Shown: positions 1 through 45,117 of the stretch, piece after piece | How positions within the stretch are numbered: the first letter of the stretch is position 1 | How the letters are laid out: the number at the start of each line of letters is the position of its first letter | Assembly: GCA_003247225.1 (NCBI GenBank) | Contig: QKAK01000136.1 | Location: 1 to 45,117 of the forward strand | Reading direction: 5' to 3' | Length of the DNA stretch: 45,117 nucleotides | Origin: Spirochaetota bacterium | Lineage (GTDB): Bacteria; Spirochaetota; Spirochaetia; Treponematales; UBA12059 | Notes under the pieces: model-generated | The model's database searches: none | What the model saw: the letters and a program-made list of their open reading frames with translations, nothing else | Told to the model about the DNA's origin: nothing | Position numbers and translations under genes: made by a program

Positions 1-139
1 AGGCGAGGCACTTGAAGCGGCGGACCGCGCCGACGACGAGGGTGTCGTAGTAGCCTATCGGGATCCAGCGTCCCCAGTACTGGTCGCTTTGGTCGTGGTG
101 ATGGGCGCAACGCGGGTTCGGGCAGAAGGTCGGGATCAT
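1..139 (-). CDS. Zinc-ribbon transposase-like protein, N-terminal fragment
   Basis: The reverse strand opens at an ATG (139) preceded by a good Shine-Dalgarno (GGAGGTGCCGCC), and 46 codons are visible before the window ends. The translation starts MIPTFCPNPRCAHHH and reaches RRFKCLA. A CxxxxC pair followed about 35 residues later by FKC resembles the zinc-ribbon head of insertion-sequence transposases (CPNPxC ... RFxCxxC). Only the head is present, so the catalytic domain cannot be checked. It could instead be another zinc-ribbon protein. No inverted repeat is visible to mark an element end. Confidence 0.5.
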   Translation of the reverse strand, partial: MIPTFCPNPRCAHHHDQSDQYWGRWIPIGYYDTLVVGAVRRFKCLA

Positions 140-222
140 GGCGGCACCTCCGCCATGTTAATGCCTCTCCGAGCTCCGACGCTTGCGCCATCCCTCACAA
201 GGTTCGAGGAACTAAGTTCCGC

Positions 223-251
223 TTGCTCGCGCGAGCGCTCCCGGGTACACT
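223..251 (+). promoter_or_regulatory. Promoter of the EAL gene, leaderless type
   Basis: TTGCTC (223-228), 17 bases, then TACACT (246-251). The -10 ends six bases before the ATG at 258, so transcription would start at or next to the A of the start codon. No Shine-Dalgarno precedes the ATG, which agrees with leaderless translation. Confidence 0.65.
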
Positions 252-257
252 GTAGCG

Positions 258-2099
258 ATGGACGGCCAGGCAGGGCGCGCCGGCGAGACTCTCGACGGCG
301 CCGCGGATTTACTCGAAGTTGTGACGAACGCCGAACCGCTCGAAAGCATCCCGACCGCGCCGCTGACGGCGGATCGTACGCCGTCGAGCGCTGAACGCAT
401 GTCTATACGGCGCTACGAGGCGCTGTTCAAGGGACTCGTGCAGCACGCCTCTGACGTGGTGCTGATACTCGAGTCCGACGGCCGCGTGCGCTTCTGCGGG
501 CCGAGCGCCCGCTCGCTGCTCGGCTACGCGCCCGAGGAGATCGAGGGGCGGGACTTCTTCTCGCTCGTCGGCGAAGGCTTCGACACGGAGCAGCGCGCCA
601 TGTTCTCGTCGAACCTGGTAGCGGAGCACCCGACCTTCATGGCCGGATTCCCGATGCGCAAGGCCGACGGCACCGAGCTGCCGGTGGAGGCCGCCGCGTC
701 GAACTACCTGCGCAACCCGGAAATCGTCGGCGTCATCATGACGCTGCGCGACGTGTCCAGGCAGAAGAAGGCCGAGGAGCGGGCGCTGTTCTACGAGTAC
801 TTCGACCCGCTGACCAGGCTGCCGAACCGGGAGTCGTTCGTCCGCGACGTCGACCGGAACGTATCGATAGCGATGAACCGCGGCCGCGTCTTCGGCGTGA
901 TGGCGCTCGGGCTGGACCGCTTCAAGATGGTCAACGACATGTACGGCACGAAGACCGGCGACGAGGTGCTCAAGAGCGTGGCCGGCGCGCTACGTTCGTC
1001 GTTCCGGAACGACGACGTCGTCTCGCGATACCGCGGCGACAAGTTCCTGGCGCTGTTCCCGGACATCAAGTCGCAGGACCACATCAAGGAGATCATCGCC
1101 AAGGCGCGCGCGGCCTTCATCGACCCGATCCCGATCGGCCTGGGCCAGAAGCTCAACCTGTCCGCGTCGATGGGCGTCGCGTTCTTCCCGAACGACGGCA
1201 AGGACGCCGCCGAGCTGGTGCGCAACGCCGAGACGGCGCTGTACATGGCCAAGGAATCCGGCCGCGACGGCTACCGCCTGTTCGACGCGAGGCTGAACGG
1301 CGAGATCATCGAGCGCCAGCGCATCGAGAGCGACCTAGGCCAGGCCATAGGGGAGCGTCGCTTCGAGCCGTTCTTCCAGCCCAAGGTCGACCGCTCGGGC
1401 TTCATCGTCGGCGCGGAGGCCCTCGTACGCTGGCGCATGCCGAACGGCGAGACCAAGAACCCGTCCGAGTTCATCGACGTCGCGGAGCGGTCGGGCAACA
1501 TCGACCGTATCGGCTCGATGATCATCATGAAGACCTGCGAGCTCGCGGCCTCCTGGTCCGCGGCGGGCCTCCCGGACATCCCGATATCGATCAACCTGTC
1601 GCCGCGGCAGTTCGGCCAGGAGTTCCTGGTCGACGACATAACCGCGATTATCGAGTCGACCGGCGTCGACCCGCGGCGGCTCGAATTCGAGATCACCGAG
1701 AGCGGCATCATGACCAACGAGCGCGAGAGCATACGCAAGCTGCTCGAGCTCAAGGCGCTCGGAGCCGCCATCTCGATAGACGACTTCGGCACCGGCTACT
1801 CGTCGTTCTCGAAGCTCAAGGACTACCCCGTGGACACGGTCAAGATGGACAAGTCGTTCATAGACCCGCTGCCGCACGACAAGAAGGCGTCGATCATCGC
1901 GTCGGCCATCGTCGACATGGCCCACACGCTGAGCTTCAGCGTCGTAGCCGAGGGCGTCGAGACGCTGGACCAGATGGCCTTCCTCGACACGATATTCTGC
2001 GACCAGTACCAAGGGTACCTATTCTCGAGGCCCGTCCCGCAGGACGAATTCAGGCGCATGCTGGCCGCCGGCGCGGCGCTGCTGCCGAGCGGCGCGTAG
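258..2099 (+). CDS. PAS-GGDEF-EAL cyclic di-GMP phosphodiesterase
   Basis: Cytoplasmic second-messenger protein of 613 residues with no signal peptide or membrane segment. Residues about 50-165 form a PAS sensor domain (LILESDGRVRF, LLGYAPEEIEG), followed by GGDEF (about 185-345) and EAL (about 365-605). The EAL domain keeps its signature residues: EALVRW at 387, NLSPRQF, EITESG, DDFGTGYSS, the KMDKSF lysine and EGVET. It should therefore hydrolyse c-di-GMP. The GGDEF signature is RGDKF (259-263) rather than GGDEF, so cyclase activity is unlikely; the domain may bind GTP or be structural. The ATG at 258 is chosen because a promoter ends six bases upstream. A 20-base gap links it to the PAP2 gene. 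Confidence 0.93.
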   Translation: MDGQAGRAGETLDGAADLLEVVTNAEPLESIPTAPLTADRTPSSAERMSIRRYEALFKGLVQHASDVVLILESDGRVRFCGPSARSLLGYAPEEIEGRDFFSLVGEGFDTEQRAMFSSNLVAEHPTFMAGFPMRKADGTELPVEAAASNYLRNPEIVGVIMTLRDVSRQKKAEERALFYEYFDPLTRLPNRESFVRDVDRNVSIAMNRGRVFGVMALGLDRFKMVNDMYGTKTGDEVLKSVAGALRSSFRNDDVVSRYRGDKFLALFPDIKSQDHIKEIIAKARAAFIDPIPIGLGQKLNLSASMGVAFFPNDGKDAAELVRNAETALYMAKESGRDGYRLFDARLNGEIIERQRIESDLGQAIGERRFEPFFQPKVDRSGFIVGAEALVRWRMPNGETKNPSEFIDVAERSGNIDRIGSMIIMKTCELAASWSAAGLPDIPISINLSPRQFGQEFLVDDITAIIESTGVDPRRLEFEITESGIMTNERESIRKLLELKALGAAISIDDFGTGYSSFSKLKDYPVDTVKMDKSFIDPLPHDKKASIIASAIVDMAHTLSFSVVAEGVETLDQMAFLDTIFCDQYQGYLFSRPVPQDEFRRMLAAGAALLPSGA

Positions 2100-2119
2100 A
2101 GCGAAGAGAGGAGCTAACG

Positions 2120-3016
2120 ATGGAAGGCGTCTTGGAGTGGGGAGTCGAGGTCATCCGGGCCATCCAGACCGTCGCGAGCCCGGGCCTGACCGCGGTCATG
2201 CGCGCGCTGACCCTGATGGGGTCCGAGTATTTCTACCTGATCTTCCTGCCGATCCTGTTCTGGTGCGTCGACGAGCGCTACGGGGCCCGCTTCGGGCTGG
2301 TCTTCCTGCTGTCGAGCTTCGTCAACGGCTGGCTCAAGGTGGTCTTCGCCCAGCCGCGGCCGTACCACCTCGATCCGTCGGTCGGCATGGGCTCCGAGTC
2401 GAGCTACGGGCTGCCTTCCGGGCACTCCCAGGGCTCGGCCACCTTCTGGGGGCTCCTCGCGCCGAGGATACGCAGGCCCTGGGGCCTCGTCCTCGCCGTG
2501 TTCATGCCGATCCTGATCGGCTTCACCAGGCTGTACCTCGGCGTCCACTTCCCCACCGACGTGTTCCTGGGCCTGGCGCTCGGCTGGGCCTTCGCGATAG
2601 CGGGCATAGTCCTCGGCGACCGTGCCGCCAGGCTGCTGGCCTCCTGGAACGTGCGCGTCAGGATACTCCTGGCCGCGGCAGCCGCGCTCGCGATGAACGC
2701 GCTCCATATGGAGGACACGAGCGTCTCGGGCATCTTCTTCGGCACGGCCGTCGGCGCCTGCTTCCTGTTCGACCGGCTGCGCTTCGACGCGTCGTCCGGC
2801 GGCTTCGGCCAGAAGGCGCTGCGCCTGGCGGTCGGCCTCGCCGGCGTCGCCGCCATCTACTTCGGGGTCAAGCTGGTCGCGCCGGGCTCGGGCGAGCCGC
2901 TGTACGCGCTGTTCCGCTTCGTACGCTACGCCCTCGTCGGGGCCTGGGTCTCGTACGGCGCGCCCTGGGCCTTCATGCGGCTCAAGCTGGCCGGCGCCAG
3001 GCCGGCGGAGGGCTGA
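2120..3016 (+). CDS. PAP2-family membrane phosphatase
   Basis: Integral membrane protein of 298 residues with several hydrophobic helices. It carries the three PAP2 motifs: K-x6-RP (KVVFAQPRP), PSGH (LPSGHSQGSATF) and the R-x5-H-x3-D motif (TRLYLGVHFPTD). Family members remove phosphate from lipid phosphates such as undecaprenyl pyrophosphate or phosphatidic acid; the substrate cannot be told from sequence. The start is set by a strong Shine-Dalgarno (GAGAGGAG) ahead of ATG. The second half, with additional hydrophobic helices, extends beyond the catalytic core. It lies 20 bases after the EAL gene and 3 bases before the molybdenum hydroxylase gene, so it is probably co-transcribed with both. 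Confidence 0.92.
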   Translation: MEGVLEWGVEVIRAIQTVASPGLTAVMRALTLMGSEYFYLIFLPILFWCVDERYGARFGLVFLLSSFVNGWLKVVFAQPRPYHLDPSVGMGSESSYGLPSGHSQGSATFWGLLAPRIRRPWGLVLAVFMPILIGFTRLYLGVHFPTDVFLGLALGWAFAIAGIVLGDRAARLLASWNVRVRILLAAAAALAMNALHMEDTSVSGIFFGTAVGACFLFDRLRFDASSGGFGQKALRLAVGLAGVAAIYFGVKLVAPGSGEPLYALFRFVRYALVGAWVSYGAPWAFMRLKLAGARPAEG

Positions 3017-3019
3017 TCG

Positions 3020-5287
3020 ATGAGGCCTAACGCCGCCTTCCGCAACGACGCGCGCGCCAAGGTTACCGGGCGCGCCACCTACGCCGACGACATATCGATA
3101 GCGGGCATGCTCCACGCCGCGCCGGTATACGCCGACTACGTCTCCGCCAGGGACCTGGTCGTGGACGCGTCCGAGGCGCTCGCCAGCCCCGGCTGCGTAC
3201 GGGTGATCACCGCGGCCGACGTGCCCGGTACCGCCTGTTACGGGCAGATCGAGAAGGACTACCCGATTTTCTGCTCCGGCCGCGTGCGCTCCTACGGCGA
3301 CGTGTGCGCCCTCGTCGTAGCCGAGACCAGGTCCGCCGCCAAGGCCGCCGCCGCCCTCGTAAAGGTCGCGGCCACGCCGGTCAAGCCGGTGCTGACGATC
3401 GACGAGGCCCTGGAGCCCGGCGCGCCCGTCGTGCCGTCCTACGGCGACACGAACGTCGTCACGCACCACCGCCTGAGGCACGGCGACCCCGACCCGGTAT
3501 TCGAGGCGTGCGAACTGGTGCTGGAGGAGGAATTCACCACCCAGGCGATCGAGCACGCGTACATGGAACCGGAGACGGCCGTCTGCGTGCCGCGCTCCGA
3601 CGGCGTGGTCGAGGTCTACGGCAGCATGCAGCACCCGTTCAGCACCAGGCGCTTCGTCGCCGCGCTGCTCGGCGAGCCGCTGTCCAACGTCGAGGTCTAC
3701 ACGATAGCGGTCGGGGGCGGCTTCGGCGGCAAGGACGACACAGCCGCCGCCGTCTGCGCCCGCGCGGCCCTGGCCGCCCGCCTGACCGGCCGGCCGGTCA
3801 AGCTGCGCTACGACCGCGAGTGGTCGTTCCGAGAGAGCTACAAGCGCCATCCGTACCGCATGCGCTACAAGGTAGGCGTATCGAGCGAGGGCCGCGTCCT
3901 CGCGGTCAGGGCGACGATGCACGCCGACTCCGGCGCCTACCTGTCGGTGACGCCCTGGGTCACCTGGCGCTCCACGGCCCAGTGCTTCGGCCCCTACGTC
4001 GTCGACGACATCCACGCCGACGTCTACGGCGTAGCGACGAACAACGTGTTCACCGGGGCCATGCGCGGCTTCGGCGCCCCGCAGGTCAACTTCGCGGTCG
4101 AGCAGCTGATGGACATGGCCGCGCACGAGCTCAAGATCCACCCGCTCGGCATGCGCCGCATCAACATGGTCAAGCAGGACTCGGTCACCGTCACGGGCCA
4201 GCGGCTCGACGGCCACGTCGTCAGCATGGAGGACGTGATGAACCGCGTCGTCCACGAGATAGGCTACCGCAAGAAGTACGAGCACTGCTCGTTCGGGAAG
4301 CCGGCGGCCGAGGGCTCCGACGAGCTGTACGGCATAGGCCTGGCGATCAGCTACCGCGGCGCGTCGCTCGGCGCCGAGGGCATGGACTTCTGCTCCTGCA
4401 TCATCAACGGCCAGTACGACGGCTCGATACTGCTAGAGACGGGCATCCACGAGAACGGCCAGGGCGCCGAGTCGGCGATGACGCTGATCCTCGCCGACGA
4501 GCTGGGCGTCGACCTCGGCCGCGTCCGCTACAAGCGCTCGTCGACCAGCTCGATCCCGGACTCGGGCACCACCGTCGCCACGCGCGGCACCGTCATGGGC
4601 GGCTCCGCGGTCGTGGTCGCCGCCGGGCAGTACCGCGATCTGCTGTCGCGCCACCTGGCCGACCGCCTGCGCTGCAGGCCAGAGGACGTCACCTTCCACG
4701 ACGACAAGATATGGGGCCTGAACTACGAGTACAGCCTGACCTGGGAGGAGGCGATGCGCGAGCTGTTCCTGCAGCGCGTCACCCCCTACGCCTTCGGCAC
4801 CTTCCAGGCGCCGCCGGTGAGCTGGGACGACACCACCGGCCAGGGCGACGCGTACTTCACCTACGTCTACTCGTGCCAGGCGGTCGAGCTGACGGTCGAC
4901 CGGAAGACCGGGAAGATACGGCTCCTGAACGTCGTGGCCGGCCACGACATCGGCAAGGCGGTCAACAGGGCGCTGCTGCTCGGCCAGGTGTACGGCGGCG
5001 TGACCCAGGGCGTCGGCATGGCGCTGATGGAGGACTTCGCCTACGAGGACGGCAGGCCCGCCTGCGAGAACTTCGACAAGTACCTCCTGCCCAGGGCGAC
5101 CGACCTGCCGGAGATGACCGGGGTCATCATAGAGAACCGCGATCCCAACTCCCTGACCGGCGCCAAGGGCATCGGCGAGCCGGCGCTGGAGCTGATAGCC
5201 CCGGCGATCGCGAACGCGGTGTTCAACGCCACCGGCGTGCGCTGCCGCGACCTGCCGATACGACTGAGACCGGAGGACCTCGCGTGA
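3020..5287 (+). CDS. Molybdenum hydroxylase large (Moco-binding) subunit, xanthine dehydrogenase family
   Basis: Cytoplasmic Moco-binding subunit of 755 residues. The N-terminal part (about 10-120) is the a/b-hammerhead domain (VTGRATYADD). The rest is the Moco-binding domain, with GGGFGGKDD, MRGFGAPQ, the GQG loop (HENGQGAES) and the catalytic glutamate E720 in GAKGIGEPALE. Members hydroxylate purines, aldehydes or N-heterocycles at carbon using water. Start: ATG with GGAGGG upstream, 3 bases after the PAP2 stop. Its end overlaps the iron-sulfur subunit by GTGA. No FAD subunit lies nearby, as in aldehyde-oxidoreductase-like enzymes that pass electrons straight to a carrier. The substrate is unknown; xanthine dehydrogenase is only the family label. 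Confidence 0.93.
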   Translation: MRPNAAFRNDARAKVTGRATYADDISIAGMLHAAPVYADYVSARDLVVDASEALASPGCVRVITAADVPGTACYGQIEKDYPIFCSGRVRSYGDVCALVVAETRSAAKAAAALVKVAATPVKPVLTIDEALEPGAPVVPSYGDTNVVTHHRLRHGDPDPVFEACELVLEEEFTTQAIEHAYMEPETAVCVPRSDGVVEVYGSMQHPFSTRRFVAALLGEPLSNVEVYTIAVGGGFGGKDDTAAAVCARAALAARLTGRPVKLRYDREWSFRESYKRHPYRMRYKVGVSSEGRVLAVRATMHADSGAYLSVTPWVTWRSTAQCFGPYVVDDIHADVYGVATNNVFTGAMRGFGAPQVNFAVEQLMDMAAHELKIHPLGMRRINMVKQDSVTVTGQRLDGHVVSMEDVMNRVVHEIGYRKKYEHCSFGKPAAEGSDELYGIGLAISYRGASLGAEGMDFCSCIINGQYDGSILLETGIHENGQGAESAMTLILADELGVDLGRVRYKRSSTSSIPDSGTTVATRGTVMGGSAVVVAAGQYRDLLSRHLADRLRCRPEDVTFHDDKIWGLNYEYSLTWEEAMRELFLQRVTPYAFGTFQAPPVSWDDTTGQGDAYFTYVYSCQAVELTVDRKTGKIRLLNVVAGHDIGKAVNRALLLGQVYGGVTQGVGMALMEDFAYEDGRPACENFDKYLLPRATDLPEMTGVIIENRDPNSLTGAKGIGEPALELIAPAIANAVFNATGVRCRDLPIRLRPEDLA

Positions 5288-5790
5288 ACCAGATAACCAT
5301 CAACGGCGCCCCGTACGGCGTCGCCGACGACGATCTCGAGCTGTCGCTCCTCGAGTACCTGCGCGAGCGCCGCTTCCTGACGGGCACCAAGAACGGCTGC
5401 GAGAGGGGCCTCTGCGGCTCGTGCACCGTCATCGTCGACGGCAAGGCGCTGCGCTCCTGCAGGACCCCGGTGGAGAAGGCGATAGGCAAGTCGGTGGTAA
5501 CCATCGAGGGCATGGAAGGCCCGGGAGGCGAGCCGCACCCGATCCAGAAGGCCTTCATGGACGCCGGCGCCATCCAGTGCGGCTTCTGCACGCCCGGCAT
5601 GGTGATGAGCGCCTACGCCCTGTTGCTGCGCGACCCCGACCCGAGCCGCGACGAGATCCGCAAGGCCCTCAAGGGCAACCTCTGCCGCTGCACCGGCTAT
5701 CAGCAGATCGTCGACGCGGTCAGTCTGGCCGCCAAGGTCATGCGCGAGCAGGCGCTGCCCGTCGAGGCGGGCTGCCTACGGAAACGGTAG
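5284..5790 (+). CDS. Molybdenum hydroxylase [2Fe-2S] subunit
   Basis: Small electron-transfer subunit of 168 residues. The N-terminal plant-type [2Fe-2S] domain has NGCERGLCGSC and a further Cys in LRSC. The C-terminal domain holds the second cluster (CGFCTPG and LCRCTGYQ). It passes electrons from the molybdenum site of the preceding subunit to an outside acceptor. The GTG start (5284) overlaps the upstream stop as GTGA, giving translational coupling; the frame stays open far upstream, but those codons are a shadow of the large subunit. The gene order, large subunit before small, is the reverse of many xdh operons. Its last 15 bases overlap the end of the convergent ApbE gene. Confidence 0.94.
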   Translation: MNQITINGAPYGVADDDLELSLLEYLRERRFLTGTKNGCERGLCGSCTVIVDGKALRSCRTPVEKAIGKSVVTIEGMEGPGGEPHPIQKAFMDAGAIQCGFCTPGMVMSAYALLLRDPDPSRDEIRKALKGNLCRCTGYQQIVDAVSLAAKVMREQALPVEAGCLRKR

Positions 5791-6822
5791 CGGCGTCAGG
5801 GCGAACGCCGGGTTGTCCAGCTTGAACACCGCCCCGGCGCCCGAGCTCAGGTAGACGCGCTTATCCTCGTCGATGAAGACGGCCTCCACGTGGCCGAGCG
5901 TCTCGACGAGGGCCATGCCGCGCTCCAGGCCCAGGGAGAACAGCGTCGTCGATAGGCCGTCGGCGTCGATCGACGACGAGCTGATCACCGTGACCGACGC
6001 GAGGCCGTTCCGTACCGGATAGCCGGTGGCCGGATCCAGGATATGGTGGTAATGCTCGCCGTCGTCCCCGATGAAATAGCGCTCGTATACGCCGCTCGTC
6101 ACGACCGTAGCGCCGCCCTCGAGCTCGGCGACGCCGATGCGGGCGCCGCGGTCGTCGAACGGGTCCTGGATGCCTATGCGCCACGGCGAGCCGTCCGGCT
6201 TCTTACCGACCACCTTGACGTTGCCGCCGAGGTCGATGACCGCGGCCTTGACCCGGTGCTCGAGGAGTATCCTGGCCGCCTCGTCGGCGGCGTAGCCCTT
6301 GGCTATGGCGCCGAGGTCGAGCAGCATGCCGGCGCGCCGTAGGAAAACGGTGCCGGCCGCGTCGTCCGCCGCGACCGCAGAAGCGTCGACGAGGGGCAGG
6401 GCCGCGGCTATCTCCTCCGGGGACGGGACCCGCTCGCCGTCCATGCCGATGTTCCACAGCTTGACTACGGGGCCGATGGTCGGGTCGAAGGCGCCTCCCG
6501 ACAGGGCCGAGTACGACAACGCCTTGCCGAGCACGTAGCGGACGTCGTCCGGCGCGGCTACCGGGGCGACCCCGGCGCCGGCGTTGATCGCGGCGACGAC
6601 GGTGCCATCGGCGTTGGCGCTCATCGTCGCCTCTATGCCGCGCAGCCGCTCGAACACGGCGTCGAGGGCGCCGCGGTCCCCGCCGTCGAGTATGCGCACC
6701 GAGCACACGGTGCCCAGCACGAGGTCCGCGCGGTCGCGCGGCGGCTCGGCGCACGATACGGCGACGATAGCGCATAGCGCCGCGGCGGCTAAGCGAGCCG
6801 GCCGGCTAGTCGTTCTGCTCAT
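5776..6822 (-). CDS. apbE: ApbE-type FAD:protein FMN transferase, lipoprotein
   Basis: Protein of 348 residues that attaches FMN covalently to threonine/serine of exported redox proteins such as RnfG/NqrC. The N-terminus is a lipoprotein signal with lipobox AVSC, so it is probably membrane-anchored facing the periplasm. Typical ApbE features are INAGAG, AIAKGYAADEAA, VIDLGGNVKVVG, GIQDP and the HILDPATGYPV segment with a downstream Asp (SIDADGLSTTLF). The start ATG (6822) has GGAGG seven bases upstream; the frame is open further up without support. It follows the metallo-hydrolase gene after 16 bases, probably in one transcript. No target flavoprotein is in the window. Confidence 0.92.
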   Translation of the reverse strand: MSRTTSRPARLAAAALCAIVAVSCAEPPRDRADLVLGTVCSVRILDGGDRGALDAVFERLRGIEATMSANADGTVVAAINAGAGVAPVAAPDDVRYVLGKALSYSALSGGAFDPTIGPVVKLWNIGMDGERVPSPEEIAAALPLVDASAVAADDAAGTVFLRRAGMLLDLGAIAKGYAADEAARILLEHRVKAAVIDLGGNVKVVGKKPDGSPWRIGIQDPFDDRGARIGVAELEGGATVVTSGVYERYFIGDDGEHYHHILDPATGYPVRNGLASVTVISSSSIDADGLSTTLFSLGLERGMALVETLGHVEAVFIDEDKRVYLSSGAGAVFKLDNPAFALTPLPFP

Positions 6823-6838
6823 CCTATATCCTCCGGGT

Positions 6839-7504
6839 TCAGGAGTAGTAGCGTTTCTCGCGGCCGATCGTCGTCGGCTCGCCATGGCCCGGCCAGACGC
6901 GCACGGCGTCGTGCAGGGGGCACAGCCTCTCCCTGATCGAGTGCACGATGGCCGCCTCGTCCGAGTCGAAGTTGTCGGTGCGGCCGCGGCCGTCGCGGAA
7001 CAGCGTGTCGCCGGCCAAGAGCGAAGAGCCGCCCTCGACCAGGAAGCACGACGAGCCGCGCGTATGGCCGGGCGTGTGGATCGCGACCGCGTCCAGGCCC
7101 GGGAAGGCGAAGCCGTCGCCGTAGTACTCGTCGGCCTCCGGGATAGGCACCCATTGCTTGCGCATGAAGCCCATCGCGCCGATGCCGGAGAACACGCGCT
7201 CGTTCGTCTCCCTGGCCCTCGCGCCGAAGTAGTCGCGGTCGGCCTCCGGCGCGTAGGTGCGGACGGGAATCCCGGCCGCGGCCAGGGCGGCGACCAGGCC
7301 GGGCATCGCGGCGACGTGGTCCAGGTGGCCGTGGGTCAGCGCGACGGCCACCCGGTCCGCTCCGCTCCGCTCGACGGCCGCGAGGACCTCGGCCGCCAGG
7401 CGCTCGGGCTCGGCGCCCGGGTCGACGACAAATAGCGGAGTCCCTGGATTCTCGACGATATAGACGTTTTCCCCTATGGGGCCTACACTCATGCTTCGGA
7501 TCAT
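6839..7504 (-). CDS. Metallo-beta-lactamase-fold hydrolase (glyoxalase II-like)
   Basis: Cytoplasmic hydrolase of 221 residues. The zinc motif is THGHLDH, followed by the third metal His in TPGHTRGSS, the bridging Asp in AGDTLFRDGRGRTDNF and the last His in WPGHGEPT. This arrangement matches hydroxyacylglutathione hydrolase-like thioester hydrolases; the true substrate is unknown. The start is ATG 7504 because a good promoter ends eight bases upstream; a second ATG (7492) sits just inside. It heads a two-gene transcript with apbE and is divergent from the membrane protein at 7557. Confidence 0.9.
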   Translation of the reverse strand: MIRSMSVGPIGENVYIVENPGTPLFVVDPGAEPERLAAEVLAAVERSGADRVAVALTHGHLDHVAAMPGLVAALAAAGIPVRTYAPEADRDYFGARARETNERVFSGIGAMGFMRKQWVPIPEADEYYGDGFAFPGLDAVAIHTPGHTRGSSCFLVEGGSSLLAGDTLFRDGRGRTDNFDSDEAAIVHSIRERLCPLHDAVRVWPGHGEPTTIGREKRYYS

Positions 7505-7512
7505 GCCCGGCA

Positions 7513-7541
7513 ATACTACCGGCCGGGCGCCATGATGACAA
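7513..7541 (-). promoter_or_regulatory. Promoter of the metallo-hydrolase/apbE transcript
   Basis: Read on the reverse strand: TTGTCA (7541-7536), 17 bases, TAGTAT (7518-7513), then eight bases to ATG 7504. This again predicts a leaderless or nearly leaderless mRNA. Confidence 0.6.
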
Positions 7542-7556
7542 GCGGAGCGTTGCCCG

Positions 7557-8444
7557 ATGTTCGTACCGGTGACCCTGGCCATCCTGGCCGCCATAGTCTT
7601 CTACGCGCTCGTACCGATAGCCGGCGCCTTCGTCGTACGGCAGCAATGGCGGCTCTTCAGGAAGGCGGTCGCCGCGGCCGCGGCGCTGCCCGGGCTGGAC
7701 TCGGGCTCCGTCTCCCGCTCGAGGGTCAGGCTCGGCCGCGTCCGCGCGATGGGAGAAGTCGACGCGATCAGCGGCCTGGACGAGCTATGGATACGCTGCG
7801 AAGGCGTCACCTGCGCGGTCGACCTGAAGGACGCGTGGGTATACCTGCTCGTCGGCAGGTCGGGCGACGACGCGGTGGAACGACGGCGATGGAGCGACCT
7901 TCGGTCGATAACGCCGGGATCCAGGGCCTTCGTAGCCGGCGAGGCCGAGATGCGCGACGGCCGGATCGTCGTGGCCCAGCGGGACCGGTCGCCGACGCTG
8001 GTGATCCTGCACGACGGAGACGACGACGGGCTCGTCAGGCGGGCGATCTGGGCCGGCCGCCACGAGAACGAGTACTGGAACCCGGCGACCCAGGTCTCGC
8101 TGGCCCTCGGGGCGGCGACGATGAGCGCGATCGTGCCGTTCGCCCTGCCCGGCAGGATGCCGGCCCTGATCGGCGCGCTGACGCTTACCGCGGCCTTCTC
8201 GCCGCTGCTGCCGCTGCTCCCTCCCGGCGTGGTCGGGTTCTTCGCGTATAGGCGATTCTGGAAACGCGCGCGCTACTGCCGCGCCAGGCGGGACATGGGA
8301 CGGCTCGACGACCCGGCCGGCGCCGAGACGGATCTCTGGCGCCGGAGGGCCGGGGCGGCGACGCTCGCCAGCGCGCTCGCCTTCGCGGGCTCGCTGGCGG
8401 TCAACGGGTGGCTTATCGTCGCGGCGCTCAGGCGCCTGCTGTAG
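7557..8444 (+). CDS. Hypothetical membrane protein
   Basis: Protein of 295 residues, not recognised. A hydrophobic N-terminal helix (residues about 3-25) is followed by a soluble stretch of about 150 residues. Three more hydrophobic segments follow: near 180-200 (ALGAATMSAIVPFALPG), near 205-230, and at the C-terminus (TLASALAFAGSLAVNGWLIVA). The soluble part has an alternating beta-like pattern (DELWIRCEGVTCAVDL, VYLLVGRSGDDA) and may be a small OB-like domain facing one side of the membrane. The start is ATG with GGAG nine bases upstream. It is divergent from the metallo-hydrolase gene, and its last 17 bases overlap the next gene tail to tail. Confidence 0.75.
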   Translation: MFVPVTLAILAAIVFYALVPIAGAFVVRQQWRLFRKAVAAAAALPGLDSGSVSRSRVRLGRVRAMGEVDAISGLDELWIRCEGVTCAVDLKDAWVYLLVGRSGDDAVERRRWSDLRSITPGSRAFVAGEAEMRDGRIVVAQRDRSPTLVILHDGDDDGLVRRAIWAGRHENEYWNPATQVSLALGAATMSAIVPFALPGRMPALIGALTLTAAFSPLLPLLPPGVVGFFAYRRFWKRARYCRARRDMGRLDDPAGAETDLWRRRAGAATLASALAFAGSLAVNGWLIVAALRRLL

Positions 8445-9318
8445 GATCCTCGTCGTCAGGCTCGCCCTCGGGCTCGTCGCCGTCCGTCGCGTCCCCATGC
8501 TCGTCCTCCGGCGCGGAACCGAACGGCTCGAGGCCGTCGTCGTCCAGTTCGTCGCCGCCGTCCGCGTACGCCGAATCGCCCGATTCGTCTTCGCCGGTAT
8601 CGAACGAGCCGTCGGACGGCGACTCGACGGGCTCGTCGCCGATCGAGTCCATCGGCCGCGGCTCCCGGGCGGGGGCGGGCTCGCCGCGCTTCCTGGCGCG
8701 GTTGACAGCGAGGGTACGGCCCTTGAGGTCGTACCCGTTCAGGGCGGCTATGACGGCGTCCTCGACGGCCGGGTCGACGACGATGAAGCTGTAGTTGTCC
8801 ATCGTCCTGACGTCGCCGACCTGCTCGTCGGCCACGCCGGGGATATCGAGCAGCATCTTGACGGCGACCCTGGCGTAGAAGCGCTGCCTGCGGCCGGCGC
8901 TGACGAACAGCGTGACGCCCTCGCCGCGGTAGCGGTTCTCGCGAACCTCGCGGGGTTCGCGGGGTTCCCTGGCCTCGGGCTCGCGGGCGGGTTTCTCTTC
9001 CTTCTTAGGCTTGGCCTGCTTGGCGGGCTGCCTGGCGACGCTCTCGGCGCGGCTATCGGACCGGCCCTCGGCGCGGCCCCGGCCGCCCTTTCCGTCTCGG
9101 GAGCGCTTCTCGGGCTGACGGGAGCCGCCGGCGTACTTGAGCGCCAGGGCCGCGGCGACGTAGGCCCGAAGGTTGAACGGCACCCGCGCGCGGAAGATGG
9201 CCCGGCATTCCTGGAGCAGCGCGACGTCCGCCGTAGCGCGGACCTCGGCGAGCGCTTCGTCGAATTCGGCCTCTATGGCCGCCCGACGGGATTCTGGGAG
9301 TATCGAATGAGATGGCAC
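8428..9318 (-). CDS. DbpA-domain RNA-binding protein with basic linker and acidic tail
   Basis: Protein of 296 residues. It has an N-terminal helical part (about 1-65), then a long Lys/Arg/Pro/Glu-rich linker (about 66-135). A DbpA-type RRM-like domain follows (about 140-220; GVTLFVSAGRRQRFYARVAV ... LAVNRARKR). The C-terminus of about 75 residues is almost purely Asp/Glu/Gly/Ser. The DbpA domain normally sits at the end of a DEAD-box helicase and binds 23S rRNA; here there is no helicase. The start is GTG 9318, which has AAGGAG six bases upstream and lies downstream of the promoter. The ATG at 9342 falls inside the -10 box and is rejected. Probable role: RNA binding or chaperoning. Confidence 0.82.
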   Translation of the reverse strand: MPSHSILPESRRAAIEAEFDEALAEVRATADVALLQECRAIFRARVPFNLRAYVAAALALKYAGGSRQPEKRSRDGKGGRGRAEGRSDSRAESVARQPAKQAKPKKEEKPAREPEAREPREPREVRENRYRGEGVTLFVSAGRRQRFYARVAVKMLLDIPGVADEQVGDVRTMDNYSFIVVDPAVEDAVIAALNGYDLKGRTLAVNRARKRGEPAPAREPRPMDSIGDEPVESPSDGSFDTGEDESGDSAYADGGDELDDDGLEPFGSAPEDEHGDATDGDEPEGEPDDEDPTAGA

Positions 9319-9337
9319 GTATGACTCCTTAGGTGTA

Positions 9338-9367
9338 AACATAAACGAAAGCCCCCTACTTTCTCAA
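9338..9367 (-). promoter_or_regulatory. Promoter of the DbpA-domain gene
   Basis: Reverse strand: TTGAGA (9367-9362), 18 bases, TATGTT (9343-9338). Transcription would start near 9331, giving a short leader with the AAGGAG that serves GTG 9318. It lies back to back with the promoter of the gene at 9411. Confidence 0.5.
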
Positions 9368-9374
9368 CCCAGGC

Positions 9375-9403
9375 TTGCGGCGCTCGATCGGCTCCGGTAC
9401 AGT
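9375..9403 (+). promoter_or_regulatory. Promoter of the secreted protein gene, leaderless type
   Basis: TTGCGG (9375-9380), 17 bases, TACAGT (9398-9403), then seven bases to ATG 9411. This decides the start: a longer reading from a TTG at 9375 would begin inside the -35 box. Confidence 0.6.
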
Positions 9404-9410
9404 ATCGGGG

Positions 9411-9872
9411 ATGCGCCGACCACCGCTCCTCATCGCCATAGCCCTCCTCGTATCCGTCGCCGCCGCCTCGGGGCAGGCGATAATCGCCCCGGACGATCCG
9501 GCCGCGCTGCTGGGCCTGACCCCGGCCCAGGTCATCGAGCGCTTCGGGCCTCCCGAGAGCGTATTCGCGATACGCGGCGCCGAGCCCTGGCAGGACGACG
9601 TCGTCTTCGACTACGGCGGCGGGCTCTCGCTATTCCTCTTCAAGGATAGGGTCTGGCAGGTCAGGATAGCCGAGCCGTACGCCGAGCCGGTCCTCGGCCT
9701 CGTCGTCGGCTCGGACGTCGAGCGGGCGGCCGCCGCCCTCGGGGCTCCGGAGCGGGCGCTGGCCGGCGCGTACGAATGGGCCTTGCCGGGGGAGGCCTGG
9801 CCGGTTAGGCTCAGGGGAGTGACCGACGGAGACCGCATCCGCGAGCTCTATATCTACCGGGCCGATTTCTAG
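9411..9872 (+). CDS. Conserved secreted protein of unknown function
   Basis: Protein of 153 residues. MRRPPLLIAIALLVSVAAASGQA is a signal peptide with probable cleavage after ASG or SGQA, so the protein is periplasmic or exported. The mature part has two similar halves, each pairing a small helix (TPAQVIERFGPPESVFA; SDVERAAAALGAPERAL) with a following strand pair (WQDDVVFDY; YEWALPGEAWPVRL). This recalls the duplicated beta-lactamase-inhibitor-like/SmpA fold, which is inference only. It sits eight bases before aroDE, probably in the same transcript, but no functional link is evident. Confidence 0.75.
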   Translation: MRRPPLLIAIALLVSVAAASGQAIIAPDDPAALLGLTPAQVIERFGPPESVFAIRGAEPWQDDVVFDYGGGLSLFLFKDRVWQVRIAEPYAEPVLGLVVGSDVERAAAALGAPERALAGAYEWALPGEAWPVRLRGVTDGDRIRELYIYRADF

Positions 9873-9880
9873 GAGGGGCG

Positions 9881-11407
9881 ATGCCTAAGATTTGCCTCTG
9901 CCTGACGGGTTCGACCATCGCGCAGGACCTCGAGGCTCTGGAGCGCTACCGCGACAAGGTGGACATGGTCGAGCTGCGCGCCGACTACCTCGACCCCTCG
10001 GAGCTGTTCCACCTGCGCGCCTTCCCGGAGAAGGCCGGCATGCCGAGCATCCTCACGGTCAGGCGCAAGACCGACGGCGGCAAGTTCGACCTGGGCGAGG
10101 GGGTACGGCTGGTCACCTTCGCCCGCGGCCTCGCGTTCGCCGACTCTGACCGCCGCAAGAATTTCTCCTACGTCGACATCGAGCACGATTTCCACATCCC
10201 CTCGATCCAGGAGGCGGCCCGCACCTTCGGCACGAAGATCATCCGATCGAAGCACTGCCTGGACGGCATGCCGGCCGATATCGACAAGGTCTGGCGGGAG
10301 CTGTCGTCGCGGCCGTCGGAGATACCGAAGCTGGCCGTCAGGGCCAACGGCATGGCCGACGTCGACTCGGTCTTCAGGCTCTTCGAGGGCGGCGCAGGCC
10401 GAGGCGAGAGGGTCGTCGTCAGCATGGGGGAGTACGGCTTCTGCACGCGGGTGCTCGCCGACCGCCTCGGCAGCATGCTCGTCTACGCGAGCGCCATAGG
10501 CGCCGGGCTCGAGGCGCCGGCCCCGGGCCAGCTCGACCCGTCCCAGCTGCTCGAGACCTACCGGGCCAAGGAGTTCGATCGGGACTGGAGCCTCTACGGC
10601 ATCCTCGGCGGGCCGGCCGTCATCCACTCGCTGTCGCCGATCATCCATAACTCGGGCTTCTCCGCGCTCGGGCTCCGCTCGCTCTACCTGCCGTTCCCGA
10701 GCGACGACGTCGGGAGCTTCCTGTCGCTCGCCGACAGGCTCGGCGTCAGGGGCTTCTCGATCACCGTGCCGTTCAAGGAGCGCGTGCTGCCGTTCCTGTC
10801 CAGGCGTTCCGCCGAGGTCGAGGCGATAGGCGCCTGCAATACCGCCATCAAGGACGGCTCGGAATGGGTCGGCTACAACACCGACGCGTACGGCTTCTCC
10901 TCCGACGTGCGCAGGTTCCTCGGCGTCGATTCGATGAAGGGCCTGCGGGCGACGATAGTCGGAGCCGGCGGGGCCGCGAAGGCGGCGGCCTACGCGCTGA
11001 ATTCGCTCGGCGCGAAGGTCTGCGTCGTCAACCGCAGCATGTCCAAGGCGCGGCGCCTGGCCGAGGCCTACGGCTTCGAGTGGTCAGGCATGACCGAGCG
11101 GGCCGCCGACCTGATGGAGCGCTACAACGACCTGATCGTGCAGACCACCTCGGTCGGGCTCGAGGGCGGCCAGGACGGCGATCCGATCGAATGGTACGAG
11201 TTCTCCGGCCGCGAGGCGCTCTACGAGGCCATCTACAGCCCGCCCGAGACGCCGGTGATGCGGCGCGCGCGCAGGGCCGGCTGCCGCGTTACAAACGGCC
11301 TCGGCATGCTCTACGCCCAGGCCGAGGCCCAGTTCTCGCTCTTCTCCGGCCGCGACTACCCGAAAGGAGGGCCTTCGTGCCCGATACCCACCGCTCTGCG
11401 TTCATAG
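9881..11407 (+). CDS. aroDE: Fused 3-dehydroquinate dehydratase / shikimate dehydrogenase
   Basis: Bifunctional shikimate-pathway enzyme of 508 residues catalysing steps 3 and 4, from dehydroquinate to shikimate. Residues 1 to about 225 are a type I dehydratase: ELRADY, RRKTDGG, the catalytic His in RSKHCLDG, the Schiff-base Lys in PKLAVRANG, and SMGEYG. From about 240 on is AroE: HSLSPIIHN, the catalytic Lys in TVPFKERV, GACNTAI, GYNTDAYGF, and the NADP loop GAGGAAKAAAYAL. The start ATG follows AGGAGGGG. The fusion order matches AroD-AroE in plants and chlamydiae. Its last 31 bases overlap the start of era. Confidence 0.95.
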   Translation: MPKICLCLTGSTIAQDLEALERYRDKVDMVELRADYLDPSELFHLRAFPEKAGMPSILTVRRKTDGGKFDLGEGVRLVTFARGLAFADSDRRKNFSYVDIEHDFHIPSIQEAARTFGTKIIRSKHCLDGMPADIDKVWRELSSRPSEIPKLAVRANGMADVDSVFRLFEGGAGRGERVVVSMGEYGFCTRVLADRLGSMLVYASAIGAGLEAPAPGQLDPSQLLETYRAKEFDRDWSLYGILGGPAVIHSLSPIIHNSGFSALGLRSLYLPFPSDDVGSFLSLADRLGVRGFSITVPFKERVLPFLSRRSAEVEAIGACNTAIKDGSEWVGYNTDAYGFSSDVRRFLGVDSMKGLRATIVGAGGAAKAAAYALNSLGAKVCVVNRSMSKARRLAEAYGFEWSGMTERAADLMERYNDLIVQTTSVGLEGGQDGDPIEWYEFSGREALYEAIYSPPETPVMRRARRAGCRVTNGLGMLYAQAEAQFSLFSGRDYPKGGPSCPIPTALRS

Positions 11408-12261
11408 CCGTCGTCGGACGACCGTCCGCGGGCAAGTCCACCCTCGTCAACAGGATCTGCGGCCAGAAGGTCGCGATAGTCTCGCCGGTACCCCAGACCA
11501 CGCGCAACACCGTCCGCGGCATCAAGACCGGCGACGGCTACCAGCTCGTCTTCCTCGACACGCCCGGCCTGCACGACTCCGAGAAGGCCATGAACCGCCG
11601 GCTCCGCGACCTGGCGCTGCGGGCGCTCCAGGACGCCGACCTGGTGCTGTACGTGATCGACACGACCCGCGCCCCCGGCCCCGAGGAGGAGTCGATCGTC
11701 GACAAGGTCGCGCCGTTCAGCGGGAAGACGCTCGTCGCCGTGAACAAGACCGACGCGCGCGACTCGGACGCGCCGCGCGCCCGAGCCTTCCTCGACGAGC
11801 GGATGCCGGGCGCCCGGGCCTTCGAGCTGTCCGCCGAGACCGGCGACGGCGTCGACGCCCTCGTCGCGGCGCTGGCCGAGGCGGCGCCCCTCGGGCCGGA
11901 ATACTACCCGCCCGAGTACTATACCGACCAGGAACCGGTGTTCCGCATCGCCGAGGTGATACGCGAGAAGATCTTCCTGCACACGAGGAACGAGGTGCCG
12001 CACGCGGTGTTCGTCGAGTATACCGCGCACCATACCCTCGACGACGGCACCCTCGTCTACGAGGGCGACCTGGTCGTCGAGCGCGACACGCAGAAGGGCA
12101 TCCTGATCGGCGCCGGCGGGTCGATGATCCGGCTGATACGCGAGGAGGCCGAGCGCGACCTCGAGGAGATCTTCGGCTACCCGGTAAGGCTATCGATCAA
12201 GGTGCGCGTCCAGCCGGACTGGAAGAAGGACGACAAGCTCCTCAAGCGGCTGATCCAGTAG
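11377..12261 (+). CDS. era: GTPase Era
   Basis: Ribosome-biogenesis GTPase of 294 residues that binds 16S rRNA in 30S assembly. The G motifs are complete: G1 GRPSAGKS, G2 QTTRNTVRG, G3 DTPGLH, G4 NKTD and G5 SAET. The C-terminal KH domain is present (GAGGSMIRLIREEAERDLEE, then VRLSIKVRV). The start is GTG 11377 with AAAGGAGG six bases upstream, inside the aroDE end, so the genes overlap by 31 bases in different frames and are probably translationally linked. The frame is open upstream but those codons are a shadow of aroDE. Confidence 0.95.
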   Translation: MPDTHRSAFIAVVGRPSAGKSTLVNRICGQKVAIVSPVPQTTRNTVRGIKTGDGYQLVFLDTPGLHDSEKAMNRRLRDLALRALQDADLVLYVIDTTRAPGPEEESIVDKVAPFSGKTLVAVNKTDARDSDAPRARAFLDERMPGARAFELSAETGDGVDALVAALAEAAPLGPEYYPPEYYTDQEPVFRIAEVIREKIFLHTRNEVPHAVFVEYTAHHTLDDGTLVYEGDLVVERDTQKGILIGAGGSMIRLIREEAERDLEEIFGYPVRLSIKVRVQPDWKKDDKLLKRLIQ

Positions 12262-12272
12262 GTCCGCCGGCC

Positions 12273-12848
12273 TCACGCCAGCGCGTTGACCTTGGCGTAG
12301 GCGGCCAGCGCCTCGTCGAAGCCCCGCTCGGCGCAGAGGTCGAGGGCGGTCGCGGCCCGCGGGAACACCGAGCACTCGAGCTTCTCCCGCTCGTCGCGCG
12401 AGAAGTCGGACAGCACGTAGCCGGCCACGTCGTCGTGGCTCGGCCGGCCTATGCCGAGGCGCAGCCGCATGAAGTCGGCCGTGCCGAGCCGCTCCTTCAT
12501 CGACCTGAGGCCGTTGTGCCCGCCGAGCCCGCCGCCCTTCTTGAAGCCGAAGAACCCGAAGCCGATCTCGAGCTCGTCGTGCGCCACGAGCACCTCGCCG
12601 GGCTCGACCTTGTAGAACCGGGCGATCTCGGCGACGCTGTCGCCGGACAGGTTCATGTACGTCTCCGGGACGATGAACCAGGTCCGCCCGAGCGGCGTCT
12701 CGCGCTGGGCCCAGCGGCCCTTGAAGCCCCGCTTCCATTGGAGCGACGGGTAGAACGGCAGCGACTCGAGGAAGAGCCACGCCACGTTATGCCTATTGCC
12801 GGAGTACTCCCGGCCGTGATTGCCCAGGAAGGCGTACAGCTTGATCAT
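12273..12848 (-). CDS. pth: Peptidyl-tRNA hydrolase
   Basis: Enzyme of 191 residues that frees tRNA from peptidyl-tRNA dropped off the ribosome. Family motifs: FLGNHGREYSGNRHN with the catalytic His, PETYMNLSG, VAHDELEIGFG with the catalytic Asp, and GGGLGGHNGLRSM. The first motif reads GNHG rather than the usual GNPG. The frame stays open far upstream, antisense to the pyrophosphatase gene, so the start is taken at ATG 12848 (MIKLYAFLG), nine bases after a TATGCT box; no Shine-Dalgarno is seen. It converges with era across an 11-base gap. Confidence 0.93.
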   Translation of the reverse strand: MIKLYAFLGNHGREYSGNRHNVAWLFLESLPFYPSLQWKRGFKGRWAQRETPLGRTWFIVPETYMNLSGDSVAEIARFYKVEPGEVLVAHDELEIGFGFFGFKKGGGLGGHNGLRSMKERLGTADFMRLRLGIGRPSHDDVAGYVLSDFSRDEREKLECSVFPRAATALDLCAERGFDEALAAYAKVNALA

Positions 12849-12892
12849 ACGGCCCACAGCATAGCGATTCGGACGCCCTTTGGCCATCCGGT

Positions 12893-12922
12893 TTGACCAT
12901 CCCGCGCCCGCGGCGATACACT
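12893..12922 (+). promoter_or_regulatory. Promoter of ppaC, leaderless type
   Basis: TTGACC (12893-12898), 18 bases, TACACT (12917-12922), then seven bases to ATG 12930. On the other strand a weaker box (TATGCT, nine bases before the pth ATG) lies close by, so 12849-12929 holds two divergent, nearly leaderless promoters. Confidence 0.65.
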
Positions 12923-12929
12923 GTCCGGC

Positions 12930-14585
12930 ATGACCGACACCACCTACGTGATAGGCCACAAGAACCCGGACACCGACTCCGTTGTCTCGGCCGCCGCCTA
13001 CGCCCACCTCAAGCGCGAGCTCGGCTTCGGCGACTGCGTCGCCGCCCGCGCCGGCAAGATGAGCCCCCAGGCCGAGTACGTCTTCGAGCGCTTCGGCGCG
13101 CCGTTCCCGGCCTTCATCCCGGACCTCGTGCCGAAGGTCGAGTACTACATGGGCGGCCCGGCCATCGTCGTCGGCAGCGGCACCCCGCTCTGGGACGCCC
13201 TGGCGACGATGAACCAGTCGGGCCAGAAGGCCCTGCCCATCGTCGACGAGGACGGGCGCTACCGCGCGATGCTCCACTACAGCTCGTTCGCCCAGAACAT
13301 CCTCAAGAAGATAAACCCGCACAAGAAGGCGGTCATCCCGACGAGCGTCGGTCGGCTCGAGGCGACGATCAAGGCCCAGCCCGTCTGCGCCTTCGCCCCG
13401 GACGAGATGTTCAAGGCGCGGGTGCTCGTGGCGGCTCTCGAGACCGACAGCTTCAAGCGCCACCTCGACGCCGAGGCCGTCGACTCGGTCATCGTGATCG
13501 TCGGCGACCGCGCCGACGTCCAGCGCTACTCCATCGAGTCGAAGGTCAGGGCGATGATCGTGACGAACGGCGCCCTCCTGTCGCGCGAGCTCAAGGAGCT
13601 GGCCGAGGCCAACGGCGTCTCGGTGCTCGTCTCCCCGTACGATACCTCGAGCACGAGCCTGCTGGTCATCTACTCGACGCCGGTGGAGACGATGGGCGAC
13701 GATACGATCAAGCCGGTGCGCACCCACGAGACCCTCAAGCGGGCCCGCGAGGCCATCGCCGACAGCCCGAGCCGCTCCGTGCCGGTCCTCGACGACGACG
13801 GCCGGGTCGTCGGCTTGTTCGACGAGGGCGACCTGATCCGCGAGCCGAACGTCAGCCTGATACTCGTCGACCACAACGAGCTCGGCCAGGCGGTCGACGG
13901 CGCCGATAACTACCGCATCCTCGAGGTCATCGACCACCACCGCCTCGGCGCCTTCAGCACCCGCTACCCGATCACCTTCATAAACCGCGTCGTCGGCTCG
14001 ACGAGTACCATCGTCGCGTCGATGTACCGCGACGCCAAGGTGCCGATCCCCAAGCCGATAGCCTCGCTCCTGCTCGCGGGGATCCTGTCCGACACCCTGA
14101 TACTCAAGTCGGCCACCGCGACGGACGCCGACCGCGAGGCCGCCGAGTACCTGTCGAACATCGCCGACCTGGACGTCGAGGCCTTCGGGAGGGACATCAT
14201 GAGCTCCGCGAGCCTCGTGGCCAAGAAGCCGGTCGCCGAGATAGTCAGGCTGGACATGAAGGAATACGGCGCCGCCGACCGCTCGTTCACCGTCAGCCAG
14301 GTCGAGGTCCACTCGCCCGACGAGATACTCGAGCGGGCCGACGAGGTGGCCTCGGAGCTGGCGGCCCTGCGCGCCTCGGGCGACCACTACTTCTCCGCGC
14401 TGATGGTGACCGACATCACCGAGCTGTCCAGCGTGCTGTTCGTCGAGGGCGACAAGGATTTCGTGTCGATGCTGCGCTTCCCGCGGTTGAACGAGACCAC
14501 CTTCGAGCTCAAGGACGTGCTGTCGCGCAAGAAGCAGCTCGTGCCGCTGCTGATCGAGCTGACGGAGAAGGCGCTGGGCGACTAG
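12930..14585 (+). CDS. ppaC: Manganese-dependent (family II) inorganic pyrophosphatase with CBS/DRTGG insert
   Basis: Cytoplasmic DHH-family pyrophosphatase of 551 residues, longer than the usual 310 or so. The N-terminal metal site is GHKNPDTDS. A regulatory insert of about 240 residues follows (about 65-300): CBS half (LWDALATMNQSGQKALPIVDEDG), DRTGG-like middle, second CBS half (AREAIADSPSRSVPVLDDDG). The catalytic domain then resumes with VDHNE, EVIDHHRLG and STSTIVASMY. In family members with this insert, adenine nucleotides bound to the CBS pair tune activity. The ATG start is fixed by the promoter ending seven bases upstream. Confidence 0.93.
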   Translation: MTDTTYVIGHKNPDTDSVVSAAAYAHLKRELGFGDCVAARAGKMSPQAEYVFERFGAPFPAFIPDLVPKVEYYMGGPAIVVGSGTPLWDALATMNQSGQKALPIVDEDGRYRAMLHYSSFAQNILKKINPHKKAVIPTSVGRLEATIKAQPVCAFAPDEMFKARVLVAALETDSFKRHLDAEAVDSVIVIVGDRADVQRYSIESKVRAMIVTNGALLSRELKELAEANGVSVLVSPYDTSSTSLLVIYSTPVETMGDDTIKPVRTHETLKRAREAIADSPSRSVPVLDDDGRVVGLFDEGDLIREPNVSLILVDHNELGQAVDGADNYRILEVIDHHRLGAFSTRYPITFINRVVGSTSTIVASMYRDAKVPIPKPIASLLLAGILSDTLILKSATATDADREAAEYLSNIADLDVEAFGRDIMSSASLVAKKPVAEIVRLDMKEYGAADRSFTVSQVEVHSPDEILERADEVASELAALRASGDHYFSALMVTDITELSSVLFVEGDKDFVSMLRFPRLNETTFELKDVLSRKKQLVPLLIELTEKALGD

Positions 14586-14628
14586 GCGGGGCGGCCTAGG
14601 GCGACGCGACGATAGGCGCTCGGCGGCC

Positions 14629-14994
14629 TCAGCCGCGGCGCAGCCTGGCCAGCGCGCCGTCCCGCGACACGTAGTTGCTCTCCGCGACGAGGGCGCCGCC
14701 GCGGTAGTAGCGCAGGTACGGCACGCTGCGGTTCCCGAGCGCGTCCTCCTTCCACGCCATGAAGCGCTCGAAGAACGGCTCCTCGTCGTACTCGACGTAA
14801 TAGGCGAGCGCGCCGGCCTCGGCCGCCGCCTCGCCGAGCCAGCGGGCCATCGCCTTCCACTGCGGGCACCAGCCCTGGGTCAGCGCGACGACCACCGACT
14901 CGGCCGAGCCGACGACGTCCGCGCCGAATTCGCCGTCGGCCATGGCCCGCTCGCACTGGGCCTCCGTGAGCCTCGTAGCTCCGCTTACGGTCAC
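14629..14994 (-). CDS. Thioredoxin-like protein with a CPxW motif
   Basis: Protein of 121 residues, probably cytoplasmic. A thioredoxin-like core can be read: a strand SVVVALTQGWCPQWKAM, a helix, a strand LAYYVEYDEE, and a cis-Pro-type segment SVPYLRYYRGG. The redox motif is WCPQWK, with one cysteine instead of the WCGPCK pair; the only other Cys is C14. It is therefore not an ordinary disulfide reductase and may act through a single thiol or persulfide, which is inference. The start is GTG 14994 with GAGGAGG upstream, overlapping the stop region of the sulfur-carrier gene ten bases before it; the two are likely co-translated. Confidence 0.72.
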   Translation of the reverse strand: MTVSGATRLTEAQCERAMADGEFGADVVGSAESVVVALTQGWCPQWKAMARWLGEAAAEAGALAYYVEYDEEPFFERFMAWKEDALGNRSVPYLRYYRGGALVAESNYVSRDGALARLRRG

Positions 14995-15004
14995 GCCGTC
15001 CTCC

Positions 15005-15208
15005 TCAGCCGCCCGACATCAGGTGGGTCGCGTCGACCACGTCGCCGTCCGCCACCGTCGCCGCGTCCCAGCCGTCCCTCGCGATAGCCCGGCCGTTGAT
15101 CGAGACGACGATCAGCGGGAACGACCAGGACTTCGCCTTGAGCAGCTCGCGTACCGTCAGGGCGACGGCGTCGAACCGTTCGGTACTACCGTTCAGGGTA
15201 ATCGTCAT
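15005..15208 (-). CDS. ThiS/MoaD-family sulfur carrier protein
   Basis: Beta-grasp protein of 67 residues ending in the Gly-Gly (LMSGG) that is adenylated and thiocarboxylated in this family. Visible features are MTITLNGSTERF, VRELLKAKSW, VVSINGRAIARDGWD and VADGDVVDATHLMSGG. It is closest in look to ThiS (thiazole synthesis), but MoaD-like roles in molybdenum/tungsten cofactor synthesis cannot be excluded, and both a molybdenum hydroxylase and a tungsten-type oxidoreductase are in the window. ATG 15208 is chosen because the upstream ATG (15226) would lie ahead of the -10 box. No ThiF/MoeB or ThiG partner is adjacent. Confidence 0.85.
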   Translation of the reverse strand: MTITLNGSTERFDAVALTVRELLKAKSWSFPLIVVSINGRAIARDGWDAATVADGDVVDATHLMSGG

Positions 15209-15214
15209 GCCACG

Positions 15215-15255
15215 AATATACACCATAACGGGCCCGAGATTCTCTATATCGATAT
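15215..15255 (-). promoter_or_regulatory. -10 box of the sulfur-carrier gene and adjacent palindrome
   Basis: Reverse strand TATATT (15220-15215) ends six bases before ATG 15208; no good -35 is seen. Between this box and the divergent kinase promoter lies a perfect ten-base palindrome, ATATCGATAT (15246-15255), a possible operator. Confidence 0.4.
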
Positions 15256-15262
15256 TTTTCCT

Positions 15263-15291
15263 TTACTGAACGCGATGCGCCGGAATATACT
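15263..15291 (+). promoter_or_regulatory. Promoter of the sensor kinase, leaderless type
   Basis: TTACTG (15263-15268), 17 bases, TATACT (15286-15291), then eight bases to ATG 15300. No Shine-Dalgarno is present before the start. Confidence 0.6.
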
Positions 15292-15299
15292 GACGCACC

Positions 15300-17231
15300 A
15301 TGCCCGGCGATGATACGCGCATTCCATTGCTCGCGCCTTTCACGCGCTCGAAAGGCGCCCGACTCAAGCGCGTCATCATACTGCCGTTCTTCTTGGTCAC
15401 GGCGCTCGGCTTCGCCCTATCGTGGATCATGTACGTCAAGGGATCGCGGGCCGCCGTCAGCGACGCCATCAGGGCGATCGCGGTCGAGTCGAGCAAGCGG
15501 GTCTCGGACCAGGTATACGCCAGGCTCGACCACGCCGTCCACGTCGCCGCCGCCAACGCGTCCTTCCTCGGCGCCTATCCCAGGATCGACGACGAGACGA
15601 CCTCGATACGGCGCGCCTTCGTCGAGCAGCTGCGCCATCAGCCGGTGATAGCCATAGCGGCCGTAGGCACGGAGGACGGCGACTACCTCGAGGCGCAGCG
15701 CCTCGGGCCCGACTCGTACCGCGTAGGCGCCGCGGGGGCCGGCACCGGCGGCTCGCTCGTCTTCAGGCCGGTGCTCGCCGACGGCGGGTTCGGCGAGCGC
15801 TACGTCGACGCGCCGGGCTACGACCCCCGCGAGCGCCCCTGGTACCGCGCGGCGATCGAGGCGGACGGTATAGCCTGGAGCCGCCCCTACTCGCTCTTCT
15901 CGACCGCAGAGCCGGTCGTCGCCGTGTCGATGCCCGTCCGCCGCGACGGCCGCGTATTCGGCGTCGCCGTCGCGACCGTCGAGCTCGGCACGCTCTCGGC
16001 CTTCCTGGCGACCGTCGAGGAGGCCCGGGGCGGCGTCGCGTTCGTCGAGGACGAGGACGGGCGGCTGATAGCCTCGTCCAGGTCGACGATACTCGACGAG
16101 ACCGGCGGGCGCGCCGTCGCCGCCGAGCACGTCGACGCGCTCGTGTCGGCGGCGTCGCGCGCCGACGGCGCGGACAGAGCCGCCGGCGCGATACGCGACG
16201 ACGACGACTCGCCGGCGCCGTTCTCCTTCACGCTCCGCGGCGAACTCTACCTCGGCGTCTCCACCCCGGTGCGGCTCGGCGCTGACCAGAGCTGGCGCGC
16301 AGTGCTCGCGGTGCCCCAGAGCGCCTATACCGAGAAGCTGCGCCGGACCGACGCCAAGGCCTTCATCATACTGCTCGCCTTCCTGGCCACGTCCTTCGCC
16401 GTCGGCTGGCTCGTCGTAGACTACGTCACGCGCCCGATCCGGACGATCGCCGACGCCGTCGACGCCCTCGAGCCGGGCGCGCGGCTGCCCGAGGAGATCG
16501 TCGGCTTCTTCGACCGCAGGAACGAGCTCGGCAGGCTAGCCCGGTCGTTCGCCGCGCTCAAGCTCCGGCTCGACGACAGCTTCGGCGAGCTCGAGGAGAA
16601 CCTCGCCGAGAAGGACGTGCTGCTGCGAGAGATCCACCATCGCGTCAAGAACAACCTCCAGGTCGTCTCGAGCATCCTGTCCATCGAGTCCGGCTCGGTC
16701 GACGACGATCGGGCCAGGCTCGCCTTCGATAAGTGCCAGAACCGCATCCAGGCTATGGCGCTCGTGCACGAGGAAGTCTACCGGACCGGCTCCTTCGTCG
16801 AGCTGGATATGGCCGAGTACCTCTCCAGGATCTGCGAGTCCCTGCGCTGGGGTTCCGGCACGAAGCTGACGCACGCGTGCGAGACCGCCCTCGTCGTCCG
16901 GGCCGACGATAAGGACCGCCTCCCGCTCGACAAGGCGATCCCCTGCGGCCTCATCGTCAACGAGCTGGTAGCCGACGCGCTCGAACGAGCCGCCCCGGAC
17001 CGCCCCGTCGAGACCGTGACCGTCGATTTCCGCCGCTCCGGCCCGTCGTGGCGCCTATCGGTCTCGGACGACGGCTCCGCCCGCGACGGCGCCGCTTCCG
17101 CCGTCGCCGACGACGCCGCCAGCCTCGACCTCGTGCTGGCCGACGGCCTCGTCGCCCAGCTCGGCGGCGCCGTCAGCCGCGAGGCCGCCCCGGGCGGCGG
17201 CACCGTCGTCATCGTCGACTTCCCGGCCTAG
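15300..17231 (+). CDS. Cache-HAMP-HisKA_2 sensor histidine kinase with degenerate ATP site
   Basis: Membrane sensor of 643 residues. The first membrane helix is near 24-46 (ILPFFLVTALGFALSWIMYV). A periplasmic double-Cache-like domain follows (about 50-345), with a typical DPRERPWYRAA segment. The second helix is near 354-378, then HAMP. The HisKA_2 dimerisation domain carries the phospho-acceptor in EIHHRVKNNLQ (H446/H447). The ATPase domain is unusual: the N-box reads NELVADALERA with Asp at 559 in place of the magnesium-binding Asn, the G1 box is DDGSARDG, and the G2 glycines are lost (SLDLVLADGL). It may be a weak kinase or pseudokinase. No response regulator is adjacent. Confidence 0.88.
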   Translation: MPGDDTRIPLLAPFTRSKGARLKRVIILPFFLVTALGFALSWIMYVKGSRAAVSDAIRAIAVESSKRVSDQVYARLDHAVHVAAANASFLGAYPRIDDETTSIRRAFVEQLRHQPVIAIAAVGTEDGDYLEAQRLGPDSYRVGAAGAGTGGSLVFRPVLADGGFGERYVDAPGYDPRERPWYRAAIEADGIAWSRPYSLFSTAEPVVAVSMPVRRDGRVFGVAVATVELGTLSAFLATVEEARGGVAFVEDEDGRLIASSRSTILDETGGRAVAAEHVDALVSAASRADGADRAAGAIRDDDDSPAPFSFTLRGELYLGVSTPVRLGADQSWRAVLAVPQSAYTEKLRRTDAKAFIILLAFLATSFAVGWLVVDYVTRPIRTIADAVDALEPGARLPEEIVGFFDRRNELGRLARSFAALKLRLDDSFGELEENLAEKDVLLREIHHRVKNNLQVVSSILSIESGSVDDDRARLAFDKCQNRIQAMALVHEEVYRTGSFVELDMAEYLSRICESLRWGSGTKLTHACETALVVRADDKDRLPLDKAIPCGLIVNELVADALERAAPDRPVETVTVDFRRSGPSWRLSVSDDGSARDGAASAVADDAASLDLVLADGLVAQLGGAVSREAAPGGGTVVIVDFPA

Positions 17232-17286
17232 TCCCGTCGGGAAAGGTTACAGAATCCTGGCATTTGTCGCGTTTTTTAGTTAAAAT

Positions 17287-17315
17287 TTTACATCCTCATT
17301 ACAGTGAGCTATACT
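17287..17315 (+). promoter_or_regulatory. Promoter of the outer-membrane protein cluster
   Basis: TTTACA (17287-17292), 17 bases, TATACT (17310-17315). It sits in a short AT-rich patch and predicts a start near 17322 and a leader of about 67 bases. Confidence 0.65.
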
Positions 17316-17322
17316 CCCAGTG

Positions 17323-17351
17323 GCGCCGTCGGCGCGGGAGCCCTAGGCTCC
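17323..17351 (+). promoter_or_regulatory. Two stem-loops at the 5' end of the OMP mRNA
   Basis: GCGCC-gtc-GGCGC (17323-17335) and GGAGCC-cta-GGCTCC (17337-17351) stand side by side right after the predicted transcription start and well ahead of the Shine-Dalgarno. They may protect the mRNA, as the 5' hairpins of ompA do; that role is inferred. Confidence 0.5.
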
Positions 17352-17388
17352 GCTTATGCATTGCGAACTTATAAAGGAAAGGACTCTT

Positions 17389-19392
17389 ATGAAACGCACA
17401 CTCGTAGCGCTGCTGCTCGTGGCCGCCCTCGCGGCGCCCGCGTTCGGGCAGAACATCGGATCTACCTGGTACGATCCGCAGTCGGCGACGACCTTTATCC
17501 CCTCGAGCTTCCCCAACTTCTACTCCAATGGCATCTTCGCGGACGAGATCGACTACATCTTCCGCTCGCCTATCAACCTGGGCGACTACGAAGGCTATAG
17601 CGTCTATACCGCTTACGGTAACTACGGCCTGCTTCCCGGAGACACCGCGATCGTCAATCCGTTCACGACGGCCGCGATATCGACCGGAGCGGGCACGATC
17701 GGCTCCTACCAGGTAGCCGCCGCCTTCCCGGTGCTCGGCTTCCGCGCCGGCGCCATGCTCGGCCACCGCTACACCCTCGGCGGGAACATCACCGGCGGCC
17801 TCTATGCGGACGAGGGCGGCTCGACGATAGTCACCGACGCCAACACCCTCGGCACCGCCGACTACACGGAGACCACGGCCTACGCCTCAACAGCCAAGAC
17901 CACCACGAGCGCCACCACGGCCCTCGCCGGCGTATCGCTCGGGGATATAGGCGCGTCCTTCCTGATCTCGAGCAGCGGCACCTCGCGAGTCATCGGCGGC
18001 TCCAAGAGCTACGCCTGGACCATAGGCACCGACGCGGCCTACCTGCTTACCCTTCCCGGTAGCGACCAGGTAACCGCCGAGAGCGCCTACGTCGGATACG
18101 GCGAGGACGGCAAGGCCAAGGCCTTCAATAGCACCTCCGACCTGTACGCGCAGGCCGTCGGCCAGTACAAGCTCGGCGACCTGCCCCTGATCGCCAGCAT
18201 AGGCTTCGCGAGCAGTAAGAACGCCCTCGGGCTCACGCAGGTCAAGGCCGACTACAGCCTGACCACCGCGTACGCCTCGACCGCCGGCGCGGCCGCCATA
18301 GCCACCGACGTCACGACCCAGACCATGTCCTACGGCGCCAACCTGGCCGGAGCCTGGTCGATGAGCGCGCTCGCTCCGGCTTGGGCCGCGGAGCCCGCTC
18401 CCTATATCGACGCCGCCAACTCCAAGGACTCAGGTTTCGACCTTTTCATGTCCGCCGGCGCCGAGCCCGTCTTCGCAATCAACGACGTTCTCACGTTCAA
18501 CACCAAGGCCCTGCTCTCCATCATGAACGAGAGCGCGACCGACGCCACCGCCCTGCTCGCCGCCTCGAGCGCCAACGTCGCTTCCACCGCGACCACCAAC
18601 GACACCTGGACCTACGGCTATAGCGCTACCGACTCCACGAAGGACGGTATATTCACGCTCGGCTTCGAACTAGGCGGCATGGCCGAATTCTCCGATCCGA
18701 GCGGCTTCATCACCCTCGGCGCGGGCGTGTTCCTGCAGCCCGGCTTCGGCTTCGGCTCGACCACCTACGCGAACGAGGTCGAGACGATCACCCGCACGTA
18801 CGTAGACTCGGTCAACACCAATCCCGCGACGTTGCTCGTAGCCCAGGCGCAGGCCACGCTCGACGACGTAGCGCAGCTCATCGCCATCGGCGGCTACGAG
18901 GGCAGTTCGACCAGCACGACCACGACTATCTACTCCGGCAATGGTATAGAGAACACCGTGGCGCTCGACATACGCCTCCCGACGGCCGTCAGGCTGTCGT
19001 TCAAGGAAGGTAAGTTCGCCGCGATCTTCGGTTACACGATGGTGCATTCGTCCAAGGTCACGACGACCGCCACGCCCGACAGCGCCACGACCCAGGTCGT
19101 CACGCTCTCGAACGGCACTACCACCGTCTTCGACAGCACCAACGCGACCCACTACCCCGCTGGAGCGGACAAGTCCGCGACCACGACGACCGCCGGCACC
19201 AAGGACGTCACCACCTCTTCCGTCTGGAACGGCCAGATGGGCTGGTGCTTCCGCTGGGTACCGACCGAGGCCCTGACCATCGACCTTACCGGATCGACCA
19301 TCATGACGGCCCTCGACGGCATCGGCCTGAGCGACTTCATGCTCGACGACATCCTCTCTAGCCTGGGCATCAGCGCCACCTTCAGGTTCTAA
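17389..19392 (+). CDS. Putative outer-membrane beta-barrel protein
   Basis: Protein of 667 residues, not assigned to a named family. MKRTLVALLLVAALAAPAFGQ is a signal peptide. The mature protein is rich in Ala, Thr, Ser, Gly and Tyr, with many short amphipathic strands, and ends in ATFRF with a C-terminal Phe, as expected for a barrel inserted by the BAM machinery. Thr/Ser/Ala-rich runs (for example near residues 170-190 and 560-600) may be surface loops. The ATG at 17389 is preceded by AAAGGAAAGG; an upstream in-frame ATG (17356) would spoil the signal peptide. It is the first gene of an envelope cluster with the two lipoproteins downstream. Confidence 0.75.
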   Translation: MKRTLVALLLVAALAAPAFGQNIGSTWYDPQSATTFIPSSFPNFYSNGIFADEIDYIFRSPINLGDYEGYSVYTAYGNYGLLPGDTAIVNPFTTAAISTGAGTIGSYQVAAAFPVLGFRAGAMLGHRYTLGGNITGGLYADEGGSTIVTDANTLGTADYTETTAYASTAKTTTSATTALAGVSLGDIGASFLISSSGTSRVIGGSKSYAWTIGTDAAYLLTLPGSDQVTAESAYVGYGEDGKAKAFNSTSDLYAQAVGQYKLGDLPLIASIGFASSKNALGLTQVKADYSLTTAYASTAGAAAIATDVTTQTMSYGANLAGAWSMSALAPAWAAEPAPYIDAANSKDSGFDLFMSAGAEPVFAINDVLTFNTKALLSIMNESATDATALLAASSANVASTATTNDTWTYGYSATDSTKDGIFTLGFELGGMAEFSDPSGFITLGAGVFLQPGFGFGSTTYANEVETITRTYVDSVNTNPATLLVAQAQATLDDVAQLIAIGGYEGSSTSTTTTIYSGNGIENTVALDIRLPTAVRLSFKEGKFAAIFGYTMVHSSKVTTTATPDSATTQVVTLSNGTTTVFDSTNATHYPAGADKSATTTTAGTKDVTTSSVWNGQMGWCFRWVPTEALTIDLTGSTIMTALDGIGLSDFMLDDILSSLGISATFRF

Positions 19393-19419
19393 GGAGACGC
19401 GATAGACTAAGTTACTTTC

Positions 19420-19451
19420 GGCCGGCGGCGTATCGCGTCGCCGGCCTTGTC
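19420..19451 (+). terminator. Intercistronic hairpin with short T tract
   Basis: GGCCGGCG (19420-19427) pairs with CGCCGGCC (19439-19446), with extra pairing inside, followed by TTGTCTTT. It resembles a partial intrinsic terminator between the OMP and lipoprotein genes. Read-through would give less downstream mRNA, fitting an abundant barrel protein. Confidence 0.5.
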
Positions 19452-19482
19452 TTTACGGGCTATCCCGATTGGAGACGAACAT

Positions 19483-21198
19483 ATGAAACGAATAGCAGGC
19501 ATCCTAGCCGTGGCGCTCGCGTTGCTGGCGCTCACGGCCTGCCCGACCCCGTCGGGCTTCGAGTTGCCCACGACCTCGGACCAGACGGCCCCGGGCCAAC
19601 CGAACAGCAACTACACGGTGCGCGTAATGGACTCGATAGGCGGTTCGGCCCTGGCCGGCGCGACCGTATCGGTCACCGAGAGCGGCGCCCGCGTCGCCTC
19701 GGGCAAGAGCAAGTCCGACGGCACCTTCAGCTTCTACTTCGACCCGGCCAAGACCTACACCATCACGGCCAGCAAGGACGACTACGCGTCGTCCCGCGCC
19801 CAGGGCATCACCGACGCCACGAAGGACGGACTGGCCCTCTACTGCCATAAGCTCGGCATGGTCAGTTTCGGAGCCGCCGCGCCGACGATCGATTCGGTAG
19901 AGTACTCCACCGATGGCGGCACAACGTACGCGCCGTTGACCGCGGGCTTCAACGCGAACCAGGCGGCCCTGATTCTACGGGTCACCGCCAGCTCGACGTC
20001 TGCCATCGAGCCTACAGCGTGGTCGGGCTTCGGCATGGCCGCATGCGTCGACCGCATGCCCACGTCGTATACGGACAACTACGAGACGATAGCGGCTCCG
20101 AATGATTACACGACGCCTGCCGGTAGCACCACCACGACTGCCAGGTGGATCATGAGCGGAGCGGAATGGCCCGCCGGAGACCACGTCCTGTACATCGTCG
20201 CCTACGACGTCGCGAACAACCGCGTCGAGACCAGGTACGCGATCACGAGCGACTTCGTCGGAACCGGCGCGGATATAAGCTCGGAGGCCCCGAGCGCTTT
20301 CAAGGTACGTACCGACGTGACCCCGCTATCGCGCAACACCTTCTCGACGGATCCGATGGCCGCGGGCATCTACGACGGCGAGGCTATCTCGTACCGCGCC
20401 TATATCACGTTCTCGATGCTGGATTCGGCTCAGGATCCGGTTCCTATCCACGGATATCGCGTACTCAGGTCTACTGACGGCTTAACGTACCGCGTGACCG
20501 GTACGATCCAATTCGGCTATTCCAACAATGCCGGTAGCTTCACGTACTTCGATACCGACCCGGACCTCGAGATCGGCAAGGACTACTGGTATAAGATCGT
20601 CTGCTTCAACGACACCTCCAGTACAGCGGAATCGGAAGCCATCCAGACCACGTACCTGCCCCCTCACAGCGCGGCGTTGTCATACCCTGCCAACTACGCC
20701 ACGTCATCGACTGTCAGCCCGGACTTCATGTTCGTTATCTCGGATCCGTCGATAATCTCGGGCCAGCTCGCGGACACGTACCATATCCAGCTGGCGATCA
20801 AGCAAAAAGACGGGCCCGCCATGTACAGGCTCTCGCTCGCCTACGACATCGCTGGCATCTACGGGGATCCGGGTACGATTCTCATGACCAACGCGACTAC
20901 GGGCAATCCCTCAGCATACGGCAGCGAGGATCTCCTATCGTACGACGACGGCGTCTTCACGTTCCACACCGCCGCTTTCGGCGTAGCGCTCGACCCCGGA
21001 GTCACCTACGAGTGGAACGTTTTCGGCCAGGGCTACGCGACCAGCGACGGCCCGACCGCGGCGAATTTCCGCAAGTACAACAACGACGACCCGAGCGGCA
21101 CGTATAGTTTCGCCCGTTCGCTCGCGGACGAGCCGAACCACGGGTACGACACCTCGAACGGCTGGTTCACGCTTAGCGTCGCGCCGGACGCGGAGTAA
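19483..21198 (+). CDS. Large lipoprotein with carboxypeptidase-regulatory-like and FnIII-like domains
   Basis: Lipoprotein of 571 residues; the signal ends in the lipobox ALTAC. Residues about 45-120 form a CarboxypepD_reg-like beta-sandwich (GSALAGATVSV ... SDGTFSFYFDPAKTYTITAS). A central part of unclear fold follows. Around residues 290-390 there is a fibronectin-III-like domain (YRVLRSTDGLTYRVTGTI ... GKDYWYKIVCFN), then a beta-rich C-terminal third. It probably faces the cell surface or periplasm and binds a partner or polymer. The start ATG has GGAG eight bases upstream. Codon use includes more A/T-ending codons than the housekeeping genes. It precedes the subtilase by 11 bases. Confidence 0.75.
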   Translation: MKRIAGILAVALALLALTACPTPSGFELPTTSDQTAPGQPNSNYTVRVMDSIGGSALAGATVSVTESGARVASGKSKSDGTFSFYFDPAKTYTITASKDDYASSRAQGITDATKDGLALYCHKLGMVSFGAAAPTIDSVEYSTDGGTTYAPLTAGFNANQAALILRVTASSTSAIEPTAWSGFGMAACVDRMPTSYTDNYETIAAPNDYTTPAGSTTTTARWIMSGAEWPAGDHVLYIVAYDVANNRVETRYAITSDFVGTGADISSEAPSAFKVRTDVTPLSRNTFSTDPMAAGIYDGEAISYRAYITFSMLDSAQDPVPIHGYRVLRSTDGLTYRVTGTIQFGYSNNAGSFTYFDTDPDLEIGKDYWYKIVCFNDTSSTAESEAIQTTYLPPHSAALSYPANYATSSTVSPDFMFVISDPSIISGQLADTYHIQLAIKQKDGPAMYRLSLAYDIAGIYGDPGTILMTNATTGNPSAYGSEDLLSYDDGVFTFHTAAFGVALDPGVTYEWNVFGQGYATSDGPTAANFRKYNNDDPSGTYSFARSLADEPNHGYDTSNGWFTLSVAPDAE

Positions 21199-21209
21199 GG
21201 GAGGCTGCC

Positions 21210-23279
21210 ATGAAAACGAACAGACTGGTTATCCTGGGCACCCTCGCGGTCGCTTTAATAGCGGCCTCATGCTCTTCTCCGCTCGTATCGTCCGTCGGTA
21301 CTAGCGGGCAGACCGCGGCCGATCCGGGAACCACCAAGGCCGTGCCCTATACCTTCTACTCGCCCACGAGCGAGTCTGCCTTGTTGTCTGCCGATATAGC
21401 GGCCGACGGGTATCTAATACTTAGGGCGGACGAGTCGTTCGATCCCGTGTTCTTGGCGAGGAAAGGCGCAGAGATAGTCGGTACCATCCAGAAGGGCGAT
21501 ATCACCTGGTACCGCGTCAAGGCGCCCGGCAAGGTCGTCAGCCTTATCAAGACCCTCCAGAACGTTCCGGGCGTAGCCTACGCCGAGCCCGACTACCGCT
21601 ACGACTACAAGGGCGGTTTCTCGCTACCGGACGATCCCTACGTGGCCAGCGCCGAGTACTCGGTCTATATCACGAGGCTCAAGGAAGCCTGGGCGACCTA
21701 CGGCTTCGGTAGCTACACCCCGTACGTAGCTACCATCGATACCGGCCTCAATCCTGTGCACGAGGAATTCTCCGGCAGGGTCGTGCGCCTTATGTCGGCT
21801 TTCGATTCATCCGATGCTGGCGCTTCAAATAGCTATGTCGGCGATTACCAGGACCTGGTAGAAGTGCCGCTGACAGAGAACTGGGACGATGGCGCTCACG
21901 GTAGCCATGTAATGGGCACCATAGCTGCCAATGGAGACAACGGCATAGGCGTAGCAGGCGTCTGCTGGCAGTCCAATCTAATCTCCTACAAGGTGTTCTC
22001 TGAGTCGGACGGCGCCAGCGGTACGTCCTGGGCGGTCTACGGCTCGCTGTACGACCTGATCAACTGGAAGGTCGCCCAAGGCATCGACTACACGATCCCG
22101 GTCAACATGTCACTAGGCGGCGACTACGCTTCGTACTTCGCCATCGACATGATCAACTACGGCCTGGAAGAAAACGTCTTGGTTATAGCGTCCATGGGCA
22201 ACGACGGCCAGGAGGTCATGCAGTACCCCGCCGGATACGCCGGCGTCATAGCAGTCGGGGCAACCAACGGACGTGACGATCTCGTACTGTTCTCGAACAC
22301 CGGCTACCATATTTCCGTTACGGCCCCGGGCTTCGACATCATATCGGCCGGGTCTGTCGGCGGAGACACGTCGAGCAGGTACGAGTGGATGAGCGGTACC
22401 TCGATGGCGACCCCGTTCGTTACGGGCCTCGTCACCTACATGCTCACCTTCGACCCGTACCTTACGCCAGGCCAGATAAAGACCATGCTCGAGGAGTCGG
22501 CCTACGATCTAGGCGACGCCGGTTATGACCCGCGCTTCGGATACGGCAGGGTGGACGCCCTGGCGACCATCGGCAACGCCCAGTACGCCTCGTCGCAGAC
22601 ATCCGATTACTCTGACAAGGTCATAGGGGTACAGCTCCATAATGTAGCGGAGTCGTATGACAACGGCATTTTGGGGTATGAAACCGCCATACCGAATCAG
22701 ACCGTCTACCTGTTCGACGAGCGCGGCCGTTTCGTGCGCCTCACTAAGACGAACGACTACGGCTACGCCTTATTCCCGATGCTACCGCCCGGAAGCTACC
22801 GCGTTAGCACCGTCTATAACGGCTACCAGAAGCAGCGCTGGTTCTATAACTTCGGATCGAGCGATGCGTTCGATACTACGACCTTTACCTTCGACGTGGC
22901 GCTCTACAACATCCAGACGCTATACAACGACGGCGGAAATACGGGCCAGGATTCGGTGATCGACGTATACGACAGCGGCGGCAACCTCGTCGAGTCGTAC
23001 GACTCCGGGATGCTCGACTCGACGACAGCCGTACTCAAGCCGGGCGAGACGTACTACATCAAAATATCGATGTACTCGGGCTCGAGCGCGGGACACTACA
23101 GCCTATGGGTCAGCACCACGAACCGTACCGACGACGGTACCGGCCAGGCGGCCCTGACTGCGGGAGACGACGCGTTCGAGGATAACGACGACGTCGCGCA
23201 CGCCACCGAGATCGAAGTCGACCAAGAGTACGACGCGTATCTCGCCGATGACGATTGGTATAAAATTACCATTCCTTAA
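21210..23279 (+). CDS. Subtilisin-like serine protease, lipoprotein
   Basis: S8 protease of 689 residues. The signal ends in the lipobox AASC, so it is lipid-anchored. A fervidolysin-like propeptide lies at about 60-135 (YRVKAPGKVVSLIKTLQNVP). The catalytic triad is complete: D177 in ATIDTGL, H230 in AHGSHVMG, S398 in GTSMATP. After the protease come a carboxypeptidase-regulatory-like domain (about 480-545) and a first pre-peptidase C-terminal-like domain (about 560-635). A second such domain then begins and stops after DDDWYKITIP, shorter than usual. The start follows GGGAGG. A/T-ending codons are frequent here, unlike the flanking genes, which may mean transfer or relaxed codon choice. Confidence 0.9.
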   Translation: MKTNRLVILGTLAVALIAASCSSPLVSSVGTSGQTAADPGTTKAVPYTFYSPTSESALLSADIAADGYLILRADESFDPVFLARKGAEIVGTIQKGDITWYRVKAPGKVVSLIKTLQNVPGVAYAEPDYRYDYKGGFSLPDDPYVASAEYSVYITRLKEAWATYGFGSYTPYVATIDTGLNPVHEEFSGRVVRLMSAFDSSDAGASNSYVGDYQDLVEVPLTENWDDGAHGSHVMGTIAANGDNGIGVAGVCWQSNLISYKVFSESDGASGTSWAVYGSLYDLINWKVAQGIDYTIPVNMSLGGDYASYFAIDMINYGLEENVLVIASMGNDGQEVMQYPAGYAGVIAVGATNGRDDLVLFSNTGYHISVTAPGFDIISAGSVGGDTSSRYEWMSGTSMATPFVTGLVTYMLTFDPYLTPGQIKTMLEESAYDLGDAGYDPRFGYGRVDALATIGNAQYASSQTSDYSDKVIGVQLHNVAESYDNGILGYETAIPNQTVYLFDERGRFVRLTKTNDYGYALFPMLPPGSYRVSTVYNGYQKQRWFYNFGSSDAFDTTTFTFDVALYNIQTLYNDGGNTGQDSVIDVYDSGGNLVESYDSGMLDSTTAVLKPGETYYIKISMYSGSSAGHYSLWVSTTNRTDDGTGQAALTAGDDAFEDNDDVAHATEIEVDQEYDAYLADDDWYKITIP

Positions 23280-23305
23280 TAGCCCCTAGATCCCTCCTTT
23301 CCCTT

Positions 23306-23336
23306 CGCCCCCCTCCCCGGAGGGGGGCGTTCTTAT
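23306..23336 (+). terminator. Intrinsic terminator after the subtilase
   Basis: A perfect 11-base inverted repeat, CGCCCCCCTCC / GGAGGGGGGCG with a two-base centre (23306-23329), is followed by TTCTTAT. It ends the envelope cluster before the ferredoxin/AOR promoter. Confidence 0.7.
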
Positions 23337-23368
23337 GCCCGCGCGCCCCGGCCCCGGCCGAATCCCCA

Positions 23369-23397
23369 TTGCCGGCCCTCCGCCGCCGGTGTATACT
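23369..23397 (+). promoter_or_regulatory. Promoter of the ferredoxin/AOR operon
   Basis: TTGCCG (23369-23374), 17 bases, TATACT (23392-23397). The predicted start near 23404 gives a leader of nearly 90 bases. Confidence 0.65.
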
Positions 23398-23411
23398 AAT
23401 GCCAGCACATA

Positions 23412-23440
23412 CTGATATATCAGCTCGTATACAATACGAG
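23412..23440 (+). promoter_or_regulatory. Tandem dyads in the AOR leader, possible operator
   Basis: A perfect 12-base palindrome CTGATATATCAG (23412-23423) abuts a second dyad, CTCGTAT-aca-ATACGAG (23424-23440). Both lie just downstream of the predicted transcription start. They could bind a repressor or fold as consecutive hairpins in the leader. A TACACT at 23445-23450 follows but has no good -35. Confidence 0.5.
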
Positions 23441-23491
23441 GCGCTACACTGTACAAGGCACGATAAGCGACTAAAAAGGAGGTCAACTACC

Positions 23492-23962
23492 GTGATCAAA
23501 TACCTCAAGATGGACGCGTCCAAGTGCGTCGGCTGCATGAGCTGCGTCTCGGCGTGCTCGCGGGCCTACGCCAAGGAAGACAACCCGGCCAAGGCCAGGA
23601 TACAGGCGCTCGGGCTCGGCTCGGGCCGCTTCCAGCTGATCGCCTGCGACCAGGAATGCCGCAAGTGCGTGGCCGAGTGCCCCGTGCAGGCGATCGGCGT
23701 GAACAAGCAGGGCGTCGTTATGATAGACAAGAGTCTGTGCGTCGGCTGCCTGGCCTGCGTGGCGGTCTGCCCTATCGGGGCGATGCGCTACTACCCGGCC
23801 GAGCCGACGCCGTTCAAGTGCGTGGCCTGCGGCGTCTGCGCCAAGGCCTGCCCGGCCGGCGCCCTCGAGATAGCCGAGAAAGAGGACAGCCCCGCGTCGC
23901 GCTTCCCGTTCGACGCCATCGCCGCCGTGCGCGGCGAAGAAAACCGTGGAGGCCAGGCATGA
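23492..23962 (+). CDS. Four-cluster ferredoxin subunit of aldehyde oxidoreductase
   Basis: Cytoplasmic iron-sulfur protein of 156 residues with 16 cysteines in four groups of four: CVGCMSCVSAC, CDQECRKCVAEC, CVGCLACVAVC and CVACGVCAKAC. This predicts four [4Fe-4S] clusters. Such proteins (AorA of Aromatoleum, YdhY of E. coli) carry electrons for a neighbouring AOR-family enzyme. The start is GTG 23492, nine bases after AAGGAGG; the frame is open upstream through the promoter but without support. Its stop overlaps the next start as ATGA. Confidence 0.9.
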   Translation: MIKYLKMDASKCVGCMSCVSACSRAYAKEDNPAKARIQALGLGSGRFQLIACDQECRKCVAECPVQAIGVNKQGVVMIDKSLCVGCLACVAVCPIGAMRYYPAEPTPFKCVACGVCAKACPAGALEIAEKEDSPASRFPFDAIAAVRGEENRGGQA

Positions 23963-26130
23963 GCCGCGCGTTCGATATGAAGGATTTCAAGCTGCTGGCC
24001 GAGACGAGGTTCGAGAAGAGGGAGATACACCGCGGCTACGCGATGCGGACGATGCACGTCGACGTCGGAGCCCGGACGATGCGCGAGAAGCCGGTCTCCG
24101 AGGAGATGAAGGCCAAGTTCACGGGCGGCAAGGGCTTCGGGCTCCGGCTGCTCTGGGACGCGACCGAGCCGACGACCAAGTGGGACGACCCGGAGAACGA
24201 GATCGTCGTCGCGATGGGCCCGGTCTGCGGCAACACCAACTACCCCGGCTCGGGCAAGAGCCTCGTGGTCAGCCTGTCGCCGATGACCGGCGTGCCGATC
24301 GACTCGAACGTCGGCGGCTACTTCGGCCCCTACCTCAAGTTCGGCGGCTGGGACGCCCTCGAGATCCAGGGCAAGGCCGACGCGGAGACGATCGTGTTCA
24401 TCGACAACGTCGAGGGCGCCGTGCGCTTCTACGAGTCGCCGGCCGGGCTCCAGGAGGACACGCACCTCCTGGCCGACGAGCTTACCCGCGCCTTCGCCGG
24501 CGGAGGCGCCTCGGCCGACCCCGCGGAGCTGCAGGCGATATCGGTGATCTCCGCCGGCCGCGGCGCCGACCATTCGCCGATGGGCGTCCTGAACTTCAGC
24601 CTGTACGACCGGCGCCGCGACGGCATCCGCGTCAAGCAGGCCGGCCGCGGCGGCATCGGCACCGTGCTGCGGGACAAGCGGATCCGCGCCGTCGTCGTCC
24701 GCTACAAGGGCGTCGGCCAGAACTCCAACGACGCGGCAGACCCCGCCGCCGTCCAGCGCCTCGGCCTCAAGCTGCACCGCGAGATCGTCCAGAACGACGA
24801 CAAGCAGTGCAAGATGCGCAAGCAGGGCACCGCGCACCTGATGGAGGTGATGAACGACTACGACCTCCTGCCCACGAAGAACCACAAGTACGGCCAGGAC
24901 CCCCGCGGCCCCGAGCTGGCGAGCTGGGTCTGGGAGAAGCTGTTCAGCCAGAACCTGCCCGACGGCTGCTGGTTCGGCTGCACGATGGCCTGCGCCCACG
25001 CGGTCGACCGCTTCGAGCTGCGGACCGGCCCCTACAAGGGCCAGAAGGTCTGCGTCGACGGCCCCGAGTACGAGACCGCGGCCGGCGTCGGCTCGAACCT
25101 GTACGTCTACGAGCCCGAGGGCATCCTCGAGCTGAACTTCTACTGCGACACCTACGGCATCGACACGATCAGCTTCGGCACGATGACCGGCTTCCTGATG
25201 GAGTGCTGGGAGCTCGGAGTCCTGAACGCGGAACGCACCGACGGCATCGACCTGGCCTGGGGCAACTGGAAGGGCGCCGCCCAGGTCCTGCACGACATGG
25301 CCGACGGCAAGCGCTTCGGCGTGCTCGCCGGCAAGGGCGTCAAGTTCCTCGCCCGCTACTTCGCCGAGGAGTACGGCGCCGATCCCCGGCTCATGAAGGA
25401 CATCGCGCTCCACGGCAAGGGCCTCGAGCAGAGCGAGTACATCTCCAAGGAGTCGCTCGCGCAGCAGGGCGGCTACTACCTGACCAACAAGGGCCCGCAG
25501 CACGACGAGGCCTGGCTGATCTTCATGGACATGGTCAACAACAAGCTGCCGACCTTCGAGGCCAAGGCCGAGGCGCTGCACTACTTCCCGATGTTCCGCA
25601 CCTGGTTCGGGCTCCAGGGCCTGTGCAAGCTGCCCTGGAACGACATCGAGCCCGCGGACAACGGCAAGTGGCCCGAGTCGAACAAGGTGCCCGAGCACGT
25701 GCACAACTACATCGCGCTGTATACCGCCGTCACCGGCGAGAAGCTCGACTGGGACGGCCTGATCCGCCAGTCGGAGCGCGTCTACAACTTCCAGCGCGTC
25801 TTCAACATCCGCCAGGGCCACGGCCGCCGCGAGGAGGACTACCCGCCGTACCGCGCGATGGGACCGGTGCTCGAGGACGAGTACCTGGCCCGCGAGGAGC
25901 GCTACGACAAGCAGATGCGCGAGAAGATCGGCGTCGACCCGGCCGGCAAGACGACCGCGGAGAAGCTGCGCATCACGCGCGAGTACCGCCAGAGGCAGTA
26001 CGACTCGCTGATAGACGCGGTCTTCAAGCGCCGCGGCTGGACCCCCCAGGGCACCCCGACGCCCGAGCACCTCGCGGAGCTCGGCATGGACCTGCCCGAG
26101 GTCCTCGAAGTGGTCAAGAAGCGCCTGTAA
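23959..26130 (+). CDS. Tungsten-type aldehyde:ferredoxin oxidoreductase family protein
   Basis: Enzyme of 723 residues, longer than archaeal AOR (about 600) and similar to the YdhV/AorB branch. The N-terminal domain has FTGGKGFGLRLLW and AMGPVCGNTNYPGSGK typical of the pterin-binding sheet. The [4Fe-4S] ligands are C337, C341 and C345 (GCWFGCTMAC) and probably C556 (GLCKLPWND). It should hold a bis-pyranopterin tungsten (or molybdenum) site and oxidise an aldehyde, or run in reverse on an acid; the substrate is unknown. The ATG overlaps the ferredoxin stop by four bases. The C-terminal part (about 620-723) is charged and helical. No FAD subunit (AorC) follows. Confidence 0.92.
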   Translation: MSRAFDMKDFKLLAETRFEKREIHRGYAMRTMHVDVGARTMREKPVSEEMKAKFTGGKGFGLRLLWDATEPTTKWDDPENEIVVAMGPVCGNTNYPGSGKSLVVSLSPMTGVPIDSNVGGYFGPYLKFGGWDALEIQGKADAETIVFIDNVEGAVRFYESPAGLQEDTHLLADELTRAFAGGGASADPAELQAISVISAGRGADHSPMGVLNFSLYDRRRDGIRVKQAGRGGIGTVLRDKRIRAVVVRYKGVGQNSNDAADPAAVQRLGLKLHREIVQNDDKQCKMRKQGTAHLMEVMNDYDLLPTKNHKYGQDPRGPELASWVWEKLFSQNLPDGCWFGCTMACAHAVDRFELRTGPYKGQKVCVDGPEYETAAGVGSNLYVYEPEGILELNFYCDTYGIDTISFGTMTGFLMECWELGVLNAERTDGIDLAWGNWKGAAQVLHDMADGKRFGVLAGKGVKFLARYFAEEYGADPRLMKDIALHGKGLEQSEYISKESLAQQGGYYLTNKGPQHDEAWLIFMDMVNNKLPTFEAKAEALHYFPMFRTWFGLQGLCKLPWNDIEPADNGKWPESNKVPEHVHNYIALYTAVTGEKLDWDGLIRQSERVYNFQRVFNIRQGHGRREEDYPPYRAMGPVLEDEYLAREERYDKQMREKIGVDPAGKTTAEKLRITREYRQRQYDSLIDAVFKRRGWTPQGTPTPEHLAELGMDLPEVLEVVKKRL

Positions 26131-26140
26131 GAATAAAAGG

Positions 26141-26176
26141 GAGCCCCGCGCATCCGAATATGGATGTGCGGGGCTC
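26141..26176 (-). terminator. Terminator of the antitoxin transcript
   Basis: A 15-base stem, GAGCCCCGC...GCGGGGCTC with one G-T pair and a six-base loop. On the reverse strand it is followed by CCCTTTTATTC, an intrinsic terminator for the leftward toxin-antitoxin mRNA. On the forward strand no T run follows, so it is at best a weak end for the AOR transcript. Confidence 0.65.
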
Positions 26177-26206
26177 GCCAATCCGTAGCCTTAGCCGTCG
26201 CTTCCG

Positions 26207-26506
26207 CTATGCCCGCGATAGGACCTTTCGCACTTCGTTCACGTCGACGAGATTCCCCGACACGTACTTATGTATTATCGATCCGAGAAGAGTCTGATAC
26301 GGCATTCCCTCGCGGGCGGCGAGACGTTTCAGCGCCGCGATGTCAGATGAATCTATCCGAATGGAGAGCGGTCGCCGACCGGTCTTCGCGGCGGAGATCA
26401 AGGAAGCGCGTTCCGCTTCAGGAGCGGGAACGAACTCGTTGAAAGCGTCCTCGTACTCCTGCTCCTCGACATCGAGCTCGATGCCGTCGGGGTATGCATT
26501 ATTCAT
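26207..26506 (-). CDS. CopG/BrnA-like ribbon-helix-helix antitoxin
   Basis: Protein of 99 residues. The N-terminal part is acidic (DVEEQEYEDAFNEF) and would wrap the toxin. The C-terminal part (about 44-85) is a ribbon-helix-helix DNA-binding domain: strand RPLSIRIDS, helix DIAALKRLAAREG, then MPYQTLLGSIIHKYVSG, typical of CopG-family antitoxins. In such pairs the antitoxin neutralises the toxin and represses its own promoter. The start ATG overlaps the stop of the upstream toxin frame as ATGA, so it depends on translation reaching or restarting there. The upstream toxin frame is interrupted, which makes this a possible orphan antitoxin. Confidence 0.85.
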   Translation of the reverse strand: MNNAYPDGIELDVEEQEYEDAFNEFVPAPEAERASLISAAKTGRRPLSIRIDSSDIAALKRLAAREGMPYQTLLGSIIHKYVSGNLVDVNEVRKVLSRA

Positions 26507-26760
26507 ATCGTACCTGCCTTTTTAGCCTTACGGCTCGGTATTATCGTCTTAAGAAACCAATCGCCCCGTTCATCGATCACGAGCGGAACGATGTGCGGGT
26601 AGTCATGAATCCTTACGATCACGCGTTTTTGTCAGGGCCGGGACGGATTGTCCTCCGGACCCACGAATCGTCCTGACGCGAGCTCAGCTACTACATCCTC
26701 GAAACAGACTCCTCGTGTGGATTTCAGATATTCATTTTTCTCATCACTCCAATTGATCAT
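26503..26760 (-). pseudogene. BrnT/RelE-like toxin gene interrupted by in-frame TGA
   Basis: Reading left from ATG 26760 gives 42 codons (MINWSDEKNEYLKS ... EDNPSRP), then TGA at 26634-26632. The same frame then runs on for 42 codons (QKRVIVRIHDYPHIVPLVI ... WFLKTIIPSRKAKKAGTI) to a stop overlapping the antitoxin start. Both halves together match the length and pattern of toxins paired with CopG antitoxins, including the typical FLKTIIPSRK end. The family commonly has Gly-Gln at the break (PGQK), so a single GGA to TGA change would explain the stop. The remaining frame is otherwise intact, which suggests a recent loss. Re-initiation at a GTG just after the break is possible. Confidence 0.75.
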
Positions 26761-26766
26761 ATATGA

Positions 26767-26795
26767 AACGTAGCTCTCTATATATACATTGTCAA
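26767..26795 (-). promoter_or_regulatory. Promoter of the toxin-antitoxin operon, leaderless type
   Basis: Reverse strand: a consensus TTGACA (26795-26790), 17 bases, TACGTT (26772-26767), then six bases to ATG 26760. The spacer contains TATATATA, a candidate site for antitoxin binding. The patch is AT-rich compared with its surroundings. Confidence 0.6.
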
Positions 26796-26841
26796 TATTA
26801 TCGCACTCTTACGCTGAAATATACTTATAATCGACCATAAA

Positions 26842-26869
26842 AAGGGGCGCCCCGGCCGGGGCGCCCTTT
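26842..26869 (-). terminator. Terminator of the peroxiredoxin gene
   Basis: GGGCGCCCCGG/CCGGGGCGCCC is a perfect 11-base inverted repeat (26845-26866), followed on the reverse strand by CTTTTTAT. It lies just after the peroxiredoxin stop and upstream of the toxin-antitoxin promoter. Confidence 0.75.
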
Positions 26870-26890
26870 CGCTACTCGTCGCCTATCGGA

Positions 26891-27604
26891 TTACTTCTTG
26901 ATTGCCTGCAGTACCTTCTCCTTGTCTATCTTCTTGGTGCAGAAGAACCAGTCGTGGCAGGTCACGCCCTGCTCCTTGCCGTCCATGCGGTCCTTCGCGA
27001 CGCCGCAGGAGCCGGCGGTCGGCACGATCACGTCGTCGCCGGGGCGCCAGTCGGCCGGGGTGGCGACGCCGAACTCGTCGGCGGCCTTCAGGGCCTGCAC
27101 GACGCGGATCAGCTCGTCGAAGTTGCGTCCCATCGACAGCGGGTAGTAGATCATCGCGCGGATGACGCCCTTGGGGTCGATCACGAACACCGCGCGCACG
27201 GCCTTGGTGCTCGACTCGCCGGGCTGGATCATGCCGTATTTCTTGGCCACCTCCATCGTGATGTCCTCGATCAGCGGGAACTTGACCTCGACGTCCTTCA
27301 TGCCCTTGTACTCGATCTTCTCCTTGATGGTCCTGAGCCACGCGATATGGCTGTAGAGCCCGTCGACCGACAGGCCGACGAGCTTGCAGTTGAGCTCCTC
27401 GAACTGCTTCTCCATGGTCGCGAAGGTCATGAACTCGGAGGTGCAGACCGGGGTGAAGTCGGCGGGATGGCTGAACAGGATGACCCAGTGGCCCTGGTAC
27501 TGCTTCGGGAAGTCTATCTCGCCCTGGGTGGTCACGGCCTTGAAGGCGGGGGCCTTGTCGCCTATCCTCGGCATGGCGATGGCGGCGGCTTCGTTGTTGT
27601 CCAT
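26891..27604 (-). CDS. Peroxiredoxin, Prx6-type with C-terminal CxxWFFC motif
   Basis: Thiol peroxidase of 237 residues, cytoplasmic, reducing hydrogen peroxide and organic peroxides. The peroxidatic Cys is in PADFTPVCTSEF. The extended C-terminal domain has GSCGVAKDRM and CHDWFFCTKK, as in the archaeal-type Prx6 group where C-terminal cysteines resolve the sulfenate. Start ATG 27604 follows AAGGAG; the frame is open for 45 more codons upstream but these are AT-rich promoter sequence. It is monocistronic, with its own terminator. Such an enzyme fits an anaerobe that carries oxygen-sensitive iron-sulfur and tungsten enzymes. Confidence 0.94.
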   Translation of the reverse strand: MDNNEAAAIAMPRIGDKAPAFKAVTTQGEIDFPKQYQGHWVILFSHPADFTPVCTSEFMTFATMEKQFEELNCKLVGLSVDGLYSHIAWLRTIKEKIEYKGMKDVEVKFPLIEDITMEVAKKYGMIQPGESSTKAVRAVFVIDPKGVIRAMIYYPLSMGRNFDELIRVVQALKAADEFGVATPADWRPGDDVIVPTAGSCGVAKDRMDGKEQGVTCHDWFFCTKKIDKEKVLQAIKK

Positions 27605-27937
27605 ATGTTCTCCTTCTATCAAACGTACTTCCGGTTCGACTCGCGAACCCTTCGTTGCAAGTACTAGTTTATTAGCAAGAAACGTGCCAAATTTCGTGTT
27701 GTCATTTATTTTGTTATTTGATAAGTAAATAAAGACCAAGGTCGACGATAGGCCTTGGCAGAGTCGTCGGACATAGCGATATTTCGGTGTTCGGCGCGGT
27801 AGCGCACCGTTATTTCGGTGTGGCGCATCGCATCGTATCGGAACCGGTCCTATCGGTAGCGTCTCATGCCGTCGGCACGAAGGCGGTCTTGCCCCGGTCC
27901 TGGCCGGCGGCTATGATGGGCGCATCGGAGGCCGACC
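27605..27937. other. Intergenic region with AT-rich island and 11-base direct repeat
   Basis: No gene is seen in these 333 bases. Roughly 27640-27735 is AT-rich for this genome and should hold the peroxiredoxin promoter, though no single -35/-10 pair stands out. TATTTCGGTGT occurs at 27780-27790 and again at 27811-27821, 31 bases apart, about three helical turns. A short inverted repeat CCAAGG/CCTTGG lies near 27738-27760. The promoter for the gene at 27938 lies at the right end. Confidence 0.5.
27889..27917 (+). promoter_or_regulatory. Promoter of the ACP-phosphodiesterase-like gene
   Basis: TTGCCC (27889-27894), 17 bases, TATGAT (27912-27917). Start near 27924 leaves a short leader containing GGAG seven bases before the GTG. 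Confidence 0.6.
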
Positions 27938-28558
27938 GTGAACCTGCTCGCGCACGTACTGCTCGCCTGGGCTACCCTGCCCGACACCGAGGGGCAGGAA
28001 TGCACCGGCTCGCTCATGGCCGACTACTTCCCCGGCCAGGACCTGGCCGTCTTCCCGCCCGGCATACGCCGCGGCATACTCCAGCACCGCGCCGTCGACG
28101 CGTTCACCGACGCCCACCCGGCCTTCGTCGGGCTGCGCCGCTCCATCGCCGCGGCCGGCGCGCCGCGCTTCACCGCCGGCATACTCCTCGACGTGTTCTG
28201 GGACCACGCGCTGGCCTCCGAGTGGGGCCGCTGGGGCCGGCCGCTCTGCGGCGCCGACCTCGAGCCGTTCTGCGCCGAGGCCTACGCCAGGGTAGGCAGG
28301 GCGGCCGAGTACCATAATCCCGGCTTCGCGTCGATCTTCCGCTTCCTGGAATCGGGCTCGTGGCTGTCGGCCTACGCCAGGCTCGACGGCGTCGGCGAGA
28401 CCCTGTCCATGCTGTCCGAGAAGATGAGCGGCCGCCCCGACCTGGGCGCGTGCGTGCGGCTGCTCGTCGAGCTGGACCGCCCGGTCAGGGAAGGCTTCGC
28501 GGCCTTCTGGCCGGAGCTGGTCGCGTTCGCCCGCTCGTGGCCGGGGCCGGACGCCTAG
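27938..28558 (+). CDS. ACP phosphodiesterase-like protein (AcpH/DUF479)
   Basis: Protein of 206 residues. The family pattern is clear: MNLLAHVLLAW, GSLMADYFPG, GIRRGILQHRAVDAFTDAHP, and the metal-binding-like DVFWDHALASEWGRWG. AcpH removes the 4'-phosphopantetheine group from acyl carrier protein in E. coli; HD-like conserved His/Asp residues (HR..DAFTD.HP, D..WDH) are present here. The start is GTG 27938 with GGAG seven bases upstream. Its stop codon shares the bases CTAG with the stop of the convergent NamZ-like gene. Function in this organism is inferred from the family. Confidence 0.87.
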   Translation: MNLLAHVLLAWATLPDTEGQECTGSLMADYFPGQDLAVFPPGIRRGILQHRAVDAFTDAHPAFVGLRRSIAAAGAPRFTAGILLDVFWDHALASEWGRWGRPLCGADLEPFCAEAYARVGRAAEYHNPGFASIFRFLESGSWLSAYARLDGVGETLSMLSEKMSGRPDLGACVRLLVELDRPVREGFAAFWPELVAFARSWPGPDA

Positions 28559-29703
28559 TACAGCAGGTACGGCTCGCGCCTCGCCATGAAGTCGTCCCGC
28601 CCGGCGTAGGCCAGGGCCAGGCACTCGTCGAGCGGCGCCAGCCGGTCCACGGCCTCGCGCAGGGCCGGCCCGCCGGCCAGCCGGTCGAAGAACGACGGGG
28701 CCAGGCCCTCCCAGTCGCGTTTCCACTCGAATTCGCCCGGCCAGAGCGCCTTGGCCGTACGGACGACGGCGACGCCGCAGTCGAGCGAGCGGAAGGCGCG
28801 CGGGTCGACGACGGACAGGAGCGCCCCGCCGCAGTCCTCCCCGGCGTACTTCGACGACGAGGGCCTGAAGTACAGCGACGAGAAGACGACGCCCGGCAGG
28901 CCCAGCGCGGCCAGCTCCTCGCGGAGCCGCTCGCCGTCGATCCACGGGGCGCCGACCAGGTCGAACGGCCGCGCGGTGCCGCGCCCCTCGGACAGGTTCG
29001 TGCCCTCGAGCAGGCAGGCGCCCGGATAGGCCAGGGCCGCGGCCGGCGTCGGCATGGCCGGCGACGGCGGCGACCAGGGCAGGCCGGTATCGTCCCAGAG
29101 CGACCGGCGCTCCCAGCCGTCGAGCCCGACGACCTCGACGGGGGCCCCCGGATAGTACTCGCCCCGGAGGTAGAGCGCGAACTCGCCGACGGTCATCCCG
29201 TGCCGGTGCGGCAGGCCGTAGCCGCCGACGAAGCTCGACGCCTCGGGCGCTATCGGGCCGCCCTCGACGGCCAGGCCGCCGACGGGGTTCGGCCGGTCGA
29301 GCACGATCAGCGGGAGCCCGGCCTCGGCGCAGGCCTCCATCGCGTAGGCGAGCGTGTACAGGTAGGTGTAGTAGCGGCAGCCGACGTCCTGGAGGTCGAA
29401 GACCAGCGCGTCGAGGCCGTCGAGCGACTCGGGCGTCGGCTTCGCCGACTCGCCGTACAGCGACCGGACCGGTATGCCGCGGAAGCGGCCGTCCGGCACC
29501 GGCGCGGCGTCGGCGGCGGAGCCTAGGAAGCCGTGCTCGGGCCCGAACAGCCGCGCCGGCCCGAGGCCGGCGTCCGCGAAGGCCCTCCACGCCGGACGGC
29601 CGTCCGGAGCGACGGCGGCCTGGTTGGTGACCAGGCCGTAGCGGAGGCCCCGCCTGGCCCGGAGGGCCAGGAATCGCTCGAGGCCTATCGTCGTCCTCGC
29701 CAC
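28555..29703 (-). CDS. NamZ-type exo-beta-N-acetylmuramidase (DUF1343)
   Basis: Protein of 382 residues, last gene of the opp operon. Family marks: YGLVTNQAAV, LFGPEHGFLG with conserved Glu and His, VRSLYGE, VFDLQDVGCRYYTYLYTL, DRPNPVGG, EGTNLSEGRGTARPF, and a C-terminal substrate-binding domain. Characterised members (NamZ of Bacillus and Tannerella) release N-acetylmuramic acid from the non-reducing end of peptidoglycan fragments. No signal peptide is seen, so it should act in the cytoplasm on imported fragments. The start is GTG 29703, 16 bases after oppF; the Shine-Dalgarno is weak. Product inference rests on family and context. Confidence 0.88.
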   Translation of the reverse strand: MARTTIGLERFLALRARRGLRYGLVTNQAAVAPDGRPAWRAFADAGLGPARLFGPEHGFLGSAADAAPVPDGRFRGIPVRSLYGESAKPTPESLDGLDALVFDLQDVGCRYYTYLYTLAYAMEACAEAGLPLIVLDRPNPVGGLAVEGGPIAPEASSFVGGYGLPHRHGMTVGEFALYLRGEYYPGAPVEVVGLDGWERRSLWDDTGLPWSPPSPAMPTPAAALAYPGACLLEGTNLSEGRGTARPFDLVGAPWIDGERLREELAALGLPGVVFSSLYFRPSSSKYAGEDCGGALLSVVDPRAFRSLDCGVAVVRTAKALWPGEFEWKRDWEGLAPSFFDRLAGGPALREAVDRLAPLDECLALAYAGRDDFMARREPYLLY

Positions 29704-29719
29704 GGACTATGCCCCCGCG

Positions 29720-30721
29720 CTAGCGCAGGGCCAGCACGCAGCGCACCCCGCGGCCGCCGCCCAGGTCGGCGAGCTCGGGCACGGCCTCGCGGCAGCGCGG
29801 CTCGGCGTAGGGGCAGCGGGGATGGAAGCGGCATCCGGACGGCGGGTCGATCAGCGACGGTATCTCGCCCGACGCGTCGAGCGGCGCCCTGGCGAGGCCG
29901 GACTCGGGCGACGGCGACGCCGACTTGAGCAGCTTCACGTAGGGATGCACCGCGTCGCGTATGACGTCCTCGGTCGGGCCGATCTCCATGATCATGCCGG
30001 CGTACATCACGGCGATGGAGCCGCACATGTAGCGCGCGCCCGCGAGGTCGTGGGTGATGTACAGGTACGAGACGCCCTTGCGCTCCTTGAGGTCGAGCAT
30101 CATGTTCATGACGCCCATCCTGATCGACACGTCGAGCATGCTCGTCGGCTCGTCGGCCAGCACGATGCTCGGCTCGACCGCGAAGGTGCGCGCGATGTTC
30201 ACCCGCTGCCGCTGGCCGCCCGACAGCTCGTGGGGGAAGCGCCTGAGGTACTCCGCGGCCGGCGACAGGCCGACCTGCTCCAGCGCCTCCGAGAGCCTGG
30301 CCTCGAGGTCGGCCCTGCCGTCGGCGAGCCCGTGGATCAGGAATGGCCGCTCCAGGATGCTCCGTATCGTATGCGTCGGGTTGAGGCTGCCGAAGGGGTC
30401 CTGGAAGATCAGCTGCACCTTCTTCTTGTAGGCGAGCGACTCGGCGCGGTTCCTGAAGGGCCTGGCGGGCTCGCCGTCTACGACGAGGTCCCCCGAGTCG
30501 CGCTCGTACAGCCTGGCGATGACGCTGGCCGTCGTGGTCTTGCCGGAGCCGGACTCGCCGACGAGGGCGAGCGAGCCGCCGGCCTCGAGGACGAAGCTCA
30601 CGTCGTCCATCGCGTGGACGGCCTTTCCGTAGGCGGCGAGGGACCGCAGCGGGAAGCGCTTGACGACGGAGCGCAGCTCCAGCGCCGGCGGCCGCGCGGC
30701 GGCGTCTCGTTCGTCGCTCAT
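29720..30721 (-). CDS. oppF: Oligopeptide ABC transporter ATPase (OppF/DppF)
   Basis: Cytoplasmic ATPase of 333 residues. Walker A GESGSGKTT, signature LSGGQRQRVNIAR, Walker B IVLADEPTS, and the C-terminal oligopeptide/dipeptide domain with CRFHPRCPYAEPRC, which in some members binds an iron-sulfur cluster. It pairs with OppD to power import. The ATG 30721 has GGAGG upstream and overlaps the oppD stop by ATGA. The frame is open further up but those codons shadow oppD. Confidence 0.94.
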   Translation of the reverse strand: MSDERDAAARPPALELRSVVKRFPLRSLAAYGKAVHAMDDVSFVLEAGGSLALVGESGSGKTTTASVIARLYERDSGDLVVDGEPARPFRNRAESLAYKKKVQLIFQDPFGSLNPTHTIRSILERPFLIHGLADGRADLEARLSEALEQVGLSPAAEYLRRFPHELSGGQRQRVNIARTFAVEPSIVLADEPTSMLDVSIRMGVMNMMLDLKERKGVSYLYITHDLAGARYMCGSIAVMYAGMIMEIGPTEDVIRDAVHPYVKLLKSASPSPESGLARAPLDASGEIPSLIDPPSGCRFHPRCPYAEPRCREAVPELADLGGGRGVRCVLALR

Positions 30722-31725
30722 AGTCGGCCTCCTTCGCCGGCTACGCCGCCGTCCGCCCGGCCGCCCATCGGGTACGGGCACGCGCTGAGGCGGCCCTCGC
30801 CCGACGGGGCCAGGCCGGGGCAGCCGCCTTCCGAGCAGGCCGGCCGCGCGTAGCGGCAGCGGGGCGCGTAGCGGCAGCCCGGCGGGGGCGACAGCAGGTC
30901 GGGCGTCCGGCCCTCGATGCCGTCCATCCTGCGCAGCGGGCCGGTCAGCGACGGGAACGAGTTCATCAGGCCCTCGGTATACGGGTGGCGCGGCTCGTTG
31001 AACAGGGCGGCCGCGGGGCCGTACTCGACCAGGCGGCCGGCGTACATGATGCCCAGGGAGTCGGATATCTCGACGAGCAGCGACAAGTCGTGCGTGATGA
31101 AGATGACCGAGAAGCCGAGGCGGCGCCTGAGCTCCTCGATCTTCTCGATGATGGAGCGCTGCACGACCACGTCGAGCGCGGTGGTCGGCTCGTCCATGAT
31201 CAGCAGCTCGGGCTTCAGGATCAGCGCCATCGCTATCATCACGCGCTGCTTCATGCCGCCCGACAGCTGGTGCGGGTAGCTCCTGAGCCGGTCGGCGTTG
31301 ATGTCGACGAGCGCCAGCATCTCGACCGCCATCGCCTCGGCCTCGTCGCGGGAGACGGAGCGGTGCGCGTGCACCGCGTCGGTCAGCTGCTCCCCGATCG
31401 ACAGCACCGGGTTGAGCGCGTTCATCGCGGACTGGAACACCATGGCCATGTCGGTCCAGCGCAGGGCGTCGACCTCGGCGGCCGGCATCGGGACCAGGTC
31501 GCGCCCCTTGAACAGGAGGCCGCCCGACTCGACCCGCGCGTTGTCGCGCAGGAGGCGCATGATCGCGTAGGCCAGCGTAGACTTGCCGCAGCCCGACTCG
31601 CCGGCTATGCCGAGGAACTCGCCGCGCCGCAGCGAGAACGACACGTCGTCCACCGCCCGCACGAAGCCCTTGGCGGTGGCGTAGCCGGCGCGGAGGTTCC
31701 GTACTTCAAGCATCGTATCGCTCAT
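30718..31725 (-). CDS. oppD: Oligopeptide ABC transporter ATPase (OppD/DppD)
   Basis: Cytoplasmic ATPase of 335 residues. Walker [10 protein letters not shown], signature [13 protein letters not shown], Walker [11 protein letters not shown]-loop FITHDLS, and the C-terminal cysteine-rich segment ([17 protein letters not shown]). Starts three bases after the oppC stop and ends overlapping oppF by four bases. The tail ([13 protein letters not shown]) is a glycine-rich extension. Confidence 0.94.
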
Positions 31726-31728
31726 CGA

Positions 31729-32706
31729 CTACCTCTTCCGTAAGCGCGGGTTCGAGATCTCGTCGATCGCGAAGTTGATGAGGACGAAGGACGTCCCGAC
31801 GAGCGCTATGCAGATGCCCGGCGGCAGGAACCACCACCAGGCCCCGGACAGCAGCGCGCCGTTGGCCTGCGCCCAGAACAGGATCGTGCCCCAGCTGACC
31901 ACGGTGACGTTGCCGAGGCCGATGAACTCGAGCGTAGCCTCGCCGAGTATCGCGGCCATGCTGGAGGCGAAGAACTCGGCCATCGCGATGGAGATCATGT
32001 TCGGCAGGATCTCCCGGAACACGACGAACGAGGTGCGCTCGCCGAGCGACCTGGACACGCGGACGAAGTCGCGGCCCTTCAGGGTCAGCACCTGGGAGCG
32101 CAGGAGGCGCGTCGGGTACGGCCAGCCGGTCAGCCCGAGTATCAGCACGATCGGCAGCGTGCCCTTCATCGTCACGTAGGCCGCCACGACTATCATCAGC
32201 GGGAGGCCCGGGATGACGAGCATCACGTTCGTCAGGAAGGTGATCACGTCGTCCACGACCCCGCCGAGGTAGCCGGACAGCAGCGCGAGCGTCAGCGACA
32301 GCGCGGTGACGAACAGGCCGGTCATGAGGCCTATCGTCAGCGACACGCGCGTGCCCCAGACGAGCTGGCTGAATAGGTCGTTGCCGGCGTGGTTGGTGCC
32401 GAGCGGGTGCTCCGCGCTCGGCTTGGCCCGGAGCGGGAAATAGTCCACGGTCTTCTCGTACTCGCGCGTCGTCGTCGAGCGGTAGACGATCACGTCGCGC
32501 GAGTCGCTCGGGTAGTCCTCGGAGACGATCTCCTCCTCGAGGGACGGCTCGCCGAGCTCGGCGACGGTCTCGAGGCGGTCGATCTTCGGCTCGTACGGCG
32601 CGATCAGCGGCGCGAAGGCCGCCACCAGCACGAAGAAGCCGAGCAGGCACAGCCCGACCAGGCTCTTGCGGTTGGATACGAGGGTCTTCAGGAAGTCCTT
32701 GATCAT
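31729..32706 (-). CDS. oppC: Oligopeptide ABC transporter permease (OppC/DppC)
   Basis: Inner-membrane permease of 325 residues. The N-terminal helix (SLVGLCLLGFFVLVAAFAPLIAPYEP) is typical of OppC. A periplasmic loop of about 75 residues (about 45-120) is followed by the BPD transporter domain with the EAA-type loop (RSLGERTSFVVFREILPN). Start ATG 32706 overlaps the oppB stop as ATGA; the frame is open upstream as a shadow of oppB. The long first periplasmic loop ends in HPLGTNHAGNDLFSQ, a sequence common to the family. Confidence 0.94.
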   Translation of the reverse strand: MIKDFLKTLVSNRKSLVGLCLLGFFVLVAAFAPLIAPYEPKIDRLETVAELGEPSLEEEIVSEDYPSDSRDVIVYRSTTTREYEKTVDYFPLRAKPSAEHPLGTNHAGNDLFSQLVWGTRVSLTIGLMTGLFVTALSLTLALLSGYLGGVVDDVITFLTNVMLVIPGLPLMIVVAAYVTMKGTLPIVLILGLTGWPYPTRLLRSQVLTLKGRDFVRVSRSLGERTSFVVFREILPNMISIAMAEFFASSMAAILGEATLEFIGLGNVTVVSWGTILFWAQANGALLSGAWWWFLPPGICIALVGTSFVLINFAIDEISNPRLRKR

Positions 32707-33683
32707 TTGGCGCCGTCCCTCACCCTCGGGTCGAGGATCATGACCGCGACGTCCGCGGCGAAGTTGGCTATCAGCACGGCCACCGCTATGAACAGGAAGA
32801 TGGCCTGCATCAGCGGGTAGTCCTTGGCGTTGACCGCCTGGTACAGCATGTAGCCGATGCCCGGGTAGGCGAACACCATCTCGGTGACCAGGCCGCCGCC
32901 GATGACGAAGCCGAGCGACATCGCGAAGCCGGTAACCGACGGCAGGATCGCGTTCTTCGCCGCGTACATCGACTTGATGCGCCGTATCGGCAGTCCCTTG
33001 GCCATCGCCACGGTGATGTAGTCCTCGGCGAGCACGTTGATCATGTTGTTGCGCATAGTCAGGATCCACGCGCCGAGCGAGCTGACGACGATAGTCGCCG
33101 CCGGGAGGGCGCCGTGCCGCAGCACGGACAGCCACCAGGCCGCCCCGCCCCTCGCGGCGTCGACGGAGTACGCGCCGCCTATCGGGAAGGCGCGCAGCCT
33201 GAAGGCGAAGAAGTAGATGAACACGAGGCCCAGCCAGAAGTACGGGAAGCTCCTGACGAACGAGAAGAAGCCCACGGTCGCCGACGCCAGCTTGGTCTCC
33301 CGGCGCCACGCCGCGGCTATGCCGATCAGCGTGCCGAGGGAGAAGCTGATGATCGTGCAGAGGCCCATCAGCCCTATCGACCAGGGCAGCGCCACGCGCA
33401 TCACCTCCGACACCGGGGTCGGGAAGCGCGAGAACGACGTGCCCAGGTCGCCGCGCAGCGTGTTGCGCAGGTAGCGGCCGTACTGGACGATCACCGGGTC
33501 GTCGGTATCGAGCCCGAAGGCGGCCCGTATCGTGTCCAGCTGCTCGGGTTGGAGGTTCTCCATCTTGTCGAGCAGCGCCCTCGCCGGATCGCCGGGCATC
33601 ATCCTGGGCAGGAAGAAGTTAAGCGACACCGATACGAACAGGGTGAAGGCGAGCAGCCCTAGTTTCCTCAGGAAGTATTTCAA
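32703..33683 (-). CDS. oppB: Oligopeptide ABC transporter permease (OppB/DppB)
   Basis: Inner-membrane permease of 326 residues, with the N-terminal helix (LGLLAFTLFVSVSLNFFLP), RMMPGDPARAL, and five further membrane segments. The coupling loop is AMAKGLPIRRIKSMYAAKNAILP. It forms the channel with OppC. It is separated from oppA by 168 bases of strong hairpins and overlaps oppC by four bases. Confidence 0.94.
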   Translation of the reverse strand: MKYFLRKLGLLAFTLFVSVSLNFFLPRMMPGDPARALLDKMENLQPEQLDTIRAAFGLDTDDPVIVQYGRYLRNTLRGDLGTSFSRFPTPVSEVMRVALPWSIGLMGLCTIISFSLGTLIGIAAAWRRETKLASATVGFFSFVRSFPYFWLGLVFIYFFAFRLRAFPIGGAYSVDAARGGAAWWLSVLRHGALPAATIVVSSLGAWILTMRNNMINVLAEDYITVAMAKGLPIRRIKSMYAAKNAILPSVTGFAMSLGFVIGGGLVTEMVFAYPGIGYMLYQAVNAKDYPLMQAIFLFIAVAVLIANFAADVAVMILDPRVRDGAK

Positions 33684-33851
33684 CGCGGTCGGTTCTCCAT
33701 GGGTCTTCGCCGGCCCCTCGGGAAGGGAAGGCCCCGGGAAGGGCCGCTCGGGAAGAGGGCCCTTCGGCGAGGGGGCCCCGTTAGAGGCCCCCCTATCGGG
33801 GAGCCCCTCCCTCGCGGGAGGGGCCGGCGGCGGCCTCGGCGGGCTGTCGCC
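33684..33851 (-). repeat. oppA-oppB intercistronic hairpin cluster
   Basis: This gap holds several strong GC stems and no gene. GCCCCTCCC-tcgc-GGGAGGGGC lies at 33803-33824; GGGGGCC/GGCCCCC at 33771-33793; GGGCCC pairs around 33757-33778. Toward oppB, CGGGAAGGG-type words occur three times (near 33719, 33735 and 33749). No T run follows, so it looks like an mRNA-stabilising or REP-like element that keeps oppA mRNA above oppBCDF. Confidence 0.55.
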
Positions 33852-35492
33852 CTAGCGCTTCTGCAGGCGCAGCAGGATCGGGGTCTTCTGCATGCCGTTG
33901 ACGATCGGCCACGCGTACGGGTCCTCGGGGCTCGGGAACCCGGTGAAGTTGCGGGTGCTGTAGATGAACCAGGTCGGGTTGAAGAACAGGGGCACGCAGG
34001 GCGTGTCCTTCATGAACTGCTCCACGACGGTGGCCATGTACTGCTTCTGCTTCGCGGGGTTCGGCTCGGAGCGGTACGCGTCCAGGGCCTTGTCCACGAC
34101 GTCGCTCTTGTAGCGCATGTTGCTGAAGGTCATCGCCTTCTCGCCTATCGGCGCGAAGCGGCTGGAGTGCAGCCAGCGGGTGAACTGCGTGTGCGGGGTG
34201 GAGCCGACGGTGATGAAGCTGATGGCCATGTCCCACTCGCCCTTCTCGAGCGCGAACTGGTAGGGATCGGGCCACGCGGCCTGCGTGATCACGGCCTCGA
34301 CGCCGATGTCCTTGAGCTGCCCGGCGACGGTCTCGGCGGCGCCGACCCAGTCGGTCCAGCCGGTCGGGACGTACAGCTTGAACGACAGGGCCTGGCCGGC
34401 CTTCTCGTAGACGCCCTTCGAGTTGAGCCGGTAGCCGGCGGCCTCGAGCGCCTTCTTGGCCTTGGCGACGTCGCGGCGGATGTCGTACTTGGCCATCGCG
34501 CCCTTGGCGATCTCGGAGAAGGTCGACTTGACGGCGCTCATGGTCGCGGGAGCCGGGCTCGGCGACATCTTGCGGGTGATGTCCCGCTGGGAGATCGCGC
34601 CGGCGATGGCCTTGCGGACGGCCACGTCGTCGAAGGGGGCCTTGAGGTTATTCATGTACAGGAACACGAGGTTGCCCTCGGGGAACCAGTACTTGTTGTG
34701 CTCCGGGTCGGCCTTCACGTAGTCGTCGATGTTAGGCAGGGAGTAGCCGGCCCAGTCGTACTCGCCGGCGAGCAGCTTGAAGCCGACCTGCTCGTTCGTG
34801 GTGGTCACGTACTGGATGCCGTCGATGTACGGGAGCGGCTTCTTGTCCTTGCCCATCTGCCAGTAGTACGGGTTGCGGACCAGGCGGTAGGACTGCTCGT
34901 TGAACGAGCCCGGCTCGAGCATGAAGGGGCCGGTGGAGACGGGGCTCAGGTTGCCGGTCCAGGTCAGCGGGTCGACCTTCGACCAGACGGACTTGGGCAC
35001 GACGACGAGCGAGCCGAATTTCTCCAGGGTCGTCACGTTGACCTCGGCGAAGGTGAAGCTGACCGCGTTGCCCTTGGCCGTGACGGACTGCAGTCCCTCG
35101 GCCCAGAGGCCGGACAGGTCGAGCGCCTTGTTGTCCTTGCCGAGCATCGCGGAGTAGAGCACGTCGTCGACCGTCATCGCGCTGCCGTCGTTGTACTTGA
35201 CGCCGGAGCGGATCGTGAACGTTATGGTCTTCAGGTCCTTCGACCAGCTCCACTTCTCGGCGAGCCAGGGGTTGGCCGAGCCGTCGACCATGTTGAAGTA
35301 GATCAGCGTCTCGTAGAGGCAGCCGACCGTCGACTCGAGGGCGGCCGGGCTGAACGGGTTGAAGTTCTGCACGAGCACGCCCTGCTTCGCGGGGGTCATC
35401 CGCAGGAAGCCGCCGCGGTTCGGCGCCTGGCCGAACGTGAGCGAGAGAGCCAGGGCGCAGAGCGCCGCGGCGATAAGAACGCGTTTCTTCAT
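33852..35492 (-). CDS. oppA: Oligopeptide ABC transporter substrate-binding protein
   Basis: Periplasmic binding protein, SBP family 5, of 546 residues. MKKRVLIAAALCALALSLTFGQA is a signal peptide of type I; no lipobox Cys, so the mature protein is free in the periplasm. Family pattern: ESTVGCLYETLIYFN, WSKDLKTITFTIRSGVKYNDG, VDDVLYS, and DDVAVRKAIAGAISQRDI. The bound ligand cannot be read from sequence; the operon context (NamZ, serine hydrolase) suggests peptidoglycan peptides or muropeptides. The ATG follows TAGGAGGGTGGA, where the Shine-Dalgarno overlaps the stop of the GNAT gene. Confidence 0.93.
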   Translation of the reverse strand: MKKRVLIAAALCALALSLTFGQAPNRGGFLRMTPAKQGVLVQNFNPFSPAALESTVGCLYETLIYFNMVDGSANPWLAEKWSWSKDLKTITFTIRSGVKYNDGSAMTVDDVLYSAMLGKDNKALDLSGLWAEGLQSVTAKGNAVSFTFAEVNVTTLEKFGSLVVVPKSVWSKVDPLTWTGNLSPVSTGPFMLEPGSFNEQSYRLVRNPYYWQMGKDKKPLPYIDGIQYVTTTNEQVGFKLLAGEYDWAGYSLPNIDDYVKADPEHNKYWFPEGNLVFLYMNNLKAPFDDVAVRKAIAGAISQRDITRKMSPSPAPATMSAVKSTFSEIAKGAMAKYDIRRDVAKAKKALEAAGYRLNSKGVYEKAGQALSFKLYVPTGWTDWVGAAETVAGQLKDIGVEAVITQAAWPDPYQFALEKGEWDMAISFITVGSTPHTQFTRWLHSSRFAPIGEKAMTFSNMRYKSDVVDKALDAYRSEPNPAKQKQYMATVVEQFMKDTPCVPLFFNPTWFIYSTRNFTGFPSPEDPYAWPIVNGMQKTPILLRLQKR

Positions 35493-35501
35493 TCCACCCT
35501 C

Positions 35502-36032
35502 CTATGAATTAGCGCCTAGCAGCCGGTACATCAGGATCTCGTCCATATACCCGCCCTCAAGGAGGAAAGCGGCTTGCTTGCGGCCCTCCTCGCGAAATCC
35601 CATCTTCTCGTAGAGCGCCTTGGCCCGCGCGTTCTCGGCCATCAGGCCGAGGCCGAGCCTGGTGACGCCCGCCCCGATCGCCCACTCGTCGAGCGCCCTG
35701 AACAGGCCCTTACCGACGCCCTTGCCCGTGTACGCCTCGAGCACGGCGATCACGATCTCGGCGGCGTGGCGGTTCCGCCTCGCGGAGCCGCCCTTGGCTA
35801 TCAGGTAGCCGACCAGCCCGCCGGGCCCGTCGCCGGCCTCGGCCACCAGTATAGTCGAATTCGGGGCGTCGAGCAGTTCGGCCATCGCCCGGCCCTGCTC
35901 CTCGACCGTGGTGCGTCGCTCGCCCGCCTCGTAGAGCAGGTACCGGCTCTGCGCGTCGGTCGCCTTCCTCAGCTCGAGGAACGGCGCGGCCTCGTCCTCC
36001 CGTAGCGTACGTATCGTCACGCCCTCGCTCAT
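35502..36032 (-). CDS. GNAT-family N-acetyltransferase
   Basis: Protein of 176 residues. The acetyl-CoA-binding core is present: IVIAVLEAYTGKGVGKGLFRAL (the Q/RxxGxG/A loop as YTGKGVGKG), followed by GVTRLGLGLMAENARAKALYEKMGFREEG. It resembles RimJ/RimL- or YjaB-like acetyltransferases; the acceptor is unknown, possibly an amino sugar or peptide given the operon. ATG 36032 has GGAGG just upstream and overlaps the serine-hydrolase stop as ATGA; oppA begins nine bases after its stop. The open frame further upstream is a shadow. Confidence 0.9.
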   Translation of the reverse strand: MSEGVTIRTLREDEAAPFLELRKATDAQSRYLLYEAGERRTTVEEQGRAMAELLDAPNSTILVAEAGDGPGGLVGYLIAKGGSARRNRHAAEIVIAVLEAYTGKGVGKGLFRALDEWAIGAGVTRLGLGLMAENARAKALYEKMGFREEGRKQAAFLLEGGYMDEILMYRLLGANS

Positions 36033-37228
36033 AGATCCTCCGTAGCCGCGACGAGCGCCTGGCGCCAGTCGCCTATGCCGTCCTCGACGGCGGGATGCAC
36101 GCGGTTGGTGAGGGCGACGAGGGCCCCGCCGTCGGCCGCGCGGTAGCGCAGCATCGTGCCCGTGAAGCCCGTGTGGGTAACGGCCGCGCCGTCGAGTATC
36201 CAGCCGAGGCCGCGGGCTACGGCGCCGGGCGGGGTCTGGCGGCTGAGGGCCTCGGCGCGCAGCGCCGGGTCGAGCGGGCCGCCGCGGTCCCAGAACGCGA
36301 GGTAGCGGACCAGGTCCTCGGCCGTCGAGAACAGCCCGGCGTGCCCGCTGACGCCTCCGAGCCCGTAATGGCAGTTGCCGTCGTGCGCCTCGCCGAGTAT
36401 CGCGCCCCGTCGCCAGGGCACGCCGTCGACGTCGGCCGCGGCGACGCGGTAGCTGCCGGCGGGGCCGCCGACCACGGGACGGCCCTCGGCGTAGGCGAGC
36501 GCCATCGACCGCTCGTACTCGTTGCCGACCTCGGTCGGCGCTATGGGCGCTCCGGCGAAACGGCCCGGGTCGGCCGCGGGGTAGCCGGTCGCCGACATCC
36601 CGAGCGGGCCGAGCACGAGCCGGTCGACCAGCTCCGGGAGCGCCTCGTCCCAGGCGCGCTCGAGTATCCAGCCGAGCGACATGAACCCGAGGTCGCTGTA
36701 CTCGACGGCCTTGCCGGGAGCGTACGAGGCGGACTCGTCCGCGATAGCCCGGAGATAGGCGTCCTTGTCGCGCAGGAGCACGAAGTACGGGCGCCACGCC
36801 GGCAGGCCCGAGTAGTGCCCGAGGAGGGACCGTATCGTCACGCTACCGTTCCAGGAGGCGCCGGCGCCGCGCGACAGCTCCGGCAACCATCTCGACGCGG
36901 GATCGTCCAGGCCGATCCGGCCCGCCTGGACCGTCAGCAGCGTCGCCGGCAGCGTCGCTACGATCTTGGTCAGCGACGCGAGGTCGAAGACGGTGCGCGC
37001 GTCGGCGCCTACGGCCACGGAGGCGGACCGGGTCGCGCCGGCCTCCGTCCCCGCGTACCCCCCGGCGTCACGGGGAGCGCGCAGCCAAGCCTCGCCGCGG
37101 GCGGCCGTCACGACGGAGCCGCCGCGTCGAAGGGCGACGACGCCGCAAGGGAACGTGCCGGCGGCTACGCCGCGGTCCAATTCGGCGAGGAGAATTGCTT
37201 CGATGCTTTCCAACGCGGTACCGTCCAT
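36029..37228 (-). CDS. Beta-lactamase-family serine hydrolase (class C fold)
   Basis: Hydrolase of 399 residues, first gene of the opp/NamZ operon. Motifs: SLTK (ASLTKIVATLP) with nucleophile Ser and general base Lys, YSD (EYSDLGFM) and HTG (THTGFTGTM). The family includes esterases, D-amino-acid peptidases and beta-lactamases; homologues are often encoded beside NamZ. No signal peptide, so cytoplasmic. ATG 37228 is chosen because a promoter ends ten bases upstream and the earlier ATG (37267) lies at the -35. It ends overlapping the GNAT gene by four bases. Confidence 0.9.
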   Translation of the reverse strand: MDGTALESIEAILLAELDRGVAAGTFPCGVVALRRGGSVVTAARGEAWLRAPRDAGGYAGTEAGATRSASVAVGADARTVFDLASLTKIVATLPATLLTVQAGRIGLDDPASRWLPELSRGAGASWNGSVTIRSLLGHYSGLPAWRPYFVLLRDKDAYLRAIADESASYAPGKAVEYSDLGFMSLGWILERAWDEALPELVDRLVLGPLGMSATGYPAADPGRFAGAPIAPTEVGNEYERSMALAYAEGRPVVGGPAGSYRVAAADVDGVPWRRGAILGEAHDGNCHYGLGGVSGHAGLFSTAEDLVRYLAFWDRGGPLDPALRAEALSRQTPPGAVARGLGWILDGAAVTHTGFTGTMLRYRAADGGALVALTNRVHPAVEDGIGDWRQALVAATEDL

Positions 37229-37238
37229 GATCGAGCAG

Positions 37239-37267
37239 AGTATACGACACAATATTTCATCAAGCAA
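37239..37267 (-). promoter_or_regulatory. Promoter of the serine hydrolase/opp/NamZ operon
   Basis: Reverse strand: TTGCTT (37267-37262), 17 bases, TATACT (37244-37239), then ten bases to ATG 37228. The leader would be only three or four bases. It serves an operon of eight genes and about 8.7 kb. It is divergent from the surface-repeat gene promoter. Confidence 0.62.
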
Positions 37268-37309
37268 TATATTTTTTTAAAAGTAATTTTCGCACCGCGC
37301 CGATCTCCG

Positions 37310-37337
37310 TTGATATCGCCGGCTACCGCGATATAGT
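37310..37337 (+). promoter_or_regulatory. Promoter of the surface-repeat protein gene
   Basis: TTGATA (37310-37315), 16 bases, TATAGT (37332-37337), start near 37344. An AT-rich patch lies upstream (37258-37290) between the two divergent promoters. Confidence 0.55.
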
Positions 37338-37343
37338 ACGTCG

Positions 37344-37366
37344 TATGCGCTCCGTACGGAGGCATA
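37344..37366 (+). promoter_or_regulatory. 5' hairpin in the surface-repeat mRNA leader
   Basis: TATGC-g-CTCCGTACGGAG-GCATA: a perfect 12-base palindrome with five more pairs after one bulged G. It begins at the predicted transcription start, like the hairpins before the OMP gene. Confidence 0.5.
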
Positions 37367-37394
37367 ACCGACACTCGCCATAGCGGGGTGAACC

Positions 37395-38693
37395 ATGAAA
37401 CGCATCTTCATAGCCGCGGCGGCCTTGTGCGCCATATGCGGCCTCGCGTCCGCCCAGGACGCCGAATCCGCCGACGACTACGTCCTCCAGAAGGCACGCG
37501 AGGAATACGCGGCCTCGAACGACGCGGATAGCGCCGAAGGCCAGGCAGAGGGCCAGGACTCGGCCGCTGAGCAGCCCGCCGCAGCCAGCGGCCCGCAGGC
37601 CACGGTGACCAAGACGGTCACGACAAACGGCGGCGCTACGTCGACCGTCATCACCATCCAGATCACCAAGAACCAGCCTTCGAACGGCGACGACGACGGG
37701 AGCCGGCGCTATACGCCGTTCGTGCTAGGCTTCGTGCCGGGCATATCGCTGCCGTTCGGCGTCTACGACACCTCGCTGTCGCTGGCCTCGATAGGCGCCC
37801 TGACCGGCGACGTGTACGGCTTCCAGGGCTCGGGCGTGTTCAACATCGCCGAGGACGTCGGCGTCGTCCAGGCCGCCGGGGTCTTCAACATCGCCGACCG
37901 GGTAGCCGGCGTCCAGGCGGCCGGAGTGTTCAACATCGCCGACCGGACGACCGGCGTCCAGAGCGCCGGCGTCTTCAACATCGCGGACCGGGCGAACGGC
38001 GTCCAGGCCGCCGGATTGTTCAACGTCGCCGACGAGATGCGCGGCGTGCAGGTGGCCGGCGTCGTCAACGTCGCCGACCGGGCCTCCGGCGTCATGGTGG
38101 GCCTCGTCAACGTCGCCGACGAGCTCGACGGCGTGGCGATAGGCCTCGTCAACATCATAGGCAACGGCATCCACGACCTGTCGTTCGACTACCAGTTCTC
38201 CTCGGGCATGGCCTACGCCACCTACCGCTCGGGCACGCCGTTCGCCTACGCCGCGTTCTCGGCCGGCCAGCCGGCCGCCGAGTTCATGCGTACGCCGGCG
38301 GGCCTGAGCGCCGGCTTCGCGCTGGGGCACCGTTTCAGGATACTGTTCCTGACCGCCGACGTGGAACTGGGCGCCGAGACGCCGATAGACCCGGCGGACA
38401 TAGGGATGGCGCTGAACGCCCTATCGAGCGCCGACCCGTCGCGGCCGGAGACGCTGCTGCCGCTCGCCTCGGCGTTCTCGCCGTTCGGCTCCCTGCGCGC
38501 GTCGTTCGGCTTCGGCAACCGCAAGGGCTTCGGCCTCTACGCCGGCATCAAGACGGACTTCGCGCCGGCCTACTCCGACGCGGTGCCGGCCGCCCTGCGC
38601 TCCGCCTTCGGCTCGGCCGAGCCCTACGTCGTGCCGGTCTTCGGCGTCGACCTCTGCGTCTGGCCCAAGTGGTTCGTCGGCCTTAAATTCTAG
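37395..38693 (+). CDS. Surface-repeat protein with 15-residue VFNIAD repeats (LA_2272-like)
   Basis: Exported protein of 432 residues. MKRIFIAAAALCAICGLASAQ is a signal peptide. An Ala/Glu/Asp/Gln-rich stretch (about 22-70) precedes the first strands. Residues about 147-250 contain about seven tandem copies of a 15-residue unit, GVFNIADRxxGVQAA, drifting to GVVNVADRASGVMV and GLVNVADELDGVAI. The remainder is beta-rich and ends in FVGLKF, with a C-terminal Phe as in outer-membrane barrels. The repeat family was named from Leptospira and also occurs in Bacteroidetes; its function is not known. The ATG has GGGGTGA upstream. The protein is probably outer-membrane or surface-located. Confidence 0.82.
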   Translation: MKRIFIAAAALCAICGLASAQDAESADDYVLQKAREEYAASNDADSAEGQAEGQDSAAEQPAAASGPQATVTKTVTTNGGATSTVITIQITKNQPSNGDDDGSRRYTPFVLGFVPGISLPFGVYDTSLSLASIGALTGDVYGFQGSGVFNIAEDVGVVQAAGVFNIADRVAGVQAAGVFNIADRTTGVQSAGVFNIADRANGVQAAGLFNVADEMRGVQVAGVVNVADRASGVMVGLVNVADELDGVAIGLVNIIGNGIHDLSFDYQFSSGMAYATYRSGTPFAYAAFSAGQPAAEFMRTPAGLSAGFALGHRFRILFLTADVELGAETPIDPADIGMALNALSSADPSRPETLLPLASAFSPFGSLRASFGFGNRKGFGLYAGIKTDFAPAYSDAVPAALRSAFGSAEPYVVPVFGVDLCVWPKWFVGLKF

Positions 38694-38723
38694 CCGCCTG
38701 CGCGGGCCTCGGGGCGTCCCGAC

Positions 38724-38745
38724 GGCGGCGCGGCCGCGCGCCGCC
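38724..38745 (+). terminator. GC hairpin after the surface-repeat gene
   Basis: GGCGGCGC-ggccgc-GCGCCGCC, 31 bases after the stop. No T run follows, so termination would be weak or need Rho. Confidence 0.35.
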
Positions 38746-38757
38746 CCCGCCGGGCGC

Positions 38758-38810
38758 TCGAAAACCGCGCGGTCCCGCGTTATACTCTACTCGTCGTCGG
38801 CGGGCGCCCG
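38758..38810 (+). promoter_or_regulatory. Promoter and leader hairpin of the FecR gene
   Basis: TATACT (38781-38786) with a poor -35 (TCGAAA, 38758-38763) 17 bases upstream; start near 38792. The leader contains CGGGCGCCCG (38801-38810), a ten-base palindrome that can fold within GGCGG...CCGCC, then GGAG seven bases before the ATG. Confidence 0.5.
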
Positions 38811-38847
38811 TCCGCCGCGCGAGCCGGGTTTCCCAAGGAGCGTCGCA

Positions 38848-39963
38848 ATGAAGAGATTCGCTTTGATCGCGCTGGCCCTGTTGGCCGCCTCCCAGGCCTT
38901 CGCCCAGAAGGCCGCGCCGTTCGGTTCGATCGACTACGTCGAGGGCAGCGCCGTCGTGGTCCGCTCCGGCAAGTCGCTCGGCGAGGCGAACATCGGCGAC
39001 GACGTGCTGCCCGACGACATGATCAAGACCGCGGCCGACGGCCTCGTCGTCATAGCCCTCGACCGCAGCACCGGCATGCGCGGCACGCTGACCATCAAGG
39101 CCAAGTCGGTCGCCTACATCCGCCTGTCGCCCGACGCGGGCGGCGCCAAGAGCACGATCGAGATGGTCGCCGGCCAGCTGAGCTCCAAGCTGGCCAAGCT
39201 TTCCGGCAACCCGACCCTCCAGGTCCAGACCGACTCCGTGGTGATGGGAGTGCGCGGCACGCAATTCTCGATAGCCGGCTCGGTCAACGGCTCGGTGCTC
39301 GTCGTCTGCACCGAGGGCGCGGTCGCCTGTACGGACGGCGGCGAGCCGGTCTCGGTGCCCGCCGGCAAGGCCGTCGAGAAGAAGGCCGGCGAGCGGCTCG
39401 CTCTGGTGCCGGTAGCGATATCGTCGGCGGAGCAGTTCGAGAAGCGCTGGATAGCCGACGAGATCGAGGCCTTCAAGGGCAACGCCGTCCGCGCCCTGGC
39501 CGACTACGAGAAGCGCTATACCGACTACATGGCCCGCTTCAACGAGGCCTTCGCCCCTCTGCAGCGCAGCGAGGTGCTATCCAAGTGGATACGCGAGGAC
39601 GCGGCCGGCGTGGTCCCGGTACCGGGCGACGCGACGACGATGCGCGAGAAGAAGGCCATAGCCGGCGATATCCTGGCGACGCGCAAGGTGCTCTTCATCT
39701 TCGAGCGCCTATACTATAGGATAGTAGAGCTGGATCAGTACGTGATGGGCACGACGCTCGAGAGGGCGGAGCTCCGATCCGGCTACACGGTCGGCGACTT
39801 CGTGCGCAGGGTACGCTCGGACGCGCCGGCCCTCGAGAAGCGCGTGTTCCTGTTCCGCTACGCCGAGAAGCTGTACGAGCAGCGCAACGCCGGCGGGGCC
39901 GGGATGCCGGGCATGGGCTCGGGAGACGATTTCTTCGGCTCGTCCGACGACTGGGACTTCTAG
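38848..39963 (+). CDS. FecR-domain periplasmic protein
   Basis: Exported protein of 371 residues. MKRFALIALALLAASQAFAQ is a signal peptide. Residues about 25-170 form a FecR-like beta domain (GSIDYVEGSAVVVRSGKSL, DMIKTAADGLVVIALD, IEMVAGQLSSKL, VMGVRGTQFSIAG, VLVVCTEGAV). The rest is helical and charged (about 190-345), ending in a Gly/Asp/Phe-rich tail (GSGDDFFGSSDDWDF). Unlike sigma-regulator FecR there is no cytoplasmic anti-sigma part, so it is a periplasmic FecR-domain protein of unknown role. The start has GGAG seven bases upstream. Confidence 0.85.
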   Translation: MKRFALIALALLAASQAFAQKAAPFGSIDYVEGSAVVVRSGKSLGEANIGDDVLPDDMIKTAADGLVVIALDRSTGMRGTLTIKAKSVAYIRLSPDAGGAKSTIEMVAGQLSSKLAKLSGNPTLQVQTDSVVMGVRGTQFSIAGSVNGSVLVVCTEGAVACTDGGEPVSVPAGKAVEKKAGERLALVPVAISSAEQFEKRWIADEIEAFKGNAVRALADYEKRYTDYMARFNEAFAPLQRSEVLSKWIREDAAGVVPVPGDATTMREKKAIAGDILATRKVLFIFERLYYRIVELDQYVMGTTLERAELRSGYTVGDFVRRVRSDAPALEKRVFLFRYAEKLYEQRNAGGAGMPGMGSGDDFFGSSDDWDF

Positions 39964-39972
39964 GCGGCCCCG

Positions 39973-40004
39973 CTCCGCCGGCCCGGCTCCGGAGCCGGCG
40001 GAGG
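39973..40004 (+). promoter_or_regulatory. Hairpin covering the Shine-Dalgarno of the alcohol dehydrogenase
   Basis: CTCCGCCGGC (39973-39982) is fully complementary to GCCGGCGGAG (39994-40003). The right arm contains most of the GGAGG (40000-40004) that serves ATG 40009. When formed, the hairpin would hide the ribosome binding site. It follows the fecR-like stop directly and could alternatively act as a weak terminator. Confidence 0.5.
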
Positions 40005-40008
40005 CGAT

Positions 40009-41208
40009 ATGAAGGACTATAGCTCACCATTCACCTACTACGGCCCGACCAGGCTGGTCTTCGGGCGCGGCGTCACCGCCGGCGCCGGCGGGCTCGTCGC
40101 CGGGCTCGGCGTACGCTCCGCGCTGCTCGTCTGCGGCTCGGGCGCCACGCGCCGGTCCGCCGGCTTCGCCGCGCTCGCGGCCTCGCTCGAGGCGGCCGGC
40201 GTCAGGGCTACCCTGTTCGACAAGGTAACGCCGGACCCTCACGCGGCCCTGGTCGCCGAGGCGGCCGACGCGATACGCTCCGGCGCTCTCGAGGCGGTCG
40301 TCGCGTACGGCGGCGGCAGCCCGATAGACTGCGCCAAGAGCGCGGCCCTGGCCGCGGCCAACGGCGGCCCGATACTCGACTACGTGCGCGGCGAGGCGAC
40401 GCCGGGCAGGCCGGCCCTGCCCATCGTCGCGGTGACGAGCACCGCGGGCACCGGCAGCGAGATGAGCTCGGCGGCCGTCACGACCGACCGCGCCACCGGC
40501 CAGAAGCTCGGCTACACCAACGAGTCCTTCTTCCCGCGGCTCGCGATCGTCGACCCGGAGAACCACGCGTCGATGCCGGCCGGCGTCACCGCCGCGACCG
40601 GCATGGACGCCCTGACCCACGCCGTCGAGAGCTACCTCTCGCTCGCGGCCAACCCGCTCAGCGACGCCGTGAACCTGCGCGTCGTATCGATGATAGCCCG
40701 GTCGCTGGCGCGGGCCTACCGCGACGGCTCCGACCTGGAGGCCCGCTCCGGCATGGCCGTCGCGAGCGCCGTAGCCGGCGTCGCGTTCTCGCAGACCGGC
40801 CTGGGCATGGTCCACGGCTTCGCGCACCCGGTGGGCGCCAGGCACGGGGTAGCCCACGGACTGGCCAACGCCGTGATCCTGCCCTACGTGATGTCCGCGC
40901 TGGCGCGGGACGCGGCGCCCCGGATGCGCGACCTGGCCGCCGCGATGGGAGCCTGCCGGCCCGACGCCGACGAGCGCTCGGGCGCCGCGGCCCTCGTACG
41001 GGTCATAGTCGACCTGAAGAAGGAACTGGGCGTACCCGAAGGCCTGTCGGGCGCCGGGATAGCCGCCTCCGACGCCCCGGCCCTGCTGGCCGACGCGATA
41101 GGCTACCGGAGCCGTCCGAAGAGCCCTCGGGCCTTCACGGACGCGGAGCTCGGCCGCCTGCTCGACGCCGCGATAGCCGGCGACCTCGAGGCGGCCGCGG
41201 CCCTCTGA
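40009..41208 (+). CDS. Iron-containing alcohol dehydrogenase
   Basis: Group III Fe-ADH of 399 residues, cytoplasmic, interconverting an alcohol and an aldehyde with NAD(P)H. N-terminal dinucleotide part: YGGGSPIDCAKS and STAGTGSEMSSAAV. The metal-binding helical part has the Asp/His ligands in GMDALTHAVESY, HGFAHPVGARHGVAHGLAN. The substrate is unknown; a role in fermentative alcohol formation, or together with the tungsten aldehyde oxidoreductase, is possible. Start ATG with GGAGG four bases upstream. Its stop lies 21 bases from the convergent sbcC stop. Confidence 0.93.
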   Translation: MKDYSSPFTYYGPTRLVFGRGVTAGAGGLVAGLGVRSALLVCGSGATRRSAGFAALAASLEAAGVRATLFDKVTPDPHAALVAEAADAIRSGALEAVVAYGGGSPIDCAKSAALAAANGGPILDYVRGEATPGRPALPIVAVTSTAGTGSEMSSAAVTTDRATGQKLGYTNESFFPRLAIVDPENHASMPAGVTAATGMDALTHAVESYLSLAANPLSDAVNLRVVSMIARSLARAYRDGSDLEARSGMAVASAVAGVAFSQTGLGMVHGFAHPVGARHGVAHGLANAVILPYVMSALARDAAPRMRDLAAAMGACRPDADERSGAAALVRVIVDLKKELGVPEGLSGAGIAASDAPALLADAIGYRSRPKSPRAFTDAELGRLLDAAIAGDLEAAAAL

Positions 41209-41231
41209 GCCCCGGGCCCGGGCCCTGGCTC
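41207..41231. terminator. Hairpin between convergent genes
   Basis: GAGCC (41207-41211) and GGCTC (41227-41231) flank CCCGGGCCCGGG (41211-41222), a 12-base palindrome. It spans both stop codons and could slow transcription from either side; no T run is present. Confidence 0.4.
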
Positions 41232-44200
41232 AGGAGACGACGCGCAGGCTCGAGCCCGAGCTCGTCTTGATCACCTCGACGCGCGCGGGCACCCTGGAGC
41301 GCAGCTCGGCCACGTGCGACACGATGCCGATCACCCGCTCGCCGCGCACGCGGTCGAGCGCCTCCATCGCGCGGTCGAGCGTCTCGTCGTCGAGCGAGCC
41401 GAAGCCCTCGTCGATGAAGATGGAGTCGAGGGCGACGCCGCCGGCCCGCTCGACTATCACGTCGGACAGCCCGAGGGCCAGCGATATCGACGCCAGGAAC
41501 TTCTCGCCGCCGGACAGGCTCGACGCGGGCCTGGCCACGCCGGTGAACGAGTCGAGCACCGACAGGTCCAGACCGACGAAGCCGCGGCCGCCCGAGCGGT
41601 CGTCGGCGACCCGCATGTCGTAGCGGCCGTCCGACATCTCGCGCAGCCTCGCCGAGGCCCGCTCGACGACCATCGCGAAATAGCTCGCCAGCGTGAATAT
41701 CTTGAACGACACGTGCCGCCCGCCGACGTTGCCGTTGAGCAGGGCCGACAGGGCGACGAGGCGGTCGCCGCGCTCGCGCAGCGCCTGCCGCTCGTCGCGG
41801 ACCGCCGACAGCTCGTCGACCGCGGCGGCCAGCTCGCGCTCCGCGGCCGCCGCGGCGTCCAGGCGCGCCCTGGCGGCCGCGTAGGCCTCGTCGGCCGCCG
41901 CCCGACCGGCCTCGGCCGCGGCCAGGTCCGGTCGGCTCGCGCCGGCTACGGAACGCTCCGCGGCCTTGCATCGCGCCGCCGACGACGACTCGGCGGCCGC
42001 CCGCGCCCGTACCCGCTCGCGCGCCGAGGCTAGCTCGGCCGGCGGCATGCGGGCCGCGGACCAGGCTTCCTCGGTCTCGAAGCCCGCCTCGGCGAGCGCC
42101 CGGGACGCCGCCGCCTCGGCCTCGGCGAGCGACGCGGCCGCGCGCTCCAGCCGCCCGGCGGACTCGGACGCCCGAGCGACGGCCTCGCCCTTCCTGCGCC
42201 GCCAGCCGTCGATATCGGCCTGCAGCTTCGAGCGTTCCGAGGCCGCGGCCTCGCGCCTGAGCCGCAGCGCCTCCAGGAGCGGCCCCGGGTCGTCGCCGCC
42301 CGAGCCGCTCGACGCCTCGGCGATAGCGGCTTCGGCCGCCGAACGCTCGGACACGGCCGCCGATACCGAGGCCGCCGCCGCGTCCAGGACCTTCCTCCGG
42401 CGCTCGTACTCCGAACGCGCGGCGGCGGCCTCCCTGGCGCGCGACGACTCTGCGGCGATCGCCCGGTCGGCCGCCTCGAGCCGCCCCCGGGCCGCCCGAA
42501 CGGCTTCCTCGGCCGCGTCCGGAGCGACGGCGCCCGCGTAGCGGGCCGAGGCGCCGGCCCGTTCATCGATCGCCGCGGACAGCGCGGACAGCGCGGCCTT
42601 CGCGTCGGCGGCCTCGGCCCTGGCCGACTCGAGCGCGGAACGGGCCTCCTCGAGCCGCGTATCCGCCTCGGTCGTCTCCCCGGAGCCGCCGCCGGTCGAC
42701 GTCTCCGGCGCTGCCGGCGACGGGTGGTCGAACGAGCCGCATACGGGACAGGGCGAGCCCGGCCCGAGGCGGGCGGCCAGCCTGGAGGCGGCCCGGGCGT
42801 CGCGAAGCGACTCGACGACGGCCTCGGCCGCGGACAGCCCGCCGACGGCGGTAGCCAAGGCGGCGTCGGCCTCGGCGGAACGCGCGGCCGCGGCCTCGGC
42901 CCGCGACGCGATAGATCGCGTCTCCGCCTCGAAGCGCGCGGCTTCCGCCGCGAGCCGCTCCGCGTCGCGGGCCGCGTCGAGCGCGGCCGACGCGGCGTTC
43001 CGTTCGGCCGCCAGGGCGTCAGGGTCGGCCGCCCCGGACTCGATCGCGGCCAGACGGGCCGACGCCTCGGCGGCGGCCGACTCGGCCGCTTTCCTGGCGG
43101 CCTCGGCGGCGCCCAGGGCGGCCTTAGCCGACTCGAGCCGCGCCTTAGCCGCCGACAGCCGCTGCCAGGCGGCGGCCCGGGCCGACAGCAGCCCGGCCTC
43201 GCGGTCCATCGCCTCGAGCGCCTCGGCGAGTTCGGCCGCGCGCAGGCCTGCCCTATCGACGCCTTCGGAGGCGGCGTCGGCCTCGGCCAGCGCGGCCTCG
43301 GCGGCGGACAGCGACAGCTCGGCGGCCGCCTTCTCGGCCCTGGCGCGCCCGGCCGCCTTGACGGCCGCCTCGGCGCCGAGGCCGGCCTCGGCCCGGGACA
43401 GGCGGGCCATCAGGGAGGCGGCCTCGGCCGCTCCGGCGTCGAGGGCGGCCCGCTCGGCGAGCGCGGCGTCGTACTCGTCCCAGGCCCGGGCGGCCACGGC
43501 GGCCAGCTGGGCCGCCGCGTTGGCGGCGTCGCGGGCGGCGAGCGCGGCCGCGTCGGCGGCCCTCGCCTCGGCGAGGGCGTCGCGGGCCGCGGCGAGCGAC
43601 GCGTCGGGATCGTCGCCGAGCGCCGCCTCCATCGAGCCGGCCCTGTCGTCGAGCGCCTTGGCCCTAGCCTCCGCCTCCTTGGCCCGCAGCTTGGCCAGCT
43701 CGCTGACGGCGTCGTGCAGGTCGACGGGGAACAGCTTCTCGAGTATCTCGGTCCGCTCGCCCGTCCTCATCTCGAGGAAGCGCTGGAACTCGCCCTGGGG
43801 CAGCAGCACGATCTTGGTGAATTCCTTGGCCGACAGCCCGATCACGCGGGCGAGCGCGGCGTCTATCTCGTCTATACGGTCGGAGCGCGGCTCCCAGCCC
43901 GTCGGGCCGTAGCGCCAGAGCATCGCCTCGGCCGGCCGGTCGGTCAGGCCGGAGCCGCGCTTCTTAGGCACCGTCCTGGCCGGCCTGCGCCGTACGCGCC
44001 ATCGCTCCCGCCCGACCGAGAACTCCAGGTCGACGAAGGCCTCGTCGTCCGGCTCGGCGTAGTGCGACACCAGCTCGCGCCGGACCGCGGCCTGGCCGTA
44101 CAGCGCGTACGAGACGGCCTCGAAGATGGTGCTCTTGCCCGAGCCGGTCTTGCCGCAGACCAGGAACACGTCGCCGAGGGCGGTCGCGTCCAGCTCGGCC

Positions 44201-44250
44201 GTACCGGCGTAGGGGCCGATATTCGACATCGTCAGCCTACGGAGCCTCAC
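41230..44250 (-). CDS. sbcC: Exonuclease subunit SbcC
   Basis: SMC-like ATPase of 1006 residues, the large subunit of the SbcCD nuclease that opens DNA hairpins and blocked ends. N-terminal ATPase half with Walker A CGKTGSGKST and the Q-loop LPQGEFQRFLEM. A long coiled coil of Ala/Glu/Arg-rich helices follows (about 170-830), interrupted by the zinc hook SPCPVCGSFDHP (about 505). The C-terminal half has signature LSGGEKFLAS and Walker B SIFIDEGFGSLD. The GTG start (44250) follows GAGGAGG and overlaps the end of sbcD by 14 bases. The coiled coil is extremely alanine-rich. Confidence 0.95.
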   Translation of the reverse strand: MRLRRLTMSNIGPYAGTAELDATALGDVFLVCGKTGSGKSTIFEAVSYALYGQAAVRRELVSHYAEPDDEAFVDLEFSVGRERWRVRRRPARTVPKKRGSGLTDRPAEAMLWRYGPTGWEPRSDRIDEIDAALARVIGLSAKEFTKIVLLPQGEFQRFLEMRTGERTEILEKLFPVDLHDAVSELAKLRAKEAEARAKALDDRAGSMEAALGDDPDASLAAARDALAEARAADAAALAARDAANAAAQLAAVAARAWDEYDAALAERAALDAGAAEAASLMARLSRAEAGLGAEAAVKAAGRARAEKAAAELSLSAAEAALAEADAASEGVDRAGLRAAELAEALEAMDREAGLLSARAAAWQRLSAAKARLESAKAALGAAEAARKAAESAAAEASARLAAIESGAADPDALAAERNAASAALDAARDAERLAAEAARFEAETRSIASRAEAAAARSAEADAALATAVGGLSAAEAVVESLRDARAASRLAARLGPGSPCPVCGSFDHPSPAAPETSTGGGSGETTEADTRLEEARSALESARAEAADAKAALSALSAAIDERAGASARYAGAVAPDAAEEAVRAARGRLEAADRAIAAESSRAREAAAARSEYERRRKVLDAAAASVSAAVSERSAAEAAIAEASSGSGGDDPGPLLEALRLRREAAASERSKLQADIDGWRRRKGEAVARASESAGRLERAAASLAEAEAAASRALAEAGFETEEAWSAARMPPAELASARERVRARAAAESSSAARCKAAERSVAGASRPDLAAAEAGRAAADEAYAAARARLDAAAAAERELAAAVDELSAVRDERQALRERGDRLVALSALLNGNVGGRHVSFKIFTLASYFAMVVERASARLREMSDGRYDMRVADDRSGGRGFVGLDLSVLDSFTGVARPASSLSGGEKFLASISLALGLSDVIVERAGGVALDSIFIDEGFGSLDDETLDRAMEALDRVRGERVIGIVSHVAELRSRVPARVEVIKTSSGSSLRVVS

Positions 44251-45117
44251 GGCGCGCCTCCTCGTACAGCTCGGCGAACAGCGCCGCCGTCGCGTCGTCC
44301 GGGTCGCTCCCGGTCATCTCGCGATGGAACGCGGCGAAGTCGTCGGCGAGCGACGCGGCCGGCCGGCCCGGCTCGCGCGCGGAGGCCTCGTCGGCGGCCC
44401 GCTCGAACGCGGCCTGCCTGAGCGACATGATGAACGGGAAGCGCCGGCGCAGGGCGTCCATAGGGTTGAGCACGGCCGTCGCGTCGGACAGCGTCGCCTC
44501 GACGTAGTCGCCTGAATATCGATCGTAGCGCGGGTCGGACAGCACCTCGTCGAAGCTGCCCGAGACGCGGACCATGCGCCGCAGCGGCCGTACCGGCCTG
44601 AACTCCGCGGAGAAGCCGCCCGGCGAGACGTCGACCGACAGGAAGCCGCGCTCGGCGCCGGCCTCGGAGAAGCCGTAGGACAGGAGCGAGCCGGGATAGC
44701 GTCCGTTCGCCCCGGCGGACTGGGGACGGTGCAGGTGGCCGAGCGCCGCGTAGTCGAAGGCGGAGAAGGCCGACGCGTCGACGAGCTCGGCGCTGCGCCT
44801 CGCCCCCGGCGGCGAAGGCGTGGCAGACGAGGACGTCGGCCGCCCGGTCGTCGCCGTCGGCGGCCCGGGCCCGGGCCATCGCCTCGCCGATGCGGCGCGT
44901 CGCCTCGGCGAAGAGGTCGGCCTGGGAACGCAACGCCGGCTCGTCGTCCGCGGGAACGTCCGCGGGAACGTCCGCGGGAACGTCCGCCGTCTCGGCGTCC
45001 GGGCTTCCGGCGTCCGCGCTTTCGTCGGCGAACAGCTCCCGCTGCATGGCGGCGGGAGCTGCGGCTGCGGACGACGGCGACTGCTGCGGCGGCGCGGCGG
45101 ACGGAATCGCCGGCGCG
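44237..45117 (-). pseudogene. sbcD: Exonuclease subunit SbcD, partial and frameshifted
   Basis: The leftward frame enters from beyond the window edge. The upstream frame reads an Ala/Pro/Asp-rich stretch (45117 to about 44885, with ADVPADVPADVPAD) and then AADVLVCHAFAAG. The conserved continuation VDASAFSAFDYAALGHLHRPQ, with the metal-binding GHLH, is in the next frame down to the stop at 44237. The frames join at a run of five C (44803-44807; G on the coding strand). Removing one base gives a smooth reading HAFAAGARRSAELVDA. The first part with the N-terminal metal site lies outside. The ATG at 45047 is internal, not the start. It overlaps sbcC by 14 bases. Sequencing error is possible. Confidence 0.78.

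What the first reader, a model, noticed from the sequence alone, without database searches (positions are those of the whole stretch)
26503..26760. Toxin of a CopG/BrnT-like pair inactivated by a single in-frame TGA
The toxin frame is complete from ATG 26760 to an ATGA overlap with the antitoxin, except for TGA at codon 43 (26634-26632). Relatives commonly have Gly-Gln there, so GGA to TGA is the simplest change. The antitoxin, promoter and terminator look intact. This points to a recent toxin loss with an orphan antitoxin, or, less likely, to read-through or restart.
Basis: partly seen in the sequence, partly recalled or inferred. Interest (0 to 1): 0.65.

Follow-up and report, generated by a model that had tools for sequence, protein, structure and literature searches.

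The report
Toxin gene broken, antitoxin kept
In this spirochaete genome a bacterial self-poisoning gene has been cut short by a single stop codon while its antidote gene stays intact; related genomes show the same "toxin dies first" pattern repeatedly, so the broken gene is ordinary, but the toxin gene's unusual start signal, shared across many phyla, is a side observation worth testing.

Summary
A BrnT-like toxin frame (26760-26503, minus) carries TGA at codon 43, followed by a 99-aa CopG/RHH antitoxin frame at an ATGA overlap. The conceptual toxin folds confidently and its best PDB match is Brucella BrnT, but it falls below Pfam's BrnT cut-off. Position 43 is never Cys in 88 relatives, and 87 of them have no in-frame stop. 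TGA is an ordinary stop here and no hairpin follows it, so selenocysteine or recoding is very unlikely. No second lesion and no clear relaxation of constraint is seen after the stop, which fits a recent loss. Of 38 antitoxin loci in the order, 22 pairs are intact, 1 is fused, 11 have a broken or missing toxin beside an intact antitoxin, 4 have both damaged, and none shows the reverse. Toxin-first loss of brnTA is published (Pseudomonas, 23% of loci, PMC7280312), so this is a new case of a known kind. Unexpectedly, the family's promoter sits so that transcription should begin at the toxin start codon (leaderless), while the antitoxin has a Shine-Dalgarno site; the pattern recurs in most phyla sampled.

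The parts
26503..26760 (-). BrnT-like toxin frame with one internal stop (pseudogene); 42 codons before TGA, 42 sense codons after
   Evidence: relatives; fold
26632..26634 (-). in-frame TGA at codon 43, in the loop between predicted strands 32-37 and 45-51
26207..26506 (-). intact 99-aa CopG/RHH (BrnA-like) antitoxin, ATGA overlap with the toxin frame
   Evidence: (PF12441 21.2 bits, PF14384 19.3 bits, RHH_1 17.7 bits at residues 47-68, all below cut-off)
26513..26518 (-). weak Shine-Dalgarno-like GGCAGG before the antitoxin start
   Evidence: sequence; relatives' antitoxins have SD sites in 104 of 115
26790..26795 (-). -35 element TTGACA
   Evidence: family column conservation
26767..26772 (-). 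-10 element TACGTT (3 of 6), ending 6 nt before the toxin ATG, so the predicted transcript is leaderless
26139..26179 (-). terminator hairpin after the antitoxin, T-rich tail on the minus strand (between antitoxin and the AFOR gene end)
   Evidence: -33.6 kcal/mol, z -6.7

Best explanation
This is a probably horizontally acquired, toxin-first type II toxin-antitoxin operon of the BrnT/CopG kind, in which the toxin gene was recently inactivated by one nonsense substitution at codon 43. Shown: the frame, the stop, intact relatives, the intact antitoxin, the absence of further decay, and repeated toxin-only lesions in other species. Inferred: the 42-residue product is inactive, because it lacks three core beta strands and 7 of the 11 invariant residues (Y54, P59, L70, K71, T72, R77, K78). 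Also inferred: the antitoxin is still made, because it has its own start site and the transcript is not interrupted. Such an antitoxin no longer has a cognate toxin to hold; it is either decaying neutrally or kept as a self-repressor or as protection against related toxins.
For: One stop in an otherwise complete homologous frame. Relatives read a sense codon there, and 87 of 88 database relatives have no in-frame stop. pN/pS after the stop is 0.23-0.26 against the two closest intact relatives, close to the 0.27-0.32 before it. All invariant residues are still encoded on both sides. TGA closes about 10 of 31 likely genes in the window, including two with Pfam domains ending before it. In the order, 11 antitoxin loci have a broken or missing toxin with intact antitoxin against 0 of the reverse (8 against 0 counting only recognisable toxin remnants; sign test p 0.001 and 0.008); the lesions differ (nonsense, frameshift, in-frame deletions, truncations), so they look independent. 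In the congeners G006 and G007, where both flanking genes lie on one contig, the gap holds other genes and no TA pair was seen there, and the pair's third-position GC is 0.50-0.67 against mostly 0.8-0.95 around it, as for a foreign insertion.
Against: No reads were available, so a sequencing or assembly error at codon 43 is not excluded, and only one genome per species is held. UGA is the leakiest stop: mean read-through of TGA reporters in E. coli was 0.2-7% depending on temperature (PMC11126739), so a trickle of full-length toxin is possible. The low pN/pS after the stop would also fit continued use by read-through; pN/pS between the two intact relatives is lower still (0.16-0.18), on few sites.
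Confidence: 0.85

Rival explanations
1. The TGA is a sequencing, assembly or strain-mixture error and the toxin is intact in the organism.
For: The genome is a draft in 224 contigs, and everything else in the frame is intact.
Against: It is a substitution rather than a homopolymer indel, and other kinds of toxin-only lesion recur in other genomes.
Confidence: 0.08
2. Low-level UGA read-through still supplies a small dose of full-length toxin, so the gene is attenuated, not dead.
For: No clear decay after the stop; UGA is the most read-through-prone stop in E. coli (PMC11126739).
Against: No relative has the same stop; the sequence after the stop is unusually unstructured, so no stimulatory hairpin is seen (z +2.5).
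Confidence: 0.05
3. The UGA encodes selenocysteine.
For: The genome has a tRNA-Sec gene.
Against: No relative has Cys at this position, and there is no hairpin after the UGA.
Confidence: 0.01
4. TGA is reassigned to an amino acid in this organism.
For: None beyond the frame being otherwise open.
Against: TGA ends about a third of likely genes in the window, including a peptidyl-tRNA hydrolase-domain and an SbcC-like frame.
Confidence: 0.005
5. Translation restarts after the stop (for example at the GTG of codon 47) and the two halves reassociate.
For: An in-frame GTG lies four codons on.
Against: No Shine-Dalgarno site is evident before it, and neither half keeps the whole fold.
Confidence: 0.02

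Closest known systems
BrnT/BrnA type II toxin-antitoxin system (Brucella abortus; PF04365 / PF14384; PDB 3u97)
   Same: Toxin gene first, RHH antitoxin second; predicted fold matches 3u97 best in the PDB (TM 0.64/0.69).
   Different: Conceptual toxin scores 17 bits against a 34.5-bit Pfam cut-off and has 13% identity to 3u97; a distinct W-x-x-x-K ... FLKTxxPSRK group. This copy is interrupted.
brnTA loci with lost or disrupted toxin in Pseudomonas (Rosendahl et al. 2020, PMC7280312)
   Same: 23% of brnTA homologous loci lack an intact toxin frame, the same tendency as 29% here (11 of 38).
   Different: Other phylum and other toxin group; here each lesion was looked at in the sequence and the reverse case was searched for.
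Decaying chromosomal TA systems (for example ccdO157 in E. coli, cited in PMC7167474)
   Same: Nonsense mutations and deletions accumulate in a chromosomal TA locus.
   Different: Different toxin family.
Leaderless TA transcripts of Mycobacterium tuberculosis (Cortes et al. 2013, PMC3898074)
   Different: There a quarter of all genes are leaderless; here the geometry is predicted, not measured, for one toxin family across phyla, and the leaderless gene is the toxin.

Membership tests
BrnT toxin (PF04365) | Score above the curated Pfam cut-off | tested here: not met
   17 bits against 34.5; 6 of 12 relatives match weakly
BrnT toxin (PF04365) | BrnT (BECR/RelE-like) fold | tested here: met
   Model pLDDT 94.6; 3u97 BrnT is the top PDB match, probability 1.00, TM 0.64/0.69, though Foldseek E is only 0.013
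BrnT toxin (PF04365) | Ribonuclease that inhibits protein synthesis | not testable with these tools
   Known for Brucella BrnT (PMC5086665); no assay here
brnTA operon | Toxin gene first, RHH antitoxin second, adjacent or overlapping | tested here: met
   ATGA overlap, RHH_1 match 17.7 bits, just below its 20.5 cut-off, same order in relatives
CopG_antitoxin / BrnA_antitoxin (PF12441, PF14384) | Score above the Pfam cut-off | tested here: not met
   21.2 against 28 and 19.3 against 26.1 bits
Pseudogene | Disrupted frame with intact homologues | tested here: met
Pseudogene | Relaxed selection after the lesion | tested here: inconclusive
   pN/pS not clearly raised; fits a recent event but does not prove loss of function
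Selenoprotein | Cys in homologues at the UGA and a hairpin after it | tested here: not met

The most novel reading that the evidence does not exclude
BrnT-family toxin genes are leaderless by design. Across most phyla sampled the promoter is placed so that transcription starts on the toxin's start codon, while the antitoxin in the same mRNA has a Shine-Dalgarno site. The two proteins would then be made by different initiation modes, so conditions that favour leaderless translation would tilt the ratio towards toxin, and a toxin nonsense mutation such as this one would leave antitoxin synthesis largely untouched. The placement is shown statistically; the transcription start and the switch are inferred.
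Probability: 0.65. Interest if true: 0.6.

Novelty: new member of a known kind. Interest (0 to 1): 0.38.

Why it matters
The locus itself is a clean early snapshot of how an addiction module dies: toxin first, antitoxin left behind. Counting it across the order gives 11 against 0, in line with published brnTA decay in Pseudomonas. The side result matters more if confirmed: a toxin family whose first gene is leaderless in many phyla would link toxin dosage to the translation-initiation state of the cell, and it can be tested by mapping a few 5' ends.

Tried and rejected
Selenocysteine (tRNA-Sec exists, but no Cys in relatives and no hairpin). TGA reassignment (TGA closes about 10 of 31 likely genes). 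Relatives with the same TGA: none found; G179/L036 has a TAG at the invariant Tyr54 and G217 an apparent frameshift near codon 8. A genome-contig scan with the window protein alone found no relative; an alignment was needed. The family has no solved structure by sequence (best E 0.36); the fold search was needed. A plasmid search gave only relatives below 60% identity, 35 of 39 records in Piscirickettsia, and a viral scan 8 loci, so no recent mobile donor was identified. Literature searches for leaderless BrnT found no report, but many subscription papers, including the original BrnT paper, are not held.

Full report
What is there. On the minus strand, 26760-26503 encodes MINWSDEKNEYLKSTRGVCFEDVVAELASGRFVGPEDNPSRP*QKRVIVRIHDYPHIVPLVIDERGDWFLKTIIPSRKAKKAGTI, with TGA at 26634-26632, followed through an ATGA overlap by a 99-aa frame, 26506-26207. 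The pair lies between an aldehyde ferredoxin oxidoreductase (AFOR) gene ending at 26130 and a peroxiredoxin gene on the minus strand whose stop is at 26891. The window is contig 31 of a 3.38 Mb draft genome; the closest named relatives of the toxin are from spirochaete MAGs.

What the toxin is. By sequence it is only a marginal BrnT (17 bits, E 0.0076, cut-off 34.5). Its relatives form a coherent group with invariant W4, K8, F20, P39, Y54, P59, L70, K71, T72, R77 and K78. Read through the stop for folding, aligned with 23 relatives, AlphaFold2 gives a confident model (pLDDT 94.6, pTM 0.83), and Brucella BrnT 3u97 is the top PDB match (TM 0.64/0.69, Foldseek E 0.013). I therefore call it BrnT-like: it has the fold and the operon plan, but not the Pfam score. 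The antitoxin has weak CopG/BrnA and RHH matches.

Is the stop a lesion? In 88 relatives from genome and viral collections the aligned residue is Gly 37, Asn 25, Arg 10, His 6, Asp 4, Lys 4, Glu 1, Ser 1, and the next residue is Gln in all; 87 of the 88 have no in-frame stop (three further loci were flagged there only because of a second, unrelated weak match). The two closest relatives (69% identity) have Gly codons. A tRNA-Sec gene exists, but the absence of Cys and an unusually unstructured stretch after the UGA (z +2.5) speak against selenocysteine. TGA ends about 10 of 31 likely genes in the window, two of them with Pfam domains that finish before it, so it is not reassigned.

How old is it? 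Nei-Gojobori pN/pS against the two closest intact relatives is 0.27 and 0.32 before and 0.26 and 0.23 after the stop, against 0.18 and 0.16 between those relatives. All invariant residues are retained and there is no indel or second stop. The sample is small, but it fits a recent event. Third-position GC of 0.50-0.55 (toxin) and 0.67 (antitoxin) against mostly 0.8-0.95 in neighbouring genes suggests a foreign origin. In G006 and G007, where both flanking genes lie on one contig of a congener, the gap between them (about 2.1 and 4.4 kb) holds other frames instead, and the toxin search found no copy in G006 or G007 at all.

Is toxin-first loss a pattern? The antitoxin was used as the query over 394 genomes of the order, so sampling did not depend on toxin state. 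Of 38 antitoxin places, 22 have both genes intact; 1 (G096) has toxin and antitoxin in one continuous frame; 11 have an intact antitoxin with a broken or missing toxin (G000, G002, G217, G105, G051, G019, G127, two in G006, G054, one in G278); 4 have both damaged (G263, G131, G270, G320); none has an intact toxin with a broken antitoxin (the classification is my reading). Counting only recognisable toxin remnants it is 8 against 0. Sign tests give 0.001 and 0.008; they assume independence, which the different lesions support but do not prove. Caveats: G051 lies at a contig edge, 'missing' toxins may have been too diverged to see, and an antitoxin query could miss badly damaged antitoxins; in the toxin-seeded collections 86 of 88 loci have the antitoxin downstream. 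Outside this set, G179/L036 has a TAG at Tyr54 and G024 two stops near the start, both with the antitoxin frame present. The same tendency is published for brnTA in Pseudomonas: 23% of loci lack an intact toxin frame (PMC7280312), and decay of chromosomal TA systems by nonsense mutation and deletion is reviewed in PMC7167474.

An unexpected feature of the family. Aligning 119 distinct toxin start sites on the start codon, with the start taken as the one nearest upstream of the conserved W4 and not from the promoter, gives TTGACA at -35 to -30 and a TAtaaT-like box at -12 to -7, with a pyrimidine at -1 in 74%, and no Shine-Dalgarno enrichment (26 of 119, shuffles 29.8). A promoter of at least 9/12 is found in 90 of 119 (shuffles 10.7), and in 75 its -10 ends 4-8 nt before the start (shuffles 1.1), in 56 exactly 6 nt. 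The antitoxins of the same operons show the opposite: Shine-Dalgarno matches of 4 nt or more in 104 of 115 (shuffles 34.8) and promoter matches at background (6, shuffles 7.8). Classical BrnT loci above the Pfam cut-off behave like the toxins (13 of 18). The pattern is seen in spirochaetes, proteobacteria, desulfobacteria, Chloroflexota and many candidate phyla, not in the 4 cyanobacterial loci. In 79 of 119 loci no other start lies between the chosen one and the upstream in-frame stop. The simplest reading is a leaderless toxin message and a conventionally initiated antitoxin. The window has the same geometry with a weaker -10, TACGTT, and a weaker antitoxin Shine-Dalgarno site. Leaderless TA messages are known in M. 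tuberculosis (PMC3898074) and were suggested for three loci in Synechocystis (PMC4963859); I found no report for BrnT in the held library. No 5' end has been measured here, so this is a prediction.

Verdict. It is a new example of a known process. The leaderless prediction is the part with most promise and is easy to test.

Noticed in passing
26760-26795 and 119 related loci: Promoter of the BrnT-like toxin family is placed so that transcription should start on the toxin start codon (leaderless), with Shine-Dalgarno sites on the antitoxins; seen in most phyla sampled.
   Followed up: partly
related loci, -27 to -18 from the toxin start: A conserved spacer motif close to AGGCACACAT lies between the -35 and -10 boxes in many relatives, perhaps the antitoxin's operator; the window's spacer differs.
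   Followed up: no
26131-26890; L182-L186: The gap between the AFOR and peroxiredoxin genes varies in the genus: about 2.1 kb in G006 and 4.4 kb in G007 with other genes, the TA pair here. Possible insertion hotspot.
   Followed up: partly
L140 (G096): Toxin and antitoxin lie in one continuous frame, a likely toxin-antitoxin fusion with an altered toxin C-terminus; BrnT-BrnA fusions are reported in PMC11980606.
   Followed up: no
L133 (G002) and L142 (G105): In-frame internal deletions of roughly 30 residues remove the toxin core while the antitoxin stays intact.
   Followed up: partly
L121 (G000 contig 119, 10814-10901): A tRNA-Sec gene, so this organism probably makes selenoproteins.
   Followed up: no
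12273-14387: A 704-codon frame carries a peptidyl-tRNA hydrolase domain only at residues 519-696; the long N-terminal part has no Pfam match and may be an over-long frame.
   Followed up: no
L162-L169: Eight viral-collection contigs carry relatives of the toxin, one 56% identical to the query of that search.
   Followed up: no
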